Shown piece by piece: positions 1 through 64,000 of a stretch of 64,000 nucleotides of DNA. The translations under genes and the position numbers were made by a program. Source of the DNA: Clostridium sp. AM33-3 (GTDB lineage: Bacteria; Bacillota; Clostridia; Lachnospirales; Lachnospiraceae); assembly GCF_003480315.1 (NCBI RefSeq), contig NZ_QUIV01000012.1, forward strand, positions 26,395 through 90,394, given 5' to 3'. The notes under the pieces were generated by a model. It did no database searches, was not told the DNA's origin, and was given only the letters and a program-made list of their open reading frames with translations. The stretch's first letter is position 1. Each line of letters opens with the position of its first letter.

Positions 1-43
1 TTTGATCAAGCGAGCCAATGTGTCACGACATGCCGCTGGTACT

Positions 44-67
44 GCCCCGCTGACTTTATGGCGGGGC
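44..67. repeat. GC-rich hairpin before the first complete gene
   Basis: GCCCCGC at 44-50 pairs with GCGGGGC at 61-67 around a 10-nt loop. The right arm lies just upstream of the ribosome site of the gene starting at 83. There is no T run, so it is probably not an intrinsic terminator; it may be an RNA processing or attenuation structure. An open frame crosses positions 1-173 in frame 1 and could be the end of an upstream gene, but it has no recognisable motif. Confidence 0.4.
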
Positions 68-82
68 AAGAAAGGAAAGAGG

Positions 83-448
83 ATGGCCAAGAAAGAACAA
101 ACAGAGATGTGGCCGGATTTGAAAGGAAAATGGGAGCAGATACAGGAATGCTACCATTTGCTGAAAAACAATGAAGGTCATATCGTATGTACGATGATAA
201 ACGGAACACCAGTAAACTACACAGAAAAATGCCAGAAGAAAGAAAAGTGGGGCGACATAATGGATAAGCGGAAAAGCATCATGATCGGAGAGTACAAGGT
301 GCAGCAACCGTCCGAGAAACATGTATCCATTGTCTGGGTCCCGGGAAATCGACTGGTGTTTTTCACGGTGACTGATCACTGGTACACCGAGGAAGAGCTG
401 AAAGCTGTGTTTGCGGAACATATGAAAATGGCGGGGGTGAGCGGATGA
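83..448 (+). CDS. Hypothetical phage early protein, 121 aa
   Basis: I do not recognise the family. The frame stays open upstream, but the ATG at 83 follows a clear GGAAAGAGG site, so it is taken as the start. The protein is hydrophilic with no membrane segment. The stop overlaps the next start as ATGA, so the two are probably translationally coupled. It opens a run of tightly packed small early genes. Confidence 0.7.
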   Translation: MAKKEQTEMWPDLKGKWEQIQECYHLLKNNEGHIVCTMINGTPVNYTEKCQKKEKWGDIMDKRKSIMIGEYKVQQPSEKHVSIVWVPGNRLVFFTVTDHWYTEEELKAVFAEHMKMAGVSG

Positions 449-705
449 AGTTAAGAACCGTACATAAAACCATCAGAAAAATGATGAGTGGAACAGAGGG
501 GCCGGAACGCAGCGCATTGCGTACGGCCTGCGCCTGCATTGAGAAAAGCATTCCCAAAAAAGTGATGCGCATAGAAATAAGCGAAGAACCGGAGAGGTAC
601 AATCCATTTTATGGGAATTGTCCGACGTGTAAAAAAATGGTGACATGTATGGATTTTTACTGTCCGTCATGCGGACAGAGGATAAAATGGGACGAAAAAA
701 GATAA
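445..705 (+). CDS. Small zinc-ribbon protein, 86 aa
   Basis: The C-terminal third carries two CxxC knuckles, CPTCKK and CPSCGQ, spaced as in a rubredoxin-like zinc ribbon. The N-terminal half is basic. No family name can be given. It overlaps the upstream gene by 4 nt and the downstream gene by 19 nt. A zinc-ribbon role in nucleic-acid or protein binding is inference from the motif only. Confidence 0.75.
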   Translation: MKLRTVHKTIRKMMSGTEGPERSALRTACACIEKSIPKKVMRIEISEEPERYNPFYGNCPTCKKMVTCMDFYCPSCGQRIKWDEKR

Positions 706-1100
706 CAGAAGTAGAGCGGGCAGTTAAGGGAAAGATATATCCAGCCGGGTGCACGCTGATAGCACTGTCTGCAACAAAACCAGAACCGGAATATGCACCA
801 GACAGCGGAGAGATAGATACGCGTTATGCCGTAATCATGCCGAAAAAGATAGAACCGGAGTATTTGTTCGAGGCTGTGAAATGGGAGATGCCGGAGTTCT
901 TGCATAAGCACCGGACCGGTATCAATTTACAGTTTTCGGAGCTGAAGCACTTGAAGGTTGTTGTGACCGGAAAAGAGGATCAGCTGGCATGGATGCGAGC
1001 AATAAAAAAGCTGAATGACCAGATCAATGAGACAGAGCAGGAAATAGAGACCATGAAAGATATGAAAAAGTTTTACATGAATGGGATGTTTCCGAAATAG
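687..1100 (+). CDS. Half-size HsdS-like specificity protein, 137 aa
   Basis: The central part (LIALSATK, RYAVIMPK, EYLFEAVKW, FLHK) resembles one target-recognition half of a type I specificity subunit, and the C-terminal 40 residues form a charged helix like an HsdS conserved spacer. Full HsdS proteins are about 400 aa with two such halves, so this one would have to dimerise to read a symmetric site. The ATG at 687 follows GGACAGAGGATAAA; the longer upstream frame overlaps the zinc-ribbon gene. The next gene, 8 nt away, is the matching methylase. The family call is from memory of similar phage genes. Confidence 0.65.
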   Translation: MGRKKITEVERAVKGKIYPAGCTLIALSATKPEPEYAPDSGEIDTRYAVIMPKKIEPEYLFEAVKWEMPEFLHKHRTGINLQFSELKHLKVVVTGKEDQLAWMRAIKKLNDQINETEQEIETMKDMKKFYMNGMFPK

Positions 1101-1108
1101 GAGAAAAG

Positions 1109-2362
1109 ATGTTAGACAACGAGAAGTTCAAGGCGCTTATAGGCATCAGTGAAAACTATGAAATGCCGGAAAAACTGATGAAAATACTGGAGAACAAGGG
1201 AGAACGGGAACGCATTTTTACGATTCTGGCAGATCAGGAAACAGATATGTCATACGACTGGTTTACGGATGTTTATCAGCAGGAGCATGGAGACCGGGAT
1301 GCACTAAAACAGGACTTCACGCCACGGTGCCTGACAGAGTGCCTTGCGGGACTCGTTGGAACAAACGGCAGCAGGCATGCGGATGTTTGCGCCGGGACTG
1401 GAGGGCTGACGATTGCTGCCTGGAACAGGAACCCGGATCGGTATTATTATTGCGAAGAATTTTCTAAACGAACAATACCGGTGCTGCTCTTGAATCTTGC
1501 AATCCGGAACGTGCGCGGACAGGTGGTAAATACTGACGCATTAACCGGAGAGGTTTTCGCAGTGTATGATTTGGTGCCAGGCTTGCGGTTTAGCGACATT
1601 CGGGCGGCTCCGGAACCGGCGGGCGGTTTATTCGATGCCGTGGTAATGAATCCGCCATATTCGATGCAGTGGCCAGATGTAGACCAATATAGCACAGATG
1701 CGAGGTTTGCAGGCTACGGAGTGCCGCCGAAGAAAGCAGCGGACTATGCGTTTATCCTGCATGGTCTCCATAAGCTGCAGCGCGGAGGGAGAATGTGGGC
1801 CATCGTGCCGCACGGAGTGCTATTCCGAGGTGGGCGTGAACTGGAAATCAGAAAACAGCTCCTGGAGCATGGAAATATCGACGCGGTCATAGGAGTTCCC
1901 AATAAGCTGTTTTTAAATACTCAGATTCCGGTCTGTCTGATTGGATTCGGGTCAGGCGGATGCGAAAACATATTAATGGCAGACGCATCGAACGAGTACG
2001 AAGGAGCAGGAAAACAGAACTGGATGACCGGAGACCATATAGAGCGAATCTGGAACTGCTATAAAAACAGACAGGCAGAAAAACAGTATTCCAGTATCGT
2101 CGGTATAGAGAGAATCCGGGAAAATGACTACAACCTGAACATTCCGAGATATGTGGATACATACATACCAGAGCAGATTCCAGATCTTCTCGAATCACTG
2201 GACGAACTGATCCGGATTGAGCAGCAGATTGAGGATGCAGAATATGATTTTTATGACATGATGAAGCAGCTAACAGGAACGACGGAAGAGAGTGAGCAGC
2301 AGTTGCAGCAGGCAAAAGAAAAGTGGAAACGGATGCTAGTGATGAAATATGGAACAGCATAG
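1109..2362 (+). CDS. N6-adenine DNA methylase, HsdM-like, 417 aa
   Basis: Motif I is DVCAGTGG near residue 94 and the catalytic NPPY motif IV is VVMNPPYSMQ near residue 180, both characteristic of HsdM-type adenine methyltransferases. The C-terminal 60 residues are a helical, Glu/Gln-rich segment suited to docking a specificity subunit. No HsdR nuclease is nearby, so with the upstream half-HsdS this is probably an orphan modification system that protects phage DNA from host restriction or marks it for regulation. GGAGAAAAG precedes the ATG. Confidence 0.88.
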   Translation: MLDNEKFKALIGISENYEMPEKLMKILENKGERERIFTILADQETDMSYDWFTDVYQQEHGDRDALKQDFTPRCLTECLAGLVGTNGSRHADVCAGTGGLTIAAWNRNPDRYYYCEEFSKRTIPVLLLNLAIRNVRGQVVNTDALTGEVFAVYDLVPGLRFSDIRAAPEPAGGLFDAVVMNPPYSMQWPDVDQYSTDARFAGYGVPPKKAADYAFILHGLHKLQRGGRMWAIVPHGVLFRGGRELEIRKQLLEHGNIDAVIGVPNKLFLNTQIPVCLIGFGSGGCENILMADASNEYEGAGKQNWMTGDHIERIWNCYKNRQAEKQYSSIVGIERIRENDYNLNIPRYVDTYIPEQIPDLLESLDELIRIEQQIEDAEYDFYDMMKQLTGTTEESEQQLQQAKEKWKRMLVMKYGTA

Positions 2363-2429
2363 AAAAAATGATAGCGAAGAAATCAAAAGAAGCCACGGCG
2401 TGTATCAGTACTTGGTGAGGAGAAAAACA

Positions 2430-2654
2430 ATGGTAACTAGCGACAACCGCCCGAGGTATAAAGGAGTTTGTCCGGTGTGTGGAAAAGTAATGTGGATCTG
2501 CAAAAGCTGGGCTATGGAAATGGGAATAAATATCGGCGCAGGGACCTGCGCGGGGTGTGGAACCCTGATACACATGACACTCAATGCAGAAACACAGGAA
2601 ATGGATTTGGAACGGTACGAAGATTATATTCCGGGAGGGAAAAGCAGCGTATGA
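2430..2654 (+). CDS. Zinc-ribbon protein, 74 aa
   Basis: Two knuckles, CPVCGK and CAGCGT, about 27 residues apart suggest one structural zinc site. An earlier in-frame ATG at 2349 exists inside the methylase end, but the ATG at 2430 has a GGTGAGGAG site and is preferred. The stop overlaps the next ATG (ATGA at 2651-2654), so translation is likely coupled. Function unknown. Confidence 0.65.
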   Translation: MVTSDNRPRYKGVCPVCGKVMWICKSWAMEMGINIGAGTCAGCGTLIHMTLNAETQEMDLERYEDYIPGGKSSV

Positions 2655-2923
2655 GGACGAGTGTGGTATTAATCACATGCTCAAGTTGCGGCAGAGAAAA
2701 GAAAATGTTGCCGCCTGTAGAGGGTTACCGCTGCATATGCGGGAAAAACATAGTCACAAAGACGAGGAGACTCTTTATAAATTGTGAATGCGGAGCGAAT
2801 GCAAAGTATCTCACGAACAGCCGTGACAGGCTGACAGAGACAGAGTGTCCGGTATGTGGCCAGCCGGTAACGTGTGAGTGGAATGTCAAGAAATGGTGTT
2901 ATCAGACTATAAGGAGCGAATAA
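2651..2923 (+). CDS. Multi-CxxC protein, 90 aa
   Basis: Four cysteine knuckles in order (CSSCGR, CICGK, CECGA, CPVCGQ) allow two zinc ribbons. Its ATG overlaps the preceding stop and its own TAA shares an A with the next ATG, so it sits in a coupled chain. I do not recognise a named family; nucleic-acid binding would be inference. Confidence 0.65.
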
Positions 2924-3177
2924 TGACAGTAAGTAGGACAGAGATAAAAAGCAGAGAACTTAAGGCAGACACAATCTACAGGCATTTTAAAGGCGGTCTT
3001 TATCGAATTATGTGTTTTGCGACACATACAGAGACTGGCGAGAAGCTGGTTGTTTATCAAGCGCTTTACGGAGCGTATGAGGTATATGCACGGCCTTACG
3101 GCATGTTTGCCAGTGAGGTAGATCATGAAAAATATCCGGAATGCGCGCAGCGATATCGGTTTGAGGAGCTTTGCTAA
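2923..3177 (+). CDS. DUF1653-like protein, 84 aa
   Basis: The core [11 protein letters not shown] followed by a tyrosine/proline-rich stretch ending in [12 protein letters not shown] matches the DUF1653 domain found in many phages and Gram-positive chromosomes. The domain is small and beta-rich and its biochemical role is not established. The TAATG overlap with the upstream stop fixes the start. The stop runs straight into the first AATTAAGATT junction cassette. Confidence 0.75.
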
Positions 3178-3198
3178 ATTAAGATTGGAGAAAAGAAT

Positions 3199-3366
3199 AT
3201 GGCTGGAAAGAGCATTTATTTTACAAGAAAAGAGCTGGAGGGACTTAGAGATTTTATTAAGTACCTTGAGACAGATGGAAAGCCAGATGATGAAGAACTA
3301 TACGCTCACTGGTTGGGAAGAATCGGGACGGCGGAAGGAAAGATTATAGACGCGTGCGAAAATTAA
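3199..3366 (+). CDS. Small hypothetical phage protein, 55 aa
   Basis: Begins MAGKSIYFTRKELEGLRDF and continues as a charged helical peptide ending before a TAA that lies in the next junction cassette. The site ATTGGAGAAAAG comes from the cassette just upstream. An overlapping frame from 3125 looks less natural because it starts inside the preceding gene and ignores the cassette. Function unknown. Confidence 0.65.
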   Translation: MAGKSIYFTRKELEGLRDFIKYLETDGKPDDEELYAHWLGRIGTAEGKIIDACEN

Positions 3367-3381
3367 GATTCGGAGGATGCT

Positions 3382-3606
3382 ATGGAAGTTAGTTTAAGCG
3401 GATATAAGGTTGTTTATGGGGACAAGGTTTTAAATGCGCTGTCATTGATAGGTATGCGATTGAAACACCCAGAGAGACAAGAGGAATGCGAAAAGCCAAT
3501 CAGCAAACCGGATTTTATAAGCGTTTTGGCTATTGATACGGATGGAACGCTGATTGTGATCGAGGATGAGACGTGGAGATTTCAGTTCATACCACAGATA
3601 AATTAA
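3382..3606 (+). CDS. Hypothetical phage protein, 74 aa
   Basis: No recognised family. The sequence is mixed alpha/beta with a C-terminal VLAIDTDGTLIVIEDE stretch typical of a beta hairpin. The start is fixed by CGGAGG from the cassette at 3361-3376, and the TAA stop is part of the next cassette copy. Confidence 0.65.
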   Translation: MEVSLSGYKVVYGDKVLNALSLIGMRLKHPERQEECEKPISKPDFISVLAIDTDGTLIVIEDETWRFQFIPQIN

Positions 3607-3624
3607 GATTTAGTGGAGGATAAA

Positions 3625-3828
3625 ATGAGCAAAATCAAATTATTACCTTGCCGTTTCTGTAAAGGAATAAATATAAAAGTAGAAACGTGGTCGAGTGGAG
3701 GAAGGATGTACATGGTCAAGTGCAATAACCCGGACTGCCCTGTTCCGGCAGAAGGGTTCCCGAAAGGGAAAAATCCAAATAAAGTAATGGAAGAATGGAA
3801 CAGAAGACAGGGGACACTAATTAGTTAA
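3625..3828 (+). CDS. Lar-like restriction alleviation zinc protein, 67 aa
   Basis: The pattern KLLPCRFCKG at the N-terminus, a second CxxxxC knuckle (CNNPDCPV) and a C-terminal EEWNRRQ match the Lar family, whose founding Rac-prophage member modulates type I restriction. GTGGAGG precedes the ATG at 3625. The Lar name is a fold and motif match; antirestriction activity is not proven for most members. Confidence 0.65.
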   Translation: MSKIKLLPCRFCKGINIKVETWSSGGRMYMVKCNNPDCPVPAEGFPKGKNPNKVMEEWNRRQGTLIS

Positions 3829-3852
3829 ATTAAGATTTGGAAGGGATATTAG

Positions 3853-4035
3853 ATGAACAAAGGGATTGTAGAAGTTGATATACCGTATTCATGTAGGACC
3901 TGCGGTTATTGCGTAAAAATAAAAGAAAGAGGGGAATGGATTTGTATGTTACTAAAACCGACCGGAAAGTATTGCGGAGTAACTGTAGCGTACATGAACG
4001 GAAAGACTGCGGATATATGCCCGATTATCAAATGA
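3853..4035 (+). CDS. Cys-rich small protein, 60 aa
   Basis: Six cysteines, including CRTCGYC near the N-terminus and CGV and CPI later, suggest a metal-binding knuckle. The start follows GGAAGGGATATT from the cassette at 3827-3844. No family recognised. Confidence 0.6.
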   Translation: MNKGIVEVDIPYSCRTCGYCVKIKERGEWICMLLKPTGKYCGVTVAYMNGKTADICPIIK

Positions 4036-4066
4036 CAGAGGAATTAAGATTCGGTGGGAGTGCGAA

Positions 4067-4324
4067 ATGAAAGAACTAAAGCTTAGAGTATTGTTGTGCT
4101 TCCAGATTAACGATTCGGAAGTGTTTGGTGGAGTAGGCTCTGTTGGATATATGCAGCAGGCAGTTGATTTTGCTGTCACAGATGAAAAACGGCAAATTTT
4201 TAAACACAGCGCATATGACTACACCAAGAATGCAATCACAAGCCTAGCGGCTTGGTGTGGAGTAGGAGAAGAATCAGTTAGAACCATCAGTGCGGAAGAG
4301 TATAAAGCGAAAGCAGGGAAATGA
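4067..4324 (+). CDS. Hypothetical phage protein, 85 aa
   Basis: A soluble protein beginning MKELKLRVLLCFQIND with no motif I can name. The start is set by CGGTGGGAG, again supplied by a junction cassette. The end overlaps a possible tiny cysteine-knuckle frame at 4290-4376. Confidence 0.6.
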   Translation: MKELKLRVLLCFQINDSEVFGGVGSVGYMQQAVDFAVTDEKRQIFKHSAYDYTKNAITSLAAWCGVGEESVRTISAEEYKAKAGK

Positions 4325-4376
4325 TTCATTTGCAGTACATTGTAAATGGTGTGGCCAGGCTGTTGAGGATAATTAA
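4290..4376 (+). CDS. Possible tiny CxxC peptide overlapping the previous gene
   Basis: A GTG-initiated frame of 28 codons ends HCKWCGQAVEDN with its TAA inside the AATTAAGATT cassette, the same stop placement as in neighbouring genes. That placement and the CxxC knuckle make it worth recording. There is no good ribosome site, so it could instead be the tail of a longer, frameshifted version of the 4067 gene. Confidence 0.3.
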   Translation: MRKSIKRKQGNDSFAVHCKWCGQAVEDN

Positions 4377-4393
4377 GATTGTGAGGAATGGAA

Positions 4394-4561
4394 ATGAAAA
4401 TAGCTTGTGAAAGATGCAATAAGGTTATGGATGCTTATTTTAGAGATAAATATGAAAAAATCAAAATGAATGATGAAGAAAAAGTGCTTTGTAAAGATTG
4501 CTATGAAATGTTACAAAGTTGGATGTACGAACAGGAAAAGTGGTTAGAGAAACATATGTAA
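4394..4561 (+). CDS. Small CxxC protein, 55 aa
   Basis: Reads MKIACERCNKVMDAYF then CKDCYEMLQSW: two CxxC knuckles about 30 residues apart, a typical single zinc site. It is followed directly by the cassette at 4559-4576 and preceded by GTGAGGA. Function unknown. Confidence 0.65.
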   Translation: MKIACERCNKVMDAYFRDKYEKIKMNDEEKVLCKDCYEMLQSWMYEQEKWLEKHM

Positions 4562-4617
4562 ATTAAAATTTGGAGGAAAACCGATCAGGTAAAGAAATAT
4601 AATAGGAGGTATGTGCA

Positions 4618-4833
4618 ATGTCGGAGTTAATCGGGAACAAAGAGTTTCTGGACTGTACAGAATGTCCGAGATGTACGCCTAAATACGGGCTAAGACATGG
4701 CGCAAGATATGGCATCTGCGGCATGAGCGGAAACATCGTATACCTTGAACCGTGGAAAGAACGGAGGATATGCGGGAACGGCTGGATCCATCACCATGTT
4801 TCTAGTTGTGCATTGCATGAGAGAAAAGAGTGA
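4618..4833 (+). CDS. Cys/His-rich small protein, 71 aa
   Basis: Contains CTECPRCTP, CGMSG, a later cysteine and HHHVSSCALH, enough ligands for one or two metal ions. An AGGAGG site lies 7 nt before the ATG. No named family. It is the last of the zinc-knuckle series in the early region. Confidence 0.65.
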   Translation: MSELIGNKEFLDCTECPRCTPKYGLRHGARYGICGMSGNIVYLEPWKERRICGNGWIHHHVSSCALHERKE

Positions 4834-4871
4834 AGTATTGCTAAACTGAAATATAGAGGAGGATCTTGAAA

Positions 4872-5285
4872 ATGATGATTGAAATTATCGGCACTCCGGC
4901 AATGCTGGAACAGCTGGCGGAAGAGGCGGCGGAATTGTCTCAGGCAGCATTGAAGGTTGCGCGGATCCTGCGAGGCGAGAATCCGACCCCGGTATTGTTA
5001 GGAAATGCAAAAGCGCATTTGCAGGAGGAGTACACGGACGTTATCCAGTGTGCAAACGAGCTGAGATTACTGGTTGATCCGGCGCAGATCAAGGATAAAA
5101 AGCAGCGTTTTCAGGAGCGTGTGCAAACCGCTGGATTATCAAATGAGACTGTAACAATGGCACAGAACCGAGATTTACGCAAGATTATTCACAACATCAC
5201 AGGCGGACCGTTTTTGACCAAAACTGAGTGGTTGGCAATAATCAAAATCATTAATGTTGCTTGTGACAGGAATGATAAAGCGTAA
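4872..5285 (+). CDS. MazG-like nucleotide pyrophosphohydrolase domain protein, 137 aa
   Basis: EQLAEEAAELSQAALKVAR followed about 25 residues later by EEYTDVIQC is the metal-binding helix pair of the all-alpha MazG/NTP-pyrophosphatase fold. Phages often carry such proteins to change nucleotide or (p)ppGpp pools. The first 80 residues hold the fold; the remaining 55 are unassigned. The ATG at 4872 has GAGGAGG 9 nt upstream; a TTG at 4866 is too close to it. Confidence 0.75.
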   Translation: MMIEIIGTPAMLEQLAEEAAELSQAALKVARILRGENPTPVLLGNAKAHLQEEYTDVIQCANELRLLVDPAQIKDKKQRFQERVQTAGLSNETVTMAQNRDLRKIIHNITGGPFLTKTEWLAIIKIINVACDRNDKA

Positions 5286-5299
5286 TTAAAAAGAAAAGT

Positions 5300-5327
5300 G
5301 GCCTTAGCTATGGGGAAAGCTAAGGCC
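5300..5327. repeat. Perfect 10-bp hairpin downstream of the MazG-like gene
   Basis: GGCCTTAGCT (5300-5309) and AGCTAAGGCC (5318-5327) pair perfectly around an 8-nt loop, 14 nt after the stop. No T tract follows on either strand, so a classical intrinsic terminator is not clear. It separates the zinc-knuckle block from the LemA block. Confidence 0.5.
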
Positions 5328-5432
5328 TAGGTTTATGAGTCCCTGATTGAGGACAGTTACATGATATCTCATCCTGAAAAAATATGCAATGGATGGGAAT
5401 CGCAAAAATCGACAAAGAAAGGCGGAAAGAAG

Positions 5433-5975
5433 ATGGGAAAAATGAAAGTAGCAGCAGTAGGAGTAGTAGGAGCGCTTTGCTTGGTCCTGATGTGCGTGTT
5501 TGGAGTGCAGAGCAGCAGGAATAAAGCAATAGTCCTGGAACAGGCGGTGGAAACGGCAGAGTCCGATATTCATGTACAGGAGAAGAGACGGTTCGATCTT
5601 CTCCCGAATCTGGTTGACGCGATTAAACAGTATGACAAGCATGAGGCAGAGGTTTTACAGGCAATCGTTGACGGCCGCGGAGGGGCAGCAGGCATCGAGA
5701 ATGTGTCCACGGCCATTTCGGCGGTGGCAGAGGCGTACCCGGAGCTGAAAAGCAATGAGAACTATAAACAATACATGATGGAACTGGCGACCACCGAGAA
5801 CCTGATTGCTCAGTACCGCACAAATTATAACAAACAGGTCGGAGCCTATCGGCGATATGTAAAAAGCTTTCCGGCCAGAATCTTCCTTGACTGGACAGGA
5901 TATGAATCGGTGGAGTATGAATTGCTTGATTATGATGCGCCTGTAGATGCGCCGGCACATTTGTTTGGAGAATAG
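5433..5975 (+). CDS. LemA family membrane protein, 180 aa
   Basis: A single N-terminal membrane segment (about residues 5-24) is followed by the LemA four-helix bundle; EKRRFDLLPNLVDAIKQY is the family signature and AAGIENVSTAISAVAEAYP the second helix. LemA proteins have an extracytoplasmic N-terminus in some species and no firm biochemical role. The ATG at 5433 directly before the membrane helix is chosen. It adjoins a double-membrane-anchored partner by 1 nt, suggesting a functional pair. LemA is unusual cargo for a phage. Confidence 0.88.
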   Translation: MGKMKVAAVGVVGALCLVLMCVFGVQSSRNKAIVLEQAVETAESDIHVQEKRRFDLLPNLVDAIKQYDKHEAEVLQAIVDGRGGAAGIENVSTAISAVAEAYPELKSNENYKQYMMELATTENLIAQYRTNYNKQVGAYRRYVKSFPARIFLDWTGYESVEYELLDYDAPVDAPAHLFGE

Positions 5976-5976
5976 G

Positions 5977-6696
5977 ATGGAGATAACCAAGAGAGAGATT
6001 GGTGCCAGTGTTACGATCGTGGCCGTCATGATGATTATAGGTTTTTTGGTGGCAGGACGTATTGAAGCCTGGCAGATCAAGAAGAACGCAGAATATTATA
6101 CGGCACTGCAGATCACAAGCCCGGAACAGTTCCAGTATGGAATGGACACGTCCGTGGGAAATGCATTTGTGTATGGTGTCTTGCGGGCGGTAGATCCGGT
6201 TACATATCCAGAAATCGGTGGAGCATACCTGTATGCAGAAAAAGAAGAAGAACACTATAACCGTCATACGAGAACGGTAACAGAAACGGATAGCCAGGGG
6301 AAAACGCACACAAGGACAGAGGTGTACTGGACGTGGGATTATTACGACAGCTGGAACATATACAGTCAAAGAATCAACTTTTTGGATGTGGAAATGGATT
6401 ACAGAAAAATAACAAGGCCAAGCGCGCAATATATAGACACGATCCAGACATCCGCACATGTTAGATTTAATTATTATGGAGCGCCGGCCGAGTGCGAGGG
6501 GACCATATACACAGATTTAAGAGATGGGACGATTTCGGACAACACGCAAATGCTAGTAAATACTGGCATCGAGGACGCGGTAAAAGAAAAAACAAGATCG
6601 TATACATGGATGTTTTGGATCCTGTGGATGATACTGACAGGTGCTGCAGTGTATGGCTTTTGCTATTTGGACAATGACTGGTTAAATTTAGATTAA
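5977..6696 (+). CDS. Two-membrane-segment protein paired with LemA, 239 aa
   Basis: One membrane helix at residues 9-30 and another near 205-230 bracket a long polar domain, so most of the protein lies on one side of the membrane. The central part has a Tyr/Trp-rich, beta-like texture and weakly recalls TMEM43-type proteins, but I cannot assign a family. It starts one base after the LemA stop. A joint envelope role, for example in superinfection exclusion, is inference. Confidence 0.7.
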   Translation: MEITKREIGASVTIVAVMMIIGFLVAGRIEAWQIKKNAEYYTALQITSPEQFQYGMDTSVGNAFVYGVLRAVDPVTYPEIGGAYLYAEKEEEHYNRHTRTVTETDSQGKTHTRTEVYWTWDYYDSWNIYSQRINFLDVEMDYRKITRPSAQYIDTIQTSAHVRFNYYGAPAECEGTIYTDLRDGTISDNTQMLVNTGIEDAVKEKTRSYTWMFWILWMILTGAAVYGFCYLDNDWLNLD

Positions 6697-6705
6697 AACT
6701 CAGAA

Positions 6706-6721
6706 GTTGCACCGGTGCAAC
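6706..6721. repeat. 16-bp palindrome GTTGCACCGGTGCAAC, copy 1
   Basis: A perfect palindrome directly upstream of GGAAAGGA, the ribosome site of the DUF4317 gene. Palindrome plus ribosome site recur almost unchanged at 17209, and the palindrome alone at 32044. It may bind a dimeric phage regulator or fold in RNA next to the ribosome site. Confidence 0.85.
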
Positions 6722-6734
6722 GGAAAGGAATGCC

Positions 6735-7856
6735 ATGAAAAAGAAAGAAATCACGGAGATAAAAAAACAGTTTAAAGCTACGGAATGTGCTATAACACGC
6801 CTGCGTGGATGCTACGTCAATCCGAACGGGGAGGCTGTCACATATATGAATAAACCATTTATGAGCCTGCCGGAAGAAGAGATGTTTAAGTATCTCAGGA
6901 TTGCAACAGATTGCCTGCGTGGGAAGCTGGGTGACAAGCTCCATAACCTGGCAGCAGATGAGGGTAATATGAGCTTTGGGGAAATGCTAGAACCTTTACG
7001 CAGAACAAGGCTGAAAGATGACAATGTGTTTAAGGATTTTTGTGAAGAGGTAATAGAGAACAACAGAGACTGGGTAGGCGGATACATGATCCTGGCCATG
7101 CACAGCGTATATGATATTCCGGGAGTGACAAAAGACGGCATGGACCTGGATGATGCATCGGAATCAGTATATGCGTATGTCCTGGTATGTATCTGCCCGG
7201 TAGCACTCCCTATCCCGTACATAGGGTATAACGAGTTTAAAAATGTTTTTGAGCGGGTCACGCCGCCACTTGCAATGCTGGGGCCGAAGATGGGGATTCT
7301 GTACCCGGCGTTTAACAACCGGCGGGCAGATACAAGAGGTGCGTTGTTGTATCTGGATAATCCAGGTATTGGAGACGGCATAGTCAGAATGTTGTTTTCC
7401 TGCAGCGTGGGAAGAACGGACAAGGAAAAGAAAGAAGCATTTGAGAAAGTTATGCAGAGAGTCCTGTCTGATCGGAACGGGTTCGGTCAGTTAAAAGATA
7501 TCTATGAGCGGATCATCAACCGGCTGATGGAATGGAGAGAAGAAGATGATCTGGAATTAACGAAACGGGATATGAAGAGTATACTGGAAAATGCCGGGGC
7601 GAATCCGAACACGCTGGAAGAATTTGAGGACACCTGGGATGAATTCTTGGGGGACAAAGAAAAGTTGACAGCGAAAAAGATCATAGACGAAAAACGGCTG
7701 AGGGTAGAAACCGAAGGAGCTGTGATCAATGTAAAACCGAGTGGTCTTGGCAAGGTGACCGTGGAGAACACGGCGGGCATGAAGTTTCTGACAATCCAGA
7801 TCACGGGCCGGACCGAGGTGAACGGTGTCCCGGTAAAAGAGGATCCGGAAAAGTGA
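6735..7856 (+). CDS. DUF4317 family protein, 373 aa
   Basis: The N-terminus MKKKEITEIKKQF, then CAITRLRGCYV and a LSLPEEE-like segment, match DUF4317, a protein common in Clostridia chromosomes with unknown function. Length is as expected for the family. It is soluble with an acidic C-terminal half. Finding it between a LemA pair and the phage late regulator suggests it is prophage cargo. The start follows the palindrome-linked GGAAAGGA site. Confidence 0.82.
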   Translation: MKKKEITEIKKQFKATECAITRLRGCYVNPNGEAVTYMNKPFMSLPEEEMFKYLRIATDCLRGKLGDKLHNLAADEGNMSFGEMLEPLRRTRLKDDNVFKDFCEEVIENNRDWVGGYMILAMHSVYDIPGVTKDGMDLDDASESVYAYVLVCICPVALPIPYIGYNEFKNVFERVTPPLAMLGPKMGILYPAFNNRRADTRGALLYLDNPGIGDGIVRMLFSCSVGRTDKEKKEAFEKVMQRVLSDRNGFGQLKDIYERIINRLMEWREEDDLELTKRDMKSILENAGANPNTLEEFEDTWDEFLGDKEKLTAKKIIDEKRLRVETEGAVINVKPSGLGKVTVENTAGMKFLTIQITGRTEVNGVPVKEDPEK

Positions 7857-7883
7857 TAAAATGACAGATGGAGGGTGTGCAAG

Positions 7884-8330
7884 ATGGACCGAGCAGCAGA
7901 AAACGAGCGAAAAAAAGAATTTTTACGCTCCTACAGAAAACGAAAAAAACATATAGCGGCACTGATTGATCAGCTGGAAGAATTGAAATCCGCAAAGCTG
8001 GGAGCATCATCCTGTGGAATTGGAGACGGAATGCCTCATGCACATAACCAGACAGATTTGTCGGATTATGTTGCAAAGCTGGAAGAACTGAAAGAGGTTA
8101 TCATCCATGAACGCTACAAGCTGGTAAAGGATGCTACAGAAGTTGCAAAAGCCATCAGAAAATTAAACGATAGTGATGAGGTTTATGTTCTGACCAAACG
8201 TTATATGATGGGATGGGACTGGGAAAAAATTGCAAAAGAGATGGGATATGCCATCCGTAATGTGCATTACATCCATAGCCGGGCGCTGGAAAAACTCGAG
8301 ATTCCAGAAGCGTGGAGAAAGCAGGACTAG
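7884..8330 (+). CDS. Late-gene transcription regulator, sigma-70 region 4-like, 148 aa
   Basis: The C-terminal 60 residues (VLTKRYMMGWDWEKIAKEM then ALEKLEIP) form a sigma region 4 type helix-turn-helix as in DUF1492/ArpU-like phage late regulators. The N-terminal half is a charged coiled coil. It lies just before the packaging genes, the usual position for an activator of late transcription. GGAGGGTG precedes the ATG at 7884; a GTG at 7875 is too close to it. Confidence 0.8.
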   Translation: MDRAAENERKKEFLRSYRKRKKHIAALIDQLEELKSAKLGASSCGIGDGMPHAHNQTDLSDYVAKLEELKEVIIHERYKLVKDATEVAKAIRKLNDSDEVYVLTKRYMMGWDWEKIAKEMGYAIRNVHYIHSRALEKLEIPEAWRKQD

Positions 8331-8355
8331 AAAATTTATAAAACTTTGCATAGAT

Positions 8356-8387
8356 TTGCACACCTGACCTGTGGTATAGTGTAAAAT
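8356..8387 (+). promoter_or_regulatory. Promoter-like region before the packaging genes
   Basis: TTGCAC (8356-8361) and TATAGT (8375-8380) or TAAAAT (8382-8387) resemble -35 and -10 boxes, but spacings of 13 or 20 nt are not ideal for the housekeeping sigma factor. The position between the sigma-like regulator and terminase suggests a late promoter. Confidence 0.4.
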
Positions 8388-8396
8388 ATATTAAAG

Positions 8397-8420
8397 GGCA
8401 TCCGGGAAGGGTGCCTTTTT
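8397..8420 (+). terminator. Intrinsic terminator or attenuator before terS
   Basis: GGCATCC (8397-8403) pairs with GGGTGCC (8409-8415), with a 5-nt loop and five T after it. It lies between the promoter-like region and the terminase small subunit, so it could end early transcription or make the late operon depend on antitermination. Confidence 0.75.
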
Positions 8421-8448
8421 CATATCCAAAGAACGGAAGGTGAGGTGA

Positions 8449-9273
8449 TTGGCCAGGACAAGGAGTCCCAACCGGGACAAAGCGTATCAGTTATGGATTG
8501 AGAGTAAAAAAAAGAAAAAGCTGAAAGACATCGCAGCAGAACTCCAGGTATCAGAATCGCAGGTTCGGAAGTGGAAAAATCAGGACCAATGGGAAGACCA
8601 AAAAGAAAAAGTAACGTTACCAAATTCCAATGGTAACGTTACCATTGGAAAAAAGCACCCCAAAGAGGATGTAGAGGAGACCATTGAGAATGGTGAGCTG
8701 ACAGCGCGGCAGCAGCTATTTTGCTTGATTTACGCCAAAACGCTTAATGCGACAAGAGCATACATGAAAGCATACGAGTGCTCATACGAGACGGCGCTAA
8801 GAGCTGGGCCTAGAATGTTGGGAAATGTTGGAGTAAAAGACGAAATCAAACGCCTGAAAAAAGAACGGTTTGAGAATCAGCTGTTTGATGAGCATGATAT
8901 ATTCCAGTGGTATCTGGACGTAGCCACAGCGACCATCACAGACTACATAAAATTTGGCAGGAGAGAGGTCCAGGTCATGGGAGCATTTGGACCGATCGTA
9001 GATAAAAAGACCGGGAAGCCGGTTATGAAGATGGTCAATTATGTGGACTTTCTCGAGTCTGATCAGGTAGACGGCCGGGCAATAAAAAAGATAAAAAACG
9101 GAAAAGATGGTGCAAATGTGGAGTTATACGATGCGATGCAGGCCATGGAGTGGCTGTCTGAGCACATGTCTTTAGGCACAGGCGGGCAGCAGTCCCTTGC
9201 GCAGACGATTGTGGGCGCATGGGAAAAGAGAATGGCAAAGCAGAGAGAGGACGGTGCGGACGATGCTGGATGA
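8449..9273 (+). CDS. terS: Terminase small subunit, 274 aa
   Basis: The N-terminus MARTRSPNRDKAYQLW with a helix-turn-helix (LKDIAAELQVSESQVRKWKN) is the PBSX-type phage terminase small subunit DNA-binding domain. The following ELTARQQLFCLIYAKTLNAT is the Terminase_2 core. It recognises the packaging site and recruits the large subunit. Translation starts at TTG after GGTGAGGTG, typical for this family. The gene contains a striking palindrome cluster at 8611-8650 and its 3' end overlaps terL. Confidence 0.9.
   Translation: MARTRSPNRDKAYQLWIESKKKKKLKDIAAELQVSESQVRKWKNQDQWEDQKEKVTLPNSNGNVTIGKKHPKEDVEETIENGELTARQQLFCLIYAKTLNATRAYMKAYECSYETALRAGPRMLGNVGVKDEIKRLKKERFENQLFDEHDIFQWYLDVATATITDYIKFGRREVQVMGAFGPIVDKKTGKPVMKMVNYVDFLESDQVDGRAIKKIKNGKDGANVELYDAMQAMEWLSEHMSLGTGGQQSLAQTIVGAWEKRMAKQREDGADDAG
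8611..8650. repeat. 26-bp perfect palindrome and direct repeat inside terS
   Basis: The half-site TTCCAATGGTAAC at 8625-8637 is followed immediately by its exact reverse complement (8638-8650). The core GTAACGTTACC also occurs at 8611-8621 and again at 8633-8643, 22 bp apart, about two helical turns. Packaging sites of many headful phages lie inside terS, so this is a candidate pac/cos recognition site. Confidence 0.8.
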
Positions 9274-10714
9274 TAATGCAATATTATATTATGCAGATAA
9301 TCCGATTGATTTTGTCGAAGACATCCTGCATGCGACACCGGACGATAAGCAGCGTAACATACTACGATCTCTGAGGGACTACAGCATGACATCCGTGAGA
9401 TCTGGACATGGTATCGGTAAGAGCGCCGTGGAGGCATGGTCTGTGATTTGGTTTATGGTGACCAGACCATTTCCGAAGATCCCGTGCACAGCTCCGACAC
9501 AGCACCAGCTTTATGATATCCTGTGGGCTGAGATCAGTAAGTGGATGCGAGGCAATCCGGTATTAAAAAAGGACCTGATCTGGACGCAGGAAAAGCTATA
9601 CATGAGCGGACAACCAGAGGAGTGGTTCGCGGTACCGCGTACAGCAACCAACCCGGAGGCATTGCAAGGATTCCACGCAGACCATGTGCTGTATATCATT
9701 GATGAGGCATCCGGCGTATCGGATAAGGTATTCGAGCCGGTTCTGGGTGCTATGACAGGACCAGACGCAAAGCTGTTGATGATGGGTAACCCGACAAGAC
9801 TGTCGGGCTTTTTTTATGACTCGCATCATAAAAACCGAGGATCCTACAGCGCTATCCACGTAGACGGGCGCGACAGCATCAGGGTATCGAAAAAGTTTGT
9901 TGACAAGATCATTGAGATGTTTGGCGAGGACTCCGATGTCTTCCGGGTGCGCGTGGCTGGAGAATTTCCGAAGAGCACGCCGGACTCCTTTATAGCAATG
10001 GAGTGGTGCGAACAGGCAACCAAGCTGAGCATCGAGCCTCCGGAACAGAGGATTGATATCGGGATTGACGTTGCCCGATTTGGAGACGATAGCTCCGTGC
10101 TGTATCCAGTATTTGACAAGCAAAAGTCAGATAAGATAGAGCAGTACAACCACAACCGCACAACGGAGATCGCAGGATACGCGGTCATTATGGTAAAACG
10201 CTATGCTATGGAGTACCGAGAGGCATCCATACATGTCAAGGTGGACTGTGATGGACTGGGAGTCGGCGTATACGACAACCTGGAGGAGCAAAAGGACAGG
10301 ATCATTGACGATATATGGGAGGATCGCTGCAGAGAGGACGGACTGAACCCGAAAGATGCACATCAATGGGATGCATGCCAGAGGGTGCAAAAGCCAGACA
10401 TACACATCGTAGAGTGCCATTTCGGCGGATCCGGAGGTAAGGTGGATGAGGATGATCCTGTAGAGTATGCCAACAGCACCGGACTGATGTGGGGAGCCGT
10501 CCGAAAAGCATTAAAGGCCGGAGCATTGCAGATCCCGGAAAATGACACACTCATGACACAGCTGAGCAACCGTAAATACAGAGTAAACAAAGACGGACGG
10601 ATAGAGCTGGAGCGAAAAGAAGAGATGAAAAAGCGTGGGTTAAAATCTCCGGATATGGCCGATGCGCTGGCTCTTGCACTGTACGATCCGCCAGAGTGGA
10701 CAGTAAACTGGTGA
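9263..10714 (+). CDS. terL: Terminase large subunit, 483 aa
   Basis: The packaging motor. Walker A is RSGHGIGKS with the lysine near residue 53, Walker B is LYIIDEAS near residue 147, and the RNase H-like nuclease carries aspartates in DIGIDVARFGDD (about 269), VDCDG (about 328) and PDMADALALALY. All key residues are present, so the enzyme should be active. The ATG at 9263 is preferred because it follows AGAGAGGACGG and gives the usual short overlap with terS. Confidence 0.94.
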   Translation: MLDDNAILYYADNPIDFVEDILHATPDDKQRNILRSLRDYSMTSVRSGHGIGKSAVEAWSVIWFMVTRPFPKIPCTAPTQHQLYDILWAEISKWMRGNPVLKKDLIWTQEKLYMSGQPEEWFAVPRTATNPEALQGFHADHVLYIIDEASGVSDKVFEPVLGAMTGPDAKLLMMGNPTRLSGFFYDSHHKNRGSYSAIHVDGRDSIRVSKKFVDKIIEMFGEDSDVFRVRVAGEFPKSTPDSFIAMEWCEQATKLSIEPPEQRIDIGIDVARFGDDSSVLYPVFDKQKSDKIEQYNHNRTTEIAGYAVIMVKRYAMEYREASIHVKVDCDGLGVGVYDNLEEQKDRIIDDIWEDRCREDGLNPKDAHQWDACQRVQKPDIHIVECHFGGSGGKVDEDDPVEYANSTGLMWGAVRKALKAGALQIPENDTLMTQLSNRKYRVNKDGRIELERKEEMKKRGLKSPDMADALALALYDPPEWTVNW

Positions 10715-10719
10715 TATAA

Positions 10720-12864
10720 ATGGGATTATTAGATTTTTTGAGGAAAAACCGCTTTGAAGGCGGCACAGATAAGATGTATCCAAGGTGGAGCACACCGCCT
10801 GACCGAAACACGGAAGAGTGGATGCAAAGCTTCGGGGAAAACCCGCGTATGGCTGTTATTGATAAGATCGCCTCAGATCTGTCTTATGTGACAGGAAAAC
10901 TGTACCGGATCAAACAGGACGGAGAACGGCAGGAAATAACGTCTCACCCGTTTCTGGACTTTATGCATCAGCCGAACCCGCTGTATGAATTTACCGCCTC
11001 ATCAATTTGGAGACTGCAGGCAATCTACTTGATGCTCAAAGGTGAGGGATACTTTATCATTGAGCGATACTACGATGGCACTCCGGCAGAACTTTGGCCG
11101 GTACCGACGCACTGGGTACAGATGACACCATATCAGGGCAATCCGTTTTATCAGGTAAGGACAACGGATGGCATGATCATGAACGTGTCAGTGGATGAGA
11201 TGTTTGTCATGCGTGACTTAAATCCACTGGATCCGTACCGCAGAGGACTGGGACAGGCTGAGGCGCTGTCTGATGAGATTGAGATTGATGAGTACGCGGC
11301 GAAGTTCCAGAAAAAGTTTTTTTACAATGATGCGACACCGGGACTTGTGGTATCAATGCCTGGAGCATCGGATGATCAGCAGAACAGATTTTTGACAAAA
11401 TGGAGAGAAAAGTTACGCGGAGCAGATAAAAGCCATGGCATTATAACTATAGGTGGACCGCCAGATCATCCGGCAACGGTAACAAAGGTAGCCGACAACA
11501 TGAAGGATCTGGACATGGTAAATGGCAGGACCTTTGTGCGTGATGCAGTGCTGGAGCATTTTGGGGTACCGCGAGAGATCATGGGCATCACCCAAAACAG
11601 CAACCGCTCCACAGCGGATGCGGCACAGTATATCTATGCCAAAAATGTGCTTACACCAAAGCTGAGAAACCGGCAGGATGCTATCAATCAGCAGCTCCTA
11701 TCTGCATACGGGGATGATTTGGAATGGGAATATGACGATATCATCCCACATGACCAGGAGTTTGACAAAGCAATCGCTCTGGACGGCTGGAACAATGGTC
11801 TTTTAACCAAGAATGAAGCGCGGGAGCTTTTGAGTATGGAACCGATAAAGAACGGAGACATCTATAAAATGAATTTCGCGGATCTGTTCCTGCAGGAAAA
11901 TGAGAACCCGGTAGCAGTAAGCTCTGCATCCGCGAATATGCAGTACGCAGATGGAGCGCCGCCAATGGAAGAGGACAGGGATCAGATAGAAATCGAACCA
12001 TCGGACCTTATCGAACTGGAGGAGGAAAAGGTACTCAGACGGGCAGCAGAAATCAAGGCGAAACGGATCAAGGCAGCAGGCAGAAGTATAGAACGCACAC
12101 GAAGGACGCAGAATCATAAGTTTGAGTTGGGAGTGCAGCAGTATTTTAATCAGCAGCATGACCGGATTGAGCAGGCGCTGAACGGTACGAAAAAAGCAGA
12201 AAGCGAAAACGTGTGGGATGCCATCGGGATCACAGAGGAGGAGTTCCAGAAGTTGTCGCAGGCAGAGCAACAGAGTTTGACGATGCAATTTGTCAACGGT
12301 CTGCTGGACTGGAAAGAAGAGGAAAAGCTGCTGGATCAGATTCTGACACCGCTGTGGGCGGAAACCTACGATGCAGGCGCAGAGGATGTTGTCCGGATGT
12401 ACCGCATCCCGGCGATTAACCGGCCGGAGCTGACATCGACCGCAAGACTGCGAGGAGGTCAGCGCATCACGCAGGTAACGCAGACCACAAAAGACCAGAT
12501 TGCAAAGATTGTGTCAGAGGGTCTGGAGACTGGAAAAGGCAGACAGGAGCTGACCGAAGAGATTATGGATGCCATGGGTAGCACAGAGACCAGGGCGCGG
12601 ACCATCGCAGCGCAGGAGTGCAACACCAGCCTTTTAGCGGGCAACTTTGATATGGCCCAGCGCGGCGGATTATCCACAAAGACCTGGCACGTCACAAATG
12701 TGGGAAAAGCCAGGGATACGCATAGGGAACTGAATGGGAAAACAGTTATGATGTCGGAGCCGTTTGTGACATCAAAAGGAAATAAGCTGATGATGCCGTG
12801 CGATCCGAACTGCACGGTGGCATCGGAGACAGTAAACTGTCATTGCTTCCTAACTTACGATTAG
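10720..12864 (+). CDS. Portal protein fused to a MuF-type head morphogenesis domain, 714 aa
   Basis: Residues 1 to about 400 are an HK97/SPP1-type portal (FLDFMHQPNPLYEF, GRTFVRDAVLEHFGVPREI, NRSTADAAQYIYAKNVLTP). Residues about 560-714 form a Mu F/SPP1 gp7-like domain ending with KTWHV, KARDTHRELNGKTV and the cysteine cluster CDPNCTV / NCHC. These are often separate genes, so this is a natural fusion. It makes the DNA entry ring and delivers the minor head protein. It starts 5 nt after terL. Confidence 0.9.
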   Translation: MGLLDFLRKNRFEGGTDKMYPRWSTPPDRNTEEWMQSFGENPRMAVIDKIASDLSYVTGKLYRIKQDGERQEITSHPFLDFMHQPNPLYEFTASSIWRLQAIYLMLKGEGYFIIERYYDGTPAELWPVPTHWVQMTPYQGNPFYQVRTTDGMIMNVSVDEMFVMRDLNPLDPYRRGLGQAEALSDEIEIDEYAAKFQKKFFYNDATPGLVVSMPGASDDQQNRFLTKWREKLRGADKSHGIITIGGPPDHPATVTKVADNMKDLDMVNGRTFVRDAVLEHFGVPREIMGITQNSNRSTADAAQYIYAKNVLTPKLRNRQDAINQQLLSAYGDDLEWEYDDIIPHDQEFDKAIALDGWNNGLLTKNEARELLSMEPIKNGDIYKMNFADLFLQENENPVAVSSASANMQYADGAPPMEEDRDQIEIEPSDLIELEEEKVLRRAAEIKAKRIKAAGRSIERTRRTQNHKFELGVQQYFNQQHDRIEQALNGTKKAESENVWDAIGITEEEFQKLSQAEQQSLTMQFVNGLLDWKEEEKLLDQILTPLWAETYDAGAEDVVRMYRIPAINRPELTSTARLRGGQRITQVTQTTKDQIAKIVSEGLETGKGRQELTEEIMDAMGSTETRARTIAAQECNTSLLAGNFDMAQRGGLSTKTWHVTNVGKARDTHRELNGKTVMMSEPFVTSKGNKLMMPCDPNCTVASETVNCHCFLTYD

Positions 12865-12889
12865 GGGCAAAAGAATAGCAAGTAGAAGA

Positions 12890-12913
12890 GATCAGGGAGA
12901 CCTGGTCTTTTTT
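12890..12913 (+). terminator. Intrinsic terminator after the portal gene
   Basis: GATCAGG (12890-12896), a GAGA tetraloop and CCTGGTC (12901-12907) are followed by a T-rich run. It probably reduces transcription between portal and the protease-capsid genes, so their levels can differ. Confidence 0.75.
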
Positions 12914-12948
12914 ATTTATAAAAATCTGGAAGAAAGGAGGAACCAAGC

Positions 12949-13629
12949 GTGGAACACAAAACAAAGCGGATGTCGTTCAAAATGGACGAATACGACGAGG
13001 AAGAGGGCGTGTTTTCCGGATACGGTGCGGTGTTTGAGAATGTGGACAGCGGAGGGGACATCATCGAAGCTGGAGCATTTAAGAAAGCACTGGAGGCAGG
13101 ATGGGAGCGGGTGAAAATCCTGGCTTTGCATAATGACTGCTGGCTCCCAATCGGAAAGCCGCTTGAACTTCGCGAAGATGAGAAGGGCCTGTTTTTAAAG
13201 GCTAAGATCTCAGATACATCCATGGGTAAGGACATCAAGATTTTGCTGAAAGACGAAGTCTTAAATGAGCTGTCTATTGGATACGAGCCTGTGGTCTTTG
13301 ACTACGATGAAAAAGGAATCCGTCATCTGAAAGAGGTGGATCTGTGGGAGGTATCCGTTGTCACCTGGGCCATGAATCCGGAAGCGGTCATCACGGACTA
13401 TAAATCCGCGACGGTAGCAGCCACAAATGGAATCATGCAGGAGATCAAAGAAGGGCGCAAGATCAGCGACGCACGGCTGAAATCATTAAAAGAGGTCAGC
13501 CGGTCCATGAAAGAATCGGCCGGCATGATTGATGCGGTGATCAGCGAGGCAGGAGCCAAGAAAAAGTCCGTTTCCCGGAGGAGAACTCCTGGAAGCAGAA
13601 AAGCAAGAAACATTGAAATTGTATTTTAG
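12949..13629 (+). CDS. HK97-family prohead protease, 226 aa
   Basis: Motifs FSGYGAVFENVDSGGDII, the catalytic histidine in LALHN (about residue 61) and the catalytic serine in NELSIGYE (about 109) identify the serine prohead protease that trims the scaffold part of the capsid protein. Translation begins at GTG after AAAGGAGG. The C-terminal tail from residue 155 is basic and may act as a capsid-incorporation signal. Confidence 0.92.
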   Translation: MEHKTKRMSFKMDEYDEEEGVFSGYGAVFENVDSGGDIIEAGAFKKALEAGWERVKILALHNDCWLPIGKPLELREDEKGLFLKAKISDTSMGKDIKILLKDEVLNELSIGYEPVVFDYDEKGIRHLKEVDLWEVSVVTWAMNPEAVITDYKSATVAATNGIMQEIKEGRKISDARLKSLKEVSRSMKESAGMIDAVISEAGAKKKSVSRRRTPGSRKARNIEIVF

Positions 13630-13645
13630 AGGGAGGATTGAAGCG

Positions 13646-15283
13646 TTGAGAAAATACAAAATGAGTCGTAAAGCAGCCAGAAGAAAAAGCATGAAGATGG
13701 GCGCAGATGATTTGACTGATCTGATCAAGTCTGCAGTCAAAGACGCAATGGCAGAGGGAAAAGGGGACGATGACCCGGAAGAGAGCAAGGACGAAGGCGA
13801 GGATCCGCTGGCAGATATCGTTAGTGACGCTATCGATGCCATGAACGAGAAACGTAAAGCTGCGAAAGCAGATGAGGTCAGCGAGGAAGAGGCAAACGAG
13901 ATCATCGAAGCGGTTGTGGATGCAGCAGACGGAACCAAGAGCGATGAGGTCGATCTGGAAACCGTGATCCAGGACGCTATCGACGATGTCAACGAAAAGC
14001 GTAAATCCCGCAAGGATGATGAGCTGGGAGACGGTTTTGCAGATGAGCTTCTGGATGCCGTATCCGAGGTTATGGAGGATGACGACGTAGAGGACGAAGA
14101 GGAGAAATCCAGAAAGAGCGCTGCACCGCGCCGCCAGAAAAAGTCCGCACCGCGCCGCCAGCCGAACAGAAAGTATAGCAACATTTATTTTAGTCGTAAG
14201 GAGGATCCAGGCGTAGTGGAGCAGAAGAAAATCCCTGCAGCGATCCAGGTAGCCAGAGCAATCAAATGTATGGACGTACATGGCAAGGGCGATCCGGAGC
14301 GTGCAGCATACACCGCACGTAAGATGTACGGTGACAAGAATATGGAGCGTGAGTTTAAGGCAATGGCCGCAACCAACTCCGTAGGCGGCGGTTTCCTGAT
14401 CCCGGAGATTTACTCTGATCAGATCATTGAGCTGCTGTATCCGAAGACCGTTATCGTGGAGTTAGGTGCTCAGCAGATTCCGCTGACCAATGGTAACTTA
14501 AACCTCCCGCGTATGACCGCCGGAACCCGTGCACAGTGGGGCGGTGAAGGTCGTAAGATTGCAACCACCAGCCCGAAGTACGGAAACATCCGTATGTCTG
14601 CAAAGAGACTGGAGGCTATCGTGCCGCAGTCCAGAGAGCTGCTGTTAATGACCACCTACTCTGCGGATGCGCTGTTCGCGAACGACCTGTTCCGCCGCAT
14701 GCAGTTAGGTCTTGATTATGGCGGCCTGTACGGAACTGGATCTGAGTTCCAGCCGATGGGTATTGCAAACAACAAAGAGGTCGAGAACATCGATGCAACC
14801 AAGCTGGACAACACTGAGCTGGCAGATGTAAACGGTAAGATTACTGCAGATTTCCCGGTTTATGTATCCGCAAAGGCAATGAGCAAAAATATCGATGATT
14901 TACATGCAGGATGGGCCATGAACAGCATGCTGGAAGGCGTGTTTAAAAACATGAAGACCCAGACCGGAGAGTACATCTACCGCAATGAGATGATGAGCGA
15001 AGGCAAGCTGTGTGGCGTACCGTACAAGGTAAGCAACCAGATTCTGACCGATAAGAACGGAAAGACCGACCTGTTCTTCGGCAACTGGTCTGATCTGTTA
15101 ATTGGTGATCAGATGGGTCTGGAGACCTACACCACCCTGGAAGGTTCCTGGACCGATGAGCAGGGAATCAGCCACAACGCATTCGAAGAGAACCTGTCTG
15201 CAACCCGTGCAATCATGTTTGACGATATCGCTGTTCGCCATGGCGAGAGTTTCATGTACTGCAAGGGCATTAAAGTATTTTAA
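13646..15283 (+). CDS. HK97-fold major capsid protein with scaffold domain, 545 aa
   Basis: From roughly residue 220 the protein is an HK97-type capsid protein (VGGGFLIPEIYSDQIIELL, MSAKRLEAIVPQSRELL, GLYGTGSEFQPMGI). The first 180 residues are highly charged and helical, with repeated DAI(D)xxNEKRK blocks, and act as the scaffold delta domain that the upstream protease would remove. A TTG at 13646 follows GGGAGG at proper distance; the reading frame also extends upstream. Codon use shifts to strongly favoured codons in the capsid part, as expected for the most abundant protein. Confidence 0.92.
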   Translation: MRKYKMSRKAARRKSMKMGADDLTDLIKSAVKDAMAEGKGDDDPEESKDEGEDPLADIVSDAIDAMNEKRKAAKADEVSEEEANEIIEAVVDAADGTKSDEVDLETVIQDAIDDVNEKRKSRKDDELGDGFADELLDAVSEVMEDDDVEDEEEKSRKSAAPRRQKKSAPRRQPNRKYSNIYFSRKEDPGVVEQKKIPAAIQVARAIKCMDVHGKGDPERAAYTARKMYGDKNMEREFKAMAATNSVGGGFLIPEIYSDQIIELLYPKTVIVELGAQQIPLTNGNLNLPRMTAGTRAQWGGEGRKIATTSPKYGNIRMSAKRLEAIVPQSRELLLMTTYSADALFANDLFRRMQLGLDYGGLYGTGSEFQPMGIANNKEVENIDATKLDNTELADVNGKITADFPVYVSAKAMSKNIDDLHAGWAMNSMLEGVFKNMKTQTGEYIYRNEMMSEGKLCGVPYKVSNQILTDKNGKTDLFFGNWSDLLIGDQMGLETYTTLEGSWTDEQGISHNAFEENLSATRAIMFDDIAVRHGESFMYCKGIKVF

Positions 15284-15296
15284 GGAGGCGCAAGGA

Positions 15297-15704
15297 ATGA
15301 AAAGAGAGCTGTTTGATAATGTGTCTGTAGTGATTGGAGCAGGAGAGGCAGTAGACCGCGAAGGATATATCTCCGCGGTCTTTGCGGCATCTATTGGAAC
15401 TATCACCGGATCACCGACTGCGGCAAAATTATCGGTAAAAGTTGAGCACTGCGATACTACTGACGGAGACTTTGAGCTGGTACCGGATACCAAAATGGAT
15501 CCGGATACCACGACCTTAAACGGAATCCTGAAAGAGGTTGCCGTGAAGTCCGGAGACGAAGTAAAAATGAATCTGGATCTCCTGGGATGTAAACGCTATG
15601 TCAAGATCACTCCGACCATCAGCTTTACCGGCGGAAGCAGCCCGGCGGCAGCAGGTGCAGCCTATGCAATGGTTCTGGGTGATCCGACTCAGGCCCCAGT
15701 CTAA
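15297..15704 (+). CDS. Hypothetical protein after capsid, possible head decoration, 135 aa
   Basis: Begins MKRELFDNVSVVIGAG after TAAGGAGG and ends in a Gly/Ala-rich tail. The beta-rich texture and position directly downstream of the capsid gene are typical of a head decoration or minor capsid protein in Clostridia phages. The role is inferred from synteny only. Confidence 0.7.
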   Translation: MKRELFDNVSVVIGAGEAVDREGYISAVFAASIGTITGSPTAAKLSVKVEHCDTTDGDFELVPDTKMDPDTTTLNGILKEVAVKSGDEVKMNLDLLGCKRYVKITPTISFTGGSSPAAAGAAYAMVLGDPTQAPV

Positions 15705-15713
15705 GGAGGCACC

Positions 15714-15833
15714 ATGGATCGGAAAAAATGTGAGAACAAAAAAACTGGTCCGAGATGCAATAAGGCGGAGGCTCCGGTCTCTGCCTTAAAAAAGGAGAGC
15801 CATGGAAGAGAGAAAAAGCCTGCTTGCAAATAA
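15714..15833 (+). CDS. Small Lys/Cys-rich peptide, 39 aa
   Basis: A short frame starting MDRKKCENKKTG after CTAAGGAGGCACC, with three cysteines and strong positive charge. It overlaps the next gene by 32 nt. The excellent ribosome site supports translation. Function unknown. Confidence 0.5.
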   Translation: MDRKKCENKKTGPRCNKAEAPVSALKKESHGREKKPACK

Positions 15834-16449
15834 CGCAATGACAACACTGTCAGATCTCATGGATTTTCTGGGGATGCCCGATGCAGATGATGCGATCAAA
15901 AACAACCTGGAGCGCCTCATCAACGCGGCATCCAGTTACATCGAGACGATGACGAACCGGAGGTTCGCGAAAAAAGAATATGCCGAGAACCATTTTCCAA
16001 GCGGAGATCAGGAGCTGTGCTTAAACCAGTACCCGATCCGGTCTGTGAAACAGGTAAAAGATACCGACTCTGGAGCAATCATTGAAGCCGATTCCTATTC
16101 CTGCGAGGATACGGGAGAGATTGGCGTATTGTACCGGGATAGCGGGTGGAGCCTGCGCGGATATTATGGCGGTCTGTCAAATGACATGGTGGCGGTAAAG
16201 CGGTGCCTGCGGGTGACCTATGAGGCAGGATACATCATGCCAAAGGATGGCACGGAGGAGACACCGTCGGATTTACCGTATGACCTGCAGTATGCTGTGT
16301 GGCAAATGGTGCAGCAGCAGTGGAATCTTGCAAGCAACGGCGCAAATGGCCTGTCAGCATTTAGTGTATCAGATGTGAGTTGGACGTTTGACAAAGCGTT
16401 AAGCACACAGGTACAGAGCGTGATTGATAAGTACATGAGGTGGGTGTAA
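15802..16449 (+). CDS. Head-tail connector protein, gp6-like, 215 aa
   Basis: The N-terminal LSDLMDFLGMP...LERLINAASSYIETMTNR is the helical signature of the HK97 gp6/SPP1 gp15 adaptor family. The rest has the extended, beta-rich insert seen in YqbG-like members. It forms the ring below the portal. An AAAAAAGGAG site precedes the ATG. Confidence 0.82.
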   Translation: MEERKSLLANNAMTTLSDLMDFLGMPDADDAIKNNLERLINAASSYIETMTNRRFAKKEYAENHFPSGDQELCLNQYPIRSVKQVKDTDSGAIIEADSYSCEDTGEIGVLYRDSGWSLRGYYGGLSNDMVAVKRCLRVTYEAGYIMPKDGTEETPSDLPYDLQYAVWQMVQQQWNLASNGANGLSAFSVSDVSWTFDKALSTQVQSVIDKYMRWV

Positions 16450-16452
16450 AGC

Positions 16453-17208
16453 GTGACGATTGAGGATACTGCTACTCCAGAGCTGGAACGGATCAAAAAA
16501 GAGTTGATCAAGCTAAGCAGCATACAGATCCATATCGGTATCCAGGGGTCAAGTGGATATGGAGCGGGCGGAGAAGGGCGAGAGGGCGCACCGGCGGACA
16601 TTATAACAATAGCAAATGTGCATGAGTTTGGAGCCACGATAAAGGCTAAAAATGTAAAGTACCTGGCTATCCCGATCGCGAAGAAAGCAATCGGAAAGAG
16701 TCCGCTGGACTTTCCCGGCCTGTTCTTTTTGCGCACGCTAGAAGGCTACCTGTATGGATGCATCAGCAAGGAACGAAAGGGTGGGGCACCGAGACAACCG
16801 GCGAAACCGTCCGATAAAGAGCCAGACAAGAAAAAGCCCGGGAAGAACAAAAAAAGACAAAAAAAGAAAAACGACGATATTGAATTTCTGTTTATCCTGA
16901 TGGAGTCGGTCAATATTCCGGAGCGTAGTTTTATACGTGCCGGGTATGACAACAACCAGAAAGCGCTGGAAGAGATCGCATATGATGCGGTATCAAAAAT
17001 CATATTTGAGGGATCAGACGCAGAAATGGCCGCGCATCGAATCGGAATGAAGGTGGTCGGGATGATACAGGAATACATCAATCAACCATTTAATTTTAAA
17101 CCAAAGAGTAAAATCACAAAAGCAACAACAAACTGGCCAGATAACCCGCTGATTGAAACCGGACGGCTTAGAAACTCCGTCACATACAGCATTGAGGGAT
17201 TAGACTAA
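16453..17208 (+). CDS. Neck protein, phage virion morphogenesis / gp10-like, 251 aa
   Basis: SIQIHIGIQG near residue 24 and IANVHEFGATI near 55 resemble virion-morphogenesis proteins of Mu and PBSX-type phages. A long Lys-rich linker (KKKPGKNKKRQKKK) interrupts the middle. Ends with a PLIETGRLRNSVTYSI motif, common to the HK97 gp10/neck family. Starts at GTG 4 nt after the connector gene. Confidence 0.7.
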   Translation: MTIEDTATPELERIKKELIKLSSIQIHIGIQGSSGYGAGGEGREGAPADIITIANVHEFGATIKAKNVKYLAIPIAKKAIGKSPLDFPGLFFLRTLEGYLYGCISKERKGGAPRQPAKPSDKEPDKKKPGKNKKRQKKKNDDIEFLFILMESVNIPERSFIRAGYDNNQKALEEIAYDAVSKIIFEGSDAEMAAHRIGMKVVGMIQEYINQPFNFKPKSKITKATTNWPDNPLIETGRLRNSVTYSIEGLD

Positions 17209-17224
17209 GTTGCACCGGTGCAAC
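17209..17224. repeat. 16-bp palindrome GTTGCACCGGTGCAAC, copy 2
   Basis: Identical to the element at 6706 and again followed directly by GGAAAGGAA, the ribosome site of the next gene. It begins one base after the end of the previous coding region. Confidence 0.85.
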
Positions 17225-17238
17225 GGAAAGGAAACAGC

Positions 17239-17607
17239 ATGATAGGATTTGCTTATGCACAGCCAAAGATCCCGGACGGGCTGTTGCACACCATGTATGA
17301 GATTCAGTCCGGGGCAGAATTTAGACAGGACAACGGCGGACAATATGTCCCGGGGAAAGAGACAAGGATCCCATTTAAAGGGATCGTCATGCCGGTAAAT
17401 GACAAAGATTTGATTCGGGATGCGGCGGGTACCTATACGCACTGCACCGAAAAAATCTACACAAATGGTCACAGCCTGCAGAACGGAGCAAAGGTGATGG
17501 ACGCAGACGGAACCACGTATACCATTATCCAGGAGCTGGGTCATAACTCCATACATCCGATGAAGCGCTATTTGATTGAGCGAAAGGAGGCATCAGCAAA
17601 ACGATGA
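17239..17607 (+). CDS. Head-completion / minor capsid protein, 122 aa
   Basis: A beta-rich protein between the gp10-like and the terminator-like genes; YTHCTEKIYTNGHSLQNG and the C-terminal KRYLIERKE recall stopper proteins (SPP1 gp16-type). Assigned by position more than by sequence. The ATG at 17239 follows the palindrome and GGAAAGGAA; its stop overlaps the next ATG. Confidence 0.6.
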   Translation: MIGFAYAQPKIPDGLLHTMYEIQSGAEFRQDNGGQYVPGKETRIPFKGIVMPVNDKDLIRDAAGTYTHCTEKIYTNGHSLQNGAKVMDADGTTYTIIQELGHNSIHPMKRYLIERKEASAKR

Positions 17608-18131
17608 GTTTTTTGGAGATCCGAAACAAAATCGTCCAGGGACTGAGTGAGTATCTGGAATGCCCTGTGGTGCTCAACAACCAGCAGAACCCGGAACAGA
17701 ACCCGCCTTATGTATTTTACAGCGCATATCCATATAACCCGGAAATGGGAGAACTGGGAGACTACAGCACCGAGCAGGAGGGAGACACCTGCGTTGAGCG
17801 GCGCAGAACGGAGCCGAGCTGCAGCTTTTCCTTTACGGTCTGTAGTGTGGACCGAGAAGAAAATGGAGAATACGTCTCAGGAGAGGATGAGGCCTGCTTT
17901 TTAGCCATAAAGGCAGCAGGCTGGTTTGAGCATGTCGGATATGATTTTTTTTCCGGCATGGGCGTAACCGTGATCGATGCATCTACCGTACAGGAGCGGT
18001 CAACGCTGCTGGTGGATGAGGAGGCACGGCGTTACGGATTTGACGTACGGATCCGGTATCCGCACAAAGAATCCAGGAACATTAGCACTATTGAAAAAGC
18101 GGTTACAAAGAAGGGAGATAACAATGAGTAG
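17604..18131 (+). CDS. Tail terminator-like neck protein, 175 aa
   Basis: FLEIRNKIVQGLSEYLECPV followed by PPYVFYSAYPY matches the neck/tail terminator group found in front of sheath genes in myovirus-type prophages (LIC_12616-like). The ATGA overlap with the previous gene and an 8-nt overlap with the sheath gene show tight coupling. It probably caps the tail for joining to the head. Confidence 0.7.
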   Translation: MSFLEIRNKIVQGLSEYLECPVVLNNQQNPEQNPPYVFYSAYPYNPEMGELGDYSTEQEGDTCVERRRTEPSCSFSFTVCSVDREENGEYVSGEDEACFLAIKAAGWFEHVGYDFFSGMGVTVIDASTVQERSTLLVDEEARRYGFDVRIRYPHKESRNISTIEKAVTKKGDNNE

Positions 18132-19188
18132 TAAAGACGTAGTAGTCGTTGTGAGTCTGGAACAGGTTGACACCTCAGTGGATTCCCTGGATATCCTGCT
18201 CATTTCGACGGCCGGGGAAAAGACCGCAAAGGACTACACCGCATTAGAGGATATCGAGGCGGACTGGGGCAAGACCAGTGATATGTATAAAATGGCCGCT
18301 CAGATGATGGGACAGGGAAAGGCAAAGCCCACTCCGGCATCACTGATCAAAAAGGTGAGAATCGTGGGATTTGCAGAGCCGGAATCTGCAACCGCCCTGG
18401 TTGAGGCTATCAAGACCTTTCAGGAGATGGACAACGACTGGTATATGTTCCTCACCGATAAAAGTGAGGATGAATACATCACAGCGCTTGCCAAGTTTGC
18501 AGAGGACAGCGAACCGAGCGAGGCTGAGCTGACTGCAGGTGTGGAGGATCACAGAAAGTTTTACTTTGCGCAGACCACCAACAAAGCGCTGGCAATCAAA
18601 AACCGCCGCTCTGTCGTGGTCTACACGGAGGATCCGGAGGAGCACATCGACGCTGCATGGATCGGAGCAGTAGGTCCGTGGTATCCGCAGTCTGTTACAT
18701 GGAAATTTAAGCTCCCGAACGGCGTGTCCGTGCCGAAGTTGAAAGAGTCGGAGATTACGGCACTGGAAGAAAATCATGTGAACTGGGTAACCAATGAGTA
18801 TAAAAAGAACTACATCAAAAACGGATGCTGTGCCGATGGAGAGTGGATCGATGCTATTCTGGGTGCGGACTGGATCGCAATGACCATGAGAGAAAAACTC
18901 TATGCTATCTTTATGAGCAATCCGACCATCCCGTATACAGATGCAGGATTCACCCAGGTTGCAGCAGGTGTATTCGAGACCCTGGATGAGGCAGCAGGAT
19001 ATGGCATTATTGCAACAGACGCAGAGTCAGGATCCGGAGTTTATACCGTGACCGTGCCGAAACGTGCGGAGGCAACCGATAAGCAGGCAGCATCCAGACA
19101 GATGCCGGATATTCCGTGGGAGGCTACGCTGGCCGGAGCTGTTCATGGTGTAAAGATTTCCGGTCGGTTAAAAGTATCAATGGATTAA
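18124..19188 (+). CDS. Contractile tail sheath protein, DUF3383-like, 354 aa
   Basis: Start at the ATG that follows AAGAAGGGAGATAAC. The protein has the DUF3383 sheath layout: SLDILLISTAGEKTAKDY at the N-terminus, a middle domain with VVVYTEDPEEHIDAAWIG, and a C-terminal GADWIAMTMREKLYAIF segment. It polymerises around the tube and contracts at infection. This gene is the direct evidence for a myovirus-type tail. Confidence 0.88.
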   Translation: MSSKDVVVVVSLEQVDTSVDSLDILLISTAGEKTAKDYTALEDIEADWGKTSDMYKMAAQMMGQGKAKPTPASLIKKVRIVGFAEPESATALVEAIKTFQEMDNDWYMFLTDKSEDEYITALAKFAEDSEPSEAELTAGVEDHRKFYFAQTTNKALAIKNRRSVVVYTEDPEEHIDAAWIGAVGPWYPQSVTWKFKLPNGVSVPKLKESEITALEENHVNWVTNEYKKNYIKNGCCADGEWIDAILGADWIAMTMREKLYAIFMSNPTIPYTDAGFTQVAAGVFETLDEAAGYGIIATDAESGSGVYTVTVPKRAEATDKQAASRQMPDIPWEATLAGAVHGVKISGRLKVSMD

Positions 19189-19200
19189 GGAGGATAAGCC

Positions 19201-19602
19201 GTGGAAATTACCAGTTATGACGTAAAAAAGGTAAATGTAAGTGTAAATGGCAGCATCATTACCGGCTTTGCAGCAGATTCGCTCATTACCATTTCAAAAA
19301 ATGAAGATGCGGTAACAACGGAGGTCGGCTGCCAGGGAGATGTTGTATATTCCGAAAACGCAAATGAGAGCGGTACCGTCCAGCTGACTTTAGCAGGCAC
19401 ATCGTCGTCAATCAGTAAGTTCCGGTCCTGGGCGGCATCACGGAAAGAGGTTTCGCTGATGGTATCAGATTCGAATGACAGTGATTCTATCAAAGTAAGC
19501 GCCCAGAGGTGCCGCGTGGTAAAGATGCCGGATGTAACAAGAGGAAAGACCGCCGGAAGTGTGCAGGTAAGTATTTTCGTGCCGAACCTGCAGATCCGCT
19601 AA
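19201..19602 (+). CDS. Tail tube protein, DUF3277-like, 133 aa
   Basis: A beta-sandwich protein with VTTEVGCQGDVVYSENANES and a SKFRSWAASRKEVSLMV segment, matching DUF3277 tube proteins that pair with DUF3383 sheaths. GTG start after TAAGGAGG. It builds the inner tube through which DNA passes. Confidence 0.88.
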   Translation: MEITSYDVKKVNVSVNGSIITGFAADSLITISKNEDAVTTEVGCQGDVVYSENANESGTVQLTLAGTSSSISKFRSWAASRKEVSLMVSDSNDSDSIKVSAQRCRVVKMPDVTRGKTAGSVQVSIFVPNLQIR

Positions 19603-19661
19603 TGAGTAAAGCGTGGCCTGAGCGGCCAAAAGGACTATCAGAAAGGAGCTATAGAAAATAT

Positions 19662-19925
19662 ATGGCAAGACAGAAAAAGGTAACTGTAAATGGAATGGAA
19701 TTTACTTTACAGAGTGTATCTCCGAGATGGTATTTTGATCTGAATGATCGGTGCGGAATGACTGGAGGACGCAGGAAGACTGCGGAATACATGGACGAGT
19801 TATTCAAGAATGTAGTAGTTGAACCGAAAGAAGTCAGTACCAATGGACTGGATTATTTCGAGGAAACTGAGGATATCAAAACAGCCGGAAAGCTGCTGAC
19901 AGAGGTGGAACACTTTCTTGGATAG
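19662..19925 (+). CDS. Tail assembly chaperone, short form, 87 aa
   Basis: Reads MARQKKVTVNGMEF then SPRWYFDLNDRCGMTGGR, typical of the XkdN/gpG-like chaperones between tube and tape measure. The frame is open back to an ATG at 19602, but AAAGGAG at 19643 and homologue-like starts favour 19662. Its end overlaps another frame (19918-20112), the usual sign of a chaperone made in short and frameshifted long forms. Confidence 0.75.
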   Translation: MARQKKVTVNGMEFTLQSVSPRWYFDLNDRCGMTGGRRKTAEYMDELFKNVVVEPKEVSTNGLDYFEETEDIKTAGKLLTEVEHFLG

Positions 19926-20112
19926 TGAAAGTGATGAAGAACAAGCACAAGCAAGCGCAAGACGGCATCATGAATTTTGGACATTGGTTTTTACATCAGG
20001 AACAATGAGCTATTCGGAATGGGCAGCCATGGACCTGGCAGAATATTGCGAAGCAAGAGAAGCCTGGATAATTTACCAGGAAGAACGGAAACAACAAGCG
20101 GGAAGGTCGTAG
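19918..20112 (+). CDS. Tail chaperone long-form extension, 64 aa, probable frameshift product
   Basis: This frame is +1 relative to the 19662 gene and overlaps its last codons. It has no convincing own start (TTG 19918 without ribosome site) and encodes a helical domain with FWTLVFTSGTMSYSEWAAM. Slippage at the TTTC in CACTTTCTTGG could join the frames. By analogy to phage G/G-T chaperones it would bind the tape measure during assembly. Confidence 0.6.
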   Translation: MDSESDEEQAQASARRHHEFWTLVFTSGTMSYSEWAAMDLAEYCEAREAWIIYQEERKQQAGRS

Positions 20113-20148
20113 AGCCACCGCTTTTTATATGCGGGAAGGGGGACGGAG

Positions 20149-22539
20149 TTGAATGACAAGAGAAACCTGACCATAGGTGTGACATTTGGCCTTAGTGATT
20201 CCATTTCTCAGATTGGAGAAATCATCAACAGGATATCCGATATTAAGGCAGGATTCATGGAAGCAGAAAATACCGGTGTAAGAATGGGAAGCGAAGTAGC
20301 CAAAAGCGCCGGAATGCTTACGGATGAGCTGCATGAGGCACGGGAGGAAAGCTGGAAAGTTACTGCTGGAATGAATGCTGTGGGTGATGCTGGAGAGGAT
20401 GTTGGGGACTCTATCCGGGATACGGGTCGAGAATTTGACAAAATGGGTTCCAAAGCCGCGGAGAATGTGAGCGATACCAAACGGGAACTGGAGAAAGCTG
20501 CTGATGCAGCGGAAGACCTGGGAAGCGAAGTCGCAAAGACTGCAGGAACGGTTGTAAAGGACATGGATACGATGGCCGACACAGCAGAAGATGCCGGAGA
20601 CAGCTTTGACCAAATGGGAGACCAGGTTCAGAAGTCATATGTTCAGATGGGCGCTGAGGCCGGGAGCTTCCGGGAAGCCGTAATTCGGACAAGTGCGGCA
20701 GCAAACAAGGAAACAAACTCCATGGCAAAGACAATGAGAGCCGGAATGCAGGGCGCTTTTGGCTATGCGGGAAAACGTGCGGATGAGTTCAAAGAAAAGG
20801 CTGTGGCGGGCGCTGAGAGCGTCAGGGACGCATTTGAGCATCCGATCCAGACCATAAAGGGAAAGCTTTCGGAGGCACTGCACAGGGCACACGAAGACCT
20901 GGACAATGTAGGAGACGAAGCGGACAGGACCGGAGACGATCTGGACGATATGGGTAAAGACGGCGAGAACGCAGGAACCAGCATCAAGGATGCTATGGGA
21001 TCTGCGGTCAAGTCGTTTTTTGCTATATCGGCGGCTATTGAAGTAGTCAAGGCTGGAATCGATGTCGCAAAGCAATTCGGATCCGCACTATTAGAAGCTG
21101 GAAAGAACGCAGAGCAGACAGGGGCAAAGTTTGATGCTGCGTTTTCTGCAGACTCTGGGGTGGCAGAGTGGGCGGAAAACTTCGCAGGAGCGATCCACCG
21201 AAGTGAAAAAGAAGTGCAAGGCTTTTTGGTATCCAATAAAGCCATGTACAACGAGCTGGGAATAACAGGAGAGGCCGCGACAGATCTGTCAAAGATAACA
21301 ACGTCACTGGCTTATGACCTGGGGACAGCCTTTAAGATGGACGATGCGGAAGCACTGGGAGTCATGCAGGATTACATCAATGGCAATACCAGTGCCCTTG
21401 CAGAATATGGAATCCAGATCAATGACACGGTACTGAAACAGTCAGCTATGGAAATGGGGCTGGGGCAGAATATTGACGGACTGGATGATGCCGCCATGGC
21501 ACAGGTCCGCATGAATGCGCTGCTGAAAAACTCCACGGAGATACAGCAACAGGCCGCGCAGAAGCAGGAAGGCTATACCAATGGTCTGAAAAGCCTGAAC
21601 GGTATCTGGCAGGACTTTTTGTCCAATGCCGCGGAACGATTTGAACCGGTCTTTTCGAATCTGGTAGGAACGATGCTGGATTCGTGGCCGCAGGTTGAAC
21701 CGGTCCTTATGGGGCTGGTTGACATGCTGAGCAATGGAATTGCAGCAGGAGCACCGGTCATTATGGACCTGGCTCAGAATGCGATACCGCCGCTTATGGA
21801 CATCCTGGGACAACTGGGAAGTGTAGCGGCTCCGGTGGGAGGAATCCTGTTAAGCATCGGGACAACGGTATTACCGCTGCTGGCCCGCATGATCGGGAAC
21901 ATCGCAACCACGGTAGCACCGCCATTAGTCAGCATATTAAAGACGTTAAACGACAACGTGATAGCGCCGCTCATGCCACACGTTGAAAGCATGGTAAACG
22001 CGCTCCTGCCAGCACTGGCATCAGGATTGCGTATCATCCCGCCGATTCTGCAGACGATATCACCGGTTCTGAGCGGTATCGCAAGCGTGTTATCTACAGT
22101 CGTGGGCTTTTTGTCCAAGATTATAGAGTATGTCGGCAACGGTGTCGGAGCAGTGCTGGAAAAGGTAGCCGGATTATTTGGAGGAGGATCCTCTGTAAAA
22201 TCAGCTGGTGCCAAGATCCCACATAATGCGGATGGTGATCTTAATTTCCGTGGAGGCTGGACACATATCAATGAGCGTGGTGGAGAGATGGCATATCTCC
22301 CGTCCGGATCAACGATCATTCCAGCCGATAAGAGCGACAAGATCATTAACAACAGCAACAGCACAAAAACAAGCAAGACTGATATCAATTTTAATCCAAC
22401 GATCAAAGTGGAAATCCATGGAGACGGTGGAGGCGGCACCAAGTGGACCGACGATCTGAAACAGATGGTAAAAGAGTTATATCAGGAGATGCAGAGCGAT
22501 CAGAACGATCAGCTGGCAATCCAGCAGGGAAATGCGTAG
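20149..22539 (+). CDS. Tail tape measure protein, 796 aa
   Basis: The long protein after the chaperones: the first 330 residues are repeated acidic helices (NAVGDAGEDVGDS, DNVGDEADRTGDDLDDMGKD), then a conserved block FDAAFSADSGVAEWAENFAG...MYNELGITGEAA typical of clostridial tape measures, then hydrophobic segments around residues 540-650. The C-terminal GGWTHINERGGEMAYLPSGS is the tail-tip motif. Length sets tail length. TTG start after GGGGGACGG. Confidence 0.92.
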   Translation: MNDKRNLTIGVTFGLSDSISQIGEIINRISDIKAGFMEAENTGVRMGSEVAKSAGMLTDELHEAREESWKVTAGMNAVGDAGEDVGDSIRDTGREFDKMGSKAAENVSDTKRELEKAADAAEDLGSEVAKTAGTVVKDMDTMADTAEDAGDSFDQMGDQVQKSYVQMGAEAGSFREAVIRTSAAANKETNSMAKTMRAGMQGAFGYAGKRADEFKEKAVAGAESVRDAFEHPIQTIKGKLSEALHRAHEDLDNVGDEADRTGDDLDDMGKDGENAGTSIKDAMGSAVKSFFAISAAIEVVKAGIDVAKQFGSALLEAGKNAEQTGAKFDAAFSADSGVAEWAENFAGAIHRSEKEVQGFLVSNKAMYNELGITGEAATDLSKITTSLAYDLGTAFKMDDAEALGVMQDYINGNTSALAEYGIQINDTVLKQSAMEMGLGQNIDGLDDAAMAQVRMNALLKNSTEIQQQAAQKQEGYTNGLKSLNGIWQDFLSNAAERFEPVFSNLVGTMLDSWPQVEPVLMGLVDMLSNGIAAGAPVIMDLAQNAIPPLMDILGQLGSVAAPVGGILLSIGTTVLPLLARMIGNIATTVAPPLVSILKTLNDNVIAPLMPHVESMVNALLPALASGLRIIPPILQTISPVLSGIASVLSTVVGFLSKIIEYVGNGVGAVLEKVAGLFGGGSSVKSAGAKIPHNADGDLNFRGGWTHINERGGEMAYLPSGSTIIPADKSDKIINNSNSTKTSKTDINFNPTIKVEIHGDGGGGTKWTDDLKQMVKELYQEMQSDQNDQLAIQQGNA

Positions 22540-22548
22540 GAGGAGATT

Positions 22549-23148
22549 ATGTCATATAGATTGACTGGGAAAAAGTCCGGGACGGTATCATTTGTGCCAA
22601 AGACCGGAACCATTACACAAGAGACTGTGACAAAGTCCAGCAAGATGACATCCAACGCTATCGAGGGCGGAAGCAGTATCGAGGACCATGTATATCTTAA
22701 TCCGGAGCAGATCCAGATTGTGGGAGTTGTAGTAAAAAACTACAGCTCCTTTCAATCAAGGCTGGAAAGCATGTGGAAGAACCGGGATCTGGTGACGTAT
22801 GTGGGAAAATTCCGGGTAAGTAATTATGTGATCACGAACCTGCAGTTAAAAAATGATGCGTCAAACAAAAAAGGATTTTCTTTCACGGCAACACTGCAGA
22901 AGGCGAATATAGTTTCCGGGTCCTATGTTGAGATTGGACAAAAGCAGCTTATGAGCCAGGAGGATAAGTCTAAAGGAGGCGAATCTAAGGCACCTGAGGC
23001 AGCGAAGGAAACAAAAGCAGCAGGGCTAAAGACAACCGTGAGCAAGCAGATCAGCCAGAGCGCCTATGCGGCCTATGTAAACAGCTACAACGGCAAAAGC
23101 AGCTCTGGACCGACACAGAGAAAGACGGCAAGCCACAATGGAGTATAA
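22549..23148 (+). CDS. Dit-like baseplate protein, 199 aa
   Basis: Starts MSYRLTGKKSGTVSFVPKTG and continues with LNPEQIQIVGVVV and TATLQKANIV, the pattern of the Dit-like protein next to the tape measure in small-baseplate myovirus-type prophages. It would form the hub ring at the tube end. The C-terminal 60 residues are low-complexity Lys/Ser/Ala. Confidence 0.72.
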   Translation: MSYRLTGKKSGTVSFVPKTGTITQETVTKSSKMTSNAIEGGSSIEDHVYLNPEQIQIVGVVVKNYSSFQSRLESMWKNRDLVTYVGKFRVSNYVITNLQLKNDASNKKGFSFTATLQKANIVSGSYVEIGQKQLMSQEDKSKGGESKAPEAAKETKAAGLKTTVSKQISQSAYAAYVNSYNGKSSSGPTQRKTASHNGV

Positions 23149-23160
23149 GGAGGCGGGGGT

Positions 23161-23520
23161 ATGGATGAACTCCAGTCAATGGGATTGACCGCTGAGGTGG
23201 AATACATTCCAATCGATGCGGAAAAGGTACCATATACCTTTTCGATTAAGCTGGACGATCGCACCTATACGATGACGGTCAAGTATAACGATAAGGGAGG
23301 GTTTTACACGATCGACCTGGCTATTATGGTAACGGGTGAGGTTCTTTGTTACGGAGATCCGGTTCGTTATGGGAGACCGATGTTCCGGGTAATTGAGGAT
23401 GCGAGGTATCCGATGCCGGTTATTATTCCGTATTGCCTGACAGGAGAGGTCGATGAGGTTACTAAAGACAATTTAGGCACCGATGTGCAGCTGTACCTGC
23501 ATGAGAGGAGGACGGACTGA
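23161..23520 (+). CDS. Baseplate plug protein, DUF6983-like, 119 aa
   Basis: EYIPIDAEKVPYTFSIKLDDRTYTM (split here by 20-residue rule: EYIPIDAEKVPYTF then SIKLDD) and the central CYGDPVRYGRPMFRV match the small plug proteins described for the Pam3-type baseplate. The final TGA overlaps the next ATG. It would close the tube above the spike. Confidence 0.7.
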   Translation: MDELQSMGLTAEVEYIPIDAEKVPYTFSIKLDDRTYTMTVKYNDKGGFYTIDLAIMVTGEVLCYGDPVRYGRPMFRVIEDARYPMPVIIPYCLTGEVDEVTKDNLGTDVQLYLHERRTD

Positions 23521-24371
23521 TGGCATTTTTTCTGAGGTCTGCCATGCTGCAGATCGGACCGCTTAAATATAACATGGATGATGGATTTTATTTTGACTTT
23601 GAGGTGCCGTTTTATGACTCAGACCAGCTGGTGACCGCGAGCTTTACGGTAAACAACCTCAGCGCCACATCAAGAGCCGGAATCCAAAAAAATCAGGTTG
23701 TTATCCTCAATGCAGGATATGAGGACGATGTGGGAGTGCTGTTTGTTGGCCAGGTAGCAAGCTGCCGGCATGTCCAGCAGGGTGTTGAGTGGGTGACAAA
23801 GATCACAGCCACGGCGGCCCTGGATCAGTGGTTAAACACGCAGATCAATAAAACCTATGCGGAAAACTGCAAGGCAGAGGATATTGTGAGAGATCTGCTC
23901 AACATCTTCGGGCTGGAGGTTGGAGTTTTTCAGCTTGTGGAGAATGTGACATATCCGCGAGGGCGTGTGTGTTCCGGAAAGCTAAAAGACATCCTGACTG
24001 AGATCGTGGTAAACGAGTGTAAATCGCGTCTCCTGATCCGCACAAACCAGATTATTATCAACAATCCTGCTGACGGTGTAAATAAAGGTTATTTACTTAC
24101 ACCGGAAACGGGGCTGCTGTTCACATCTGCGGATTCGGATGTTACAACGGTTGAGTCGGCCCAGACCAAAGGGGCAGACGCAGAAAAGAAGGCAGCAGAA
24201 CAGAAAACATGGAAACGGACATGCCTGTTAAATTATCGTATGGGACCTGGTGACATTGTACAGATCCAGTCGAGAGATTTAAACGGGACGTTTCAGATCG
24301 TTTCCGGAACGCACAAAGGTAGCCCGACCGGAACGTGGAACACGGAGATTGAGTTCAAGGTGGCCGGATAA
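23520..24371 (+). CDS. Baseplate hub protein, gpD/gp27-like, 283 aa
   Basis: The beginning FEVPFYDSDQLVTASFTVNN and the middle GRVCSGKLKDILTEIV have the hub layout of late-control gpD/XkdQ proteins. The C-terminal MGPGDIVQIQSRDLNGTFQI is the typical final beta domain. It forms the trimeric hub that carries the spike. The ATG overlaps the previous stop. Confidence 0.78.
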   Translation: MAFFLRSAMLQIGPLKYNMDDGFYFDFEVPFYDSDQLVTASFTVNNLSATSRAGIQKNQVVILNAGYEDDVGVLFVGQVASCRHVQQGVEWVTKITATAALDQWLNTQINKTYAENCKAEDIVRDLLNIFGLEVGVFQLVENVTYPRGRVCSGKLKDILTEIVVNECKSRLLIRTNQIIINNPADGVNKGYLLTPETGLLFTSADSDVTTVESAQTKGADAEKKAAEQKTWKRTCLLNYRMGPGDIVQIQSRDLNGTFQIVSGTHKGSPTGTWNTEIEFKVAG

Positions 24372-24407
24372 CGGCCAGAAAGCAGAAAGGTGGGGAACAG
24401 TTAGGCT

Positions 24408-24806
24408 ATGGCAAGAAAAGACCCGGGATTGGCCAATTTGGAAGCCAACGAGAGGAAAAACCTGTTAAAGGTACGCTGCGCAGATCTTGTACAGGTAACT
24501 GCATTTAACGAGGGAAAGATGACCGTTGATGTAAAGCCACTTGTAAAAAGAGAGATTGGTGGAACATACGTATCGCCGCCTCCGGTGCTGGGAGTAAAGG
24601 TGGCCAACGTTCCGATTGAGGTAGAGGTTGAGGGAAAGAAAGGAATCGTAAAGGTGAAAATCAGTCCTGGAGATATCGGAGTGGTAGTTTACCTGGATCT
24701 GGATAGCGATAACTCGTTAAAGAGCGGGGCAGAGAGTATGCCAAACTCCACCAGAGTGCATTCCGGTGATGATGCGGTGTTTGTCGGAGTAGTGCAGAAG
24801 GGATAA
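24408..24806 (+). CDS. Gp138-type membrane-puncturing spike, 132 aa
   Basis: LLKVRCADLVQVTAFNEGKM and VSPGDIG-like KVKISPGDIGVVVYLD form the OB-fold typical of the N-terminal Gp138 domain. At 132 aa it is shorter than gpV/gp5 spikes and has no lysozyme part. It would tip the tube and pierce the cell envelope. Confidence 0.8.
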   Translation: MARKDPGLANLEANERKNLLKVRCADLVQVTAFNEGKMTVDVKPLVKREIGGTYVSPPPVLGVKVANVPIEVEVEGKKGIVKVKISPGDIGVVVYLDLDSDNSLKSGAESMPNSTRVHSGDDAVFVGVVQKG

Positions 24807-24810
24807 GAAC

Positions 24811-25173
24811 ATGAATGAAGCATGGAAGATAAATCAGGATACAAAAGACCTGTGTTTTGATGATGCCGGAATACTGGAAACCATAGAGGAGGATGAGGCA
24901 GCAGCACAGGGCGTAAGAATGGCTCTGACAGCCTTCCAGGGTGATTTTGACCTTGTACCCGAACATGGTACGGACTACGAGCAAATACTGGGCTTGCCGG
25001 TCGATGACGAGACCACAGACGAAGTCATCCGCGAGGCAATATTCCAGGAGGACCGGGTGGCAATGATCGATGAGCTTATAGTAAACATGGATAAGCGAGC
25101 GGTTGAAATCAGTTTTTCCGGCACGCTGAATGACGGAAAGAAAGTCAGCATGGAGGTGAGCGTAGGTGAATGA
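24811..25173 (+). CDS. Baseplate wedge protein gp25/DUF2634-like, 120 aa
   Basis: AAAQGVRMALTAFQGDFDLVPEHGTDYEQILG and the C-terminal VEISFSGTLNDGKKVSMEV match XkdS/gp25 wedge proteins (the first motif spans about residues 29-60). It initiates sheath assembly at the baseplate. The stop overlaps the next gene's GTG. Confidence 0.82.
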   Translation: MNEAWKINQDTKDLCFDDAGILETIEEDEAAAQGVRMALTAFQGDFDLVPEHGTDYEQILGLPVDDETTDEVIREAIFQEDRVAMIDELIVNMDKRAVEISFSGTLNDGKKVSMEVSVGE

Positions 25174-26344
25174 TAACTGGGGATTAACAGACAAAGGTTT
25201 TTACAGACCGACCTACACGGTACTCCTGAACGCTTTGGAATACAAGGCGCGTGAGTTATACGGGGACGGAATCAATCTGACTGTGCGCTCCCCTCTGGGC
25301 GTGTTTTTGCGCATCCTGGCATGGATCTGGAATATCCTCTTTGCGTGCCTAGAAGATGTTTATAACAGCAGGTTTATTGATACGGCAGTGGGGACAAGCC
25401 TGTATCACCTGGGGAATTCAATCGGCATGCAGCTCCTCACAGAAGGGAAGGCAACCGGATACATCAAGGTAACAGGAACACCGGGGACAACGGTTCCGGC
25501 AGGGTTTCTGGTAGCAACCAATGGAGGATTGCAGTATACCGTTATGGATCAGGTGACAATAGGAGATTCCGGGAATGTTCTGGCACTGGTCAGAGCGGTG
25601 GAGACAGGTCCAGAGTACAACACGGCAGCAGGAACCGTGCTGGTGATCGTCAATCCCTCTTCGGTGGTGGGCATTGAATCAATTACAAACGACGCAGATA
25701 TAGCGGGAGGGAGACTGAAAGAAACGGATGCGGAGTTCAGGGAGAGATATTATCAGTCCGTAGACTATCCGGGTGGGGTAAATGCAGACGCACTTCGCGC
25801 AGCACTGCTGAATGACGTTGAGGGTGTATCATCCGCGTTTGTGTACGAGAATGACACAGATGAGTTTGACAATACATATAATCTTCCGGCGCATTCCATA
25901 GAGGCGGTGGTCTATGGTGGAGTAGATGAGACCATTGCAAAGACTATCTATGCAAAACGGTCAGGAGGAATCCAGACCGTTGGAAATGTTGCAGTGAGTG
26001 TGATGACAGCATCACAGCAGCAGCTTTCCATTCGCTTTTCGCGGCCGACAACGAAAAAGGTATGGATCAAGGTCTCAAAACTGAAGAAAGGCACAGAATA
26101 TGCCGGAGATGATGCTGTGAAACAGGCATTGATTGAGTATATTGGCAGTAACACGGATGGAGGCCTGGACATTGGACAGAATGTGGTCTACATCAAGCTC
26201 CCTGGGATTGTAACGGCGGTGTCGGGGGTGGAAGACTTTGACATTGATATCAGCACGGACGGAGAAACCTACACAAAGACAAACATCGAAGTGGGGTATC
26301 GGGAAAAGGCCATCACGGAAGAAAGCGCGGTGATCATTGTATGA
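25166..26344 (+). CDS. Baseplate J-like wedge protein, 392 aa
   Basis: The family signatures are GINLTVRSPLGVFLRIL, GTPGTTVPAGFLVAT and the central IAGGRLKETDAEFRERYY. It is the major wedge component radiating from the hub. GTG start overlapping the previous stop, and its own end overlaps the next ATG by 4 nt. Confidence 0.9.
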   Translation: MNDNWGLTDKGFYRPTYTVLLNALEYKARELYGDGINLTVRSPLGVFLRILAWIWNILFACLEDVYNSRFIDTAVGTSLYHLGNSIGMQLLTEGKATGYIKVTGTPGTTVPAGFLVATNGGLQYTVMDQVTIGDSGNVLALVRAVETGPEYNTAAGTVLVIVNPSSVVGIESITNDADIAGGRLKETDAEFRERYYQSVDYPGGVNADALRAALLNDVEGVSSAFVYENDTDEFDNTYNLPAHSIEAVVYGGVDETIAKTIYAKRSGGIQTVGNVAVSVMTASQQQLSIRFSRPTTKKVWIKVSKLKKGTEYAGDDAVKQALIEYIGSNTDGGLDIGQNVVYIKLPGIVTAVSGVEDFDIDISTDGETYTKTNIEVGYREKAITEESAVIIV

Positions 26345-27021
26345 GTTTTGCAATCAAGATGCTGGAGATGCTGACAAGCTCCTACAACCGGACGGATATG
26401 CAGCGCCTGGAAGAAAACCAGATGCCGCAGACCAACATCGGAAAGCTGTTCTCGCTTGCGGGCTGGGGATTTGATATTATCAAGGACCAGACGGAAAAGG
26501 TAAAACTGTGGGACAACATAGATGTCATGCAGGGGTCTGCGCTGACCAGGTATGGAGAGAGCTTTGGAGTGCCAAGGGGCGAGGCAAGTGATGAGATTTT
26601 GCGAATCATGATCAAGGTAAAGACCATTGCCATGCTGGCATCTGGAGATTTAGACACGATTATCCTGTCAGCAGCTACGCTGTTTGGAGTAACGGCAGCA
26701 GATGTTAAAACCGAAGAAATCTATCCGGCTAAAGTGTACCTGTACATAGATGAGGACAAGCTGGATGAGGAGCATAAAAGAGTCGCGGAAACCATAGCAG
26801 GGTTGATGAGCAGAATCAAGGCATCTGGAATCGGCATCCGGATCTTTTATCAGACCTATTTCGGTGGGGCGGAAAATCTGTACATCATGTCAATGAGATC
26901 CAATCACATCAAAATAACAGCATCACCGGACGCGACAAACAAAAAAATCAGAGTGGATGTAGGAATCAAAGTGGCTTTGCCGCGATTAGAACATCTGCAG
27001 ATTACATATGGAGCAAATTAA
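26341..27021 (+). CDS. Tail protein I-like / DUF2313 baseplate protein, 226 aa
   Basis: MLTSSYNRTDMQRLEENQMP and YGESFGVPRGEASDEILRIM are typical of YmfQ/DUF2313 proteins that follow baseplate J and link the fibres. The last 49 residues (from NLYIMSM) are repeated with changes in the 30172-30429 gene. ATGA overlap with the J gene. Confidence 0.82.
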   Translation: MSFAIKMLEMLTSSYNRTDMQRLEENQMPQTNIGKLFSLAGWGFDIIKDQTEKVKLWDNIDVMQGSALTRYGESFGVPRGEASDEILRIMIKVKTIAMLASGDLDTIILSAATLFGVTAADVKTEEIYPAKVYLYIDEDKLDEEHKRVAETIAGLMSRIKASGIGIRIFYQTYFGGAENLYIMSMRSNHIKITASPDATNKKIRVDVGIKVALPRLEHLQITYGAN

Positions 27022-27034
27022 GGAGGAGTAAATC

Positions 27035-28075
27035 ATGGCAAACGGAACAGTAGTAACGCGAAAAGGCTTACAGCTGATCGCGAAACTGGTGGCATCAGAG
27101 ACAGCACTGACCTTTACGAGAGTAGCCATTGGTACAGGAAAGGTGCCGGGAGGATATGATCCAGGCAGCATGACTGGATTAAATGAATACAAAATGGACG
27201 GGAGCATCGCATCACACAGCGCATCGGGAGATGAAGCGAGTGTTGTTATGCAGATTAGTTCCATCGGGGTAGAGACTGGCTTTACTATCACGGAGGCCGG
27301 TCTTTTTGCGACAGATCCGGACGAAGGAGAAATCTTGTATGCTTATCTGGATATGTCAGCGGATCCACAGTACATGTATCCGGAAAACAATGCAATCAGT
27401 AAGTTTATCGAGCTGACATTGGTGGTTAAGATTGGAGAGGTACAGAGTGTTACAGCGGTGATTAATCCGGGAAGCCTGATCACAGAAGAAAAATTTGAGG
27501 CAGAAAAAGCAGAGACCGTACACAAAAGCGATATTATTAATTCATTTAGTGATACGGCCGGTGATCATGAAACAGTTATGGGCACTGTACTGGGATATCA
27601 GCATGATCGCGACATTAACTGGTTAAAGGGATATGCTGTAACAAAAGAAATGATATCGAATCAGAATGTCGAATCAACGAATCTGGTACCAAGCGCATAT
27701 TTACTGTATCAGCTCAATAAAACATTGTTGCAGAAATGTGAGGATCTGCTGACCAAATATAATGCGTTAAATAGTAATATTGGCTTGAATCCAATTAAGA
27801 CATACAAAGTTCAAGATGTTAACGTTGAAACCAATACATTGCAAAAATGGATTATTAATAATTTTGTGCCTCCAGTATCAATTTTAAATATATTCAATGA
27901 TAAATCTGCTGCAATGTTCGATGAAACCGGAAACTTTAATATCATTGCGTTTGGTCCTCATTCTGATGCTATTGTTATTTTAGTTGTTAATCATTGGACG
28001 GGTCATTCGTGGATAATTGGTGGAATCGATACAGCAAATTATGGAAATTGGCAATGGTTGAAGCTTTTTTCATAA
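27035..28075 (+). CDS. Tail fibre protein, 346 aa
   Basis: The first 150 residues, starting MANGTVVTRKGLQLIAKLVA and including GFTITEAGLFATDPDEGEIL, are the conserved tail-collar/fibre N-terminal domain that docks to the baseplate. From about residue 200 the DNA becomes AT-rich and the sequence variable, ending NYGNWQWLKLFS, a typical receptor-binding tip. The boundary GCGTTAAATAGTAAT at 27764 is matched by an inverted copy at 28467. Confidence 0.85.
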   Translation: MANGTVVTRKGLQLIAKLVASETALTFTRVAIGTGKVPGGYDPGSMTGLNEYKMDGSIASHSASGDEASVVMQISSIGVETGFTITEAGLFATDPDEGEILYAYLDMSADPQYMYPENNAISKFIELTLVVKIGEVQSVTAVINPGSLITEEKFEAEKAETVHKSDIINSFSDTAGDHETVMGTVLGYQHDRDINWLKGYAVTKEMISNQNVESTNLVPSAYLLYQLNKTLLQKCEDLLTKYNALNSNIGLNPIKTYKVQDVNVETNTLQKWIINNFVPPVSILNIFNDKSAAMFDETGNFNIIAFGPHSDAIVILVVNHWTGHSWIIGGIDTANYGNWQWLKLFS

Positions 28076-28136
28076 TAAAACAATTATTATAAAACGTGAA
28101 TGGATTGACCGTTCTACAAATTAATTAAAATGTCAA

Positions 28137-28181
28137 TCATACGTCAGTGGTAAATGGGAAGAATGGAGTGACGCTGTTTAA
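28137..28181 (+). pseudogene. Remnant of a forward fibre tip
   Basis: The frame reads SYVSGKWEEWSDAV and stops, a common ending of phage fibre tips. Just upstream, in another frame, 28092-28122 reads KREWIDRSTN. No start or complete domain remains, so it is a broken cassette between the current tip and the inverted one. Confidence 0.5.
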
Positions 28182-28182
28182 A

Positions 28183-28481
28183 TTACACAGGAGAAACCGA
28201 ATATTGCAAACATAAATTGATTGTACCGGTGATAGTTCCGGCAAACACAATGCGAATTTTTCGGTCGCCAGCACGATCAGCATACAATATAGGTTCTGCT
28301 ACAGTATATTTGTATTAACTGCAACCAGTATCATCGGATATTCAGATAATTTTTTATTAGTTGGAAGATCACTAGTGTCCAAGTCGATGTATACATAATA
28401 ATCGTTAATTTGGATATTTTTAATTCTAGTAATTCGTGCAGAATATCCACCGTTTAGATATTTTAAATTACTATACAACGC
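28183..28481 (-). pseudogene. Inverted alternative fibre tip, frameshifted
   Basis: Read leftwards from the inverted repeat: TALYSNLKYLNGGYSARIT, then IDLDTSDLPTNKKLSEYPM up to a stop at 28299. The following DNA continues in another frame as TVAEPILYADRAGDRKIRI and ends QYSVSPV at 28183. The two frames together look like one C-terminal receptor-binding domain broken by one frameshift near 28310. It has no start of its own, consistent with a silent cassette. Confidence 0.6.
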
Positions 28482-28606
28482 AGTGGATGGGATGGGGGGA
28501 TGTAGGAACATCGAACATGTAAGGAACGCTTACAAATTTAAAAATGAACTCAAAATAAAAAAGATTAATCTACCAAAAAAGAACAACAAAAAGGGAGGAA
28601 AAAAGA

Positions 28607-29521
28607 ATGGCAGTAAAAACAGTACAGGCCATTATAAATGGTGTAACAACCACGCTTACATATAATACTGCATCAGGAAAGTATGAAGCTACAATCACAG
28701 CCCCGACAAAGTCCAGTTACAATGTGAATTCCGGCCATTATTATCCGGTTACCATTAAAGCTACAGATGCGGCAGGCAACACGACCACAAAGACAGATAC
28801 GGACGCTACATTGGGTGATAGCCTTAAATTAAAAGTCAAGGAAAAGAATGCTCCGGTAATCACTATCAGCAGCCCGACCGCAGGGGCTTATCTGACCAAC
28901 AACAAGCCAAGTATTGTCTGGACGGTTACCGATGCAGATTCCGGCGTTAATCCGGCTACCATCGGCATTACGATCGACAGCGGCGCCAAGGTTACCGGAG
29001 ATAGCATTGCCAAAGAAACGGTTAGCGGCGGTTATAAATGCACCTACACGCCGACTACCGCGCTGGCAGATGGCAGACACACTATCAAGATTGATGCATC
29101 TGACTACGATGGCAATGCAGCGACTCAGAAATCGGTTACCTGTACCGTGGATACCGTACCGCCGACCTTATCCATCACCGCTCCGGCAGACAAGCTGATC
29201 ACAAATAAGACTGCAATCACCGTCAAGGGTACTACCAACGATAAGACATCCAGCCCGGTTACTGTGACTGTGAAGCTCAACAGCGGAGCAGCTACTGAAG
29301 TGACTGTAGAGAATGACGGCAGTTTCAGCAAAGATCTGACTTTGGTCGTTGGCACAAATACTATCACTGTAGTTGCCAGGGATGCAGCAGGCAAGACTAC
29401 GACCGTCACCCGTACCGTGACCGTAGATCAGACCGCTCCGGTTATCAAGAGCATCACCATCAATCCGAATCCGGTAGATGCTGGCAAGACCTATATCATT
29501 AGCGTGGAGGTCACCGACTGA
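28607..29521 (+). CDS. Ig-like repeat virion protein, 304 aa
   Basis: Three bacterial Ig-like (Big/fibronectin-like) domains follow one another after about residue 80: APVITISSPTAGAYLTNNKP, VPPTLSITAPADKLITNKT and APVIKSITINPNPVDAGKTY mark their starts. The N-terminus is a shorter all-beta module. Such proteins decorate tails or heads and bind carbohydrate on cells or mucus. A strong GGGAGGAAAAAAG site precedes the ATG. Confidence 0.82.
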   Translation: MAVKTVQAIINGVTTTLTYNTASGKYEATITAPTKSSYNVNSGHYYPVTIKATDAAGNTTTKTDTDATLGDSLKLKVKEKNAPVITISSPTAGAYLTNNKPSIVWTVTDADSGVNPATIGITIDSGAKVTGDSIAKETVSGGYKCTYTPTTALADGRHTIKIDASDYDGNAATQKSVTCTVDTVPPTLSITAPADKLITNKTAITVKGTTNDKTSSPVTVTVKLNSGAATEVTVENDGSFSKDLTLVVGTNTITVVARDAAGKTTTVTRTVTVDQTAPVIKSITINPNPVDAGKTYIISVEVTD

Positions 29522-29534
29522 TAAGGAGGCTGCG

Positions 29535-29903
29535 ATGGTCAAACGAGTATTTGGCCGCGTAGATGGCCAGGAAGTGGAACTGTCCGCAGATTCAGGGGAC
29601 CGGTGGAGCGTGCCGGTCCCTTTTGATGCGGACGGGGAGTATGTGGTAGAGATTCTGGCTGAGGATGATGCGGGTAATCAGGCGTACATGGCCAAGATGC
29701 TGTTTGTGGTAAATACGGCGTTGCTCTGCGCACACGTTGAGCCGCTGCCATACTACGGCCAACTCATTGATGTGCTGCCGGATGCCGATGTACTGCCGCA
29801 AAGGGTTTACGCCGATTTTTGCGGGTGCCTGGATGCGGCGGACATCATCCCATTTGGATACTATGCGGAGCTGGTCGATCCGGCGTGCGCGGAAAGGAGA
29901 TAG
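29535..29903 (+). CDS. Ig-like tail accessory protein, 122 aa
   Basis: SVPVPFDADGEYVVEILAEDDAGNQAYMAKM is one Ig-like domain (residues 24-55 approximately). The C-terminal half with repeated aromatic and Pro-Tyr residues is unassigned. AAGGAGG lies 8 nt before the ATG. It belongs with the Ig gene upstream. Confidence 0.65.
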   Translation: MVKRVFGRVDGQEVELSADSGDRWSVPVPFDADGEYVVEILAEDDAGNQAYMAKMLFVVNTALLCAHVEPLPYYGQLIDVLPDADVLPQRVYADFCGCLDAADIIPFGYYAELVDPACAERR

Positions 29904-29905
29904 CT

Positions 29906-30172
29906 ATGCAGAGAATCAGATTTTATGTAGGCGAAAATAAGCATGTCCGGATCCGTATCCATGCACGCAACAATGAGCCGTTCGTGATCCGGAATGCAAC
30001 ATGGGAGCTCAAAAGCAGCTATGAAACAGAAGCAAGTGGAGAATGCTTTATAGATGGAACTGTTATTGATGCACAAATAGCACCGAAAAAGAGACTAGAA
30101 TATAAATTGTATATCACATATAAGGTAGCAGACGAGACTCTTATGGAATGCATTGAGGTGGTGACTGAGTAA
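29906..30172 (+). CDS. Hypothetical tail-region protein, 88 aa
   Basis: Starts MQRIRFYVGENKHVRIRI and is all-beta, like a single jelly or Ig-like domain. It begins 3 nt after the previous stop and its last base is shared with the next ATG, so the four genes 28607-30429 form one unit. No family recognised. Confidence 0.6.
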   Translation: MQRIRFYVGENKHVRIRIHARNNEPFVIRNATWELKSSYETEASGECFIDGTVIDAQIAPKKRLEYKLYITYKVADETLMECIEVVTE

Positions 30173-30429
30173 TGGTAGATAGTATATGCATTAAGTCTGT
30201 GCAAATAACGCCAAATACAGTAAATGTAGGCGGAAAAGTAAAAATTGCAGTTGAAATACCGTGTATATACCCAAAAAATCTGTACATCATGTCGATGCTG
30301 TCTAACAACATCAAAATAACAGCATTACCAGATACAACAAATAAAAAAATCAGAATGGATGCAGGCATCAATATGGCTTTGCCGCGCCTAGAACACTTGC
30401 AGATTACATATGGAGTAAATAAAAGTTAA
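30172..30429 (+). CDS. Chimeric tail-region protein, 85 aa
   Basis: The first 30 residues (SVQITPNTVNVGGKVKIAVE) resemble the last Ig-like segment of the 28607 gene (SITINPNPVDAGKTYIISVE). The last 50 residues (NLYIMSM...LPRLEHLQITYG) repeat the C-terminus of the 26341 baseplate gene with about 80 percent identity by eye. It therefore joins two modules already present in this prophage. Confidence 0.65.
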   Translation: MVDSICIKSVQITPNTVNVGGKVKIAVEIPCIYPKNLYIMSMLSNNIKITALPDTTNKKIRMDAGINMALPRLEHLQITYGVNKS

Positions 30430-30440
30430 AAAAGAAACAT

Positions 30441-30466
30441 GCCGCCATGAAAAGGCGGCTTTATTT
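30441..30466 (+). terminator. Intrinsic terminator after the tail operon
   Basis: GCCGCC (30441-30446), loop ATGAAAA, GGCGGC (30454-30459) then TTTATTT. It separates the structural operon from the lysis genes. Confidence 0.85.
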
Positions 30467-30508
30467 ATGCACCGGAGCTGTCCGTAAAACAGCAGAAAGG
30501 AAAAGAAC

Positions 30509-30712
30509 ATGAGTATCAAACACAAATCTGAAACCCCGAACATCCCTTACGGCCCGGATACCGGAGTATCGACTCCGGAACCGCGCAATGAGGTATTAAG
30601 CACCGGCCCTGATCACGAGTACCGCAAGGATAGCACGCCGGGAACAGCCGATCATGCAGAGCCGAGGCATGTGCAGGGCGGTCCCGGACACAAGGAGTGC
30701 GATCACGAGTAA
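30509..30712 (+). CDS. Hypothetical polar protein, 67 aa
   Basis: A His/Pro/Gly-rich, probably disordered protein without recognised family, preceded by GAAAGGAAAAG. It is the first gene after the tail terminator and is probably cotranscribed with the lysis block. Confidence 0.55.
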   Translation: MSIKHKSETPNIPYGPDTGVSTPEPRNEVLSTGPDHEYRKDSTPGTADHAEPRHVQGGPGHKECDHE

Positions 30713-30724
30713 AGGAGATTTATG

Positions 30725-31069
30725 ATGGTAGCACTGATATTTCAGTACATAGCCGCACATTGGATAGAATGGCTGTTTGCGGCTATCTCTGGAGCTCTAT
30801 TCGCGGCATATCGCGGTTTGTCGAAACGCTTAAAGACTGAAGTGGTAAAGAACCAGGCTATTAACGCTGCAGTACTGGCCCTGCTCCATGACCGCCTTTA
30901 CCAGGCGTGTCAGTTTTACATAAGCCGCGGATACTGTACGGTGGGAGACCGGGATAACCTGGAGTACATGTTCAAACCGTACAAAGCTCTGGGCGGCAAT
31001 GGAACTGGAGAGGAACTTTATAACAGATGTCTGGCCCTGGAATATGGGCCAGCAGAAAGAGAGGATTAA
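30725..31069 (+). CDS. Membrane-anchored lysis-region protein, 114 aa
   Basis: One N-terminal membrane helix (FQYIAAHWIEWLFAAISGAL) is followed by a soluble helical domain with YISRGYCTVGDRDNLEYMF. This resembles phage proteins found next to holins. The second of two adjacent ATG codons (30725) has the better distance to AAAGGAG. Direct lysis function is inferred from position. Confidence 0.65.
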   Translation: MVALIFQYIAAHWIEWLFAAISGALFAAYRGLSKRLKTEVVKNQAINAAVLALLHDRLYQACQFYISRGYCTVGDRDNLEYMFKPYKALGGNGTGEELYNRCLALEYGPAERED

Positions 31070-31072
31070 GAC

Positions 31073-31342
31073 ATGATGGATTTTGGTATTGCCAGTGTAG
31101 CGGCAATTACGGTGGTTTGTTATCTGGGAGGCATGGCTTGTAAGGCGTCTGCCAAGGTTAATGACGAAGTCATCCCGGTGGTATGCGGAGTGACCGGCGG
31201 CATCCTGGGCGTAGTTGGTATGTATGTGATGCCGGACTTCCCGGCAACGGATGTGATCAACGCGGCAGCGATTGGCATTGTGTCCGGTCTGGCGGCAACA
31301 GGCGTGCATCAGGTTGTAAAGCAGGCATCCAAAAGTGCGTAG
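31073..31342 (+). CDS. Phage holin, Hol44/holin_5_2-like, 89 aa
   Basis: Two or three hydrophobic segments (IASVAAITVVCYLGGMACKA, VVCGVTGGILGVVGMYV, AAIGIVSGLAATGVHQ) and the conserved MPDFPATDVINAAAIG block identify this holin type. It forms the membrane holes that let the endolysin out. It starts 3 nt after the previous gene. Confidence 0.85.
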   Translation: MMDFGIASVAAITVVCYLGGMACKASAKVNDEVIPVVCGVTGGILGVVGMYVMPDFPATDVINAAAIGIVSGLAATGVHQVVKQASKSA

Positions 31343-31389
31343 AAGGAGGTGATCCGGATATCTCCCGTAGCGGCCCGGGTTATGGCCGC
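31343..31389 (+). promoter_or_regulatory. Thirteen-base perfect anti-16S match and hairpin without a gene
   Basis: AAGGAGGTGATCC at 31343-31355 is the exact complement of the 16S rRNA 3' end. No start codon with a useful frame follows at normal spacing; the next gene has its own AGGAGG. GCGGCC (31370-31375) and GGCCGC (31384-31389) then form a hairpin. It could be a ribosome standby site or a decayed tiny gene. Confidence 0.45.
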
Positions 31390-31420
31390 ATAAACCTAAA
31401 AACAGTAGGAGGATTGATTT

Positions 31421-31903
31421 ATGGAAAAATTAAGATTTGCATCTGGTAATAGCGTAACTCTGGTACCGAACGGAATCCAGGATATGGAAGAGAGTATGAC
31501 TATCCGAATCCAGCTGGGAGAAAAGGGAATCGATGACATTGAGGCAGATCTGCAGGCTGAGGACTTGGAAAAAATCGGACTTTATGGAGAAAATGGAAAG
31601 CTGGTCCAGAACTATAACGGATATAAGTACATCAAGAGAGTATCTAAAATCTTTGACGTACCGGTAGATATCGAAAAGATTGAGGATACAGAGAAGTCAG
31701 AAGAAACTGCGGAACTGCAGGAAAATACTGAAGAAAGTGCGCAGGATGTCAGCCTGGGTACCAAGCCGGTTAAAACCTATCATAACGAGCTGGTATACGG
31801 AGACGCAGCAGAAATCGTCCTGTGCAAGTCAGATTTGCGCAAGGACGTGGAAGAGATGCAGGAAGTCCAGAACAATATTTTAGTGGCAATGCTGGAGGGG
31901 TAA
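31421..31903 (+). CDS. Hypothetical tail/lysis-region protein, 160 aa
   Basis: N-terminal part (MEKLRFASGNSVTLVPNGIQ) has a beta texture, the middle is a Glu-rich linker, and the C-terminal 30 residues are helical. Genes of this kind occur just before XkdX in Firmicute prophages, but I cannot name the family. AGGAGG precedes the ATG. Confidence 0.62.
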   Translation: MEKLRFASGNSVTLVPNGIQDMEESMTIRIQLGEKGIDDIEADLQAEDLEKIGLYGENGKLVQNYNGYKYIKRVSKIFDVPVDIEKIEDTEKSEETAELQENTEESAQDVSLGTKPVKTYHNELVYGDAAEIVLCKSDLRKDVEEMQEVQNNILVAMLEG

Positions 31904-31907
31904 GACG

Positions 31908-32069
31908 ATGGAAAATATCATGAGAGCAAAAATTGAAAAACTGTACCTGGAAGGGGAACTGACAGAAAAAGGTCTGGATAATGCCGTTAAGAAGAAATGG
32001 ATCACGGCAGCAGAAAAAGAAGAAATCATTGAAAAGAAGAAAAGTTGCACCGGTGCAACCGAAGTGTAA
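31908..32069 (+). CDS. XkdX family protein, 53 aa
   Basis: The pattern KIEKLYLEGELTEKGL, AVKKKWITAAEKEEII is the XkdX family of short phage proteins located beside fibre and lysis genes. The third copy of the 16-bp palindrome lies inside its 3' end and encodes SCTGATE. Function unknown. Confidence 0.72.
   Translation: MENIMRAKIEKLYLEGELTEKGLDNAVKKKWITAAEKEEIIEKKKSCTGATEV
32044..32059. repeat. 16-bp palindrome GTTGCACCGGTGCAAC, copy 3
   Basis: Same palindrome as at 6706 and 17209, here within the last codons of the XkdX-like gene and 22 bp upstream of the endolysin start. The GGAAAGGA extension is not conserved in this copy. Confidence 0.85.
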
Positions 32070-32081
32070 AGGGGTGATAGC

Positions 32082-32876
32082 ATGAGAGACATTACCTTAT
32101 GCCACCCACGCTTGCAGCGTATCGCCAGCGCCTGGATCAAAGCCTGTGCCACCGAAGGCATCAGCGTAGCCATCAGTGAAACCTTTCGCACCGTAGCGGA
32201 GCAGGACGCTCTTTATGCTCAGGGCCGCACAAAGCCAGGCAACATCGTGACCAACGCAAAAGGCAGCAGTTACCGGTCCCAGCACCAGTGGGGCATCGCC
32301 TTTGATTTTTACCTCAAAATGGATGTAGACGGAGATGGCAAGATCTCCGACGATGCCTACAATGACAGCAAGGGTCACTTTAAAAAGGCAGCCGAGCTGG
32401 CTAAAGCTCTGGGCCTTGCCTGGGGCGGTGACTGGAAGAGCATTGTGGACAAGCCACACCTGTACATTCCGGACTGGGGCAGCACTCCGAGCCAGCTCAT
32501 CCAGCAGTACGGCACACCGGAAAAGTTTATGGCTACCTGGGTGCCGGAGACGGTTAAGACCGGATGGCAGCAGGAGGACGGCGGTTGGCGGTTTTACTAC
32601 CGGGACGGTAGCGGAAAGTATGTGGTAAATGCCTGGTACAAAGACGGGGATCGCTGGTATTGGTTTGACGGTGCTGGAATGATGGTAAGCAACGTCTGGT
32701 ACTGCTATAAAAATAACTGGTACTACCTGGGAACAGACGGAGCAATGGTAAAAGGCCTGCAGACCATTGGAGGTAAATGGTACTATCTGGATGAGAAGGG
32801 GCACATGGCAACGGAGCCGGTGACTTTGACGCCTGATCAGGATGGTGCGTTACAGTATCCGGGACTTGCAGCATAA
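32082..32876 (+). CDS. Endolysin: M15 peptidase with cell-wall-binding repeats, 264 aa
   Basis: Residues 1-135 are a VanY-type M15 peptidase with zinc ligands in SQHQWGIAFDF (H68, D75) and KPHLYIPDW (H126). It should cut the L-Ala-D-Glu or D-Ala link of peptidoglycan. Residues 150-250 are three to four choline-binding-type repeats rich in WYY and G (GWQQEDGGWRFYYRDG, NNWYYLGTDGAMVKG). The loop DVDGDGKISDD at 81-91 looks like a calcium-binding EF loop. GGGGTGATAGC precedes the ATG. Confidence 0.9.
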   Translation: MRDITLCHPRLQRIASAWIKACATEGISVAISETFRTVAEQDALYAQGRTKPGNIVTNAKGSSYRSQHQWGIAFDFYLKMDVDGDGKISDDAYNDSKGHFKKAAELAKALGLAWGGDWKSIVDKPHLYIPDWGSTPSQLIQQYGTPEKFMATWVPETVKTGWQQEDGGWRFYYRDGSGKYVVNAWYKDGDRWYWFDGAGMMVSNVWYCYKNNWYYLGTDGAMVKGLQTIGGKWYYLDEKGHMATEPVTLTPDQDGALQYPGLAA

Positions 32877-32882
32877 AGAAAA

Positions 32883-32936
32883 AGGGACTATCGCATCTAA
32901 AGCCTATTTGACTTTGATGCGGTAGTCCTTTTTTCT
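32883..32936. terminator. Strong bidirectional terminator between endolysin and the integrase operon
   Basis: GGGACTATCGCATC and GATGCGGTAGTCC form a 13-bp stem with one mismatch around a loop of about 20 nt; TTTTTTCTTTTT follows rightwards and AAAAA precedes it, so it can serve both converging operons. Confidence 0.85.
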
Positions 32937-32938
32937 TT

Positions 32939-33259
32939 TTATAATTCTGGTTCAAAAAAATAGGATTCTTGTAAACCAGAGTTATCTTGCACATCGATCA
33001 ATACGGCAGGACGCATTCGTAGAACTAACGTACCAGGGCGATCCTGTAATTTGGGAAAGAGTTGGTCTGCGACTTTGGCAGCCATAACAGAAACGTTGTG
33101 CTGTTCCTCTGGGGAAAGGCTGATGTACTCAGCCTCCCCAGTAGAATAAATATCGGTCTTGTCAATAACAAAAGAACGGCCAGCGTTACGTGATTTGGAA
33201 TTAAGATATTGCAAGGTTAAATAGTACATGGCATAATTAATAGTTAAGGTATAAGGCAT
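32939..33259 (-). CDS. Hypothetical protein downstream of the integrase, 106 aa
   Basis: Soluble protein starting MPYTLTINYAMYYLTLQYL, no recognised family. AAAAGGAGACC lies before its start on the minus strand. It follows the integrase by 18 nt in the same direction, so the two are probably cotranscribed; excisionases are usually smaller and more basic. Confidence 0.6.
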   Translation of the reverse strand: MPYTLTINYAMYYLTLQYLNSKSRNAGRSFVIDKTDIYSTGEAEYISLSPEEQHNVSVMAAKVADQLFPKLQDRPGTLVLRMRPAVLIDVQDNSGLQESYFFEPEL

Positions 33260-33277
33260 GGTAATCGGTCTCCTTTT

Positions 33278-34306
33278 TTACTGGACAAAACGGTTGTGTG
33301 CCTGGTGCACGGTCTCTTTGCTGATAGCAGCATAGCACTTTTTGGTGGTATCAAGCTGCACATGACCTAACTTTTCGGCTACAAGCTCCAATGGAGCACC
33401 ACGGTTGATCATATCGGTGCCGACCGATCGGCGGAATGTGTGCGGGGTGAGCTTGATGTTTGCAATGTTCTCATCACGAGCCTGGATGCGTTTTAATATA
33501 TGACGTGCTCCGGCATTGCTTAAACGGTTGTATGGCTTGTTGGCTGAGACAAACAAAGCCTCATTGTTATCGGCGCGTGATGCTAGATAGCGTTCAAGGT
33601 GTAGTTTGGCCGGAGCCGTAAAGTAAACCTCACGTTCCTTGCGTCCTTTACCGTACACGATAGCTTTCATGTTTACCATGTCTACATCACTGCGATTCAT
33701 GGCTAACAGTTCACTGATACGAGCACCAGTGCTGTAAAGCATTTCACAGAGCGCAAGTTCGCGTTCGTTTTTGCAGGCGCATTTGACCTCTTCGCGCTGG
33801 TAGGAATTGATTGTAGGGCCAATCGTTCGCTCTACCTTTGCCTCTTTCAGTTTCTTCCCGGGATTGTCCGAAAGAAGATCCTCTGCATACAGATATGAGA
33901 AAAAGGAACGGATCTGGATCAGTTTTCCGTTATAGGTACCATCGCGCCATTTCCTGTTCAGGCGGCCGTGTACCAGATAGGCCATAATGTCGGCATATTT
34001 GATATCTTTCACATTTTTATTGACAAAATCAAGAAACGTGCGCAGCTCATAGCGGTATGATCGGATACTCAATTCGGTGCATCCGCGCAAGTGCATGTCT
34101 AAAAGGAATTGCTGCAGATAGGAATCTGTCATGTCCAGATCCGTAGACAGGGCTGTTTCATCCTCTTGGGTGATCTGGTAAGGACAGAGGTGCATTTCCA
34201 GGATCATCTTAGCTGTATTCAGGTTTTCGTCCGAGACGACACCGGATGCCTGCAGTGCAATCAGAATGTCATTGATCAATGTTGTGGTTGTAATAGTTCG
34301 TACCAT
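33278..34306 (-). CDS. Tyrosine recombinase / phage integrase, 342 aa
   Basis: All catalytic residues of the family are visible: R196 (TGARISEL), K220 (YGKGRKE), H289 and R292 (LTPHTFRRSVG), H315 (LGHVQL) and Y325 (TTKKCYAAI). A SAM-like core-binding domain occupies residues 60-145. AAAGGAGGGCGCT precedes the ATG at 34306. Its place at the prophage edge suggests it integrates the phage; it could also flip the fibre cassette. Confidence 0.93.
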   Translation of the reverse strand: MVRTITTTTLINDILIALQASGVVSDENLNTAKMILEMHLCPYQITQEDETALSTDLDMTDSYLQQFLLDMHLRGCTELSIRSYRYELRTFLDFVNKNVKDIKYADIMAYLVHGRLNRKWRDGTYNGKLIQIRSFFSYLYAEDLLSDNPGKKLKEAKVERTIGPTINSYQREEVKCACKNERELALCEMLYSTGARISELLAMNRSDVDMVNMKAIVYGKGRKEREVYFTAPAKLHLERYLASRADNNEALFVSANKPYNRLSNAGARHILKRIQARDENIANIKLTPHTFRRSVGTDMINRGAPLELVAEKLGHVQLDTTKKCYAAISKETVHQAHNRFVQ

Positions 34307-34423
34307 AGCGCCCTCCTTTAATATTGTAATATGGTAACTTATCACCTCAACCAACTGTGAAACAGTCTGCCTTCTGTCAAGAAAAAACCAATAAATCAAA
34401 GGATTTCGCTATTTTGGGAATAA

Positions 34424-34893
34424 GAAACCACAGAAGGATGTGTGATTCATTACGGTTTTATAGAGAAATTCATTGAGAAACTTGGAACGAAGTACCATAT
34501 AAAAGAAATTGCGTTTGACCGTTGGGGAGCAATGCTGATGATACAGGATTTGGAATGTATGGGATTTACCGTTGTTCCTTTCGGGAAGGGGTATAAGGAT
34601 ATGAGTCCGCCAACGAAGGAACTTATGAAGCTGACACTTGAGGAGCGAATTGCCCACGGTGGACATGAGGTTCTCCGGTGGATGATGGACAATGTGTATG
34701 TCAGACAAGACCCTGCCAGAAATATCAAAATGGATAAGGAAAAATCTAATCTACGGAGAAAATCGATGCAGCAGCAACCGTTATGGCACTTGACCGTGCA
34801 ATTCGTAATCAGGGCAGCGAGGAACGTGTATATGATGGCAGGGAATTCTTGTTTTTAAGAAAGAAAACCTCTCCGGCAGATGGAGAGGTTTGA
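34424..34893 (+). pseudogene. 3' remnant of an HK97-like terminase large subunit
   Basis: VIHYGFIEKFIEKLG, IKEIAFDRWGAMLMIQDL, GFTVVPFGKGYKDMSPPTKE and GGHEVLRWMMDN are the nuclease part of a siphovirus-type TerL unlike the terL at 9263. At 34745-34752 the motif TCTAATCT suggests a 5-bp duplication; after it the frame shifts and continues as STEKIDAAATVMALDRAIRN to a stop at 34893. No ATPase domain is left. Confidence 0.85.
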
Positions 34894-34909
34894 ATGATCA
34901 TGGTTTTGT

Positions 34910-35431
34910 TTATGTATCGGAATAAGAACTGCATTTTTCTTCCAGCATTTTGAAATTACAGCATCTTGCAGCAAGGGAAGAATCCGGCTTGGCAATGCGC
35001 TTCTGGTATAATTTCAGGGCTTTGTTTTGTAGAGTGTCCTGAACATTGTCAATCAGGGCTTTTTCTTTCTGGAGAAGGTAAACATAGTCGTTTTTTTCCT
35101 TTTCGTTGCTGAAAGAACGGAAACTTTCTACCTGATTATATTTTAACTGAGTAAGGCAGTTATCAGGAACCGGAATCATATTATTGATATTCAATACAGC
35201 ATAAAGATATCCGGTGGATTCCTCATGGAGTTTGTGGAAATCCAGACTGTTGGACATTTTCTGATGTTTCGGTTTTGCAGAGGAAATAGGGACATAGTAG
35301 TGGAAATCTCCGATAGTAAGAAGAATTACCACATGGAGTTTCAAACGTTCCCCATACTCCACATATCCGACACGGGAATCAAACTGTGTCAGGTAATTTA
35401 TGTATTTTTTATCGACAACGTACCAATCCAT
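34910..35431 (-). CDS. toxN: Type III toxin ToxN/AbiQ-like endoribonuclease, 173 aa
   Basis: The N-terminus MDWYVVDKKYINYLTQFD, the RLKLHVVILLTI strand, YYVPISSAKPKH with the catalytic-region Ser/Lys, and NNMIPVP match the ToxN/AbiQ family. These toxins cut mRNA and their own antitoxin RNA and cause abortive infection when phage disturb the balance. TCAGGAGACTCT precedes the ATG at 35431. An antitoxin repeat array and a terminator lie directly upstream, as in known type III loci. Size matches the family. Confidence 0.9.
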   Translation of the reverse strand: MDWYVVDKKYINYLTQFDSRVGYVEYGERLKLHVVILLTIGDFHYYVPISSAKPKHQKMSNSLDFHKLHEESTGYLYAVLNINNMIPVPDNCLTQLKYNQVESFRSFSNEKEKNDYVYLLQKEKALIDNVQDTLQNKALKLYQKRIAKPDSSLAARCCNFKMLEEKCSSYSDT

Positions 35432-35442
35432 AGAGTCTCCTG

Positions 35443-35474
35443 AAAAGCAAAAAAGCGGGTGGATTACTCCACCC
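35443..35474 (-). terminator. Attenuating terminator between antitoxin RNA and toxin
   Basis: On the minus strand GGGTGGA, loop GTAA and TCCACCC are followed by GCTTTTTTGC. In known type III systems such a terminator lets most transcripts end after the antitoxin repeats and only a few reach the toxin. Confidence 0.85.
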
Positions 35475-35570
35475 ACTGCTTTTAACCGATTGTTTTAATT
35501 GGACAATCTAACCGCTTTTAACCGAGCGTTTTAACTGGACGCTCTAACCGCTGCACAGATATCTATCTGT
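35475..35570 (-). ncRNA. Type III antitoxin RNA with two 36-nt repeats
   Basis: Two tandem 36-nt units at 35480-35515 and 35516-35551 differ at five positions. Four of the five changes compensate: GATTG/CAATC in one unit becomes GAGCG/CGCTC in the other, keeping a 5-bp stem. The flanking GGTTA and TAACC-like sequences suit a pseudoknot like ToxI. Length, tandem layout, the terminator after it and the toxin downstream all fit. Two repeats is a low number for the family. Confidence 0.85.
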
Positions 35571-35576
35571 GTTTTT

Positions 35577-35606
35577 ATTATATGCAATTTTACAGCAAAA
35601 AATCAA
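35577..35606 (-). promoter_or_regulatory. Promoter of the type III toxin-antitoxin locus
   Basis: Read on the minus strand: TTGATT at 35606-35601, 18 nt, then a perfect TATAAT at 35582-35577. Transcription would start about seven bases before the inverted CACAGATA/TATCTGTG and the antitoxin repeats. Confidence 0.7.
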
Positions 35607-35615
35607 TGCCTTTGA

Positions 35616-35849
35616 TTGCTAAAATTTTATGAACTTTTTTCGATAGTTACTGATGAAAACTCCAATATGAAAAAGATGGGAGATATTATCTTAAGGCAGG
35701 AGGACGTGCTTCATATTCCCGGACTTGGATTTGATGGTCTTATCGGTTACTCACCTATTGCGATGGCAAGAAATGCTGTCGGTATGACAATGGCCTGTGA
35801 AGAATAAGGAGCCAGCTTTTTTGCCAATGGCGCAAATCTCGGTGGTGTT
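35616..35849 (+). pseudogene. Portal protein fragment of the second, decayed prophage
   Basis: DVLHIPGLGFDGLIGYSPIA and ARNAVGMTMACEE are the core of HK97-type portals. The next codon is TAA where a tyrosine is expected, after which GASFFANGAN continues in the same frame. Both ends are missing: the N-terminal third is lost at the toxin side and the rest is replaced by permease sequence at about 35850. Confidence 0.8.
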
Positions 35850-36674
35850 GTGATAAACATACATTATATCCGCAATTTACTGCATTTTGATCTCGGTACA
35901 TCCATCCGCACCAGCCGACCGGTTTTGGATGATCTGGCCCGGTGTTATCCGGCAACTCTGGAGCTCGCCCTGTTCTCCATTGTGATCGCGTCCCTGTTCG
36001 GCATCCTGTTTGGCATCATTTCTGCCATTCGCCGAAACAGCGTTATCGACCAGGCTGTCCGTGCTGTCTCCGTCACGGGTGTCAGCATTCCGGCGTTCTG
36101 GTTTGCCCTGCTGATGCTGTATTTCTTTTATTACAAATTAAAGATCTTTCCGGGACCGGGACGATTAAGCAACAGTTTTTCCGCGCCGCAGACCGTGACC
36201 GGTATGTATGTGCTGGACAGTCTGCTGGAGGGGAATCCTGTCAAAGCCATGGATGCACTGCGGCATCTGATCCTGCCGGGCATTGTGCTGGCAGCCTTTA
36301 CGATGGGGCTGATCACAAGAACAACGCGTTCCAATCTGCTGGATGCACTTTCTACGGATTATAGCCGCACCGCAAAGGCGAAGGAACTTGGCAGTCTGGG
36401 ACTGATCATCGGTCATGCCCTGGGCAATGCGCTGATCCCGGTTATGACCGTGATTGGTCTGGGACTTGGAAATCTGCTGGGCGGCATGGTGCTTGTCGAG
36501 ACCATTTTCAAGTGGCCGGGAGTAGGTCAGTTCGCATACGAGTCTGTGATGACGGCGGACTATCCGGCAATCATCGGCGAGGCGCTTCTGATCGCGCCGA
36601 ATTATATGATCATTAATACAGTGGTTGATATTCTGTACGGAATCATCGATCCAAGAGTGAGGTGCAGCGAATGA
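35850..36674 (+). pseudogene. Oligopeptide/dipeptide ABC permease lacking its N-terminus
   Basis: From YIRNLLHFDLGTSIRTSRPV onward this is a DppB/OppB permease, with membrane segments and the coupling motif RTAKAKELGS...ALIPV. Typical members have about 70 more residues at the start, including the first membrane helix and a TPGDP-like loop; here they are replaced by phage portal sequence. The GTG at 35850 has no clear ribosome site. It is probably non-functional. The stop overlaps the second permease. Confidence 0.75.
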
Positions 36675-37531
36675 TATATTCCCTGAAAAAATTATTAAAA
36701 TCCAATTACCTGTTCACGCTGGGAATTGTGATCTGCCTGGGATGGATCCTTGCGGCTGTCTTTGCTCCGGTGATCGCACTCTACGACCCGATCGCGCAGG
36801 ATCTGACCCTGCGGCTGAATGCACCGTCGGCAAGCCATATCTTCGGCACCGACAACTTTGGCCGCGATATCTTCAGCCGTGTGATCTACGGAGGCCGGTA
36901 TTCTTTGCTCGCCGGATGCCTTTCCGTTACCATTGCCGGTGTCATCGGTACTTTTTACGGGGCTTTGGCTGGTTATGTGGGTGGATGGCTGGATAATGTC
37001 ATGATGCGTTTTTCCGAAATGATCTTATCCTTCCCGTCCCTGATCCTGGCTATGATCATCAATGCGGTGATGGGTTCCAATCTGTTTAACACCATGTTTG
37101 CCCTGGTCATCGTATCCTGGCCGACTTACGCAAGACTCATGCGAAGCGTGGTTTTAAGTGTCAAGGAAAATGAGTACGTGAATGCGGCGGAAGCCCTGGG
37201 CGCCTCCCGCATGCGTATCCTGATGAAAGAAATCATCCCCAACAGTGTCAGCTCCGTGCTGATCATGGCGACTACGGATATCGGAAATAAGATCCTGATG
37301 TTCTCAACGCTGAGCTTTCTGGGACTGGGCTCCGCACCGCCTACCCCGGAATGGGGCATGATGGTTTCTGACGGTGTGGATTACTTCAATAAGTTCTGGG
37401 TATCCGGTTTCCCGGGTCTTGCGATCTTCACCATGGCTGTAGGAGCCAATTTCATTGGCGATGGTCTGCGGCGCCCCTTTTGGCAGATAGGGATTTTTGA
37501 GAAAAAACTGTCGATAGCAAAGAAAAAATGA
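36671..37531 (+). CDS. Oligopeptide/dipeptide ABC permease, DppC-like, 286 aa
   Basis: An intact second permease: ASHIFGTDNFGRDIFSRVIY is the family signature, five to six membrane helices follow, and the ATPase-coupling loop is NAAEALGASRMRILMKEIIP. Its usual partners (binding protein, two ATPases, full DppB) are absent here, so transport would need subunits from elsewhere. GAGTGAGG precedes the ATG at 36671. A peptidase follows, consistent with peptide uptake. Confidence 0.88.
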   Translation: MIYSLKKLLKSNYLFTLGIVICLGWILAAVFAPVIALYDPIAQDLTLRLNAPSASHIFGTDNFGRDIFSRVIYGGRYSLLAGCLSVTIAGVIGTFYGALAGYVGGWLDNVMMRFSEMILSFPSLILAMIINAVMGSNLFNTMFALVIVSWPTYARLMRSVVLSVKENEYVNAAEALGASRMRILMKEIIPNSVSSVLIMATTDIGNKILMFSTLSFLGLGSAPPTPEWGMMVSDGVDYFNKFWVSGFPGLAIFTMAVGANFIGDGLRRPFWQIGIFEKKLSIAKKK

Positions 37532-37544
37532 GGAGGATTTTACC

Positions 37545-38621
37545 ATGAACGAAGCAAGAGCAAAACGAATTCTGGATGAATTACAGAAGCAGGGGGTCAG
37601 CCAGATGCTGCTGACAGATCCTATGTCTATTTACTATCTGACTGGTGTGTCCATGGCACCGATCGAGCGGTTTTATGCACTGCTGTTACGGGCAGACGGA
37701 CATCATGCTTATTTTTTAAATCATCTGTTCCATGTGCCGCAGGAGGTGGGTGTGGAGAAGGTCTGGTATTCTGACACAGATCCGGTGGCTGAGATTGTGG
37801 CAGCGCATCTGGACAAGCATGCAGTGCTGGGGGTAGATAAGGATTTAAAGGCCCGGTTTCTGCTTCCGCTGATGGAGATGAAGGCAGCGGCAGGCTTTGT
37901 GAATGGCTCTGAGGCTGTGGACATTACCCGCGGTGTGAAGGATGCTGAGGAACAGGAAAAGATGCGTGTGGCTTCAGACATTAATGACCAGGCCATGGCC
38001 CGGTTTAAAAGCCTGATCCATGAGGGTGTGACGGAGCAGGAGGTTGCGGACCAGATGCTGGAGATTTATCTGAGCCTTGGCGCGGACGGATATTCCTTCC
38101 CACCTCTAGTTGCTTTCGGTGCGAATGCGGCAGATCCGCATCATGCCCCGGATGATACTGCTGTCAAACCGGGAGACTGTGTCCTGTTCGATGTGGGCTG
38201 TATCAAGGATGGCTACTGCTCCGACATGACCCGTACCTTCTATTTCAAAACGGTCAGTGAGGAGCACAGGAAGGTTTATGAGACGACAAGGGCAGCCAAT
38301 GAGGCGGCCATCAGCAGAATCCGGCCGGGCGTACCGCTTCGGAATTTGGATGCGGCTGCAAGAAATCTGATTACCGAAGCAGGATGGGGACCGAATTTTA
38401 ATCACCGTCTTGGTCATTTCATCGGGCTGTCCGAGCATGAGTTTGGCGATGTTTCCTCGGCAAATAACTGGGAAGCAAAGCCTGGTATGATCTTTTCGAT
38501 TGAACCTGGCATCTACTTAACCGGAGATACCGGTGTCCGTGTGGAGGATCTGGTACTGGTTACTGAGAACGGAGTAGAAGTCCTCAATCATTACCCGAAG
38601 AATTTACAGATCATTGAATAA
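37545..38621 (+). CDS. Xaa-Pro aminopeptidase (M24 family), 358 aa
   Basis: A creatinase-like N-terminal domain (to about residue 125) precedes a pita-bread fold with the metal ligands in VLFDVGCIKDGYCSDMTRTF, LGHFIGLSEHE, FSIEPGIYL and VRVEDLV. It removes N-terminal residues before proline from cytosolic peptides. It lies 13 nt after the permease and is likely cotranscribed. AGGAGG precedes the ATG. Confidence 0.92.
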   Translation: MNEARAKRILDELQKQGVSQMLLTDPMSIYYLTGVSMAPIERFYALLLRADGHHAYFLNHLFHVPQEVGVEKVWYSDTDPVAEIVAAHLDKHAVLGVDKDLKARFLLPLMEMKAAAGFVNGSEAVDITRGVKDAEEQEKMRVASDINDQAMARFKSLIHEGVTEQEVADQMLEIYLSLGADGYSFPPLVAFGANAADPHHAPDDTAVKPGDCVLFDVGCIKDGYCSDMTRTFYFKTVSEEHRKVYETTRAANEAAISRIRPGVPLRNLDAAARNLITEAGWGPNFNHRLGHFIGLSEHEFGDVSSANNWEAKPGMIFSIEPGIYLTGDTGVRVEDLVLVTENGVEVLNHYPKNLQIIE

Positions 38622-38636
38622 GGGAGGAACCGAAAT

Positions 38637-39215
38637 ATGAGACATCCCATAGCAACGCTTCATATGGCAAACGGAGCAGAAATCGTGATCGAGCTTTTGC
38701 CGGAGTCCGCACCGAATACGGTAAACAGCTTTCTTTTTGCAGTGTCTCACGGTTACCTGGATCATCATGCCATTGAACGCATTGTGCCGGGAAACTGGGT
38801 GGATATGAGCTACACGGCATTTGGTCACAAGGAAACCCAGTACCTGATCCCCAATGAATTTATCTTAAATCCGGACGTGACGCCGCTTGATTCCCATCCG
38901 GGATGTGTCTGCATGGGTGGTTACGGGGATGCGGGTCTGGCAAACTGTGAATTTTTCTTCCCGCTTCGCGACTGCCCAGATCACAAGGGAGTCTATCCGG
39001 TATTCGGAAAAGTGATATCCGGCATGGACGAGATTCAGAGGATCGCCAAGGTGCCTACGGCTCCGGTGGATTTCCCGATTCCGGGCGTGGAGGTGAATTG
39101 TCCGGTAGAGCCGGAGATCCTGGATCATGTAGAACTGGAATTGTTCGGCCGGGAGTACCCGGAACCGGTTCGGGTGGAAAATCCGAAACTGCCGAAATGC
39201 TGGCCGAAGCTGTAA
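38637..39215 (+). CDS. Cyclophilin-type peptidyl-prolyl isomerase, 192 aa
   Basis: EIVIELLPESAPNTVNSFLF and YPVFGKVISGMDEIQRIAKV are cyclophilin motifs; the GxGG core is altered (CMGGYGDAGLANCEFFFPL). There is no signal peptide, so it should act in the cytosol on prolyl bonds, a sensible partner for the prolyl peptidase upstream. It has a longer C-terminal tail than PpiB. Confidence 0.85.
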   Translation: MRHPIATLHMANGAEIVIELLPESAPNTVNSFLFAVSHGYLDHHAIERIVPGNWVDMSYTAFGHKETQYLIPNEFILNPDVTPLDSHPGCVCMGGYGDAGLANCEFFFPLRDCPDHKGVYPVFGKVISGMDEIQRIAKVPTAPVDFPIPGVEVNCPVEPEILDHVELELFGREYPEPVRVENPKLPKCWPKL

Positions 39216-39232
39216 GAAAGCGAGATATATTT

Positions 39233-39832
39233 ATGAAAAAACATGATATCCGAATCCGTGTAGCCACAGAGGATGATGCAGAAAGTCTGTTAGCCATTTA
39301 TGCGCCGTATGTGATTAAAACGGCCATCACGTTTGAGTATGAAGTCCCAACGCTGGAAGAATTCCGCGGACGGATCCGCCACACTTTACAGAAATATCCG
39401 TATCTGGTCGCAGAGCAGAACGGGAAGATCCTCGGCTATGCATATGTTGGTCCATTTCATGACCGTGCAGCCTACGACTGGGCTGTGGAAACCTCAATCT
39501 ATGTCGATGAGAATCTGCGGCATTCCGGCGTGGGCGGAAGACTGAACCGTGCGTTGGAGGCTGTTTGTGGTGCTATGGGAATCCTGAATATGGAGGCCTG
39601 TATCGGCGTGCCGGAGGTGGAGGATGAGTACCTGACCCGCAACAGTGTGGAATACCACGCTCATATCGGTTACCGGCTTGTGGGCGAATTTTACAAGTGT
39701 GGTTATAAATTCGGACGGTGGTACAATATGGTCTGGATGGAAAAGATGATCGGAGAGCATCAGGACAGGATGGATATGCCGATCTGGTTTCCGGAGCTTT
39801 CCGATGTGCAGACACTTTTAGATAATCTGTAA
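39233..39832 (+). CDS. GNAT N-acetyltransferase, 199 aa
   Basis: IRVATEDDAESLLAIYAPYV at the start, AEQNGKILGYAYVGPF in the middle and the acetyl-CoA loop ENLRHSGVGGRL define a phosphinothricin-acetyltransferase-like GNAT. Substrate unknown. The start follows GAAAGCGAG weakly; a much longer upstream frame lies inside the cyclophilin gene and is rejected. Confidence 0.85.
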   Translation: MKKHDIRIRVATEDDAESLLAIYAPYVIKTAITFEYEVPTLEEFRGRIRHTLQKYPYLVAEQNGKILGYAYVGPFHDRAAYDWAVETSIYVDENLRHSGVGGRLNRALEAVCGAMGILNMEACIGVPEVEDEYLTRNSVEYHAHIGYRLVGEFYKCGYKFGRWYNMVWMEKMIGEHQDRMDMPIWFPELSDVQTLLDNL

Positions 39833-39840
39833 TTGTGAGG

Positions 39841-39869
39841 TGGACAGTCTGAAAAATTCGGAGTATACT
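39841..39869 (+). promoter_or_regulatory. Promoter before the C_GCAxxG_C_C gene
   Basis: TGGACA at 39841-39846 and TATACT at 39864-39869 are separated by exactly 17 nt. It lies in the 113-nt gap after the acetyltransferase. Confidence 0.65.
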
Positions 39870-39945
39870 GAATATCAGAGTCAGGGCATAACAGAGAAAA
39901 ATATGCAGTTATGGCCGGAAAGAATTCAGACGGAGGAAGAACATC

Positions 39946-40368
39946 ATGAGTACAAAAGCAGAATACGCAATTTCATTACATAACCAGGGGTACAATTGCG
40001 CACAGGCGGTAGCATGTACCTTTTGCAAAGAGTTTGGGGTAGACGAGCAGGAGCTGTTTCGGATTGCCGAAGGCTTTGGCCTTGGCATGGGCATGATGGA
40101 GATGTGTGGTGCCCTGTCCGGCATGATGATGGTGATCGGGCTTGCCAACAGCGTAGGAGATTTAAAGAAAGGCATGCCGACGAAGGGAAGTACCTACAAG
40201 CAGGTAAAGGATCAGGTGCAGAAATTCCAAGAAAAAAACGGTTCCTACCTGTGCCGTGAGTTAAAGGGTGTTGAGACCGGCAAGGTACTCTGCAGCTGTC
40301 CGCAGTGCATTATGGATGCAGTGGCACTGACCGAGGAATACTTAAAAGAACATCAGGCGGGTAAATAA
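39946..40368 (+). CDS. C_GCAxxG_C_C family putative redox protein, 140 aa
   Basis: YNCAQAVACTFCKEFG, GMGMMEMCGALSGMMMVIGL and the C-terminal YLCRELKG...CSCPQCIMDA give the family cysteine pattern (C, CGAxxG, C, C). Members are thought to bind a metal or redox cofactor; the reaction is not known. An AGGAAG ribosome site precedes the ATG. The MATE transporter follows after 11 nt. Confidence 0.88.
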   Translation: MSTKAEYAISLHNQGYNCAQAVACTFCKEFGVDEQELFRIAEGFGLGMGMMEMCGALSGMMMVIGLANSVGDLKKGMPTKGSTYKQVKDQVQKFQEKNGSYLCRELKGVETGKVLCSCPQCIMDAVALTEEYLKEHQAGK

Positions 40369-40379
40369 GGGGTATAAAC

Positions 40380-41735
40380 GTGTTGGGGAAACAGACAGAT
40401 CTGATTGAAGGGAATATCTTTAAGGCCCTTCTGCTTTTTGCCGTACCGCTGCTGATCGGAAATCTTTTTCAACAGCTTTATAATACGGCAGACTCTTATG
40501 TAGTCGGAAACTTTGTGGATACGAATGCGCTGGCGGCAGTCGGTGCATCGGCATCGGTCATCCAGATGCTGGTAGGCTTTTTTATGGGTCTGTCGGTAGG
40601 TGCCGGTGTAGTTATTGCCCAGTATTTTGGAGCCGGCCAGAAAGAAAAGATGAGTCAGGCTGTGCACAGTGCGCTGGCGTTAACCGTGCTGCTGAGCGCC
40701 CTGTTTACCGTTGCCGGTATTGCGTTGACACGCCCGCTTCTGCGAGCCATTGGTGTACCGCAGGAGGTGCTGCCGCATTCTACTCTCTATCTGACCATTT
40801 ACTTTGCCGGCATTACGTTCCTTCTGTTTTATAACATGGGCTCCGGCATTCTCAGGGCAATCGGAAATTCCAGGGATCCGCTGATCTATTTGGCAGTTGC
40901 CAGTGTTTTAAATGTGATCCTGGATGTGCTTCTGGTATGTGTGGCCCGTCTTGGCGTAGCCGGAGTGGCATTGGGAACCATGATCGCCCAGGCGGTCAGC
41001 GCTTATCTGGTCATGCGTCAGCTGATCCGGACCAGCGAGGCTTATCGCGTAGAGATGAAGAAGATACGGTTTCACCGGGAAATGATAAGACAGATCCTTA
41101 TGGTCGGACTTCCGGCGGCGCTGCAGCAGAGCATTACGGCTTTTTCAAACGTTGTGGTGCAGTCATATATCAACAGCTTTGGAACGGCGGCCATTGCAGG
41201 CTACTCTACTACGATCCGGATCGATGGTTTTTTACAGCTTGTACTGCAGAGCTTTAACATGACGATCACCACCTTTGTCGGACAGAATATCGGCGCACGA
41301 AAGACTGAGCGGGTAAAACAGGGAATTTTTATTGCATGGGTCATGTGCTCGGCCATTATTCTGGCCGGAAGCGTCTGGATGAATCGGGAAGGTGCTCTGC
41401 TTGTGAGCCTGTTTACAGACGATGCGGCAGTTATTACCAATGGCGCTGCAATGCTGAAGATGTTTTCTTATGCCTACTGGAGTCTTCCGGTGGTCCAGAT
41501 CCTGAGCGGTGCCCTGCGCGGGGCCGGAAAATCCAGCATTCCCATGTTCTTTATGCTTAGCTGCTTTGTTGTGATCCGGCAGATTTATCTGGCCATTACC
41601 GTACCGATGACGCACAATCTTCTTGTGGTGATCGCGGGATGGCCGTTGACCTGGGTGCTTTGTGCCGCCGGCATGGCGGTGTATTTCTTCCGCGCAGACT
41701 GGATGAAGAACGCGGAAAAGCTGGTTCAGGGATAA
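40380..41735 (+). CDS. MATE family efflux transporter, 451 aa
   Basis: Twelve hydrophobic segments and the MATE signature PLLIGNLFQQLYNTADSYVV followed by AAVGASASVIQML. It probably exports drugs or metabolites using a sodium or proton gradient. GTG start after AAATAAGGGG. Cotranscribed with the upstream redox protein gene. Confidence 0.92.
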   Translation: MLGKQTDLIEGNIFKALLLFAVPLLIGNLFQQLYNTADSYVVGNFVDTNALAAVGASASVIQMLVGFFMGLSVGAGVVIAQYFGAGQKEKMSQAVHSALALTVLLSALFTVAGIALTRPLLRAIGVPQEVLPHSTLYLTIYFAGITFLLFYNMGSGILRAIGNSRDPLIYLAVASVLNVILDVLLVCVARLGVAGVALGTMIAQAVSAYLVMRQLIRTSEAYRVEMKKIRFHREMIRQILMVGLPAALQQSITAFSNVVVQSYINSFGTAAIAGYSTTIRIDGFLQLVLQSFNMTITTFVGQNIGARKTERVKQGIFIAWVMCSAIILAGSVWMNREGALLVSLFTDDAAVITNGAAMLKMFSYAYWSLPVVQILSGALRGAGKSSIPMFFMLSCFVVIRQIYLAITVPMTHNLLVVIAGWPLTWVLCAAGMAVYFFRADWMKNAEKLVQG

Positions 41736-41744
41736 TAGGTTTTT

Positions 41745-41778
41745 GTAACTGTTCAGTACCTTCACAGTTACAGGTTTT
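41745..41778 (+). terminator. Probable terminator after the MATE gene
   Basis: GTAACTGT (41745-41752) pairs with ACAGTTAC (41764-41771), followed by AGGTTTTCT. The T run is short. The rest of the 169-nt gap to ldh has no gene. Confidence 0.6.
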
Positions 41779-41904
41779 CTATAAAATTTCATAAGTCTGG
41801 TATACAGAGTCCATTTCTCACAAAGACTAGAAACGAGTTCATGACTGTTGAAGACGGTTTGTACATGTCCGGTACGGATCGTCATTCAGGAAAGAGAGGG
41901 TCTT

Positions 41905-42858
41905 ATGAGTAATGTGATGAAGCCCAGAAAAGCCGCAGTCATTGGCTGCGGCTTTGTTGGTTCTGCGACAGCGTTTACGCTGATGCAGAGCAAACTGTTT
42001 TCTGAACTGGTGCTTTTGGATGTAAATGCTGACAAAGCAGACGGGGAAGCGAGGGATATTTCCCATGGCATTCCATTTGCGGCGCCCATGAAGGTTTATG
42101 CGGGCGATTATGATGATGTGGCAGACGCGGCGGTCATTATTGTGACAGCCGGAGCAAACCAGAAACCGGATGAGAGCAGACTGGATTTGGTTCATCGGAA
42201 TGTGGAGATTTACAAAAGCATCATTCCCAGGATCGCATCCCGGAATTTCGCGGGCATTCTTCTCGTCGTGTCAAATCCGGTGGATATTCTGACCTATGCG
42301 GCGCTTAAGTTCAGCGGGCTGCCGGAAAAACGCGTGATCGGCTCCGGCACGGTGCTGGACACGGCACGGATGAAATATGCCCTGGGGGAGCATCTGCGGG
42401 TGGACAGCCGCAGTGTGCATTCTTATATTGTAGGGGAACACGGTGACAGTGAGATCGCAGTATTAAGCAGCACCAACATCTCCGGCATTCCGCTGGATGC
42501 TTTTTGTGAGATGCGTGGCTATGATAATCCGAAAATGAAGCTGGATGAGATTGCTGAATCCGTGAAAAACAGCGCTTATGATATCATTACAAAAAAACAG
42601 GCCACCTACTACGGCATTGCCATGTCTGTGCGGCGCATCTGTACCTGCATTATCCGCAATGAGCGGTCAATCCTTCCGGTGTCTTCGATGATGCACGGGG
42701 AATATGGAATCTGTGATATTGCCATGAGCATGCCTGTGGTGCTGGGAGCGGAGGGCGTGGAAACTCACGTACCAATCTCATTGAATGAGGATGAAACGAC
42801 AAGGCTGATCCAGTCCGCAGAGACCCTGAGGAGGATTGCGGAGGGGCTGGAGCTGTAG
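41905..42858 (+). CDS. ldh: L-lactate dehydrogenase, 317 aa
   Basis: NAD-binding GCGFVGSATAF, substrate loop GANQKPDESRLDLV with Q86 and R92 (glutamine here separates lactate from malate dehydrogenases), LDTAR with D152/R155 and catalytic H179 in VGEHGDSE. It reduces pyruvate to lactate to regenerate NAD+ in fermentation. AAAGAGAGG precedes the ATG at 41905. Confidence 0.93.
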   Translation: MSNVMKPRKAAVIGCGFVGSATAFTLMQSKLFSELVLLDVNADKADGEARDISHGIPFAAPMKVYAGDYDDVADAAVIIVTAGANQKPDESRLDLVHRNVEIYKSIIPRIASRNFAGILLVVSNPVDILTYAALKFSGLPEKRVIGSGTVLDTARMKYALGEHLRVDSRSVHSYIVGEHGDSEIAVLSSTNISGIPLDAFCEMRGYDNPKMKLDEIAESVKNSAYDIITKKQATYYGIAMSVRRICTCIIRNERSILPVSSMMHGEYGICDIAMSMPVVLGAEGVETHVPISLNEDETTRLIQSAETLRRIAEGLEL

Positions 42859-42918
42859 ACTGGAGTCTCCTTCTGTGGTATAATTTTTCATTATGCGATC
42901 ACAGAAGGAGGCTTTTTT
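42856..42918 (+). promoter_or_regulatory. Terminator hairpin with an embedded promoter, before the GTPase-NYN gene
   Basis: CTCCTTCTGTG (42867-42877) and CACAGAAGGAG (42900-42910) form an 11-bp stem followed by six T, an intrinsic terminator for ldh transcripts. The -35 TAGACT (42856-42861, overlapping the ldh stop) and TATAAT (42879-42884) are 17 nt apart, so the promoter overlaps the left arm and loop. Transcripts from it would lack the left arm and leave the ribosome site AGAAGGAGG free. Confidence 0.8.
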
Positions 42919-42919
42919 C

Positions 42920-45724
42920 ATGGCACAGCAGGATTCGAAAAAGGCGGAATGCTATCGCTGCATAGGGCTTCTGGCCCATGTAGATGCAGGGAAAACAACC
43001 CTGTCGGAAGCGATTTTATATACAACAGGAACGACAAGAAAGCTGGGGCGCGTGGACAACCGGGATGCCTATCTGGACACTTATACCCTGGAACGGGAGC
43101 GTGGCATCACGATCTTTTCCAAGCAGGCTGTATGCCGGCTTGGCGATGTCACTGTGACACTTCTGGACACGCCTGGGCATGTGGATTTCTCTGCAGAGAT
43201 GGAGCGGACACTGAATGTGCTTGATTATGCAGTACTGGTCATCAGCGGAGCGGATGGTGTGCAGGGGCACACGGAAACGCTGTGGAGCCTGCTAAAGCGA
43301 TACCGGGTGCCGACGTTTCTTTTCATCAATAAAATGGATCAGCCCGGCACGGTGCAGGAAGTGCTGCTTTCTGAGCTGCAAAAGCGGCTGAGTGAGTCCT
43401 GTGTGGATTTTGCACTTCTGGACGGAAAAAAAGAAAATGTGCCGGAAGAGATCTGGGAGACCATTGCCATGTCGGAGGAGGAGCTTCTGGAGCAGTATCT
43501 GGAAAACGGCAGTATTCCGGAGCAGGAGATCCGCAGGCTGATCCGGCAGCGGAAGCTGTTTCCGTGCTATTTTGGCTCGGCGTTAAAGCTTAAGGGAGTG
43601 GAGGAACTGCTGAACGGGCTGGAACGATGGATGGGCGAAATAAACAGTGATCAGGATACGGCATTTGGCGCAAAGGTCTTTAAGATTTCCCGTGATGAGC
43701 AGGGAAGCCGCCTGACTCATTTGAAAATTACCTCCGGCCGCCTGAAAGTCAAAGAATTTCTGCAGGAAAAAGGAAAAGAGCCGGAGAAGGTGAATCAGAT
43801 CCGCATCTATTCCGGAATGAAATATGAGACTGTAAATGAAGCCATGCCGGGCATGATCTGCGCAGTGACCGGACCTTTGAACACGTATCCGGGACAGGGC
43901 ATCGGGACGGAAGCGGAGTCCGAGCTTCCGGTCTTGGAGCCGGTTCTGACTTACCGGGTGGAATTGCCGGAGGAATGCGATGCCCATAAGATGCTGGCAG
44001 ATTTAAGGCAGCTGGAGGAAGAGGAACCGGAGCTTCATATCACCTGGAATGAGCAGGCACAGGAAATTCAGGTGCAGGTTATGGGTGAGGTGCAGATCGA
44101 GGTGTTAAAAAGCCTGGTGGCAGAGCGCTTTGGTGTGGATATCCGCCTGGATGCGGGCAGCATTGTGTATAAAGAGACGATCACTGCTGCCGTTGAAGGC
44201 GTGGGACACTTTGAGCCGCTGCGTCACTATGCGGAGGTACATCTTTTGATGGAACCGGGAGAGCCGGGAAGCGGACTGCAGTTTTTTGCTCGGTGCAGTG
44301 AAGACTTTCTGGACCGGAACTGGCAGCGTCTGATCTTAACCCATCTGGAGGAAAAGCACTATCGCGGTGTTCTGACCGGATCCGAAATTACCGATATGCA
44401 GATTACATTGATCGCGGGTCGTGCGCATCAGAAACATACGGAGGGCGGAGATTTCCGGCAGGCAACCTACCGCGCGGTGCGGCAGGGGCTTTGTGAGGCG
44501 GCCGCGGAGGGCTGTGTGCAGCTTTTGGAGCCGTATTACGCGTTTAAGCTGGAGGTTCCGTCCGAATATGCCGGCCGTGCCATGACAGACTTAGAGCGTA
44601 TGAAGGGAACATTTGAGCCGCCGGAAGTGGACGGGGAGAATATGGTCCTAAGCGGTGTTGTTCCGGTGGCCACCATGCAGAACTATCAGCGGGAAGTCGT
44701 GTCCTACACGAAAGGACGCGGCCGCGTAAGCTGTGTGCTGCAGGGGTATTTCCCCTGCCATAATGCAGTGGAGGTGGTGCAGAATACCCGTTATGAGGCA
44801 GAACTGGATCTGGCAGATCCGACCGGCTCTGTATTCTGCGCCCACGGAGCCGGATTCGTGGTGCCGTGGTATGAAGTGAAGCATTACATGCACATTCAGA
44901 CCGGACTTCCGGTACTTGGGCAGGAAGCATGCGCAGCACCGGAACCGGACAGGAGTGGATGGAATGCGCACAGTGGTGGTGGAAGTACATCCGCACCTTT
45001 TGGAGCTGATGACAAGGAACTGGAGGCTATCTTTACCCGTACCTACGGCGAGAGCAAGCGTAAACTCTCTTATGACAGCGGCCCGCGCCAGGTGGTATAC
45101 GATGCCGGAACATATAACCGTACAAAAAAGGAAGAACCGGTGGAAGAATATCTTCTGGTGGATGGTTATAACATTCTCTATGCCTGGGATGAACTGCGGG
45201 AGCTGATGAAGGTCACGCTGGATGGTGCCCGCCACCGCCTGATGGACATGCTCTGCAACTACCAGGGCTACAGGAGGTGCAACCTGATCGTGGTATTTGA
45301 TGCCTACAAGGTTGCGGGAGGAACAGGAAGCGTACAGGATTACCACAATATTCATGTGGTCTACACGAAAGAAGCGGAGACCGCGGACCAGTATATTGAG
45401 AAATTTGCCCATGAGATGGGCAGAAAATACCGGGTAACGGTGGCAACGTCTGACGGTCTGGAACAGGTCATCATCCGGAGTCAGGGCTGTCTGCTTATGT
45501 CAGCCAGTGATCTGGCAGAAGACATGGAGCGTGTCAGCCGCCAGATAGAGGAAGACCGAGGCAATCTGGTAAAGCCGGGCAAGCATTATCTGTTTGCTGG
45601 AGTGGAGAAAGATCTGGCTGAATATCTGGAGCAGGTGAGGCTTGGAAAGATCGCGCCACCATCGGAGCAGGCTTTCCCGGAGAAATCTGAGAAAAAATCC
45701 GGGATATCAGGGAAGAAGGCATGA
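42920..45724 (+). CDS. TetM/EF-G-like GTPase fused to a NYN (YacP/Rae1-like) nuclease domain, 934 aa
   Basis: Residues 1-650 are a translational GTPase of ribosomal-protection type: AHVDAGKT (19-26), RGIT, DTPGH (83-87), NKMD (137-140), then domains II-V as in TetM. Residues 740-920 are a NYN/PIN domain: LLVDGYN (D748), VVFDAY (D794), AETADQYIE (D823) and ATSDGLEQ (D845), all acidic residues kept. Rae1, a related domain, cuts mRNA in the ribosomal A site. The fusion could bring a nuclease to stalled ribosomes; this is inference. Whether it confers tetracycline resistance is unclear. Confidence 0.88.
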   Translation: MAQQDSKKAECYRCIGLLAHVDAGKTTLSEAILYTTGTTRKLGRVDNRDAYLDTYTLERERGITIFSKQAVCRLGDVTVTLLDTPGHVDFSAEMERTLNVLDYAVLVISGADGVQGHTETLWSLLKRYRVPTFLFINKMDQPGTVQEVLLSELQKRLSESCVDFALLDGKKENVPEEIWETIAMSEEELLEQYLENGSIPEQEIRRLIRQRKLFPCYFGSALKLKGVEELLNGLERWMGEINSDQDTAFGAKVFKISRDEQGSRLTHLKITSGRLKVKEFLQEKGKEPEKVNQIRIYSGMKYETVNEAMPGMICAVTGPLNTYPGQGIGTEAESELPVLEPVLTYRVELPEECDAHKMLADLRQLEEEEPELHITWNEQAQEIQVQVMGEVQIEVLKSLVAERFGVDIRLDAGSIVYKETITAAVEGVGHFEPLRHYAEVHLLMEPGEPGSGLQFFARCSEDFLDRNWQRLILTHLEEKHYRGVLTGSEITDMQITLIAGRAHQKHTEGGDFRQATYRAVRQGLCEAAAEGCVQLLEPYYAFKLEVPSEYAGRAMTDLERMKGTFEPPEVDGENMVLSGVVPVATMQNYQREVVSYTKGRGRVSCVLQGYFPCHNAVEVVQNTRYEAELDLADPTGSVFCAHGAGFVVPWYEVKHYMHIQTGLPVLGQEACAAPEPDRSGWNAHSGGGSTSAPFGADDKELEAIFTRTYGESKRKLSYDSGPRQVVYDAGTYNRTKKEEPVEEYLLVDGYNILYAWDELRELMKVTLDGARHRLMDMLCNYQGYRRCNLIVVFDAYKVAGGTGSVQDYHNIHVVYTKEAETADQYIEKFAHEMGRKYRVTVATSDGLEQVIIRSQGCLLMSASDLAEDMERVSRQIEEDRGNLVKPGKHYLFAGVEKDLAEYLEQVRLGKIAPPSEQAFPEKSEKKSGISGKKA

Positions 45725-45782
45725 ATGAAAAAGCTGCCTGGAAAAACTTGATGAGAATCCTTTGCAGAATCAGAATTGCACC

Positions 45783-45811
45783 TTGAAAAATTGTTCTGTG
45801 TGAAGTACAAT
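45783..45811 (+). promoter_or_regulatory. Promoter for gpmI
   Basis: TTGAAA (45783-45788) and TACAAT (45806-45811) with a 17-nt spacer, 90 nt before the gpmI start. Confidence 0.7.
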
Positions 45812-45901
45812 GTATTTGATTCGTCAATTTTTAGACAAACCCTGTCGGGATTGCAGGGAAAGAGACCGGTTTCCGGTCGTTAAAGAGAAGGAGATCTTAT
45901 C

Positions 45902-47443
45902 ATGGAAAAAAGACCAGTGGTATTAATGATCCTGGATGGATATGGACTGAATGACAACTGTGAGGCTAACGCAGTCTGCGAGGGAAAAACCCCGATCATG
46001 GACCAGCTTATGAGCCAGTGCCCGTTTGTAAAGGGACAGGCAAGCGGTCTGGCAGTCGGACTGCCTGACGGACAGATGGGAAACTCTGAGGTTGGTCATT
46101 TAAATATGGGTGCAGGCCGCATTGTATACCAGGAGCTGACACGTATCACCAAGTCCATCGAGGACGGAGATTTCTTCTCCAACGAGGCGCTGATGGCCGC
46201 AGTTGAGAACTGTAAGAAAAATGATTCTGCCCTCCATATGTTCGGCCTTGTTTCGGATGGAGGTGTGCACAGTCACATCACCCACATTTACGGACTGCTG
46301 GAGCTGGCCAAGAGAAACGGTCTCTCCAAAGTTTATGTACACTGCTTCCTGGATGGCCGCGATACTCCGCCGACTTCCGGTAAGGAGTTTGTGGAGGCTC
46401 TGGAGTCAAAGATGAAAGAGCTTGGCGTTGGTAAGGTGGCAGTAGTCTCCGGCCGTTACTACGCAATGGATCGTGATAAAAACTGGGATCGCGTAGAGAA
46501 GGCTTACAATGCTCTGACAAAAGGTGAGGGTAATCATGCAGAGCATGCCGCAGAGGCAATCCAGGCATCTTACGATGACGGCAAGACTGATGAGTTCATG
46601 CTGCCGACCGTGATCACGGAGAACGGCACTCCGGTGGGAACCATCAAGACCGGTGATTCCGTGATCTTCTTCAACTTCCGTCCTGATCGTGCCCGCCAGC
46701 TGACCCGTGCCTTCTGTGATGAGGAGTTTACCGGCTTTGACCGCGGTGAGCGTGTCAAGACTATATTTGTCTGCTTCACCGATTACGATGAAACAATTCA
46801 GAATAAGCTGGTAGCATTTAAGAAAGAGAGCATCACGAACACCTTCGGTGAGTTCCTGGCAGCTCATAACTTAAAGCAGGCCCGCATTGCCGAGACCGAG
46901 AAGTACGCGCATGTAACCTTCTTCTTTAACGGCGGCGTAGAAGAACCGAATCCGGGCGAGGACCGCATCCTGGTTCCGTCTCCGAAGGAAGTTGCTACCT
47001 ACGATTTAAAACCGGAGATGAGTGCTCCGGCTGTCTGTGACAAGCTGGTAGACTGTATCAAGTCTGGCAAGTACGATGTCATCATCACCAATTTTGCAAA
47101 CCCGGATATGGTCGGTCATACCGGTGTGGAGAGCGCGGCTATCAGGGCCATAGAAGCGGTAGATGTATGTGTGGGCAGAGCTGTAGATGCGATCAAGGAG
47201 GTCAATGGCGTTCTGTTTATCTGTGCTGATCACGGAAATGCAGAGCAGCTGGTAGACTACAGTACCGGCGAACCGTGGACCGCGCATACCACTAACCCGG
47301 TACCGTTTATTCTGGTCAATGCAGACCCGTCCTGCAAATTAAGAGAGGGCGGCTGCCTGGCAGATATCGCTCCGACTCTCATTGAGCTGATGGGCCTGGA
47401 GCAGCCGAAGGAGATGACCGGAAAGTCACTGCTCGTAAAATAA
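45902..47443 (+). CDS. gpmI: 2,3-bisphosphoglycerate-independent phosphoglycerate mutase, 513 aa
   Basis: Alkaline-phosphatase-superfamily enzyme with metal ligand D12 (MILDGYG), catalytic S62 in GQMGNSEVGHLNMG, and late ligands in VFICADHGNAEQ and TAHTTNPVPF. It interconverts 3- and 2-phosphoglycerate in glycolysis using Mn2+. Length matches the family. AGAAGGAG precedes the ATG. Confidence 0.96.
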   Translation: MEKRPVVLMILDGYGLNDNCEANAVCEGKTPIMDQLMSQCPFVKGQASGLAVGLPDGQMGNSEVGHLNMGAGRIVYQELTRITKSIEDGDFFSNEALMAAVENCKKNDSALHMFGLVSDGGVHSHITHIYGLLELAKRNGLSKVYVHCFLDGRDTPPTSGKEFVEALESKMKELGVGKVAVVSGRYYAMDRDKNWDRVEKAYNALTKGEGNHAEHAAEAIQASYDDGKTDEFMLPTVITENGTPVGTIKTGDSVIFFNFRPDRARQLTRAFCDEEFTGFDRGERVKTIFVCFTDYDETIQNKLVAFKKESITNTFGEFLAAHNLKQARIAETEKYAHVTFFFNGGVEEPNPGEDRILVPSPKEVATYDLKPEMSAPAVCDKLVDCIKSGKYDVIITNFANPDMVGHTGVESAAIRAIEAVDVCVGRAVDAIKEVNGVLFICADHGNAEQLVDYSTGEPWTAHTTNPVPFILVNADPSCKLREGGCLADIAPTLIELMGLEQPKEMTGKSLLVK

Positions 47444-47485
47444 AAATTGAGTTATAAATAAGAGACTTCTGGAAAAGCCGATTAT

Positions 47486-48784
47486 TTAACGCTTTTGGAC
47501 AGCCGGTATCTGTGTCAGCAGATAACATACCGGTACCAGGTACAGGAAAAAGGCCGCGAAAAGGCTGGTCATCGGTGCGCCGACGGTGGAAAGCGGAACA
47601 GCTCCTGCAATGGACCAGGGAATGAGCGGCGCTACGACAACGGCGGAATTTTCAAGATCCAGCGCCATGCGTCCGGCATCAGGTTCCAGCTCACGGCCAA
47701 GCTGGTCTGTCAGCATGATGGATAAAGTCTGGTTGCAGGAGATCATGGAGGTGCCGACAGAAGCCAGCAAAATAGCGCCAAACGGCGTGATATGTGCGCC
47801 CAGCCTTACAAGCCCTGCTTTCAGCCCATCCAACAGCCCTGTGCTCTGGAAGATTCCGGCGTAGGAAGAAGAAATACACACAATGGCTGCGACTTTTACC
47901 ATAGAACAGATGCCGCCTCCGTTTAAAAATGCTGCGGCCTCTGCATCAGCAGCATGGAAACCGGTCAGAAGCAGAGCCGGCAGCTTGCCGGGCGTGAAAT
48001 GCTGGATCGCAGATCCAACCAAAAGAGAGGTTATAATACTGGCCAGCATGGCATATTTGACCGGAATCCGCATCAGGGCCAGGATCAGGATCACGGCAGC
48101 TGGCAGAAGCGCTGCCGGGTGGAGCGTGACTTCTCTGGAGAAAAGAGCCGTCAAATCTGTCTGGGAAGCCTGACTGTGAAACTGAAATCCCAAAACGCCG
48201 TACAGCATGCAGGTGATCAGGAATGGCAGCCAGGCGGAGCGGAGCATGTTTTTGATATTGTCGAAGATACTGGTTTTTGTCAGCTCGCTGACTAAGAGCG
48301 CACTGGTGGAAAATGGGGAACAGCGGTCTCCGAAGAATGCACCGGACAGGATGGCGCCTCCAAGGAGCAGAGGGCTTGTACCTGCGGAGATCCCCATGCT
48401 CATGCAGATGACGCCAATGGTGGCAGAGGTGCCGAAGGAGGTCCCGGTCAGCACGGAAATTCCGCAGCAGAGCAGAAAGGAAACCAGCAGAATGACCTCT
48501 GGACGCAGCAGCTTTGCCGCATGGCAGATGATATAGGGAATCGTGCCGCAGGCACGCCACAGTGCTGTCATCATGCCGATCAGGACAAATACGATCAGAA
48601 TGTTTTTAGCGGTGAGGACACCGGTGCAGAGCATCGAAACGATCTTTTTTGGAGAATTTCCTTTTTTGAGTGCATAGGCACAAAAGAGGATGAGTCCGGC
48701 AAACAGAGCATACAGGGTCGGCAGCTTCAACAGAAGGCAGGCTGTCAGAATTAGGGCAAAAAGAATAAGGGTTATGGTTTCCAT
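47486..48784 (-). CDS. nhaC: NhaC-family Na+/H+ antiporter, 432 aa
   Basis: About eleven membrane segments with GTSFGTSATIGVICMSMGI and GAILSGAFFGDRCSPFSTS, hallmarks of NhaC antiporters. It exports sodium in exchange for protons. It reads toward gpmI from the other side, so the two converge in a 42-nt gap. Confidence 0.88.
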   Translation of the reverse strand: METITLILFALILTACLLLKLPTLYALFAGLILFCAYALKKGNSPKKIVSMLCTGVLTAKNILIVFVLIGMMTALWRACGTIPYIICHAAKLLRPEVILLVSFLLCCGISVLTGTSFGTSATIGVICMSMGISAGTSPLLLGGAILSGAFFGDRCSPFSTSALLVSELTKTSIFDNIKNMLRSAWLPFLITCMLYGVLGFQFHSQASQTDLTALFSREVTLHPAALLPAAVILILALMRIPVKYAMLASIITSLLVGSAIQHFTPGKLPALLLTGFHAADAEAAAFLNGGGICSMVKVAAIVCISSSYAGIFQSTGLLDGLKAGLVRLGAHITPFGAILLASVGTSMISCNQTLSIMLTDQLGRELEPDAGRMALDLENSAVVVAPLIPWSIAGAVPLSTVGAPMTSLFAAFFLYLVPVCYLLTQIPAVQKR

Positions 48785-48891
48785 ATGGGGTGATCTTCCT
48801 TTGCATCATGATATCTGCGGGCCGGGCTGCAGTAGTGAGCACCGGCCCTGCTTTTTGTAATCACAGGTATTCTAACACATATTTATTTCTC

Positions 48892-48924
48892 TTCCAATCT
48901 TATTTTCCAATCCATTTTCCAATC
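48892..48924. repeat. Three TTCCAATC direct repeats between nhaC and degV
   Basis: TTCCAATC occurs at 48892, 48905 and 48917, spaced 13 and 12 bp, in the 249-nt gap between divergent genes. Spacing near one helical turn suggests an operator. Nothing else was recognised in the gap. Confidence 0.5.
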
Positions 48925-49033
48925 CGCTGAAATAGCACTTCCCTTTCCTCTTAAAATGAGATAGAATGGAGTGTAATAATTTTGAAGCATAACCGGTACA
49001 CACCGGATCAGATACCCGTGGAAGGAGAATAAC

Positions 49034-49930
49034 ATGAAAATCGCAATCGTTACGGACAGCAACAGCGGAATTACCCAGGCACAGGCGGGGGAGCTGGGAA
49101 TCTTTGTGCTGCCGATGCCGTTTATGATCAATGAGGCAGCCTTTGAGGAGGATATCAACCTGACTCACGAAGAATTTTACAAGCGCCAGGCAGAGGATGC
49201 GGATATTACCACTTCCCAGCCATCCCCGCAGGATGTCACCGATCTCTGGGATAAACTGTTTTCCGAAGGTTATGACCAGATCGTTCATATTCCGATGTCC
49301 AGCGGCTTAAGCGGCTCCTGCCAGACAGCGCGTATGCTGGCAGAGGATTACGAGGGAAAGGTATTTGTTGTGAACAACCAGCGTATTTCCGTGACCCAGC
49401 GCCAGTCCGTACTGGATGCGAAGGAACTTGCGGAGGCGGGACTGAATGGGAAACAGATCTTTGAGGTCCTGGAGCGTGTAAAGATGGAATCCAGCATTTA
49501 CATTACGGTTGATACGCTGAAATTTTTAAAGAAGGGCGGGCGTATCACCCCGGCGGCAGCTGCCCTTGGTACACTTTTGCGTATTAAGCCGGTGCTGCAG
49601 ATCCAGGGCGAGAAGCTGGACTCTTTTTCCAAGGCTCGCACCATGAAGCAGGCCCGCACCACCATGCTGGCTGCTGTGGAGAAGGATCTGAAAGAGCGTT
49701 TTGCAGATCCGGAGGCAGAGAATACCTGGCTGTTTGTGGCCCACTCCCAGAATGATGAGATGGCAGCTGAGTTTGCAAAAGAGATCGAAGAACATTATCC
49801 GAAGGCCAAACCTGTATACGGTGCGCCGCTTTCCCTGAGTATTGCCTGCCATATCGGACCGGGTTCCCTGGCTGTGGCTATGTCAAGGAAGATTGACGCA
49901 GAGTCAGAACGGAAGCGCTATGGCTTATAA
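49034..49930 (+). CDS. DegV family fatty-acid-binding protein, 298 aa
   Basis: IAIVTDSNSGITQAQA, the EEDINLTHEEFYKR and TSQPSPQDV motifs, and the C-terminal KPVYGAPLSLSIACHIGPGS define DegV. These proteins bind a fatty acid and can act as the FakB carrier that presents it to the fatty acid kinase. AAGGAGAATAAC precedes the ATG. The end overlaps the kinase gene by 11 nt. Confidence 0.92.
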   Translation: MKIAIVTDSNSGITQAQAGELGIFVLPMPFMINEAAFEEDINLTHEEFYKRQAEDADITTSQPSPQDVTDLWDKLFSEGYDQIVHIPMSSGLSGSCQTARMLAEDYEGKVFVVNNQRISVTQRQSVLDAKELAEAGLNGKQIFEVLERVKMESSIYITVDTLKFLKKGGRITPAAAALGTLLRIKPVLQIQGEKLDSFSKARTMKQARTTMLAAVEKDLKERFADPEAENTWLFVAHSQNDEMAAEFAKEIEEHYPKAKPVYGAPLSLSIACHIGPGSLAVAMSRKIDAESERKRYGL

Positions 49931-51371
49931 AATGAAAAAGCTGCAGATTCCCTGGCTGAAAAAGCGGGTAGTCAGCTTAAAGGTACCCATTGCCATCTGC
50001 CTGGTCCTGTTTGGTATTGTCCCCATGTTTCTGTGCACCCAGACCATCCTGAGTTCGGTGAAGCAGAACCAGATCGATGAGCGGATGGTGGAAGTGCAGA
50101 ATCAGTGTCAGATCCTGAGCAGCAAGATTGCCCGTACCGGATATCTGAGCGGGGAAGATAAGAGCAGCTTAAACAGTGAGATCGAGACCATTGCGGATGT
50201 CTATAACGGACGTATTGTGGTGGTAAACCAGGATTTTAAGATCGTGCAGGATACGTTCCACATTTCGGAAAGCCGCCTGCATATTGCGGAGACCGTGATA
50301 CGCAGCTTTCAGGGGGAGACCGTGAGCCGCTACAACCGGGACAAGCATTATTTTGCCCAGGCGATGCCCATATACAGTCTTTCCCCGGATAAGCACGTCG
50401 AGGGTGTTCTTGTCATGACTGCTTCTACGGAGGCCATGGCACGGCTTACAGAATCAGTAGGAGACCGTCTGGTGCTGTTCCAGGTAATTTTGGTGCTGGT
50501 CCTGGTGCTTGCTGCAGTGCTTGCTGCTGCCATGATGGTGCGACCGTTTAAAGAGTTTCAGGCAAAGCTCCACCACGTGGAGCAGGGAGCACTGGACACG
50601 GACATCAGCTCAGAGGCGTACCGTGAGACACGGGATATTTCCAACTCGGTGGCCCAGACTATCACAAAGCTGCAGGAGGCAGACCAGTCCCGCCAGGAGT
50701 TCGTATCGAATGTCTCTCATGAGTTAAAGACACCAATCACGTCCATCCGCGTGCTGGCCGATTCCCTGATGGGCATGGGGGAGGTACCGGTAGAATTGTA
50801 CCGGGAGTTCATGGAGGATATTTCCAATGAGATCGACCGGGAGAGCAAGATCATAGATGATCTGTTGTCTCTGGTCAAGATGGATAAATCTGAGGCAGAG
50901 TTAAATATCAGTCAGGTCAATTTAAACGTGCTGGTGGAGCAGATTCTGAAGCGGCTCAGACCCATTGCCAACCGGCGCAAGGTGGAGCTGATCTTTGAAA
51001 GCATCCGGGAAGTAACAGCCGATGTAGATGAGATGAAGCTGTCGCTTGCCATCACAAACCTGGTGGAGAATGCCATCAAGTACAATATGGAAGAGGGATG
51101 GGTGCGGGTAACTCTGGATGCAGACCATAAGTTCTTCTACTTGAAGGTACAGGATTCCGGTATTGGTATTCCGGAGGATGTTCAGGACCGTATTTTTGAG
51201 CGTTTCTACCGTGTAGATAAAGCCCGTTCCCGGGAAACCGGCGGAAGCGGACTCGGCCTTGCCATCACCCGGAATGTGGTGCTGATGCACAAGGGTGCCA
51301 TCAAACTGAGCAGCAAAGAAGGGGAGGGCAGTACCTTTACGCTGCGGATTCCGTTAAACTACATTGCCTAG
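49920..51371 (+). CDS. Membrane sensor histidine kinase, 483 aa
   Basis: Two membrane helices (about 20-42 and 183-206) flank an extracellular sensor domain; a HAMP linker follows, then the phospho-acceptor H267 in VSHELKTPITSIRVLAD, the N box NLVENAIKYN, DSGIGIPED and GSGLGLAI. It should phosphorylate a response regulator, but none is in the neighbourhood. It begins inside the degV end. Confidence 0.92.
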   Translation: MAYKMKKLQIPWLKKRVVSLKVPIAICLVLFGIVPMFLCTQTILSSVKQNQIDERMVEVQNQCQILSSKIARTGYLSGEDKSSLNSEIETIADVYNGRIVVVNQDFKIVQDTFHISESRLHIAETVIRSFQGETVSRYNRDKHYFAQAMPIYSLSPDKHVEGVLVMTASTEAMARLTESVGDRLVLFQVILVLVLVLAAVLAAAMMVRPFKEFQAKLHHVEQGALDTDISSEAYRETRDISNSVAQTITKLQEADQSRQEFVSNVSHELKTPITSIRVLADSLMGMGEVPVELYREFMEDISNEIDRESKIIDDLLSLVKMDKSEAELNISQVNLNVLVEQILKRLRPIANRRKVELIFESIREVTADVDEMKLSLAITNLVENAIKYNMEEGWVRVTLDADHKFFYLKVQDSGIGIPEDVQDRIFERFYRVDKARSRETGGSGLGLAITRNVVLMHKGAIKLSSKEGEGSTFTLRIPLNYIA

Positions 51372-51382
51372 CAGGAGGAACT

Positions 51383-52351
51383 ATGAAACAAATCAAGCAT
51401 AACTGCAAAGGCTTTGCATGGAGCCTTTGCGCAAAAAAACTGCTTTTTGCTGTGCTCCTGCTTTCCGGACTTTTGCTGGCCGGATGCCAGAAGCGGGAAA
51501 CTCCGCTGCAGGAGGGTGAATCGGAGTACCAGGTTTACTATATGAATCAGGCAGTGACAAAACTCATTGCACAGCCTTACCGTACCAGGACAACAGACAC
51601 AGAGGAACTGATTGGAGAACTGATGGAAAGTCTGATTCATGTTCCGGCAGATCTCGAGGCACAGAGTGTCTTATCTGACAAAGTTGTTTACCAGGGCTGC
51701 CGGCAGGATGACACGGTGCTCTATCTGTTTTTTGACAACAACTATACCAGTATGAATGCATGTCAGGAGATTCTCTGTCGCGCGGCCCTGGCCAGAACGC
51801 TGACTCAGGTGCCAGGAATCGAGTATATCAGCATTTATTCCGGAGACCAGCCGTTGCTGGAACGGAGCGGCATGCCGGCCGGTCCCATCTCAGCCGCAGA
51901 TTTCGTGGACAGCATCACAGATGTCAATGCCTACGAGCGCACGGAGCTGATGTTGTATTTTACAGACGCGAACGGAACTGCACTGCATCCGGAAAAGCGG
52001 AGTGTCATGCACAATGTCAATACTTCGGTAGAGCGTGTGATCGTTGAGGAACTTATCAGTGGACCGGAACAGCCTGGATTGATGCCAACATTAAATCCTG
52101 ATATCAAGATTCTGAATATTTCGGTCAATGAAAACGTTTGCTACGTGAATTTTGACGCGGCGTTTTTGAACAATTCCCTGGAAGTGAAGGATTACATCCC
52201 GATTTACTCCATTGTCAATTCCCTGTCAGAGCTTTCAAATGTGAACCGTGTTCAGATTACGGTAAATGGCTCTCAGGAGGTGACATTTAGGGAAAACATT
52301 TCACTTAATACCCTGTTTGAGAGAGATCTCGATTATATAGGAGGCAACTAA
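51383..52351 (+). CDS. GerMN-domain lipoprotein, 322 aa
   Basis: A signal peptide ends in the lipobox LLLAGC, so the protein is anchored outside the membrane. Two GerMN-like domains follow, the second with SERVIVEELISGPEQPG-like residues VERVIVEELISGPEQ and VNFDAAFLNN. In spore formers GerM domains form a periplasmic-like ring in the forespore channel; here it may serve envelope sensing with the kinase just upstream. AGGAGG precedes the ATG. Confidence 0.85.
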   Translation: MKQIKHNCKGFAWSLCAKKLLFAVLLLSGLLLAGCQKRETPLQEGESEYQVYYMNQAVTKLIAQPYRTRTTDTEELIGELMESLIHVPADLEAQSVLSDKVVYQGCRQDDTVLYLFFDNNYTSMNACQEILCRAALARTLTQVPGIEYISIYSGDQPLLERSGMPAGPISAADFVDSITDVNAYERTELMLYFTDANGTALHPEKRSVMHNVNTSVERVIVEELISGPEQPGLMPTLNPDIKILNISVNENVCYVNFDAAFLNNSLEVKDYIPIYSIVNSLSELSNVNRVQITVNGSQEVTFRENISLNTLFERDLDYIGGN

Positions 52352-52352
52352 A

Positions 52353-53366
52353 ATCAAACATCCATTGCTGCTTTTGACAGGGGGATTCGTACTTGGAGAG
52401 GTCGTGATCCTGCATCAGAGCACAATGAGGGAACTGGCGCCGCTTTTTGCGGCAGCACTTATGCTGTGTGTGGCTGCTGTATGTGCAGACCGGCGCAGAC
52501 AGGTGTTTTGGGGCAGGAGCCTGGGAGTCAGGCTTCTGCCCTTTATGATTATTTTGGGGCTGGTGCGGGGACTTTGCGAGGAACAGACTGTGCTTGCGGA
52601 GCAGGGCCTGCTGCTGGAAGAGTCTGGTACTTATGCGGTCGGGACGGTCTGCGGAATCACAGAAAAGGAAAGCAGGACGGTGCTGCTGCTTAAGAACGTG
52701 CAGACTGAGAAGGGAAAGCTCAGATATCTGCAAGTGTATGCGGAACGGTCAGAAAAGGAGTATCCGTCGGAGAAGAGAGACAGCCGGGCAGCAGACCGTC
52801 TGCAGCAGCCGGAACAGAATGGATTCCGGATCGGTGAAGTGGTCCGGGTCTGGGGCGAGTTTGCGCCGTTTCAGACGGCTTCCAATCCGGGCGAGTTTGA
52901 CTATGCCGCATATTACCGGGGGCAGAAGCTGGTCTGGCGGGTATTTGCGCGGACAGTACAGAGGATAGATGGAAATGGACTCAGAATCTTGTATGCGCCG
53001 GCCAATATAATCCGGCATTTTCGTGCCTGGGCAGCAGAACGTTTGAAGCTTCTGGCCGGAGAGACGGATGGCAGCATCTTTGCAGCCATGCTTCTCGGAG
53101 ATCGAAACGGCATGCCGGAAGAAATCCGGGAACTCTATCAGAAAAATGGGATTGCCCATCTTCTGGCGGTGAGCGGTGTTAAGACTCTAAAGTTGGATAT
53201 CCCCCTAGTGCCTGAAACCCGCATAAACTGGGCATTTGTGCCACTACATATCGCTATAATTTACATTCTAAAACTGTGCTTAGACGAGGGAATTATTCCC
53301 CGTTGTCGTTTCCCTTGTTCAAGGGGGTATCTCGCAAAATGTATAAATTGGCAAAAGAAGCAATAA
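52353..53366 (+). pseudogene. comEC: 5' part of comEC, interrupted by the defence island
   Basis: The DNA-uptake channel protein ComEC: N-terminal membrane segments, an OB-like domain (EVVRVWGEFAPFQTASNPGEF) and the start of the competence domain (AMLLGDRNGMPEEIRELYQK, GIAHLLAVSG). Normally LHVS and many membrane helices come next; here foreign sequence begins at 53178 and the frame ends at 53366. The best-placed initiation codon, 8 nt after GGAGG, is ATC at 52353; the next is TTG at 52365. The gene cannot make a working channel. Confidence 0.85.
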
Positions 53367-53420
53367 TTCAGCGTAAGTTTAATTTTATGGCAGAAGTCTA
53401 AAAAATGGCAAAAGGAGAAG

Positions 53421-53630
53421 ATGAATATGACATATAAAAAATATAGAGAAATGAAGGTTTATGAAGCAAGTGGATATCAGTACAAACGAACACCAAGTAT
53501 TGTACTGAAAGGAAAGTGGCTTTCAGAGTTGGGATTTGATATAGGAGAGCAAATTGAGGTGAAGTGCGAAGATGGACGACTGATCATAACAAAGGCAAAT
53601 GAATACATAGTTGAGAATGAATTTGTATGA
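53421..53630 (+). CDS. SymE-like toxin, 69 aa
   Basis: TPSIVLKGKWLSELGFDIGE and DGRLIITKA match SymE, an AbrB-fold toxin of a type I system whose antitoxin is an antisense RNA. In E. coli symE also sits among restriction genes. AAAGGAGAAG precedes the ATG. An antisense promoter was not identified by eye. Confidence 0.75.
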   Translation: MNMTYKKYREMKVYEASGYQYKRTPSIVLKGKWLSELGFDIGEQIEVKCEDGRLIITKANEYIVENEFV

Positions 53631-53652
53631 TATAATAGTAAGGGTGATTGCT

Positions 53653-54093
53653 ATGGATAATTTGACCAAAGAGCAAAGGCATAAGAATATGGTAAATATA
53701 AAAGGGAAAAATACATCTATTGAGGTATGCCTATGCAAAGCATTGTGGAATAAAGGTATTCGGTATAGAAAAAATTATAATAAGTTGCCCGGAAAACCAG
53801 ATATTGCTATTACAAAATACAAAATTGCAGTATTTTGTGATAGTGAATTTTTTCATGGAAAAGACTGGGAGGTACTGAAACCTAGGCTAGAAGCGGGAAA
53901 TAATGCAGAATACTGGGTCCCCAAAATATCAAGAAACCGTGAGCGTGATGAAGAAGTGAATAAGGAGTTGCTGTTTTTGGGTTGGACGGTGATTAGATTT
54001 TGGGGAAAGGAGATAAAAAAGAATACGGATGAGTGCGTAAAAGTTATAGAGGAGGCTATATTTGATATAAAGATGGAGTCGGATATTGATTGA
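53653..54093 (+). CDS. vsr: Very short patch repair endonuclease, 146 aa
   Basis: TKEQRHKNMVNIKGKNTSIE, GIRYRKNYNKLPGKPDIAI with D50 and FCDSEFFHGKDW with H68 match Vsr. It nicks beside T:G mismatches formed when 5-methylcytosine deaminates, so it protects sites modified by the m5C methyltransferases 2.5 kb downstream. AAGGGTG precedes the ATG. Confidence 0.9.
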   Translation: MDNLTKEQRHKNMVNIKGKNTSIEVCLCKALWNKGIRYRKNYNKLPGKPDIAITKYKIAVFCDSEFFHGKDWEVLKPRLEAGNNAEYWVPKISRNRERDEEVNKELLFLGWTVIRFWGKEIKKNTDECVKVIEEAIFDIKMESDID

Positions 54094-54187
54094 ATTTTTC
54101 TGTGAAAAGTGTATGATGCTGAACCTTGACCGTCTTTGTTAAAGCTGCTAAAATTAATATAATTATGTGTACTAAGGAAGTGAAAAA

Positions 54188-55126
54188 GTGGCGACAAGGG
54201 GAAAAGTTATAAGTGTATATCTTATAGATGGAGAAGCTAATGGAAAAATAAAAGCAAAAATATCCAATTGGAATGGAATCGCATATAAAATTCCAAGGAG
54301 GCTCTTAGCAGAGTGTAAAGAATTGGAGGCTTTCAGACAGAGCGGTGTATACTTCCTTTTTGGAAATAATATGGTCTATGTGGGACAGGCTGAAGTCAGG
54401 AAAAATGGGAAAGGTATCCATCAAAGAATTCTTGATCATGAGACAGATAAATATAAGGATTGTTGGGATGAAGTAGTAATTTTTACGAGACAGGATAATT
54501 CTTTGGGAAGAACAGATATTTCCTATTTAGAAAATCGCTTTTATAATAAAGCATTGGCAGCGGGGCGGTTTCAAGTTCAAAATGGAAATGAGCCTACAAT
54601 TGGAACTGTAACAGAAGAAAAAGAAAGCGAATTAGAGGAATACATAGATCAGGCGGAGTTAGTATTAGGAGCATTGGGGTATAAAGTATTTGAACCTAAA
54701 GCGGTAGAGAAAAAATCACCTGAAGATGTAAAGGAAGAGGGTGACAAGATACAGATACCTGATTTACCAAAAGATGTTGTTGGTGTAGGTGACTTCATCT
54801 TTCAATCTATTTTAAATCTTGAAAATGCGGGGTATGTTTTTTCGGACGAACAAATGAAAATTTTATTAGATCCCCAAGCATGTAATAGTAAAGACTTATT
54901 TAATTTGCAGAATGCGGGTGTGGCTTTTTTTAAGTTATATGATGAAAATGAAGAAAAACCACATTATGTAAATGGAAGACAACGATATTATACACCCAAG
55001 AAAGCAATTTTTGAATTTGGCAAATATAGAGTCTTGCTCACGAAAGAATGGTATGATAAATATAAGCACCGAGACTTATTTGTAAAATGGTATAATTCTT
55101 TGCAGAATAAATGCACTATCAATTGA
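54188..55126 (+). CDS. GIY-YIG nuclease-domain protein, 312 aa
   Basis: Motif GVYFLFG...MVYVGQAE (residues 53-68) with R80 in GIHQRILDH and E in ISYLENRFYN gives the GIY-YIG core; the C-terminal GVAFFKLYDE...FVKWYNSLQN resembles DUF4357. Its exact role is unknown. It may be a restriction nuclease partner. GTG start after AAGGAAGTG. It converges on the NgoFVII-like gene with a shared terminator. Confidence 0.82.
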   Translation: MATRGKVISVYLIDGEANGKIKAKISNWNGIAYKIPRRLLAECKELEAFRQSGVYFLFGNNMVYVGQAEVRKNGKGIHQRILDHETDKYKDCWDEVVIFTRQDNSLGRTDISYLENRFYNKALAAGRFQVQNGNEPTIGTVTEEKESELEEYIDQAELVLGALGYKVFEPKAVEKKSPEDVKEEGDKIQIPDLPKDVVGVGDFIFQSILNLENAGYVFSDEQMKILLDPQACNSKDLFNLQNAGVAFFKLYDENEEKPHYVNGRQRYYTPKKAIFEFGKYRVLLTKEWYDKYKHRDLFVKWYNSLQNKCTIN

Positions 55127-55134
55127 TAGTGCAT
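55111..55134. terminator. 24-bp perfect palindrome serving as bidirectional terminator
   Basis: ATGCACTATCAA (55111-55122) is followed directly by its reverse complement to 55134, then TTTTGCTTTT. It lies between the converging GIY-YIG and NgoFVII-like genes and overlaps the end of the former. Confidence 0.75.
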
Positions 55135-55143
55135 TTTGCTTTT

Positions 55144-56208
55144 CTATACATGAAAATCTAGTTCATAGTTTCCGGCATTTGTTAGTGTAAAAGTTACATA
55201 ATCACGGCCGTAATTTACTAAATCGGTATAGGTTATCGGAACTCGGCCGCCGACATTAAGCCTCTTTCTGAGGTATTCGCCAAGAACAATTCCGGCGCCA
55301 GAAGATGTTAATTGTTTCGGATATTCTCTAAAAGGATCACCCGGTTTTCTATTTGAGGGAGTCGGGCGTTTGGGACCGTTTCCTTCAAAATGCATTTGCA
55401 TCGATGTTCCGTCATCCCATAAAACATCAATTGCACTTTGGCGTCTTGTTATTTTCCCACCAGTTCCAGAGCCAATTGTTCCTTGGAAGGGAATTAAAGT
55501 TGGATAATTATCAATTATAAAACTACGAATAGGTATGCATGCTTCAGCATATTGGCTTGTTTTGGAATGGTGATTTGATCCCAACCCCCAATTTAATCCG
55601 TCAGCAGGATGAACTTTAGGTATACCATTATCCATGTAATATAATGGTATATTTGCAGAAAATGGATTGCCAGAGAATTTGTTCCAACTTTCAGGCTGGG
55701 AAATTTTATGCTTGGTTTTTGGGGACATTATTTTGCTAGATACTCCGGGCACTATTGAAGGATTATCAAAGTGAACGGAAGTTTTTTGTATTTCATTAGC
55801 GTAAGAGTCCAAGGCTAAAATATCAGCCGTATCGGTAACGTCCATAAGAATTTCGCTATATGGGGTTGTATCAAGCGCGGAACCTGAGCAATTAGCAGAT
55901 CCAATTAATATGTTTCTTATATTGCCATTCTTTTTGAAAATATAACATTTTGTATGTACATGGTAGGCAAATGGTATATTAATAGTTAAATTAGAGTATT
56001 TGCTTTCAAGTTTCTGAAAATAGGTATAATTAGCAGCAGAGATACCATTTCTCAAATACATTCCATAATAAAACGTAAGAGGAATTCCTGTTTGTGCTAG
56101 TATATCAAGAATATCTACAGAGAAAAAACCACTTATTATAATTATCTCATCGCTTTTTTTAGCATTATTTAGTACTAATTGTTTTAGGTTATTTGATGAA
56201 ACAGCCAT
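55144..56208 (-). CDS. NgoFVII-family restriction endonuclease (PLD fold), 354 aa
   Basis: YHVHTKCYIFKKNG (H85, K87) and LIGSANCSGSALD (N106) give one phospholipase D half-site, so two subunits would make the active centre and cut without metal, as in BfiI-type enzymes. The C-terminal half with SGAGIVLGEYLRKRLNVGGR fits the NgoFVII family. AAAAGGAGG-like sequence precedes the start. Its cognate methylase is not certain: the m5C genes next door are the only candidates. Confidence 0.8.
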   Translation of the reverse strand: MAVSSNNLKQLVLNNAKKSDEIIIISGFFSVDILDILAQTGIPLTFYYGMYLRNGISAANYTYFQKLESKYSNLTINIPFAYHVHTKCYIFKKNGNIRNILIGSANCSGSALDTTPYSEILMDVTDTADILALDSYANEIQKTSVHFDNPSIVPGVSSKIMSPKTKHKISQPESWNKFSGNPFSANIPLYYMDNGIPKVHPADGLNWGLGSNHHSKTSQYAEACIPIRSFIIDNYPTLIPFQGTIGSGTGGKITRRQSAIDVLWDDGTSMQMHFEGNGPKRPTPSNRKPGDPFREYPKQLTSSGAGIVLGEYLRKRLNVGGRVPITYTDLVNYGRDYVTFTLTNAGNYELDFHV

Positions 56209-56309
56209 ACTGAACCTCCTTTTTATCTATAATATCATACATAAAGGATAAAAGATACATTTATATTGAAAATGTAAAAATATAGAAATTGAAATATTTT
56301 ATTTCCCCG

Positions 56310-56338
56310 TTGATAAATTTTCTTTCACCCTTTATAAT
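56310..56338 (+). promoter_or_regulatory. Promoter of the restriction-modification operon
   Basis: TTGATA (56310-56315) and a perfect TATAAT (56333-56338) spaced 17 nt, 39 nt before the XRE regulator start. The surrounding 168-nt gap is shared with the divergent NgoFVII-like gene. Confidence 0.8.
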
Positions 56339-56376
56339 AAATAAGACGCTGTTTGGCTTAGATATGGAGGTGCATG

Positions 56377-56586
56377 ATGGAAGTAAGCTATAATAAATTA
56401 TGGAAATTAATGATAGATAAAGGTATGCCACACAGAAGTGATCTTAGAACATTAACAGGTATTGGCACAAATACACTTGCGAAACTGAGTAAGAACCAAC
56501 AGGTAAGTATGGATGTATTACTCAAAATATGTAACAAATTGGATTGTGATATATCAGACATTTGTGAATTTATAAAAGAGGAATAA
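56377..56586 (+). CDS. XRE-family controller protein, 69 aa
   Basis: A single helix-turn-helix (DLRTLTGIGTNTLAKLSKNQ, VLLKICNKLDCDISDICEF) in the size range of restriction-modification controller proteins. It heads the methylase operon and could delay nuclease expression or repress the divergent NgoFVII-like gene. The second of two adjacent ATG codons is better spaced to GGAGG. Confidence 0.82.
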   Translation: MEVSYNKLWKLMIDKGMPHRSDLRTLTGIGTNTLAKLSKNQQVSMDVLLKICNKLDCDISDICEFIKEE

Positions 56587-56601
56587 TGGAGGAATTTTTA
56601 G

Positions 56602-57672
56602 ATGAACGCAATTGACTTATTTGCTGGATGTGGAGGACTTTCAAAAGGTTTCATGGATGCCGGATATAAGATTCTTGTGGGAGTTGATAACGATCAGGCA
56701 GCATTAAATACATTTGCAAAGAATCATAATGGAGCAATTGCATTAAATGCAGATTTGTCTAAACAAGAGACTTTTGATGAAATTAAGAGGATTGCGGGGA
56801 AACAGACGATAGATGTGATTATAGCAGGACCACCTTGTCAGGGATTTTCATTAACGGGACCAAGAAATTTTGATGATGAAAGAAATAAATTGTATTTAGC
56901 AGTTATTGAAATGGTAAAACAGTATCAGCCTAAAGCATTTATTATTGAAAATGTTCCGGGAATGGCTACCTTATATGAAGGGCAAATAAAGGATGAGATT
57001 TTACGAAGATTTAAAAAGATGGGATATAATATAGAATGCAAAATCCTTTGTGCAGCTGACTACGGTGTACCACAAATTAGAAAAAGGTTGATTTTTATGG
57101 GAATTAGGAAGGATATAGGCAAACCTAAATTTCCAGAAGTAAAACTCACGCCGGATAGTTATATTACGTGCCGTGCGGCAGTTAGCGATTTGCCTTCTTT
57201 ACAGAATGATTTAGGAGCAGAGGAAGCTGAATATACACAAGAACCTCAAACAGAATATCAAAGATTAATGAGAGGAAAATGTACGGTATTACACAACCAT
57301 TTGGGAACAAATCATACACAAATGGTAAAAGATACAATAGCCCTTGTCCCAGAAGGCGGAAATTATAAGGATCTTCCAGAGGGATGGGGAGAAAGCAGAA
57401 AATTCCATATGGCGTGGACTAGATTAAATGGTAATGCGCCTGCGAGAACAGTTGACACTGGGCATAGAAATTTATTTCATTACGAATACAACAGAGTCCC
57501 TACTGTGCGAGAAAGTGCGAGAATGCAATCTTTTCCTGATGATTTTGTTTTTACTGGAACGAAAACACAGCAAAGTAGACAGGTTGGAAATGCTGTTCCG
57601 CCTCTTTTGGGACAAGCATTAGGAGAGGCTTTATTAGCAATAATTCAGGAGAATGCTGACGATGATAAATAA
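56602..57672 (+). CDS. DNA cytosine-5 methyltransferase 1, 356 aa
   Basis: Motif I IDLFAGCGGLSKGF, catalytic C79 in GPPCQGFS (motif IV), ENVPG (VI), VPQIRKRLIFMG (VIII), and QVGNAVPPLL (X) are all present, so it should be active. Target unknown. The variable region between VIII and IX sets specificity. Its end overlaps methyltransferase 2 by 11 nt. Two m5C enzymes fit an asymmetric site with different strands, as in LlaJI. Confidence 0.93.
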   Translation: MNAIDLFAGCGGLSKGFMDAGYKILVGVDNDQAALNTFAKNHNGAIALNADLSKQETFDEIKRIAGKQTIDVIIAGPPCQGFSLTGPRNFDDERNKLYLAVIEMVKQYQPKAFIIENVPGMATLYEGQIKDEILRRFKKMGYNIECKILCAADYGVPQIRKRLIFMGIRKDIGKPKFPEVKLTPDSYITCRAAVSDLPSLQNDLGAEEAEYTQEPQTEYQRLMRGKCTVLHNHLGTNHTQMVKDTIALVPEGGNYKDLPEGWGESRKFHMAWTRLNGNAPARTVDTGHRNLFHYEYNRVPTVRESARMQSFPDDFVFTGTKTQQSRQVGNAVPPLLGQALGEALLAIIQENADDDK

Positions 57673-58897
57673 GAAGATAAAATCCATAGATTTATTTGCG
57701 GGATGTGGCGGACTGATGGATGGATTTGAACAATCAGGCTACTATGATACTATAGCTGCTGTTGAATGGGAAAAAGCACCATGCAAAAATCTTGAGAATC
57801 GGCTGAAAAGTAAATGGAAGTATAAAGATGCTGATAAAAGAGTGCTTAGATTTGATATTCAGCGTACAGAGGATTTGTTTTTAGGTTGGAAGGATGATCC
57901 AGAGTATGGTTCATCAGTGGGGTTGGATAAACTGATAAATAATGCGGGGGGTATAGATGTTATTATTGGTGGTCCACCATGCCAAGCCTATTCCATTGCA
58001 GGACGTGTCAGAGACGAAAATGGGATGAAGGATGACTATCGCAATTATCTTTTTGAAAGTTATATAGCGGTATTGGAAAGATATAATCCTAAAGCCTTTA
58101 TTTTTGAAAATGTTCCGGGTATTTTAAGTGCAAAACCGGGAGATCGACCTATTATTGAAATAATTAGAGAAAATTTCGATAAAGCAGGATATTGTCTATT
58201 ACCAAATTTGAATGATGCAATTATTGATTTTACAGAGTATGGAGTGCCGCAGAATAGAAAGAGGATAATTATATTTGGCGTAAATAAAAATGTATTTGGT
58301 ACAAATGCACAGCATGTGGTAGAAGAATTTTATAAAGATATTTTGCCTAAATATAAAGTTAAAAAGAAACAGACGGTGTATGATGCAATCGGTGATTTAC
58401 CCAAATTATATCCAATGGAAAATGACCTGAAAGTAAATGGGGCAAGAACACGTCATACATTGCCGAATGAACCTATACCAAATCATATAGCAAGGTGGCA
58501 GAGTGATAGAGATATTGGCATCTTTAAATTGCTCACAGAGGATATAGAAACAGGGAAAAATGAATATACGTCTATAGCGGCGTTGAAAGAATTATATACG
58601 AAAATGACAGGAAAAGTATCTAATGTTCATAAATATCATGTTTTAAGATGGGATGAACCTAGTAATTTAATACCTGCACATTTGTATAAAGATGGATTGC
58701 GACATATCCATCCTGATTCTAAGCAGCAAAGAACGTTGACTGTTAGAGAGGCTGCCAGACTGCAGACATTTGCAGATGATTATATTTTTGAAGGTAGTAA
58801 TATGGAGTTGTACAAAATGATTGGAAATGCAGTTCCACCTTTATTTGCAAAGTATTGTGCTAAAGCAGTAAATGAGATATTGTGCAAATATGAATAA
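57662..58897 (+). CDS. DNA cytosine-5 methyltransferase 2, 411 aa
   Basis: SIDLFAGCGGLMDGFEQSG (motif I), C107 in GGPPCQAYS, FENVPGILS and VPQNRKRIIIFG, and IGNAVPPLF. It is clearly divergent from methyltransferase 1, so it is not a recent duplicate. It probably modifies the other strand. The ATG at 57662 has AGGAG 11 nt upstream; the ATG at 57653 is too close to it. Confidence 0.93.
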   Translation: MINKKIKSIDLFAGCGGLMDGFEQSGYYDTIAAVEWEKAPCKNLENRLKSKWKYKDADKRVLRFDIQRTEDLFLGWKDDPEYGSSVGLDKLINNAGGIDVIIGGPPCQAYSIAGRVRDENGMKDDYRNYLFESYIAVLERYNPKAFIFENVPGILSAKPGDRPIIEIIRENFDKAGYCLLPNLNDAIIDFTEYGVPQNRKRIIIFGVNKNVFGTNAQHVVEEFYKDILPKYKVKKKQTVYDAIGDLPKLYPMENDLKVNGARTRHTLPNEPIPNHIARWQSDRDIGIFKLLTEDIETGKNEYTSIAALKELYTKMTGKVSNVHKYHVLRWDEPSNLIPAHLYKDGLRHIHPDSKQQRTLTVREAARLQTFADDYIFEGSNMELYKMIGNAVPPLFAKYCAKAVNEILCKYE

Positions 58898-58920
58898 AAC
58901 TATGGAAGGAGGTCGGACAT

Positions 58921-60513
58921 ATGGCATATACAACGCAGCAGGCAATCGAAACACTGAATGGCTATTTAAATATTAGAGATGATCAAAAAAGCGTTATTGT
59001 AGATACTAAAAATAGAGGATATATTGTAGATTTAAATTCCGGTGAACAGGTAGTGATTTTTATATATCCATTAGTACACAAGCAGGATAATACAAAAAAT
59101 TATTTTGATACAAGAGATAGTGGTGCATATGAACGAGGCGTGGCTTGGCGATATGCGATAGAAAACGGGTTGAAATACTTTTGCTTTGGCGTTAATGATC
59201 AGGTAGATAAATATAATGAGTATATATTTAGCTTAGAGTGTAACGAAACAATTATAGAAAAGATATCTGGAACAAAAAATGGAGCAAGAAATGGTCCGGG
59301 GAATCAGATAATTATTCCAAATGATTACATTCCATCAAAAGAATATGAAAGAATTAAGAATAGATTAGGAATATATATTTCTGTTATAAGAAAAAACTGC
59401 TTATACGAGTATTTAGAAATGTACGATAACAGACCGTATTTGCCGGAAGATTATGTGGAAGACACTGTGTCGGATGAATCGGAAAATCAGGAAGCGGAGG
59501 AGGCTTATATGCCATTAGTATTTAACACAGAACTAGAAACAAAATATGAAAGAAACCGCATTGTTTTTGGCGCTCCGGGTACTGGAAAGAGCTATGAATT
59601 GAAAGAGGAGTGTGAGGACTTGCTGAAGGACACAAATGGTTCTTATGAACGTGTTACATTCCATCCTGATTATTCATATTCACAGTTTGTCGGTACATAT
59701 AAGCCTGTCATGGGAAGAGATGAAAAAATCAGATATGATTTTGTGCCGGGACCGTTCATGCGTGTTTATGTAGAAGCACTTAAGAGCGGAAGAACAGAAA
59801 ATCCACAGCCGCATCTTCTGCTTATTGAAGAGATAAATCGAGCAAAAGTGGCAGCAGTATTTGGTGATGTATTCCAGTTGTTGGACAGAGATGATGACGG
59901 AGTCAGTGAATATGAAATTCAGGCATCAGAGGATATAAGAGAATATCTTGCAAAGCAACTTGGTGGAACTCCTGATAATTATCAGAAGATCCGAATTCCT
60001 AATAATATGTTTATCTGGTCTACAATGAACAGTGCTGATCAGGGTGTATTTCCGATGGACACTGCGTTTAAGAGAAGATGGAACTTTGAGTATCTTGGCA
60101 TCAATGAAAACGAAGAAAAGATTTCTGGCATTGGAAAAATTGAACTTGCCGGAAGTGATGAGCCTATTGAATGGAATATCCTCCGCAGAGCTATTAATGC
60201 AAAAATGTCATCAGATCAGTTTAAAATTAATGAAGACAAGCTGATGGGACCATTCTTCCTTTCAAAGAAGGTAATTGCATCTGATGAGAATGGCATGATT
60301 ATTGATACAAAAAAATTTGTAGATGCATTTAAGAGCAAGGTAATTATGTATCTGTATGAAGATGCAGTTAAACAGGGCAAGCACAGATTCTTTGATGGCT
60401 GTGATAACAGCAAATATTCATCTGTGTGTGATGCTTTTGATGAAATAGGAATGGGAATCTTCGGACCAAATTTCAAGGAAAACTTTTATGATAAACAAAA
60501 GGATGAGGCATAA
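58921..60513 (+). CDS. McrB-like AAA+ GTPase/ATPase of the LlaJI type (R1), 530 aa
   Basis: Residues 1-180 are a specificity domain; residues 205-500 an AAA+ motor with GAPGTGKS (217-224), Walker B LLLIEEINRAK and the McrB signature STMNSADQGVFPMDTAFKRRW. In LlaJI and McrBC systems this subunit recognises DNA, translocates and activates the nuclease. The last base is shared with the next ATG. AGGAGG precedes the start. Confidence 0.9.
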   Translation: MAYTTQQAIETLNGYLNIRDDQKSVIVDTKNRGYIVDLNSGEQVVIFIYPLVHKQDNTKNYFDTRDSGAYERGVAWRYAIENGLKYFCFGVNDQVDKYNEYIFSLECNETIIEKISGTKNGARNGPGNQIIIPNDYIPSKEYERIKNRLGIYISVIRKNCLYEYLEMYDNRPYLPEDYVEDTVSDESENQEAEEAYMPLVFNTELETKYERNRIVFGAPGTGKSYELKEECEDLLKDTNGSYERVTFHPDYSYSQFVGTYKPVMGRDEKIRYDFVPGPFMRVYVEALKSGRTENPQPHLLLIEEINRAKVAAVFGDVFQLLDRDDDGVSEYEIQASEDIREYLAKQLGGTPDNYQKIRIPNNMFIWSTMNSADQGVFPMDTAFKRRWNFEYLGINENEEKISGIGKIELAGSDEPIEWNILRRAINAKMSSDQFKINEDKLMGPFFLSKKVIASDENGMIIDTKKFVDAFKSKVIMYLYEDAVKQGKHRFFDGCDNSKYSSVCDAFDEIGMGIFGPNFKENFYDKQKDEA

Positions 60514-61994
60514 TGAAAGTTGTTTCACGGTATGTCAGGGAACAGAAGCGTTATACGAAAAATGACCTTAAAAGCAAGTTTTCCTTTGACGAAGACGGAG
60601 TAGAAAAATTTATAAAAAATCTCAAAGCCTATGGTGTCTTGAAGAGTGTAAAAAATACCGATGACCAGCTCGAAATGTCAGACCTTGTAGATGACGATGT
60701 GGAAATTACAGATGAAACGGCAGAGAGTGGTGACTGCCTGTATGTATTTACATATGTCGGAGTCATCACCTGTGGAAGCCGTGTCATAAAGGTTTATCCG
60801 AAGTATCTGCTGTCAAAGAAAGACGATAATGTTCTGGATGAGATGAAACAGGTTGTTAAAGTACTTGAGCGTTACAGCCGTTCTGAAGAGCAGATTATCA
60901 ATGTTTTTAATGGTGATGGAGAGAACAGAAGTTTTAATATACTTGCGGTTATCCTGTTCCTCATTAATGACTATTATGAATATGGTATCTACACGAACAG
61001 TGAGGACATCATCGAAGTGAATGGAGAAGGAGAGATTCTCTGGGGAAAGACCATTGATGAGAGCTTTGCACTGATAGAGGATAATCGGCCGTATTATATG
61101 GAATTGTATACAGAGAAATCTGTAGAAGATGATATGGATTATTTCAAAAGACTTCATGAGTGTGTGCTTACGGAATGTTCTAAACAGCTTCATGCAGCCC
61201 AGTTGGATGAACTCTTTGATATGGACAGAATAGAATTGTCAGAAGAAACCTTGGAGGATTTTGGAGACAAGGAGTACATACTTGAAAGGATTGTCAAAGA
61301 GCTGAATCTGCAGTTTAATACGCACAGGCAGATACTTCTGAAAACACTGTATGCTTACATATCACAAGACAGAAAGATGCTTGATGAAAATGACGGTATC
61401 AGTATGTTTGGAACGACCGCATATCATGCAGTGTGGGAAAAAGCGTGTGCAGAAGTATTTGATAATAAACTGAATACCATGCTGTGCCAACTTAAAATGA
61501 CAGTACCGCTTGCAGAGAAATATCAGGGCAAGAAGGAAAGGCGCCAGAAGCTGATTGATATTATAGAGAAACCAATATGGCAGGGAATTGATACAGAGGC
61601 AAAGGCGGCAGATACCCTGATACCTGATTTGATCAGCATACCATGTATAGATGGACAGGACTGGTTTATCATATTTGATGCAAAATATTATAATCTTCAG
61701 CTTGAAAAAGGAAAATCACTGCGTGGAAATCCGGGTGTCGGTGATGTGACAAAACAGTATCTGTATCAGTTGGCATACAGAGATTTTATTAATGTTCATC
61801 ATATTGTAGAAGTGAGAAACTGTTTTCTTATGCCGACAGAAGGAAATGAAATTGTAGTAAAAGGTGTGGCAAAAATGCAGATGCTTGAAGCACTTGGTTT
61901 GAAAAATATACAAATCCGTCTGATTCCGGCTGTAAAACTATATGATTACTATCTGTCGGATGTGCACATGAATATTGATGAACTAAGGTTATAA
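60513..61994 (+). CDS. McrC-like / LlaJI R2 nuclease subunit, 493 aa
   Basis: The N-terminal half has the McrC/LlaJI interaction domain (LYVFTYVGVITCGSRVIKVY), and a PD-(D/E)xK active site is seen at TLIPDLISIP (D372) and WFIIFDAKYYN (D389, K391). It cuts DNA when loaded by the AAA+ partner. Stop-start overlap with that gene ensures equal translation. Confidence 0.88.
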   Translation: MKVVSRYVREQKRYTKNDLKSKFSFDEDGVEKFIKNLKAYGVLKSVKNTDDQLEMSDLVDDDVEITDETAESGDCLYVFTYVGVITCGSRVIKVYPKYLLSKKDDNVLDEMKQVVKVLERYSRSEEQIINVFNGDGENRSFNILAVILFLINDYYEYGIYTNSEDIIEVNGEGEILWGKTIDESFALIEDNRPYYMELYTEKSVEDDMDYFKRLHECVLTECSKQLHAAQLDELFDMDRIELSEETLEDFGDKEYILERIVKELNLQFNTHRQILLKTLYAYISQDRKMLDENDGISMFGTTAYHAVWEKACAEVFDNKLNTMLCQLKMTVPLAEKYQGKKERRQKLIDIIEKPIWQGIDTEAKAADTLIPDLISIPCIDGQDWFIIFDAKYYNLQLEKGKSLRGNPGVGDVTKQYLYQLAYRDFINVHHIVEVRNCFLMPTEGNEIVVKGVAKMQMLEALGLKNIQIRLIPAVKLYDYYLSDVHMNIDELRL

Positions 61995-62016
61995 CGTAAA
62001 AATATAGAAGATTATT

Positions 62017-62053
62017 ATTTGTGGCAGGGTTATATAATAATCCTGCCACAAAT
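62017..62053. promoter_or_regulatory. 12-bp hairpin with a TATAAT in its loop
   Basis: ATTTGTGGCAGG (62017-62028) and CCTGCCACAAAT (62042-62053) pair perfectly; the loop contains TATAAT at 62033-62038. It lies between the LlaJI R2 gene and the next gene. No T run follows. It could be a protein-binding site over a promoter, or an RNA fold that controls the next ribosome site at 62060. Confidence 0.6.
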
Positions 62054-62069
62054 TGATTGGAGGTTTTTA

Positions 62070-63278
62070 GTGGCAGCAGGAAGAAATGTAGATTTTACAC
62101 AAAAAGAAATGGAAGAAATGACAGGATTAGATAGGACAAGATTTAAACGAAATCTTGAAAAAGTGTGTGAAATGTATAAATTTGATATTAATAACTTTAA
62201 AAAAGAAAAAGATAATCCAAATAGTCATTTTACTTTTCCGCCAGAAATAGCAGAATTATTAGCCTTATTAGTGAGAAATTATGATATACATCCTAAAACC
62301 TTAGCAAATAAGGAAAAAGGATATAAGATAGTAAAGGCATCAGATGTTGCAGCATATAACAAAAAGATGCTGTCGGATATAGACGAGATGGAAGAAATAT
62401 TTAAAAAGGCAATATATTGTCGTCCGGGGCATTATTCAGCGGCTAATATTGCATTCTGGTCGGACGAATTTATAAAACAATTAACATGGTTTATTATGAA
62501 TTTATCTTCGTTAAAAGGGGAGAGTTTAGGGGATACTCTAGCTATGTTTACGAAAAAAATGGATGTTATGAATTATAATTTATATAGAGGCGAAAGCATC
62601 AGAAACCTTGCTATGGCTTCAAATGAAGAAAGTACCCCTCTATATTTACGAATGTCAGAGTTAGATAAAAAAATGAATCAGCAAAATCAAAGTATAGATG
62701 TTATTATTGCGGATATGATACAGGCGTTTTTGCCTGTTGTAAGACAAATCCGGGAAGAAAATTTTAGGGATTATGTGCCGCCATATGAATTTATTAACGC
62801 AAATCCAATACTAGGAATTCGAGTTGTAGAGGTTCCAGAGGGAGAGGAAGTGGAAGAAGACAAAGAACTATTAAGAACGCTTTATTATAGAACAGAAGTG
62901 GCCTGTTTAATTGATACATCTCCATTTGCACAAAATGAATATAATCTCGAACATTTATATAAAAAGAATTTAGAACGGAAAAGCATATTGGAAGGGATAA
63001 ACGATGGATCATTTAAAGAGCCATATGAATTATCTAATTCAGAAAAAATAAAAAATCTGAAAGAAAATATACAGTGTTATGAAGCTGATTTACGTCAATG
63101 CAGGGAATTGTTGGAAGAGTTAGAACATGAAGAAGCTGATACAAAGGAGGATTTTTTAACAAAAAATATCAAGAAAGGATATCAACAGCATTGTAAGGAT
63201 TTGGAAAAAAACTGCTCCCGATTGAATGAAACTGTAGATAAACTTGTCGGACAGGCGATGGAAGAAATTATGAAGTAA
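62070..63278 (+). CDS. Unknown helical protein of the defence island, 402 aa
   Basis: Not recognised. The N-terminal 60 residues (FTQKEMEEMTGLDRTRFKRN) may be a helix-turn-helix; the centre is helical; the last 90 residues (about 315-402) are a strong coiled coil with many Glu/Lys. No catalytic motif is visible. GTG at 62070 follows GGAGG; an earlier start would lie in the hairpin. The place right behind the restriction genes suggests a defence role but does not prove it. Confidence 0.75.
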   Translation: MAAGRNVDFTQKEMEEMTGLDRTRFKRNLEKVCEMYKFDINNFKKEKDNPNSHFTFPPEIAELLALLVRNYDIHPKTLANKEKGYKIVKASDVAAYNKKMLSDIDEMEEIFKKAIYCRPGHYSAANIAFWSDEFIKQLTWFIMNLSSLKGESLGDTLAMFTKKMDVMNYNLYRGESIRNLAMASNEESTPLYLRMSELDKKMNQQNQSIDVIIADMIQAFLPVVRQIREENFRDYVPPYEFINANPILGIRVVEVPEGEEVEEDKELLRTLYYRTEVACLIDTSPFAQNEYNLEHLYKKNLERKSILEGINDGSFKEPYELSNSEKIKNLKENIQCYEADLRQCRELLEELEHEEADTKEDFLTKNIKKGYQQHCKDLEKNCSRLNETVDKLVGQAMEEIMK

Positions 63279-63573
63279 AATGTGCAACTTTTTTAATATC
63301 TGCACATTTAATGCAAGTGTATTCTCTTCAAATTATAATATAAAACATCAGAGGAGGCCGCCGATGAAATATTAAAATTTGGAGGAAATGGTAATGCTAG
63401 TAATAAATTTAGTGGATTATCTGTTTATATGGTCATAAGCATGAACAATCTGAGTGTTCAAAAAGAATATGATCTAGTTGACAAGAACAAATGTTCGATG
63501 CTATAATTGATTTATAATTTCGTTACCAATATTTTTGTTAAACAGACCATGTTCCGAAATGGAGGTGTGTCAG
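63279..63573. other. Gap with no convincing gene
   Basis: AT-rich, 295 nt. It includes ATGTGCA/TGCACAT (63281 and 63301), a weak hairpin after the 402-aa gene, and a 16-codon frame at 63388-63438 after TTGGAGG that is too short to support. AAAATTTGGAGG near 63375 resembles the junction cassette of the prophage, probably by chance. Confidence 0.5.
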
Positions 63574-63840
63574 ATGCAAAAGCAAGTTACTGTAGCACTA
63601 CAGACTGTTTGTGACCTATCCATGCAGGATTATGTGGAATCAGAGCAATCTGTTGACGAGCAGAATAAAATCGCTGATAAGATAGCAGAATTAAGGGATT
63701 CGCTTAATCCACAGCAGAAGCAGTTACTGAATCAACTGCTTGACGATATTAATAACAGTGACAGCCGTTTTTCATATGAAGTCTTTACACAGGGCGTTTT
63801 ATTCGGAATGTCACTGATAACAAATACAACTGTAGCCTAA
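63574..63840 (+). CDS. Small helical protein, 88 aa
   Basis: Starts MQKQVTVALQTVCDLSMQDY after AATGGAGGTG and is nearly all helical. Small proteins like this occur on clostridial mobile elements, but I cannot name it. A strong terminator follows. Confidence 0.65.
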   Translation: MQKQVTVALQTVCDLSMQDYVESEQSVDEQNKIADKIAELRDSLNPQQKQLLNQLLDDINNSDSRFSYEVFTQGVLFGMSLITNTTVA

Positions 63841-63850
63841 AACATAGAAA

Positions 63851-63886
63851 GCACACATCGTTATCCCTTTGCGATGTGTGCTTTTT
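63851..63886 (+). terminator. Intrinsic terminator
   Basis: GCACACATCG (63851-63860) and CGATGTGTGC (63872-63881) form a perfect 10-bp stem followed by five T. Confidence 0.88.
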
Positions 63887-63899
63887 AATAATATGTAAA

Positions 63900-64000
63900 T
63901 TAATCAAATGGAAGTTTTTGTGCGTCTTCAAGGAACTCTGGAGGGAGTATCCCAAAGTTTGTGTAAACCTCCAAACTGATGTAAGATAAAATTACTCAGT
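63900..64000 (-). CDS. C-terminal end of a leftward gene, partial
   Basis: On the minus strand an open frame enters from beyond the window and ends SLEVYTNFGILPPEFLEDAQ then KLPFD at 63900. The composition looks coding, and the terminator at 63851 would suit a converging gene. Too little is visible for a family. Confidence 0.4.

Follow-up and report, generated by a model that had tools for sequence, protein, structure and literature searches.

The closest described relatives of the locus analysed here are AbiQ/antiQ of Lactococcus lactis, ToxIN of Pectobacterium atrosepticum pECA1039 and of Bacillus thuringiensis, and CptIN of Eubacterium rectale. The order of repeats, terminator and toxin gene is among the published criteria for type III systems (PMC5086642), and the antitoxin ToxI is an H-type pseudoknot (PMC5086642, PMC8860590). 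In the accessible text of the type III review arrays are treated via consensus repeats (PMC5086642). The portions of PMC5086642, PMC8860590, PMC4627078 and PMC5772629 that were available do not describe stems that are unlike, that covary or that alternate within one array, although the original type III survey may mention such stems.

The locus lies on the minus strand (35606-34910) of a window of 64,000 nucleotides, i.e. the whole stretch of Clostridium sp. AM33-3 DNA that was analysed, and has the type III order: promoter, leader, two repeats, terminator and toxin. Rereading of the sequence bore out the preliminary description, which had placed a promoter, two 36-nt repeats, a terminator and a ToxN/AbiQ-type toxin on this strand. 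The putative sigma-70-like promoter (35577..35606, minus strand) consists of TTGATT at 35606-35601, an 18-nt spacer and TATAAT at 35582-35577, with 10 of 12 matches; it is called on its position and on the finding that relatives have this -10 box at a similar distance, since the number of promoter-like sites in the region (three, against a shuffle mean of 4.1) shows no enrichment and is uninformative. Sequence, repeat pattern and covariation define repeat 1 (35516..35551, minus strand), with the S2 stem GAGCG/CGCTC, and repeat 2 (35480..35515, minus strand), with GATTG/CAATC, each of 36 nt. These tandem repeats, which relatives also have, lie 5' of an intrinsic terminator at the antitoxin/toxin boundary (35454..35477, minus strand), a hairpin followed by TTTTTGC that stands immediately 5' of the toxin gene. 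A terminator scan also placed a terminator-like hairpin 3' of the toxin (34865..34891, minus strand), and the region holds six terminator-like sites against a shuffle mean of 1.3. Two repeats and the type III order are likewise found in CptIN, whose repeat measures 45 nt instead of the 36 nt of the window (PMC4627078), while antiQ repeats resemble those of the window in being about 35 nt long and few in number (PMC5086642).

The toxin ORF (34910..35431, minus strand; 173 aa) begins with an ATG at 35431 preceded by AGGAG and stops at 34910. A 188-aa ORF with GTG 35476 as the toxin start was rejected, as that start falls within the terminator. The product is predicted to be a ToxN/AbiQ-family endoribonuclease on the evidence of Pfam, PADLOC, PDB comparison by sequence and the predicted fold. 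It covers the entire Pfam profile PF13958 ToxN_toxin (E=1.8e-54) and matches PADLOC AbiQ (E=1.3e-32), and none of the NCBIfam models matched it. A PDB sequence search found four solved relatives, which we take to be AbiQ and the ToxN proteins of B. thuringiensis, P. atrosepticum and E. coli. The predicted model (mean pLDDT 88.6, with residues 28-32 below 50) resembles the same four structures at TM 0.74-0.77, sharing its fold with AbiQ (4glk, TM 0.77) and with the toxins of pECA1039 and B. thuringiensis (2xd0, 4ato), although identity to AbiQ in the structural alignment is just 26%. The toxin is not of the CptN type: the structural match to CptN is weak (4rmo, TM 0.51, E=1.1e-3), and CptN was not matched at E<=0.001 in the PDB sequence search. 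The active site of E. coli ToxN comprises Lys33, Thr52, Ser53 and Lys55 (PMC8860590), and the counterparts in the window toxin, read by eye from an alignment with P. atrosepticum ToxN, are K31, S50, S51 and K53. K31, S51 and K53 are invariant in 30 aligned sequences and S50 is at least 90% conserved; by alignment, the toxin appears to have the active-site residues of an RNA-cutting ToxN. Close relatives are plentiful, since of 440 candidates from a search of 5.8 billion proteins 405 are relatives, and identity is at least 70% for the 120 matches listed. Named relatives in its clade are mostly Lachnospiraceae or other Clostridia. Two records (L038 and G1835:C25:19501-20879) carry paired ToxN-family genes near each other, and in L038 there is one parsed array per gene.

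Five positions distinguish repeats 1 and 2: each stem arm has two of them and the loop has the fifth. The preliminary description had read four of these as two base pairs swapped on both sides (GAGCG/CGCTC versus GATTG/CAATC), and this is correct: the changes are compensated. A 29-base pattern from both units (up to three mismatches) has two matches in the window and none in 100 shuffles, which, given that the pattern was derived from the two units themselves, shows only that the repetition is non-chance. Covariation was assessed on the 36-nt family, whose 31 arrays hold 71 units, 38 of them distinct; 37 were aligned, a 32-nt unit (L031 unit 1) being excluded, and they come from 22 loci and the window, with window repeat 2 represented by an identical stretch of L001. 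Across these 37 distinct repeats S1 (GG/CC) and the five S2 pairs are paired in 259 of 259 cells, and four of the five S2 pairs are changed on both sides (33 such cells, covariation score 0.482). No shuffle of 500 reached that cell count or score and 32 of 500 reached four two-sided pairs, with the caveats that related rows can exceed shuffles and that the rows were chosen by a parser demanding pairing. Sliding the S2 partner by 1-3 columns brought pairing down to 18-55%, and RNAalifold recovered the S2 helix unprompted, together with one extra pair. Loss of the GATTG/CAATC pairing in homologues, which the preliminary description had named as evidence against its reading, was not seen, the S2 pairs forming in 37 of 37 parser-selected repeats. 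The S2 stem is real and corresponds to S2 of the ToxI pseudoknot. The Rfam search that had been proposed as a check found no family in the window that reached gathering score (0 matches); at E<=10 over 34800-35800 it gave five matches, all below gathering score and none to an antitoxin family.

Each repeat would fold into S1 (GG/CC) and S2, with S1 a proposed helix whose invariance in the 37 rows is by construction, as the parser required it. The repeat order in the window family, GG - UUA - S2 - U - CC - A-rich loop - S2, is by reading the same S1-L1-S2-S1-L2-S2 order as in pECA1039 ToxI (AGGU - S2 - U - ACCU - loop - S2), where S1 is longer, with four base pairs (AGGT/ACCT) to the two of the window family. 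Three arrays read by eye outside the parsed set have a weaker or broken S1 in repeat 1 and an intact repeat 2: in L016 and L036 one S1 pair is lost and in L004 it is a G-U. An alternative S1 further downstream, between the loop CC and a GG after S2, was dropped because its second base varies. Taken together, it is highly probable that the locus is a type III toxin-antitoxin system of the ToxIN family with a real S2 stem in its repeats. It gives the family one more clear member.

Upstream of the repeats lies a leader hairpin, CACAGATA-GA-TATCTGTG (35554..35571, minus strand), which starts at about the expected transcription start and is assigned by covariation in 22 distinct leaders. In these, 96.6% of 176 cells are paired and four pairs have two-sided changes, a number that 2 of 500 shuffles attained; the covariation score was attained by none of the 500, while the number of further pair types was reached by 370 of 500 and so is not above chance. 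Inspection by eye showed the hairpin in 27 of 31 arrays; the four without it, L031, L032, L033 and L054, were therefore excluded from the leader alignment. Its role may be to set or shield the 5' end of the RNA, because no TTAAAA linker stands 5' of repeat 1.

The toxin-antitoxin genes are flanked by phage gene remnants. Downstream of the toxin is a fragment of a terminase large subunit with its nuclease domain (34442..34858, plus strand; Pfam PF20441, E=3.3e-14), and upstream of the promoter is a portal gene remnant (35670..35807, plus strand; Pfam PF04860, E=1.2e-8, 35.0 bits, under the curated cut-off of 39.1). In the four of four relatives scanned (L092, L015, L010 and L095) the toxin locus likewise stands between portal and terL genes of the opposite strand, both being shortened in L010; among the flanks of 11 loci inspected by eye, L012 has the same portal/terL setting and several differ, for example L011, L016 and L026. 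One toxIN locus of an earlier survey lay on a prophage (PMC5086642). The locus probably arrived with a phage, and the window copy seems to sit in prophage remains that border on a second, contractile-tail prophage at its integrase end. That prophage (8449-34399) encodes terminases, portal, major head, tail sheath, tape measure, baseplate, fibre, holin and endolysin, with its integrase at 33278-34399 (minus strand). On the other side (35670-36674, plus strand) the portal fragment abuts a transport permease gene that seems to lack its usual 5' part, perhaps an old integration scar. In viral contigs the repeat pattern occurred in nine stretches, on the same nine contigs that carry the toxin. No orphan array of the exact repeat pattern was found in the viral contigs searched, the pattern of another repeat family had 0 matches in them, and no viral relatives were found for alignments A3 and A4.

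In pECA1039 there are six near-identical units, of which the last departs. An L. lactis plasmid array related to antiQ (L303) likewise consists of near-identical repeats, three in number and with TCTC/GAGA as S2, whereas the two repeats of the window are unlike. Among relatives, the stretches upstream of toxin N-termini in 345 sequences (344 loci and the window) comprised 268 unique regions, and 181 of these fit the pseudoknot grammar with at least two units; L004, L016 and L049 are among the 87 unparsed regions, and L036 is not among the 268. Some of these parses are wrong, given that the same parser accepted 80 of the regions as reverse complements, 42 reversed and 3 shuffled. Neighbouring stems differ in 162 of 313 pairs of the 181 arrays and cannot cross-pair in 139 of 313, and in two-unit arrays they differ in 42 of 74 and cannot cross-pair in 38. 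That 139 of the 162 differing pairs are compensated is no independent proof of covariation, since the parser demands pairing. Cross-pairing between neighbours is impossible for 37 of the 40 pairs of the 36-nt family and for 17 of the 18 pairs of the 37-nt family. Unlike repeats are common, and the window locus is not special in this.

Two toxin clusters near the window are A-B-A by pairing in 17 of 17 three-unit arrays, with GATTG-GGCCG-GATTG and variants in the first (9/9) and CCAT-CTAT-CCAT and variants in the second (8/8), and farther relatives with A-B-A are L241, L285, L291, L308, L312, L317, L341 and L344. Two of these, L312 and L344, are large Clostridioides phage records in which three-unit A-B-A arrays accompany ToxN-family toxins. 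The window's own clade has two units in 15 of 15 tree rows, with GATTG last and GAGCG, GAGTG or GGGTG as the first stem; as far as the stems can tell, this B-A order looks like A-B-A minus its first unit, as in L044. Compatible neighbours are frequent as well and prevail in 46 of 69 toxin clusters. The units are alike in L050, which has two, and in L052, L056 and L060, which have three, and the neighbours in L029, L032, L033 and L050 are compatible. L049, read by eye and dropped by the final parser, has three different stems. On plasmids L309, L311 and L314, arrays of four to six units switch stem type by one base, in some cases merely to G-U.

A neutral history could account for such patterns, old copies having diverged by compensated changes, stems being inherited by position, unlikeness bringing no benefit and the two-unit B-A arrays arising from A-B-A by loss of the first unit. 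It is given a little under an even chance. Within clades stems are indeed inherited by position, and by strict identity the 95 three-unit arrays comprise 34 AAA, 25 ABA, 18 ABC, 11 AAB and 7 ABB. The A-B-A excess, which was tested in ways devised after the pattern was seen, is also fragile. With toxin clusters at 60% identity and the cross-pairing criterion, 12 count as A-B-A and 8 have their two like stems in another order (p=0.013, tested against one third), but over 18 settings 4 fell below 0.05 (0.010-0.043) and 14 lay at 0.077-0.453; two settings at 80% gave p=0.038 and 0.0015. Adjacent against non-adjacent mismatch in 49 clusters gave p=0.12. A purely neutral history sits less easily with the odd stem, which varies by lineage in related clades (GGCCG, GATCG, GACCG, GGCTG; CTAT, TCAT, CTGT) while the stems beside it are GATTG or GGTTG (first clade) and CCAT (second clade).

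The letters of neighbouring stems were also compared with shuffled units, a control that ignores the inheritance of stems by position. In the 36-nt family 39 of 40 neighbour pairs are unlike in their letters, where shuffling gives 29.9 (0 of 5000 as high); after collapsing at 92% toxin identity the figures are 22 of 23 against 18.0 (P=0.0032), and at 85% they are 10 of 11 against 9.6 (P=0.58), where the excess is gone. In the 37-nt family 17 of 18 compares with 8.9, and at 85%, with four arrays, 6 of 7 with 3.4 (P=0.0052). Loop L2 does not follow the stems, its neighbour differences exceeding shuffles in none of six settings (lowest P=0.15), and this too counts against neutral divergence. The unlike-neighbour pattern thus goes weakly beyond chance.

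The same loop result bears on the idea that unlike stems protect the array by breaking identity between neighbours, which would slow repeat loss by slippage or recombination: loop L2 could do this as well, yet neighbouring loops are no more different than shuffled. Repeat number does differ among relatives, L029 and L044 look by reading like arrays that have lost a unit, and deletion or addition of AbiQ repeats lowered phage resistance (PMC5086642), but protection of the array is considered unlikely.

The mechanism preferred for testing is that unlike neighbours block an out-of-register fold, a suggestion offered tentatively. In the proposed scheme, one transcript would start at the leader hairpin and run through both repeats, mostly stopping at the terminator, and the antitoxin RNA would exceed the toxin mRNA because most transcripts end there. 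By analogy with the family, the toxin would cut the precursor in the TTAAAA linkers and the released repeats would lock it; loss of the short-lived RNA, for example in phage infection, would set the toxin free. With unlike neighbours a competing register would be lost, as the 3' arm of repeat 1 could no longer pair with the 5' arm of repeat 2. This pairing spans the 15-nt linker, against a cognate loop of 9 nt with a six-pair stem. In a pseudoknot-free partition function the native window array forms its cognate stems at 0.97 and 0.97 and the shifted pairing at 0.00; with both stems of kind 1 cognate pairing falls to 0.66-0.67 and shifted pairing rises to 0.33, and with both of kind 2 the values are 0.50-0.55 and 0.24. 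Thirty-two arrays were examined, and over the 28 unlike ones (the window and 27 loci of the genome collection) homogenising the stems raises mean shifted pairing from 0.000 to 0.117 and lowers mean cognate pairing from 0.22 to 0.12. The native cognate value lies above every homogenised version in only 12 of 28, and the folding model says little for many arrays because their native stems hardly form without S1. Across 69 toxin clusters, the shifted-minus-cognate energy is 0.35 kcal/mol in unlike and 0.85 kcal/mol in like clusters (p=0.0105, uncorrected, the one of three tests below 0.05), while neither the shifted energy itself (p=0.47) nor the outer S1 pair (p=0.75) differs between them. Mean stem length (4.04 and 4.20) and linker-minus-loop length (7.9 and 7.3) are close between the two kinds of cluster.

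The preliminary description had offered another reading, in which each repeat owes its identity to the stem and a mixed ring forms from both kinds of repeat and the toxin. Nothing was found in its support. Both kinds would enter rings if the stem were irrelevant to binding, as one transcript yields both, and ToxIN rings hold three RNAs (PMC8860590) where the window array makes two kinds. Near-identical repeats nevertheless work in known systems such as pECA1039 and are present in many relatives, and a single CptI repeat of E. rectale is enough for full antitoxin activity (PMC4627078). This reading is very improbable.

Neutral history is somewhat likelier than register keeping, and register keeping is the most interesting account. 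Stated generally, many type III arrays might carry a folding code in which neighbouring S2 stems are kept unpairable, as B-A, A-B-A or A-B-C, to hold a single register of folding and cutting, although the code itself is doubtful. If neighbours are kept unlike on purpose, they would show how tandem copies of one pseudoknot avoid mutual pairing. The question of register would then also touch engineered RNA arrays, and a small system of two repeats makes it testable.
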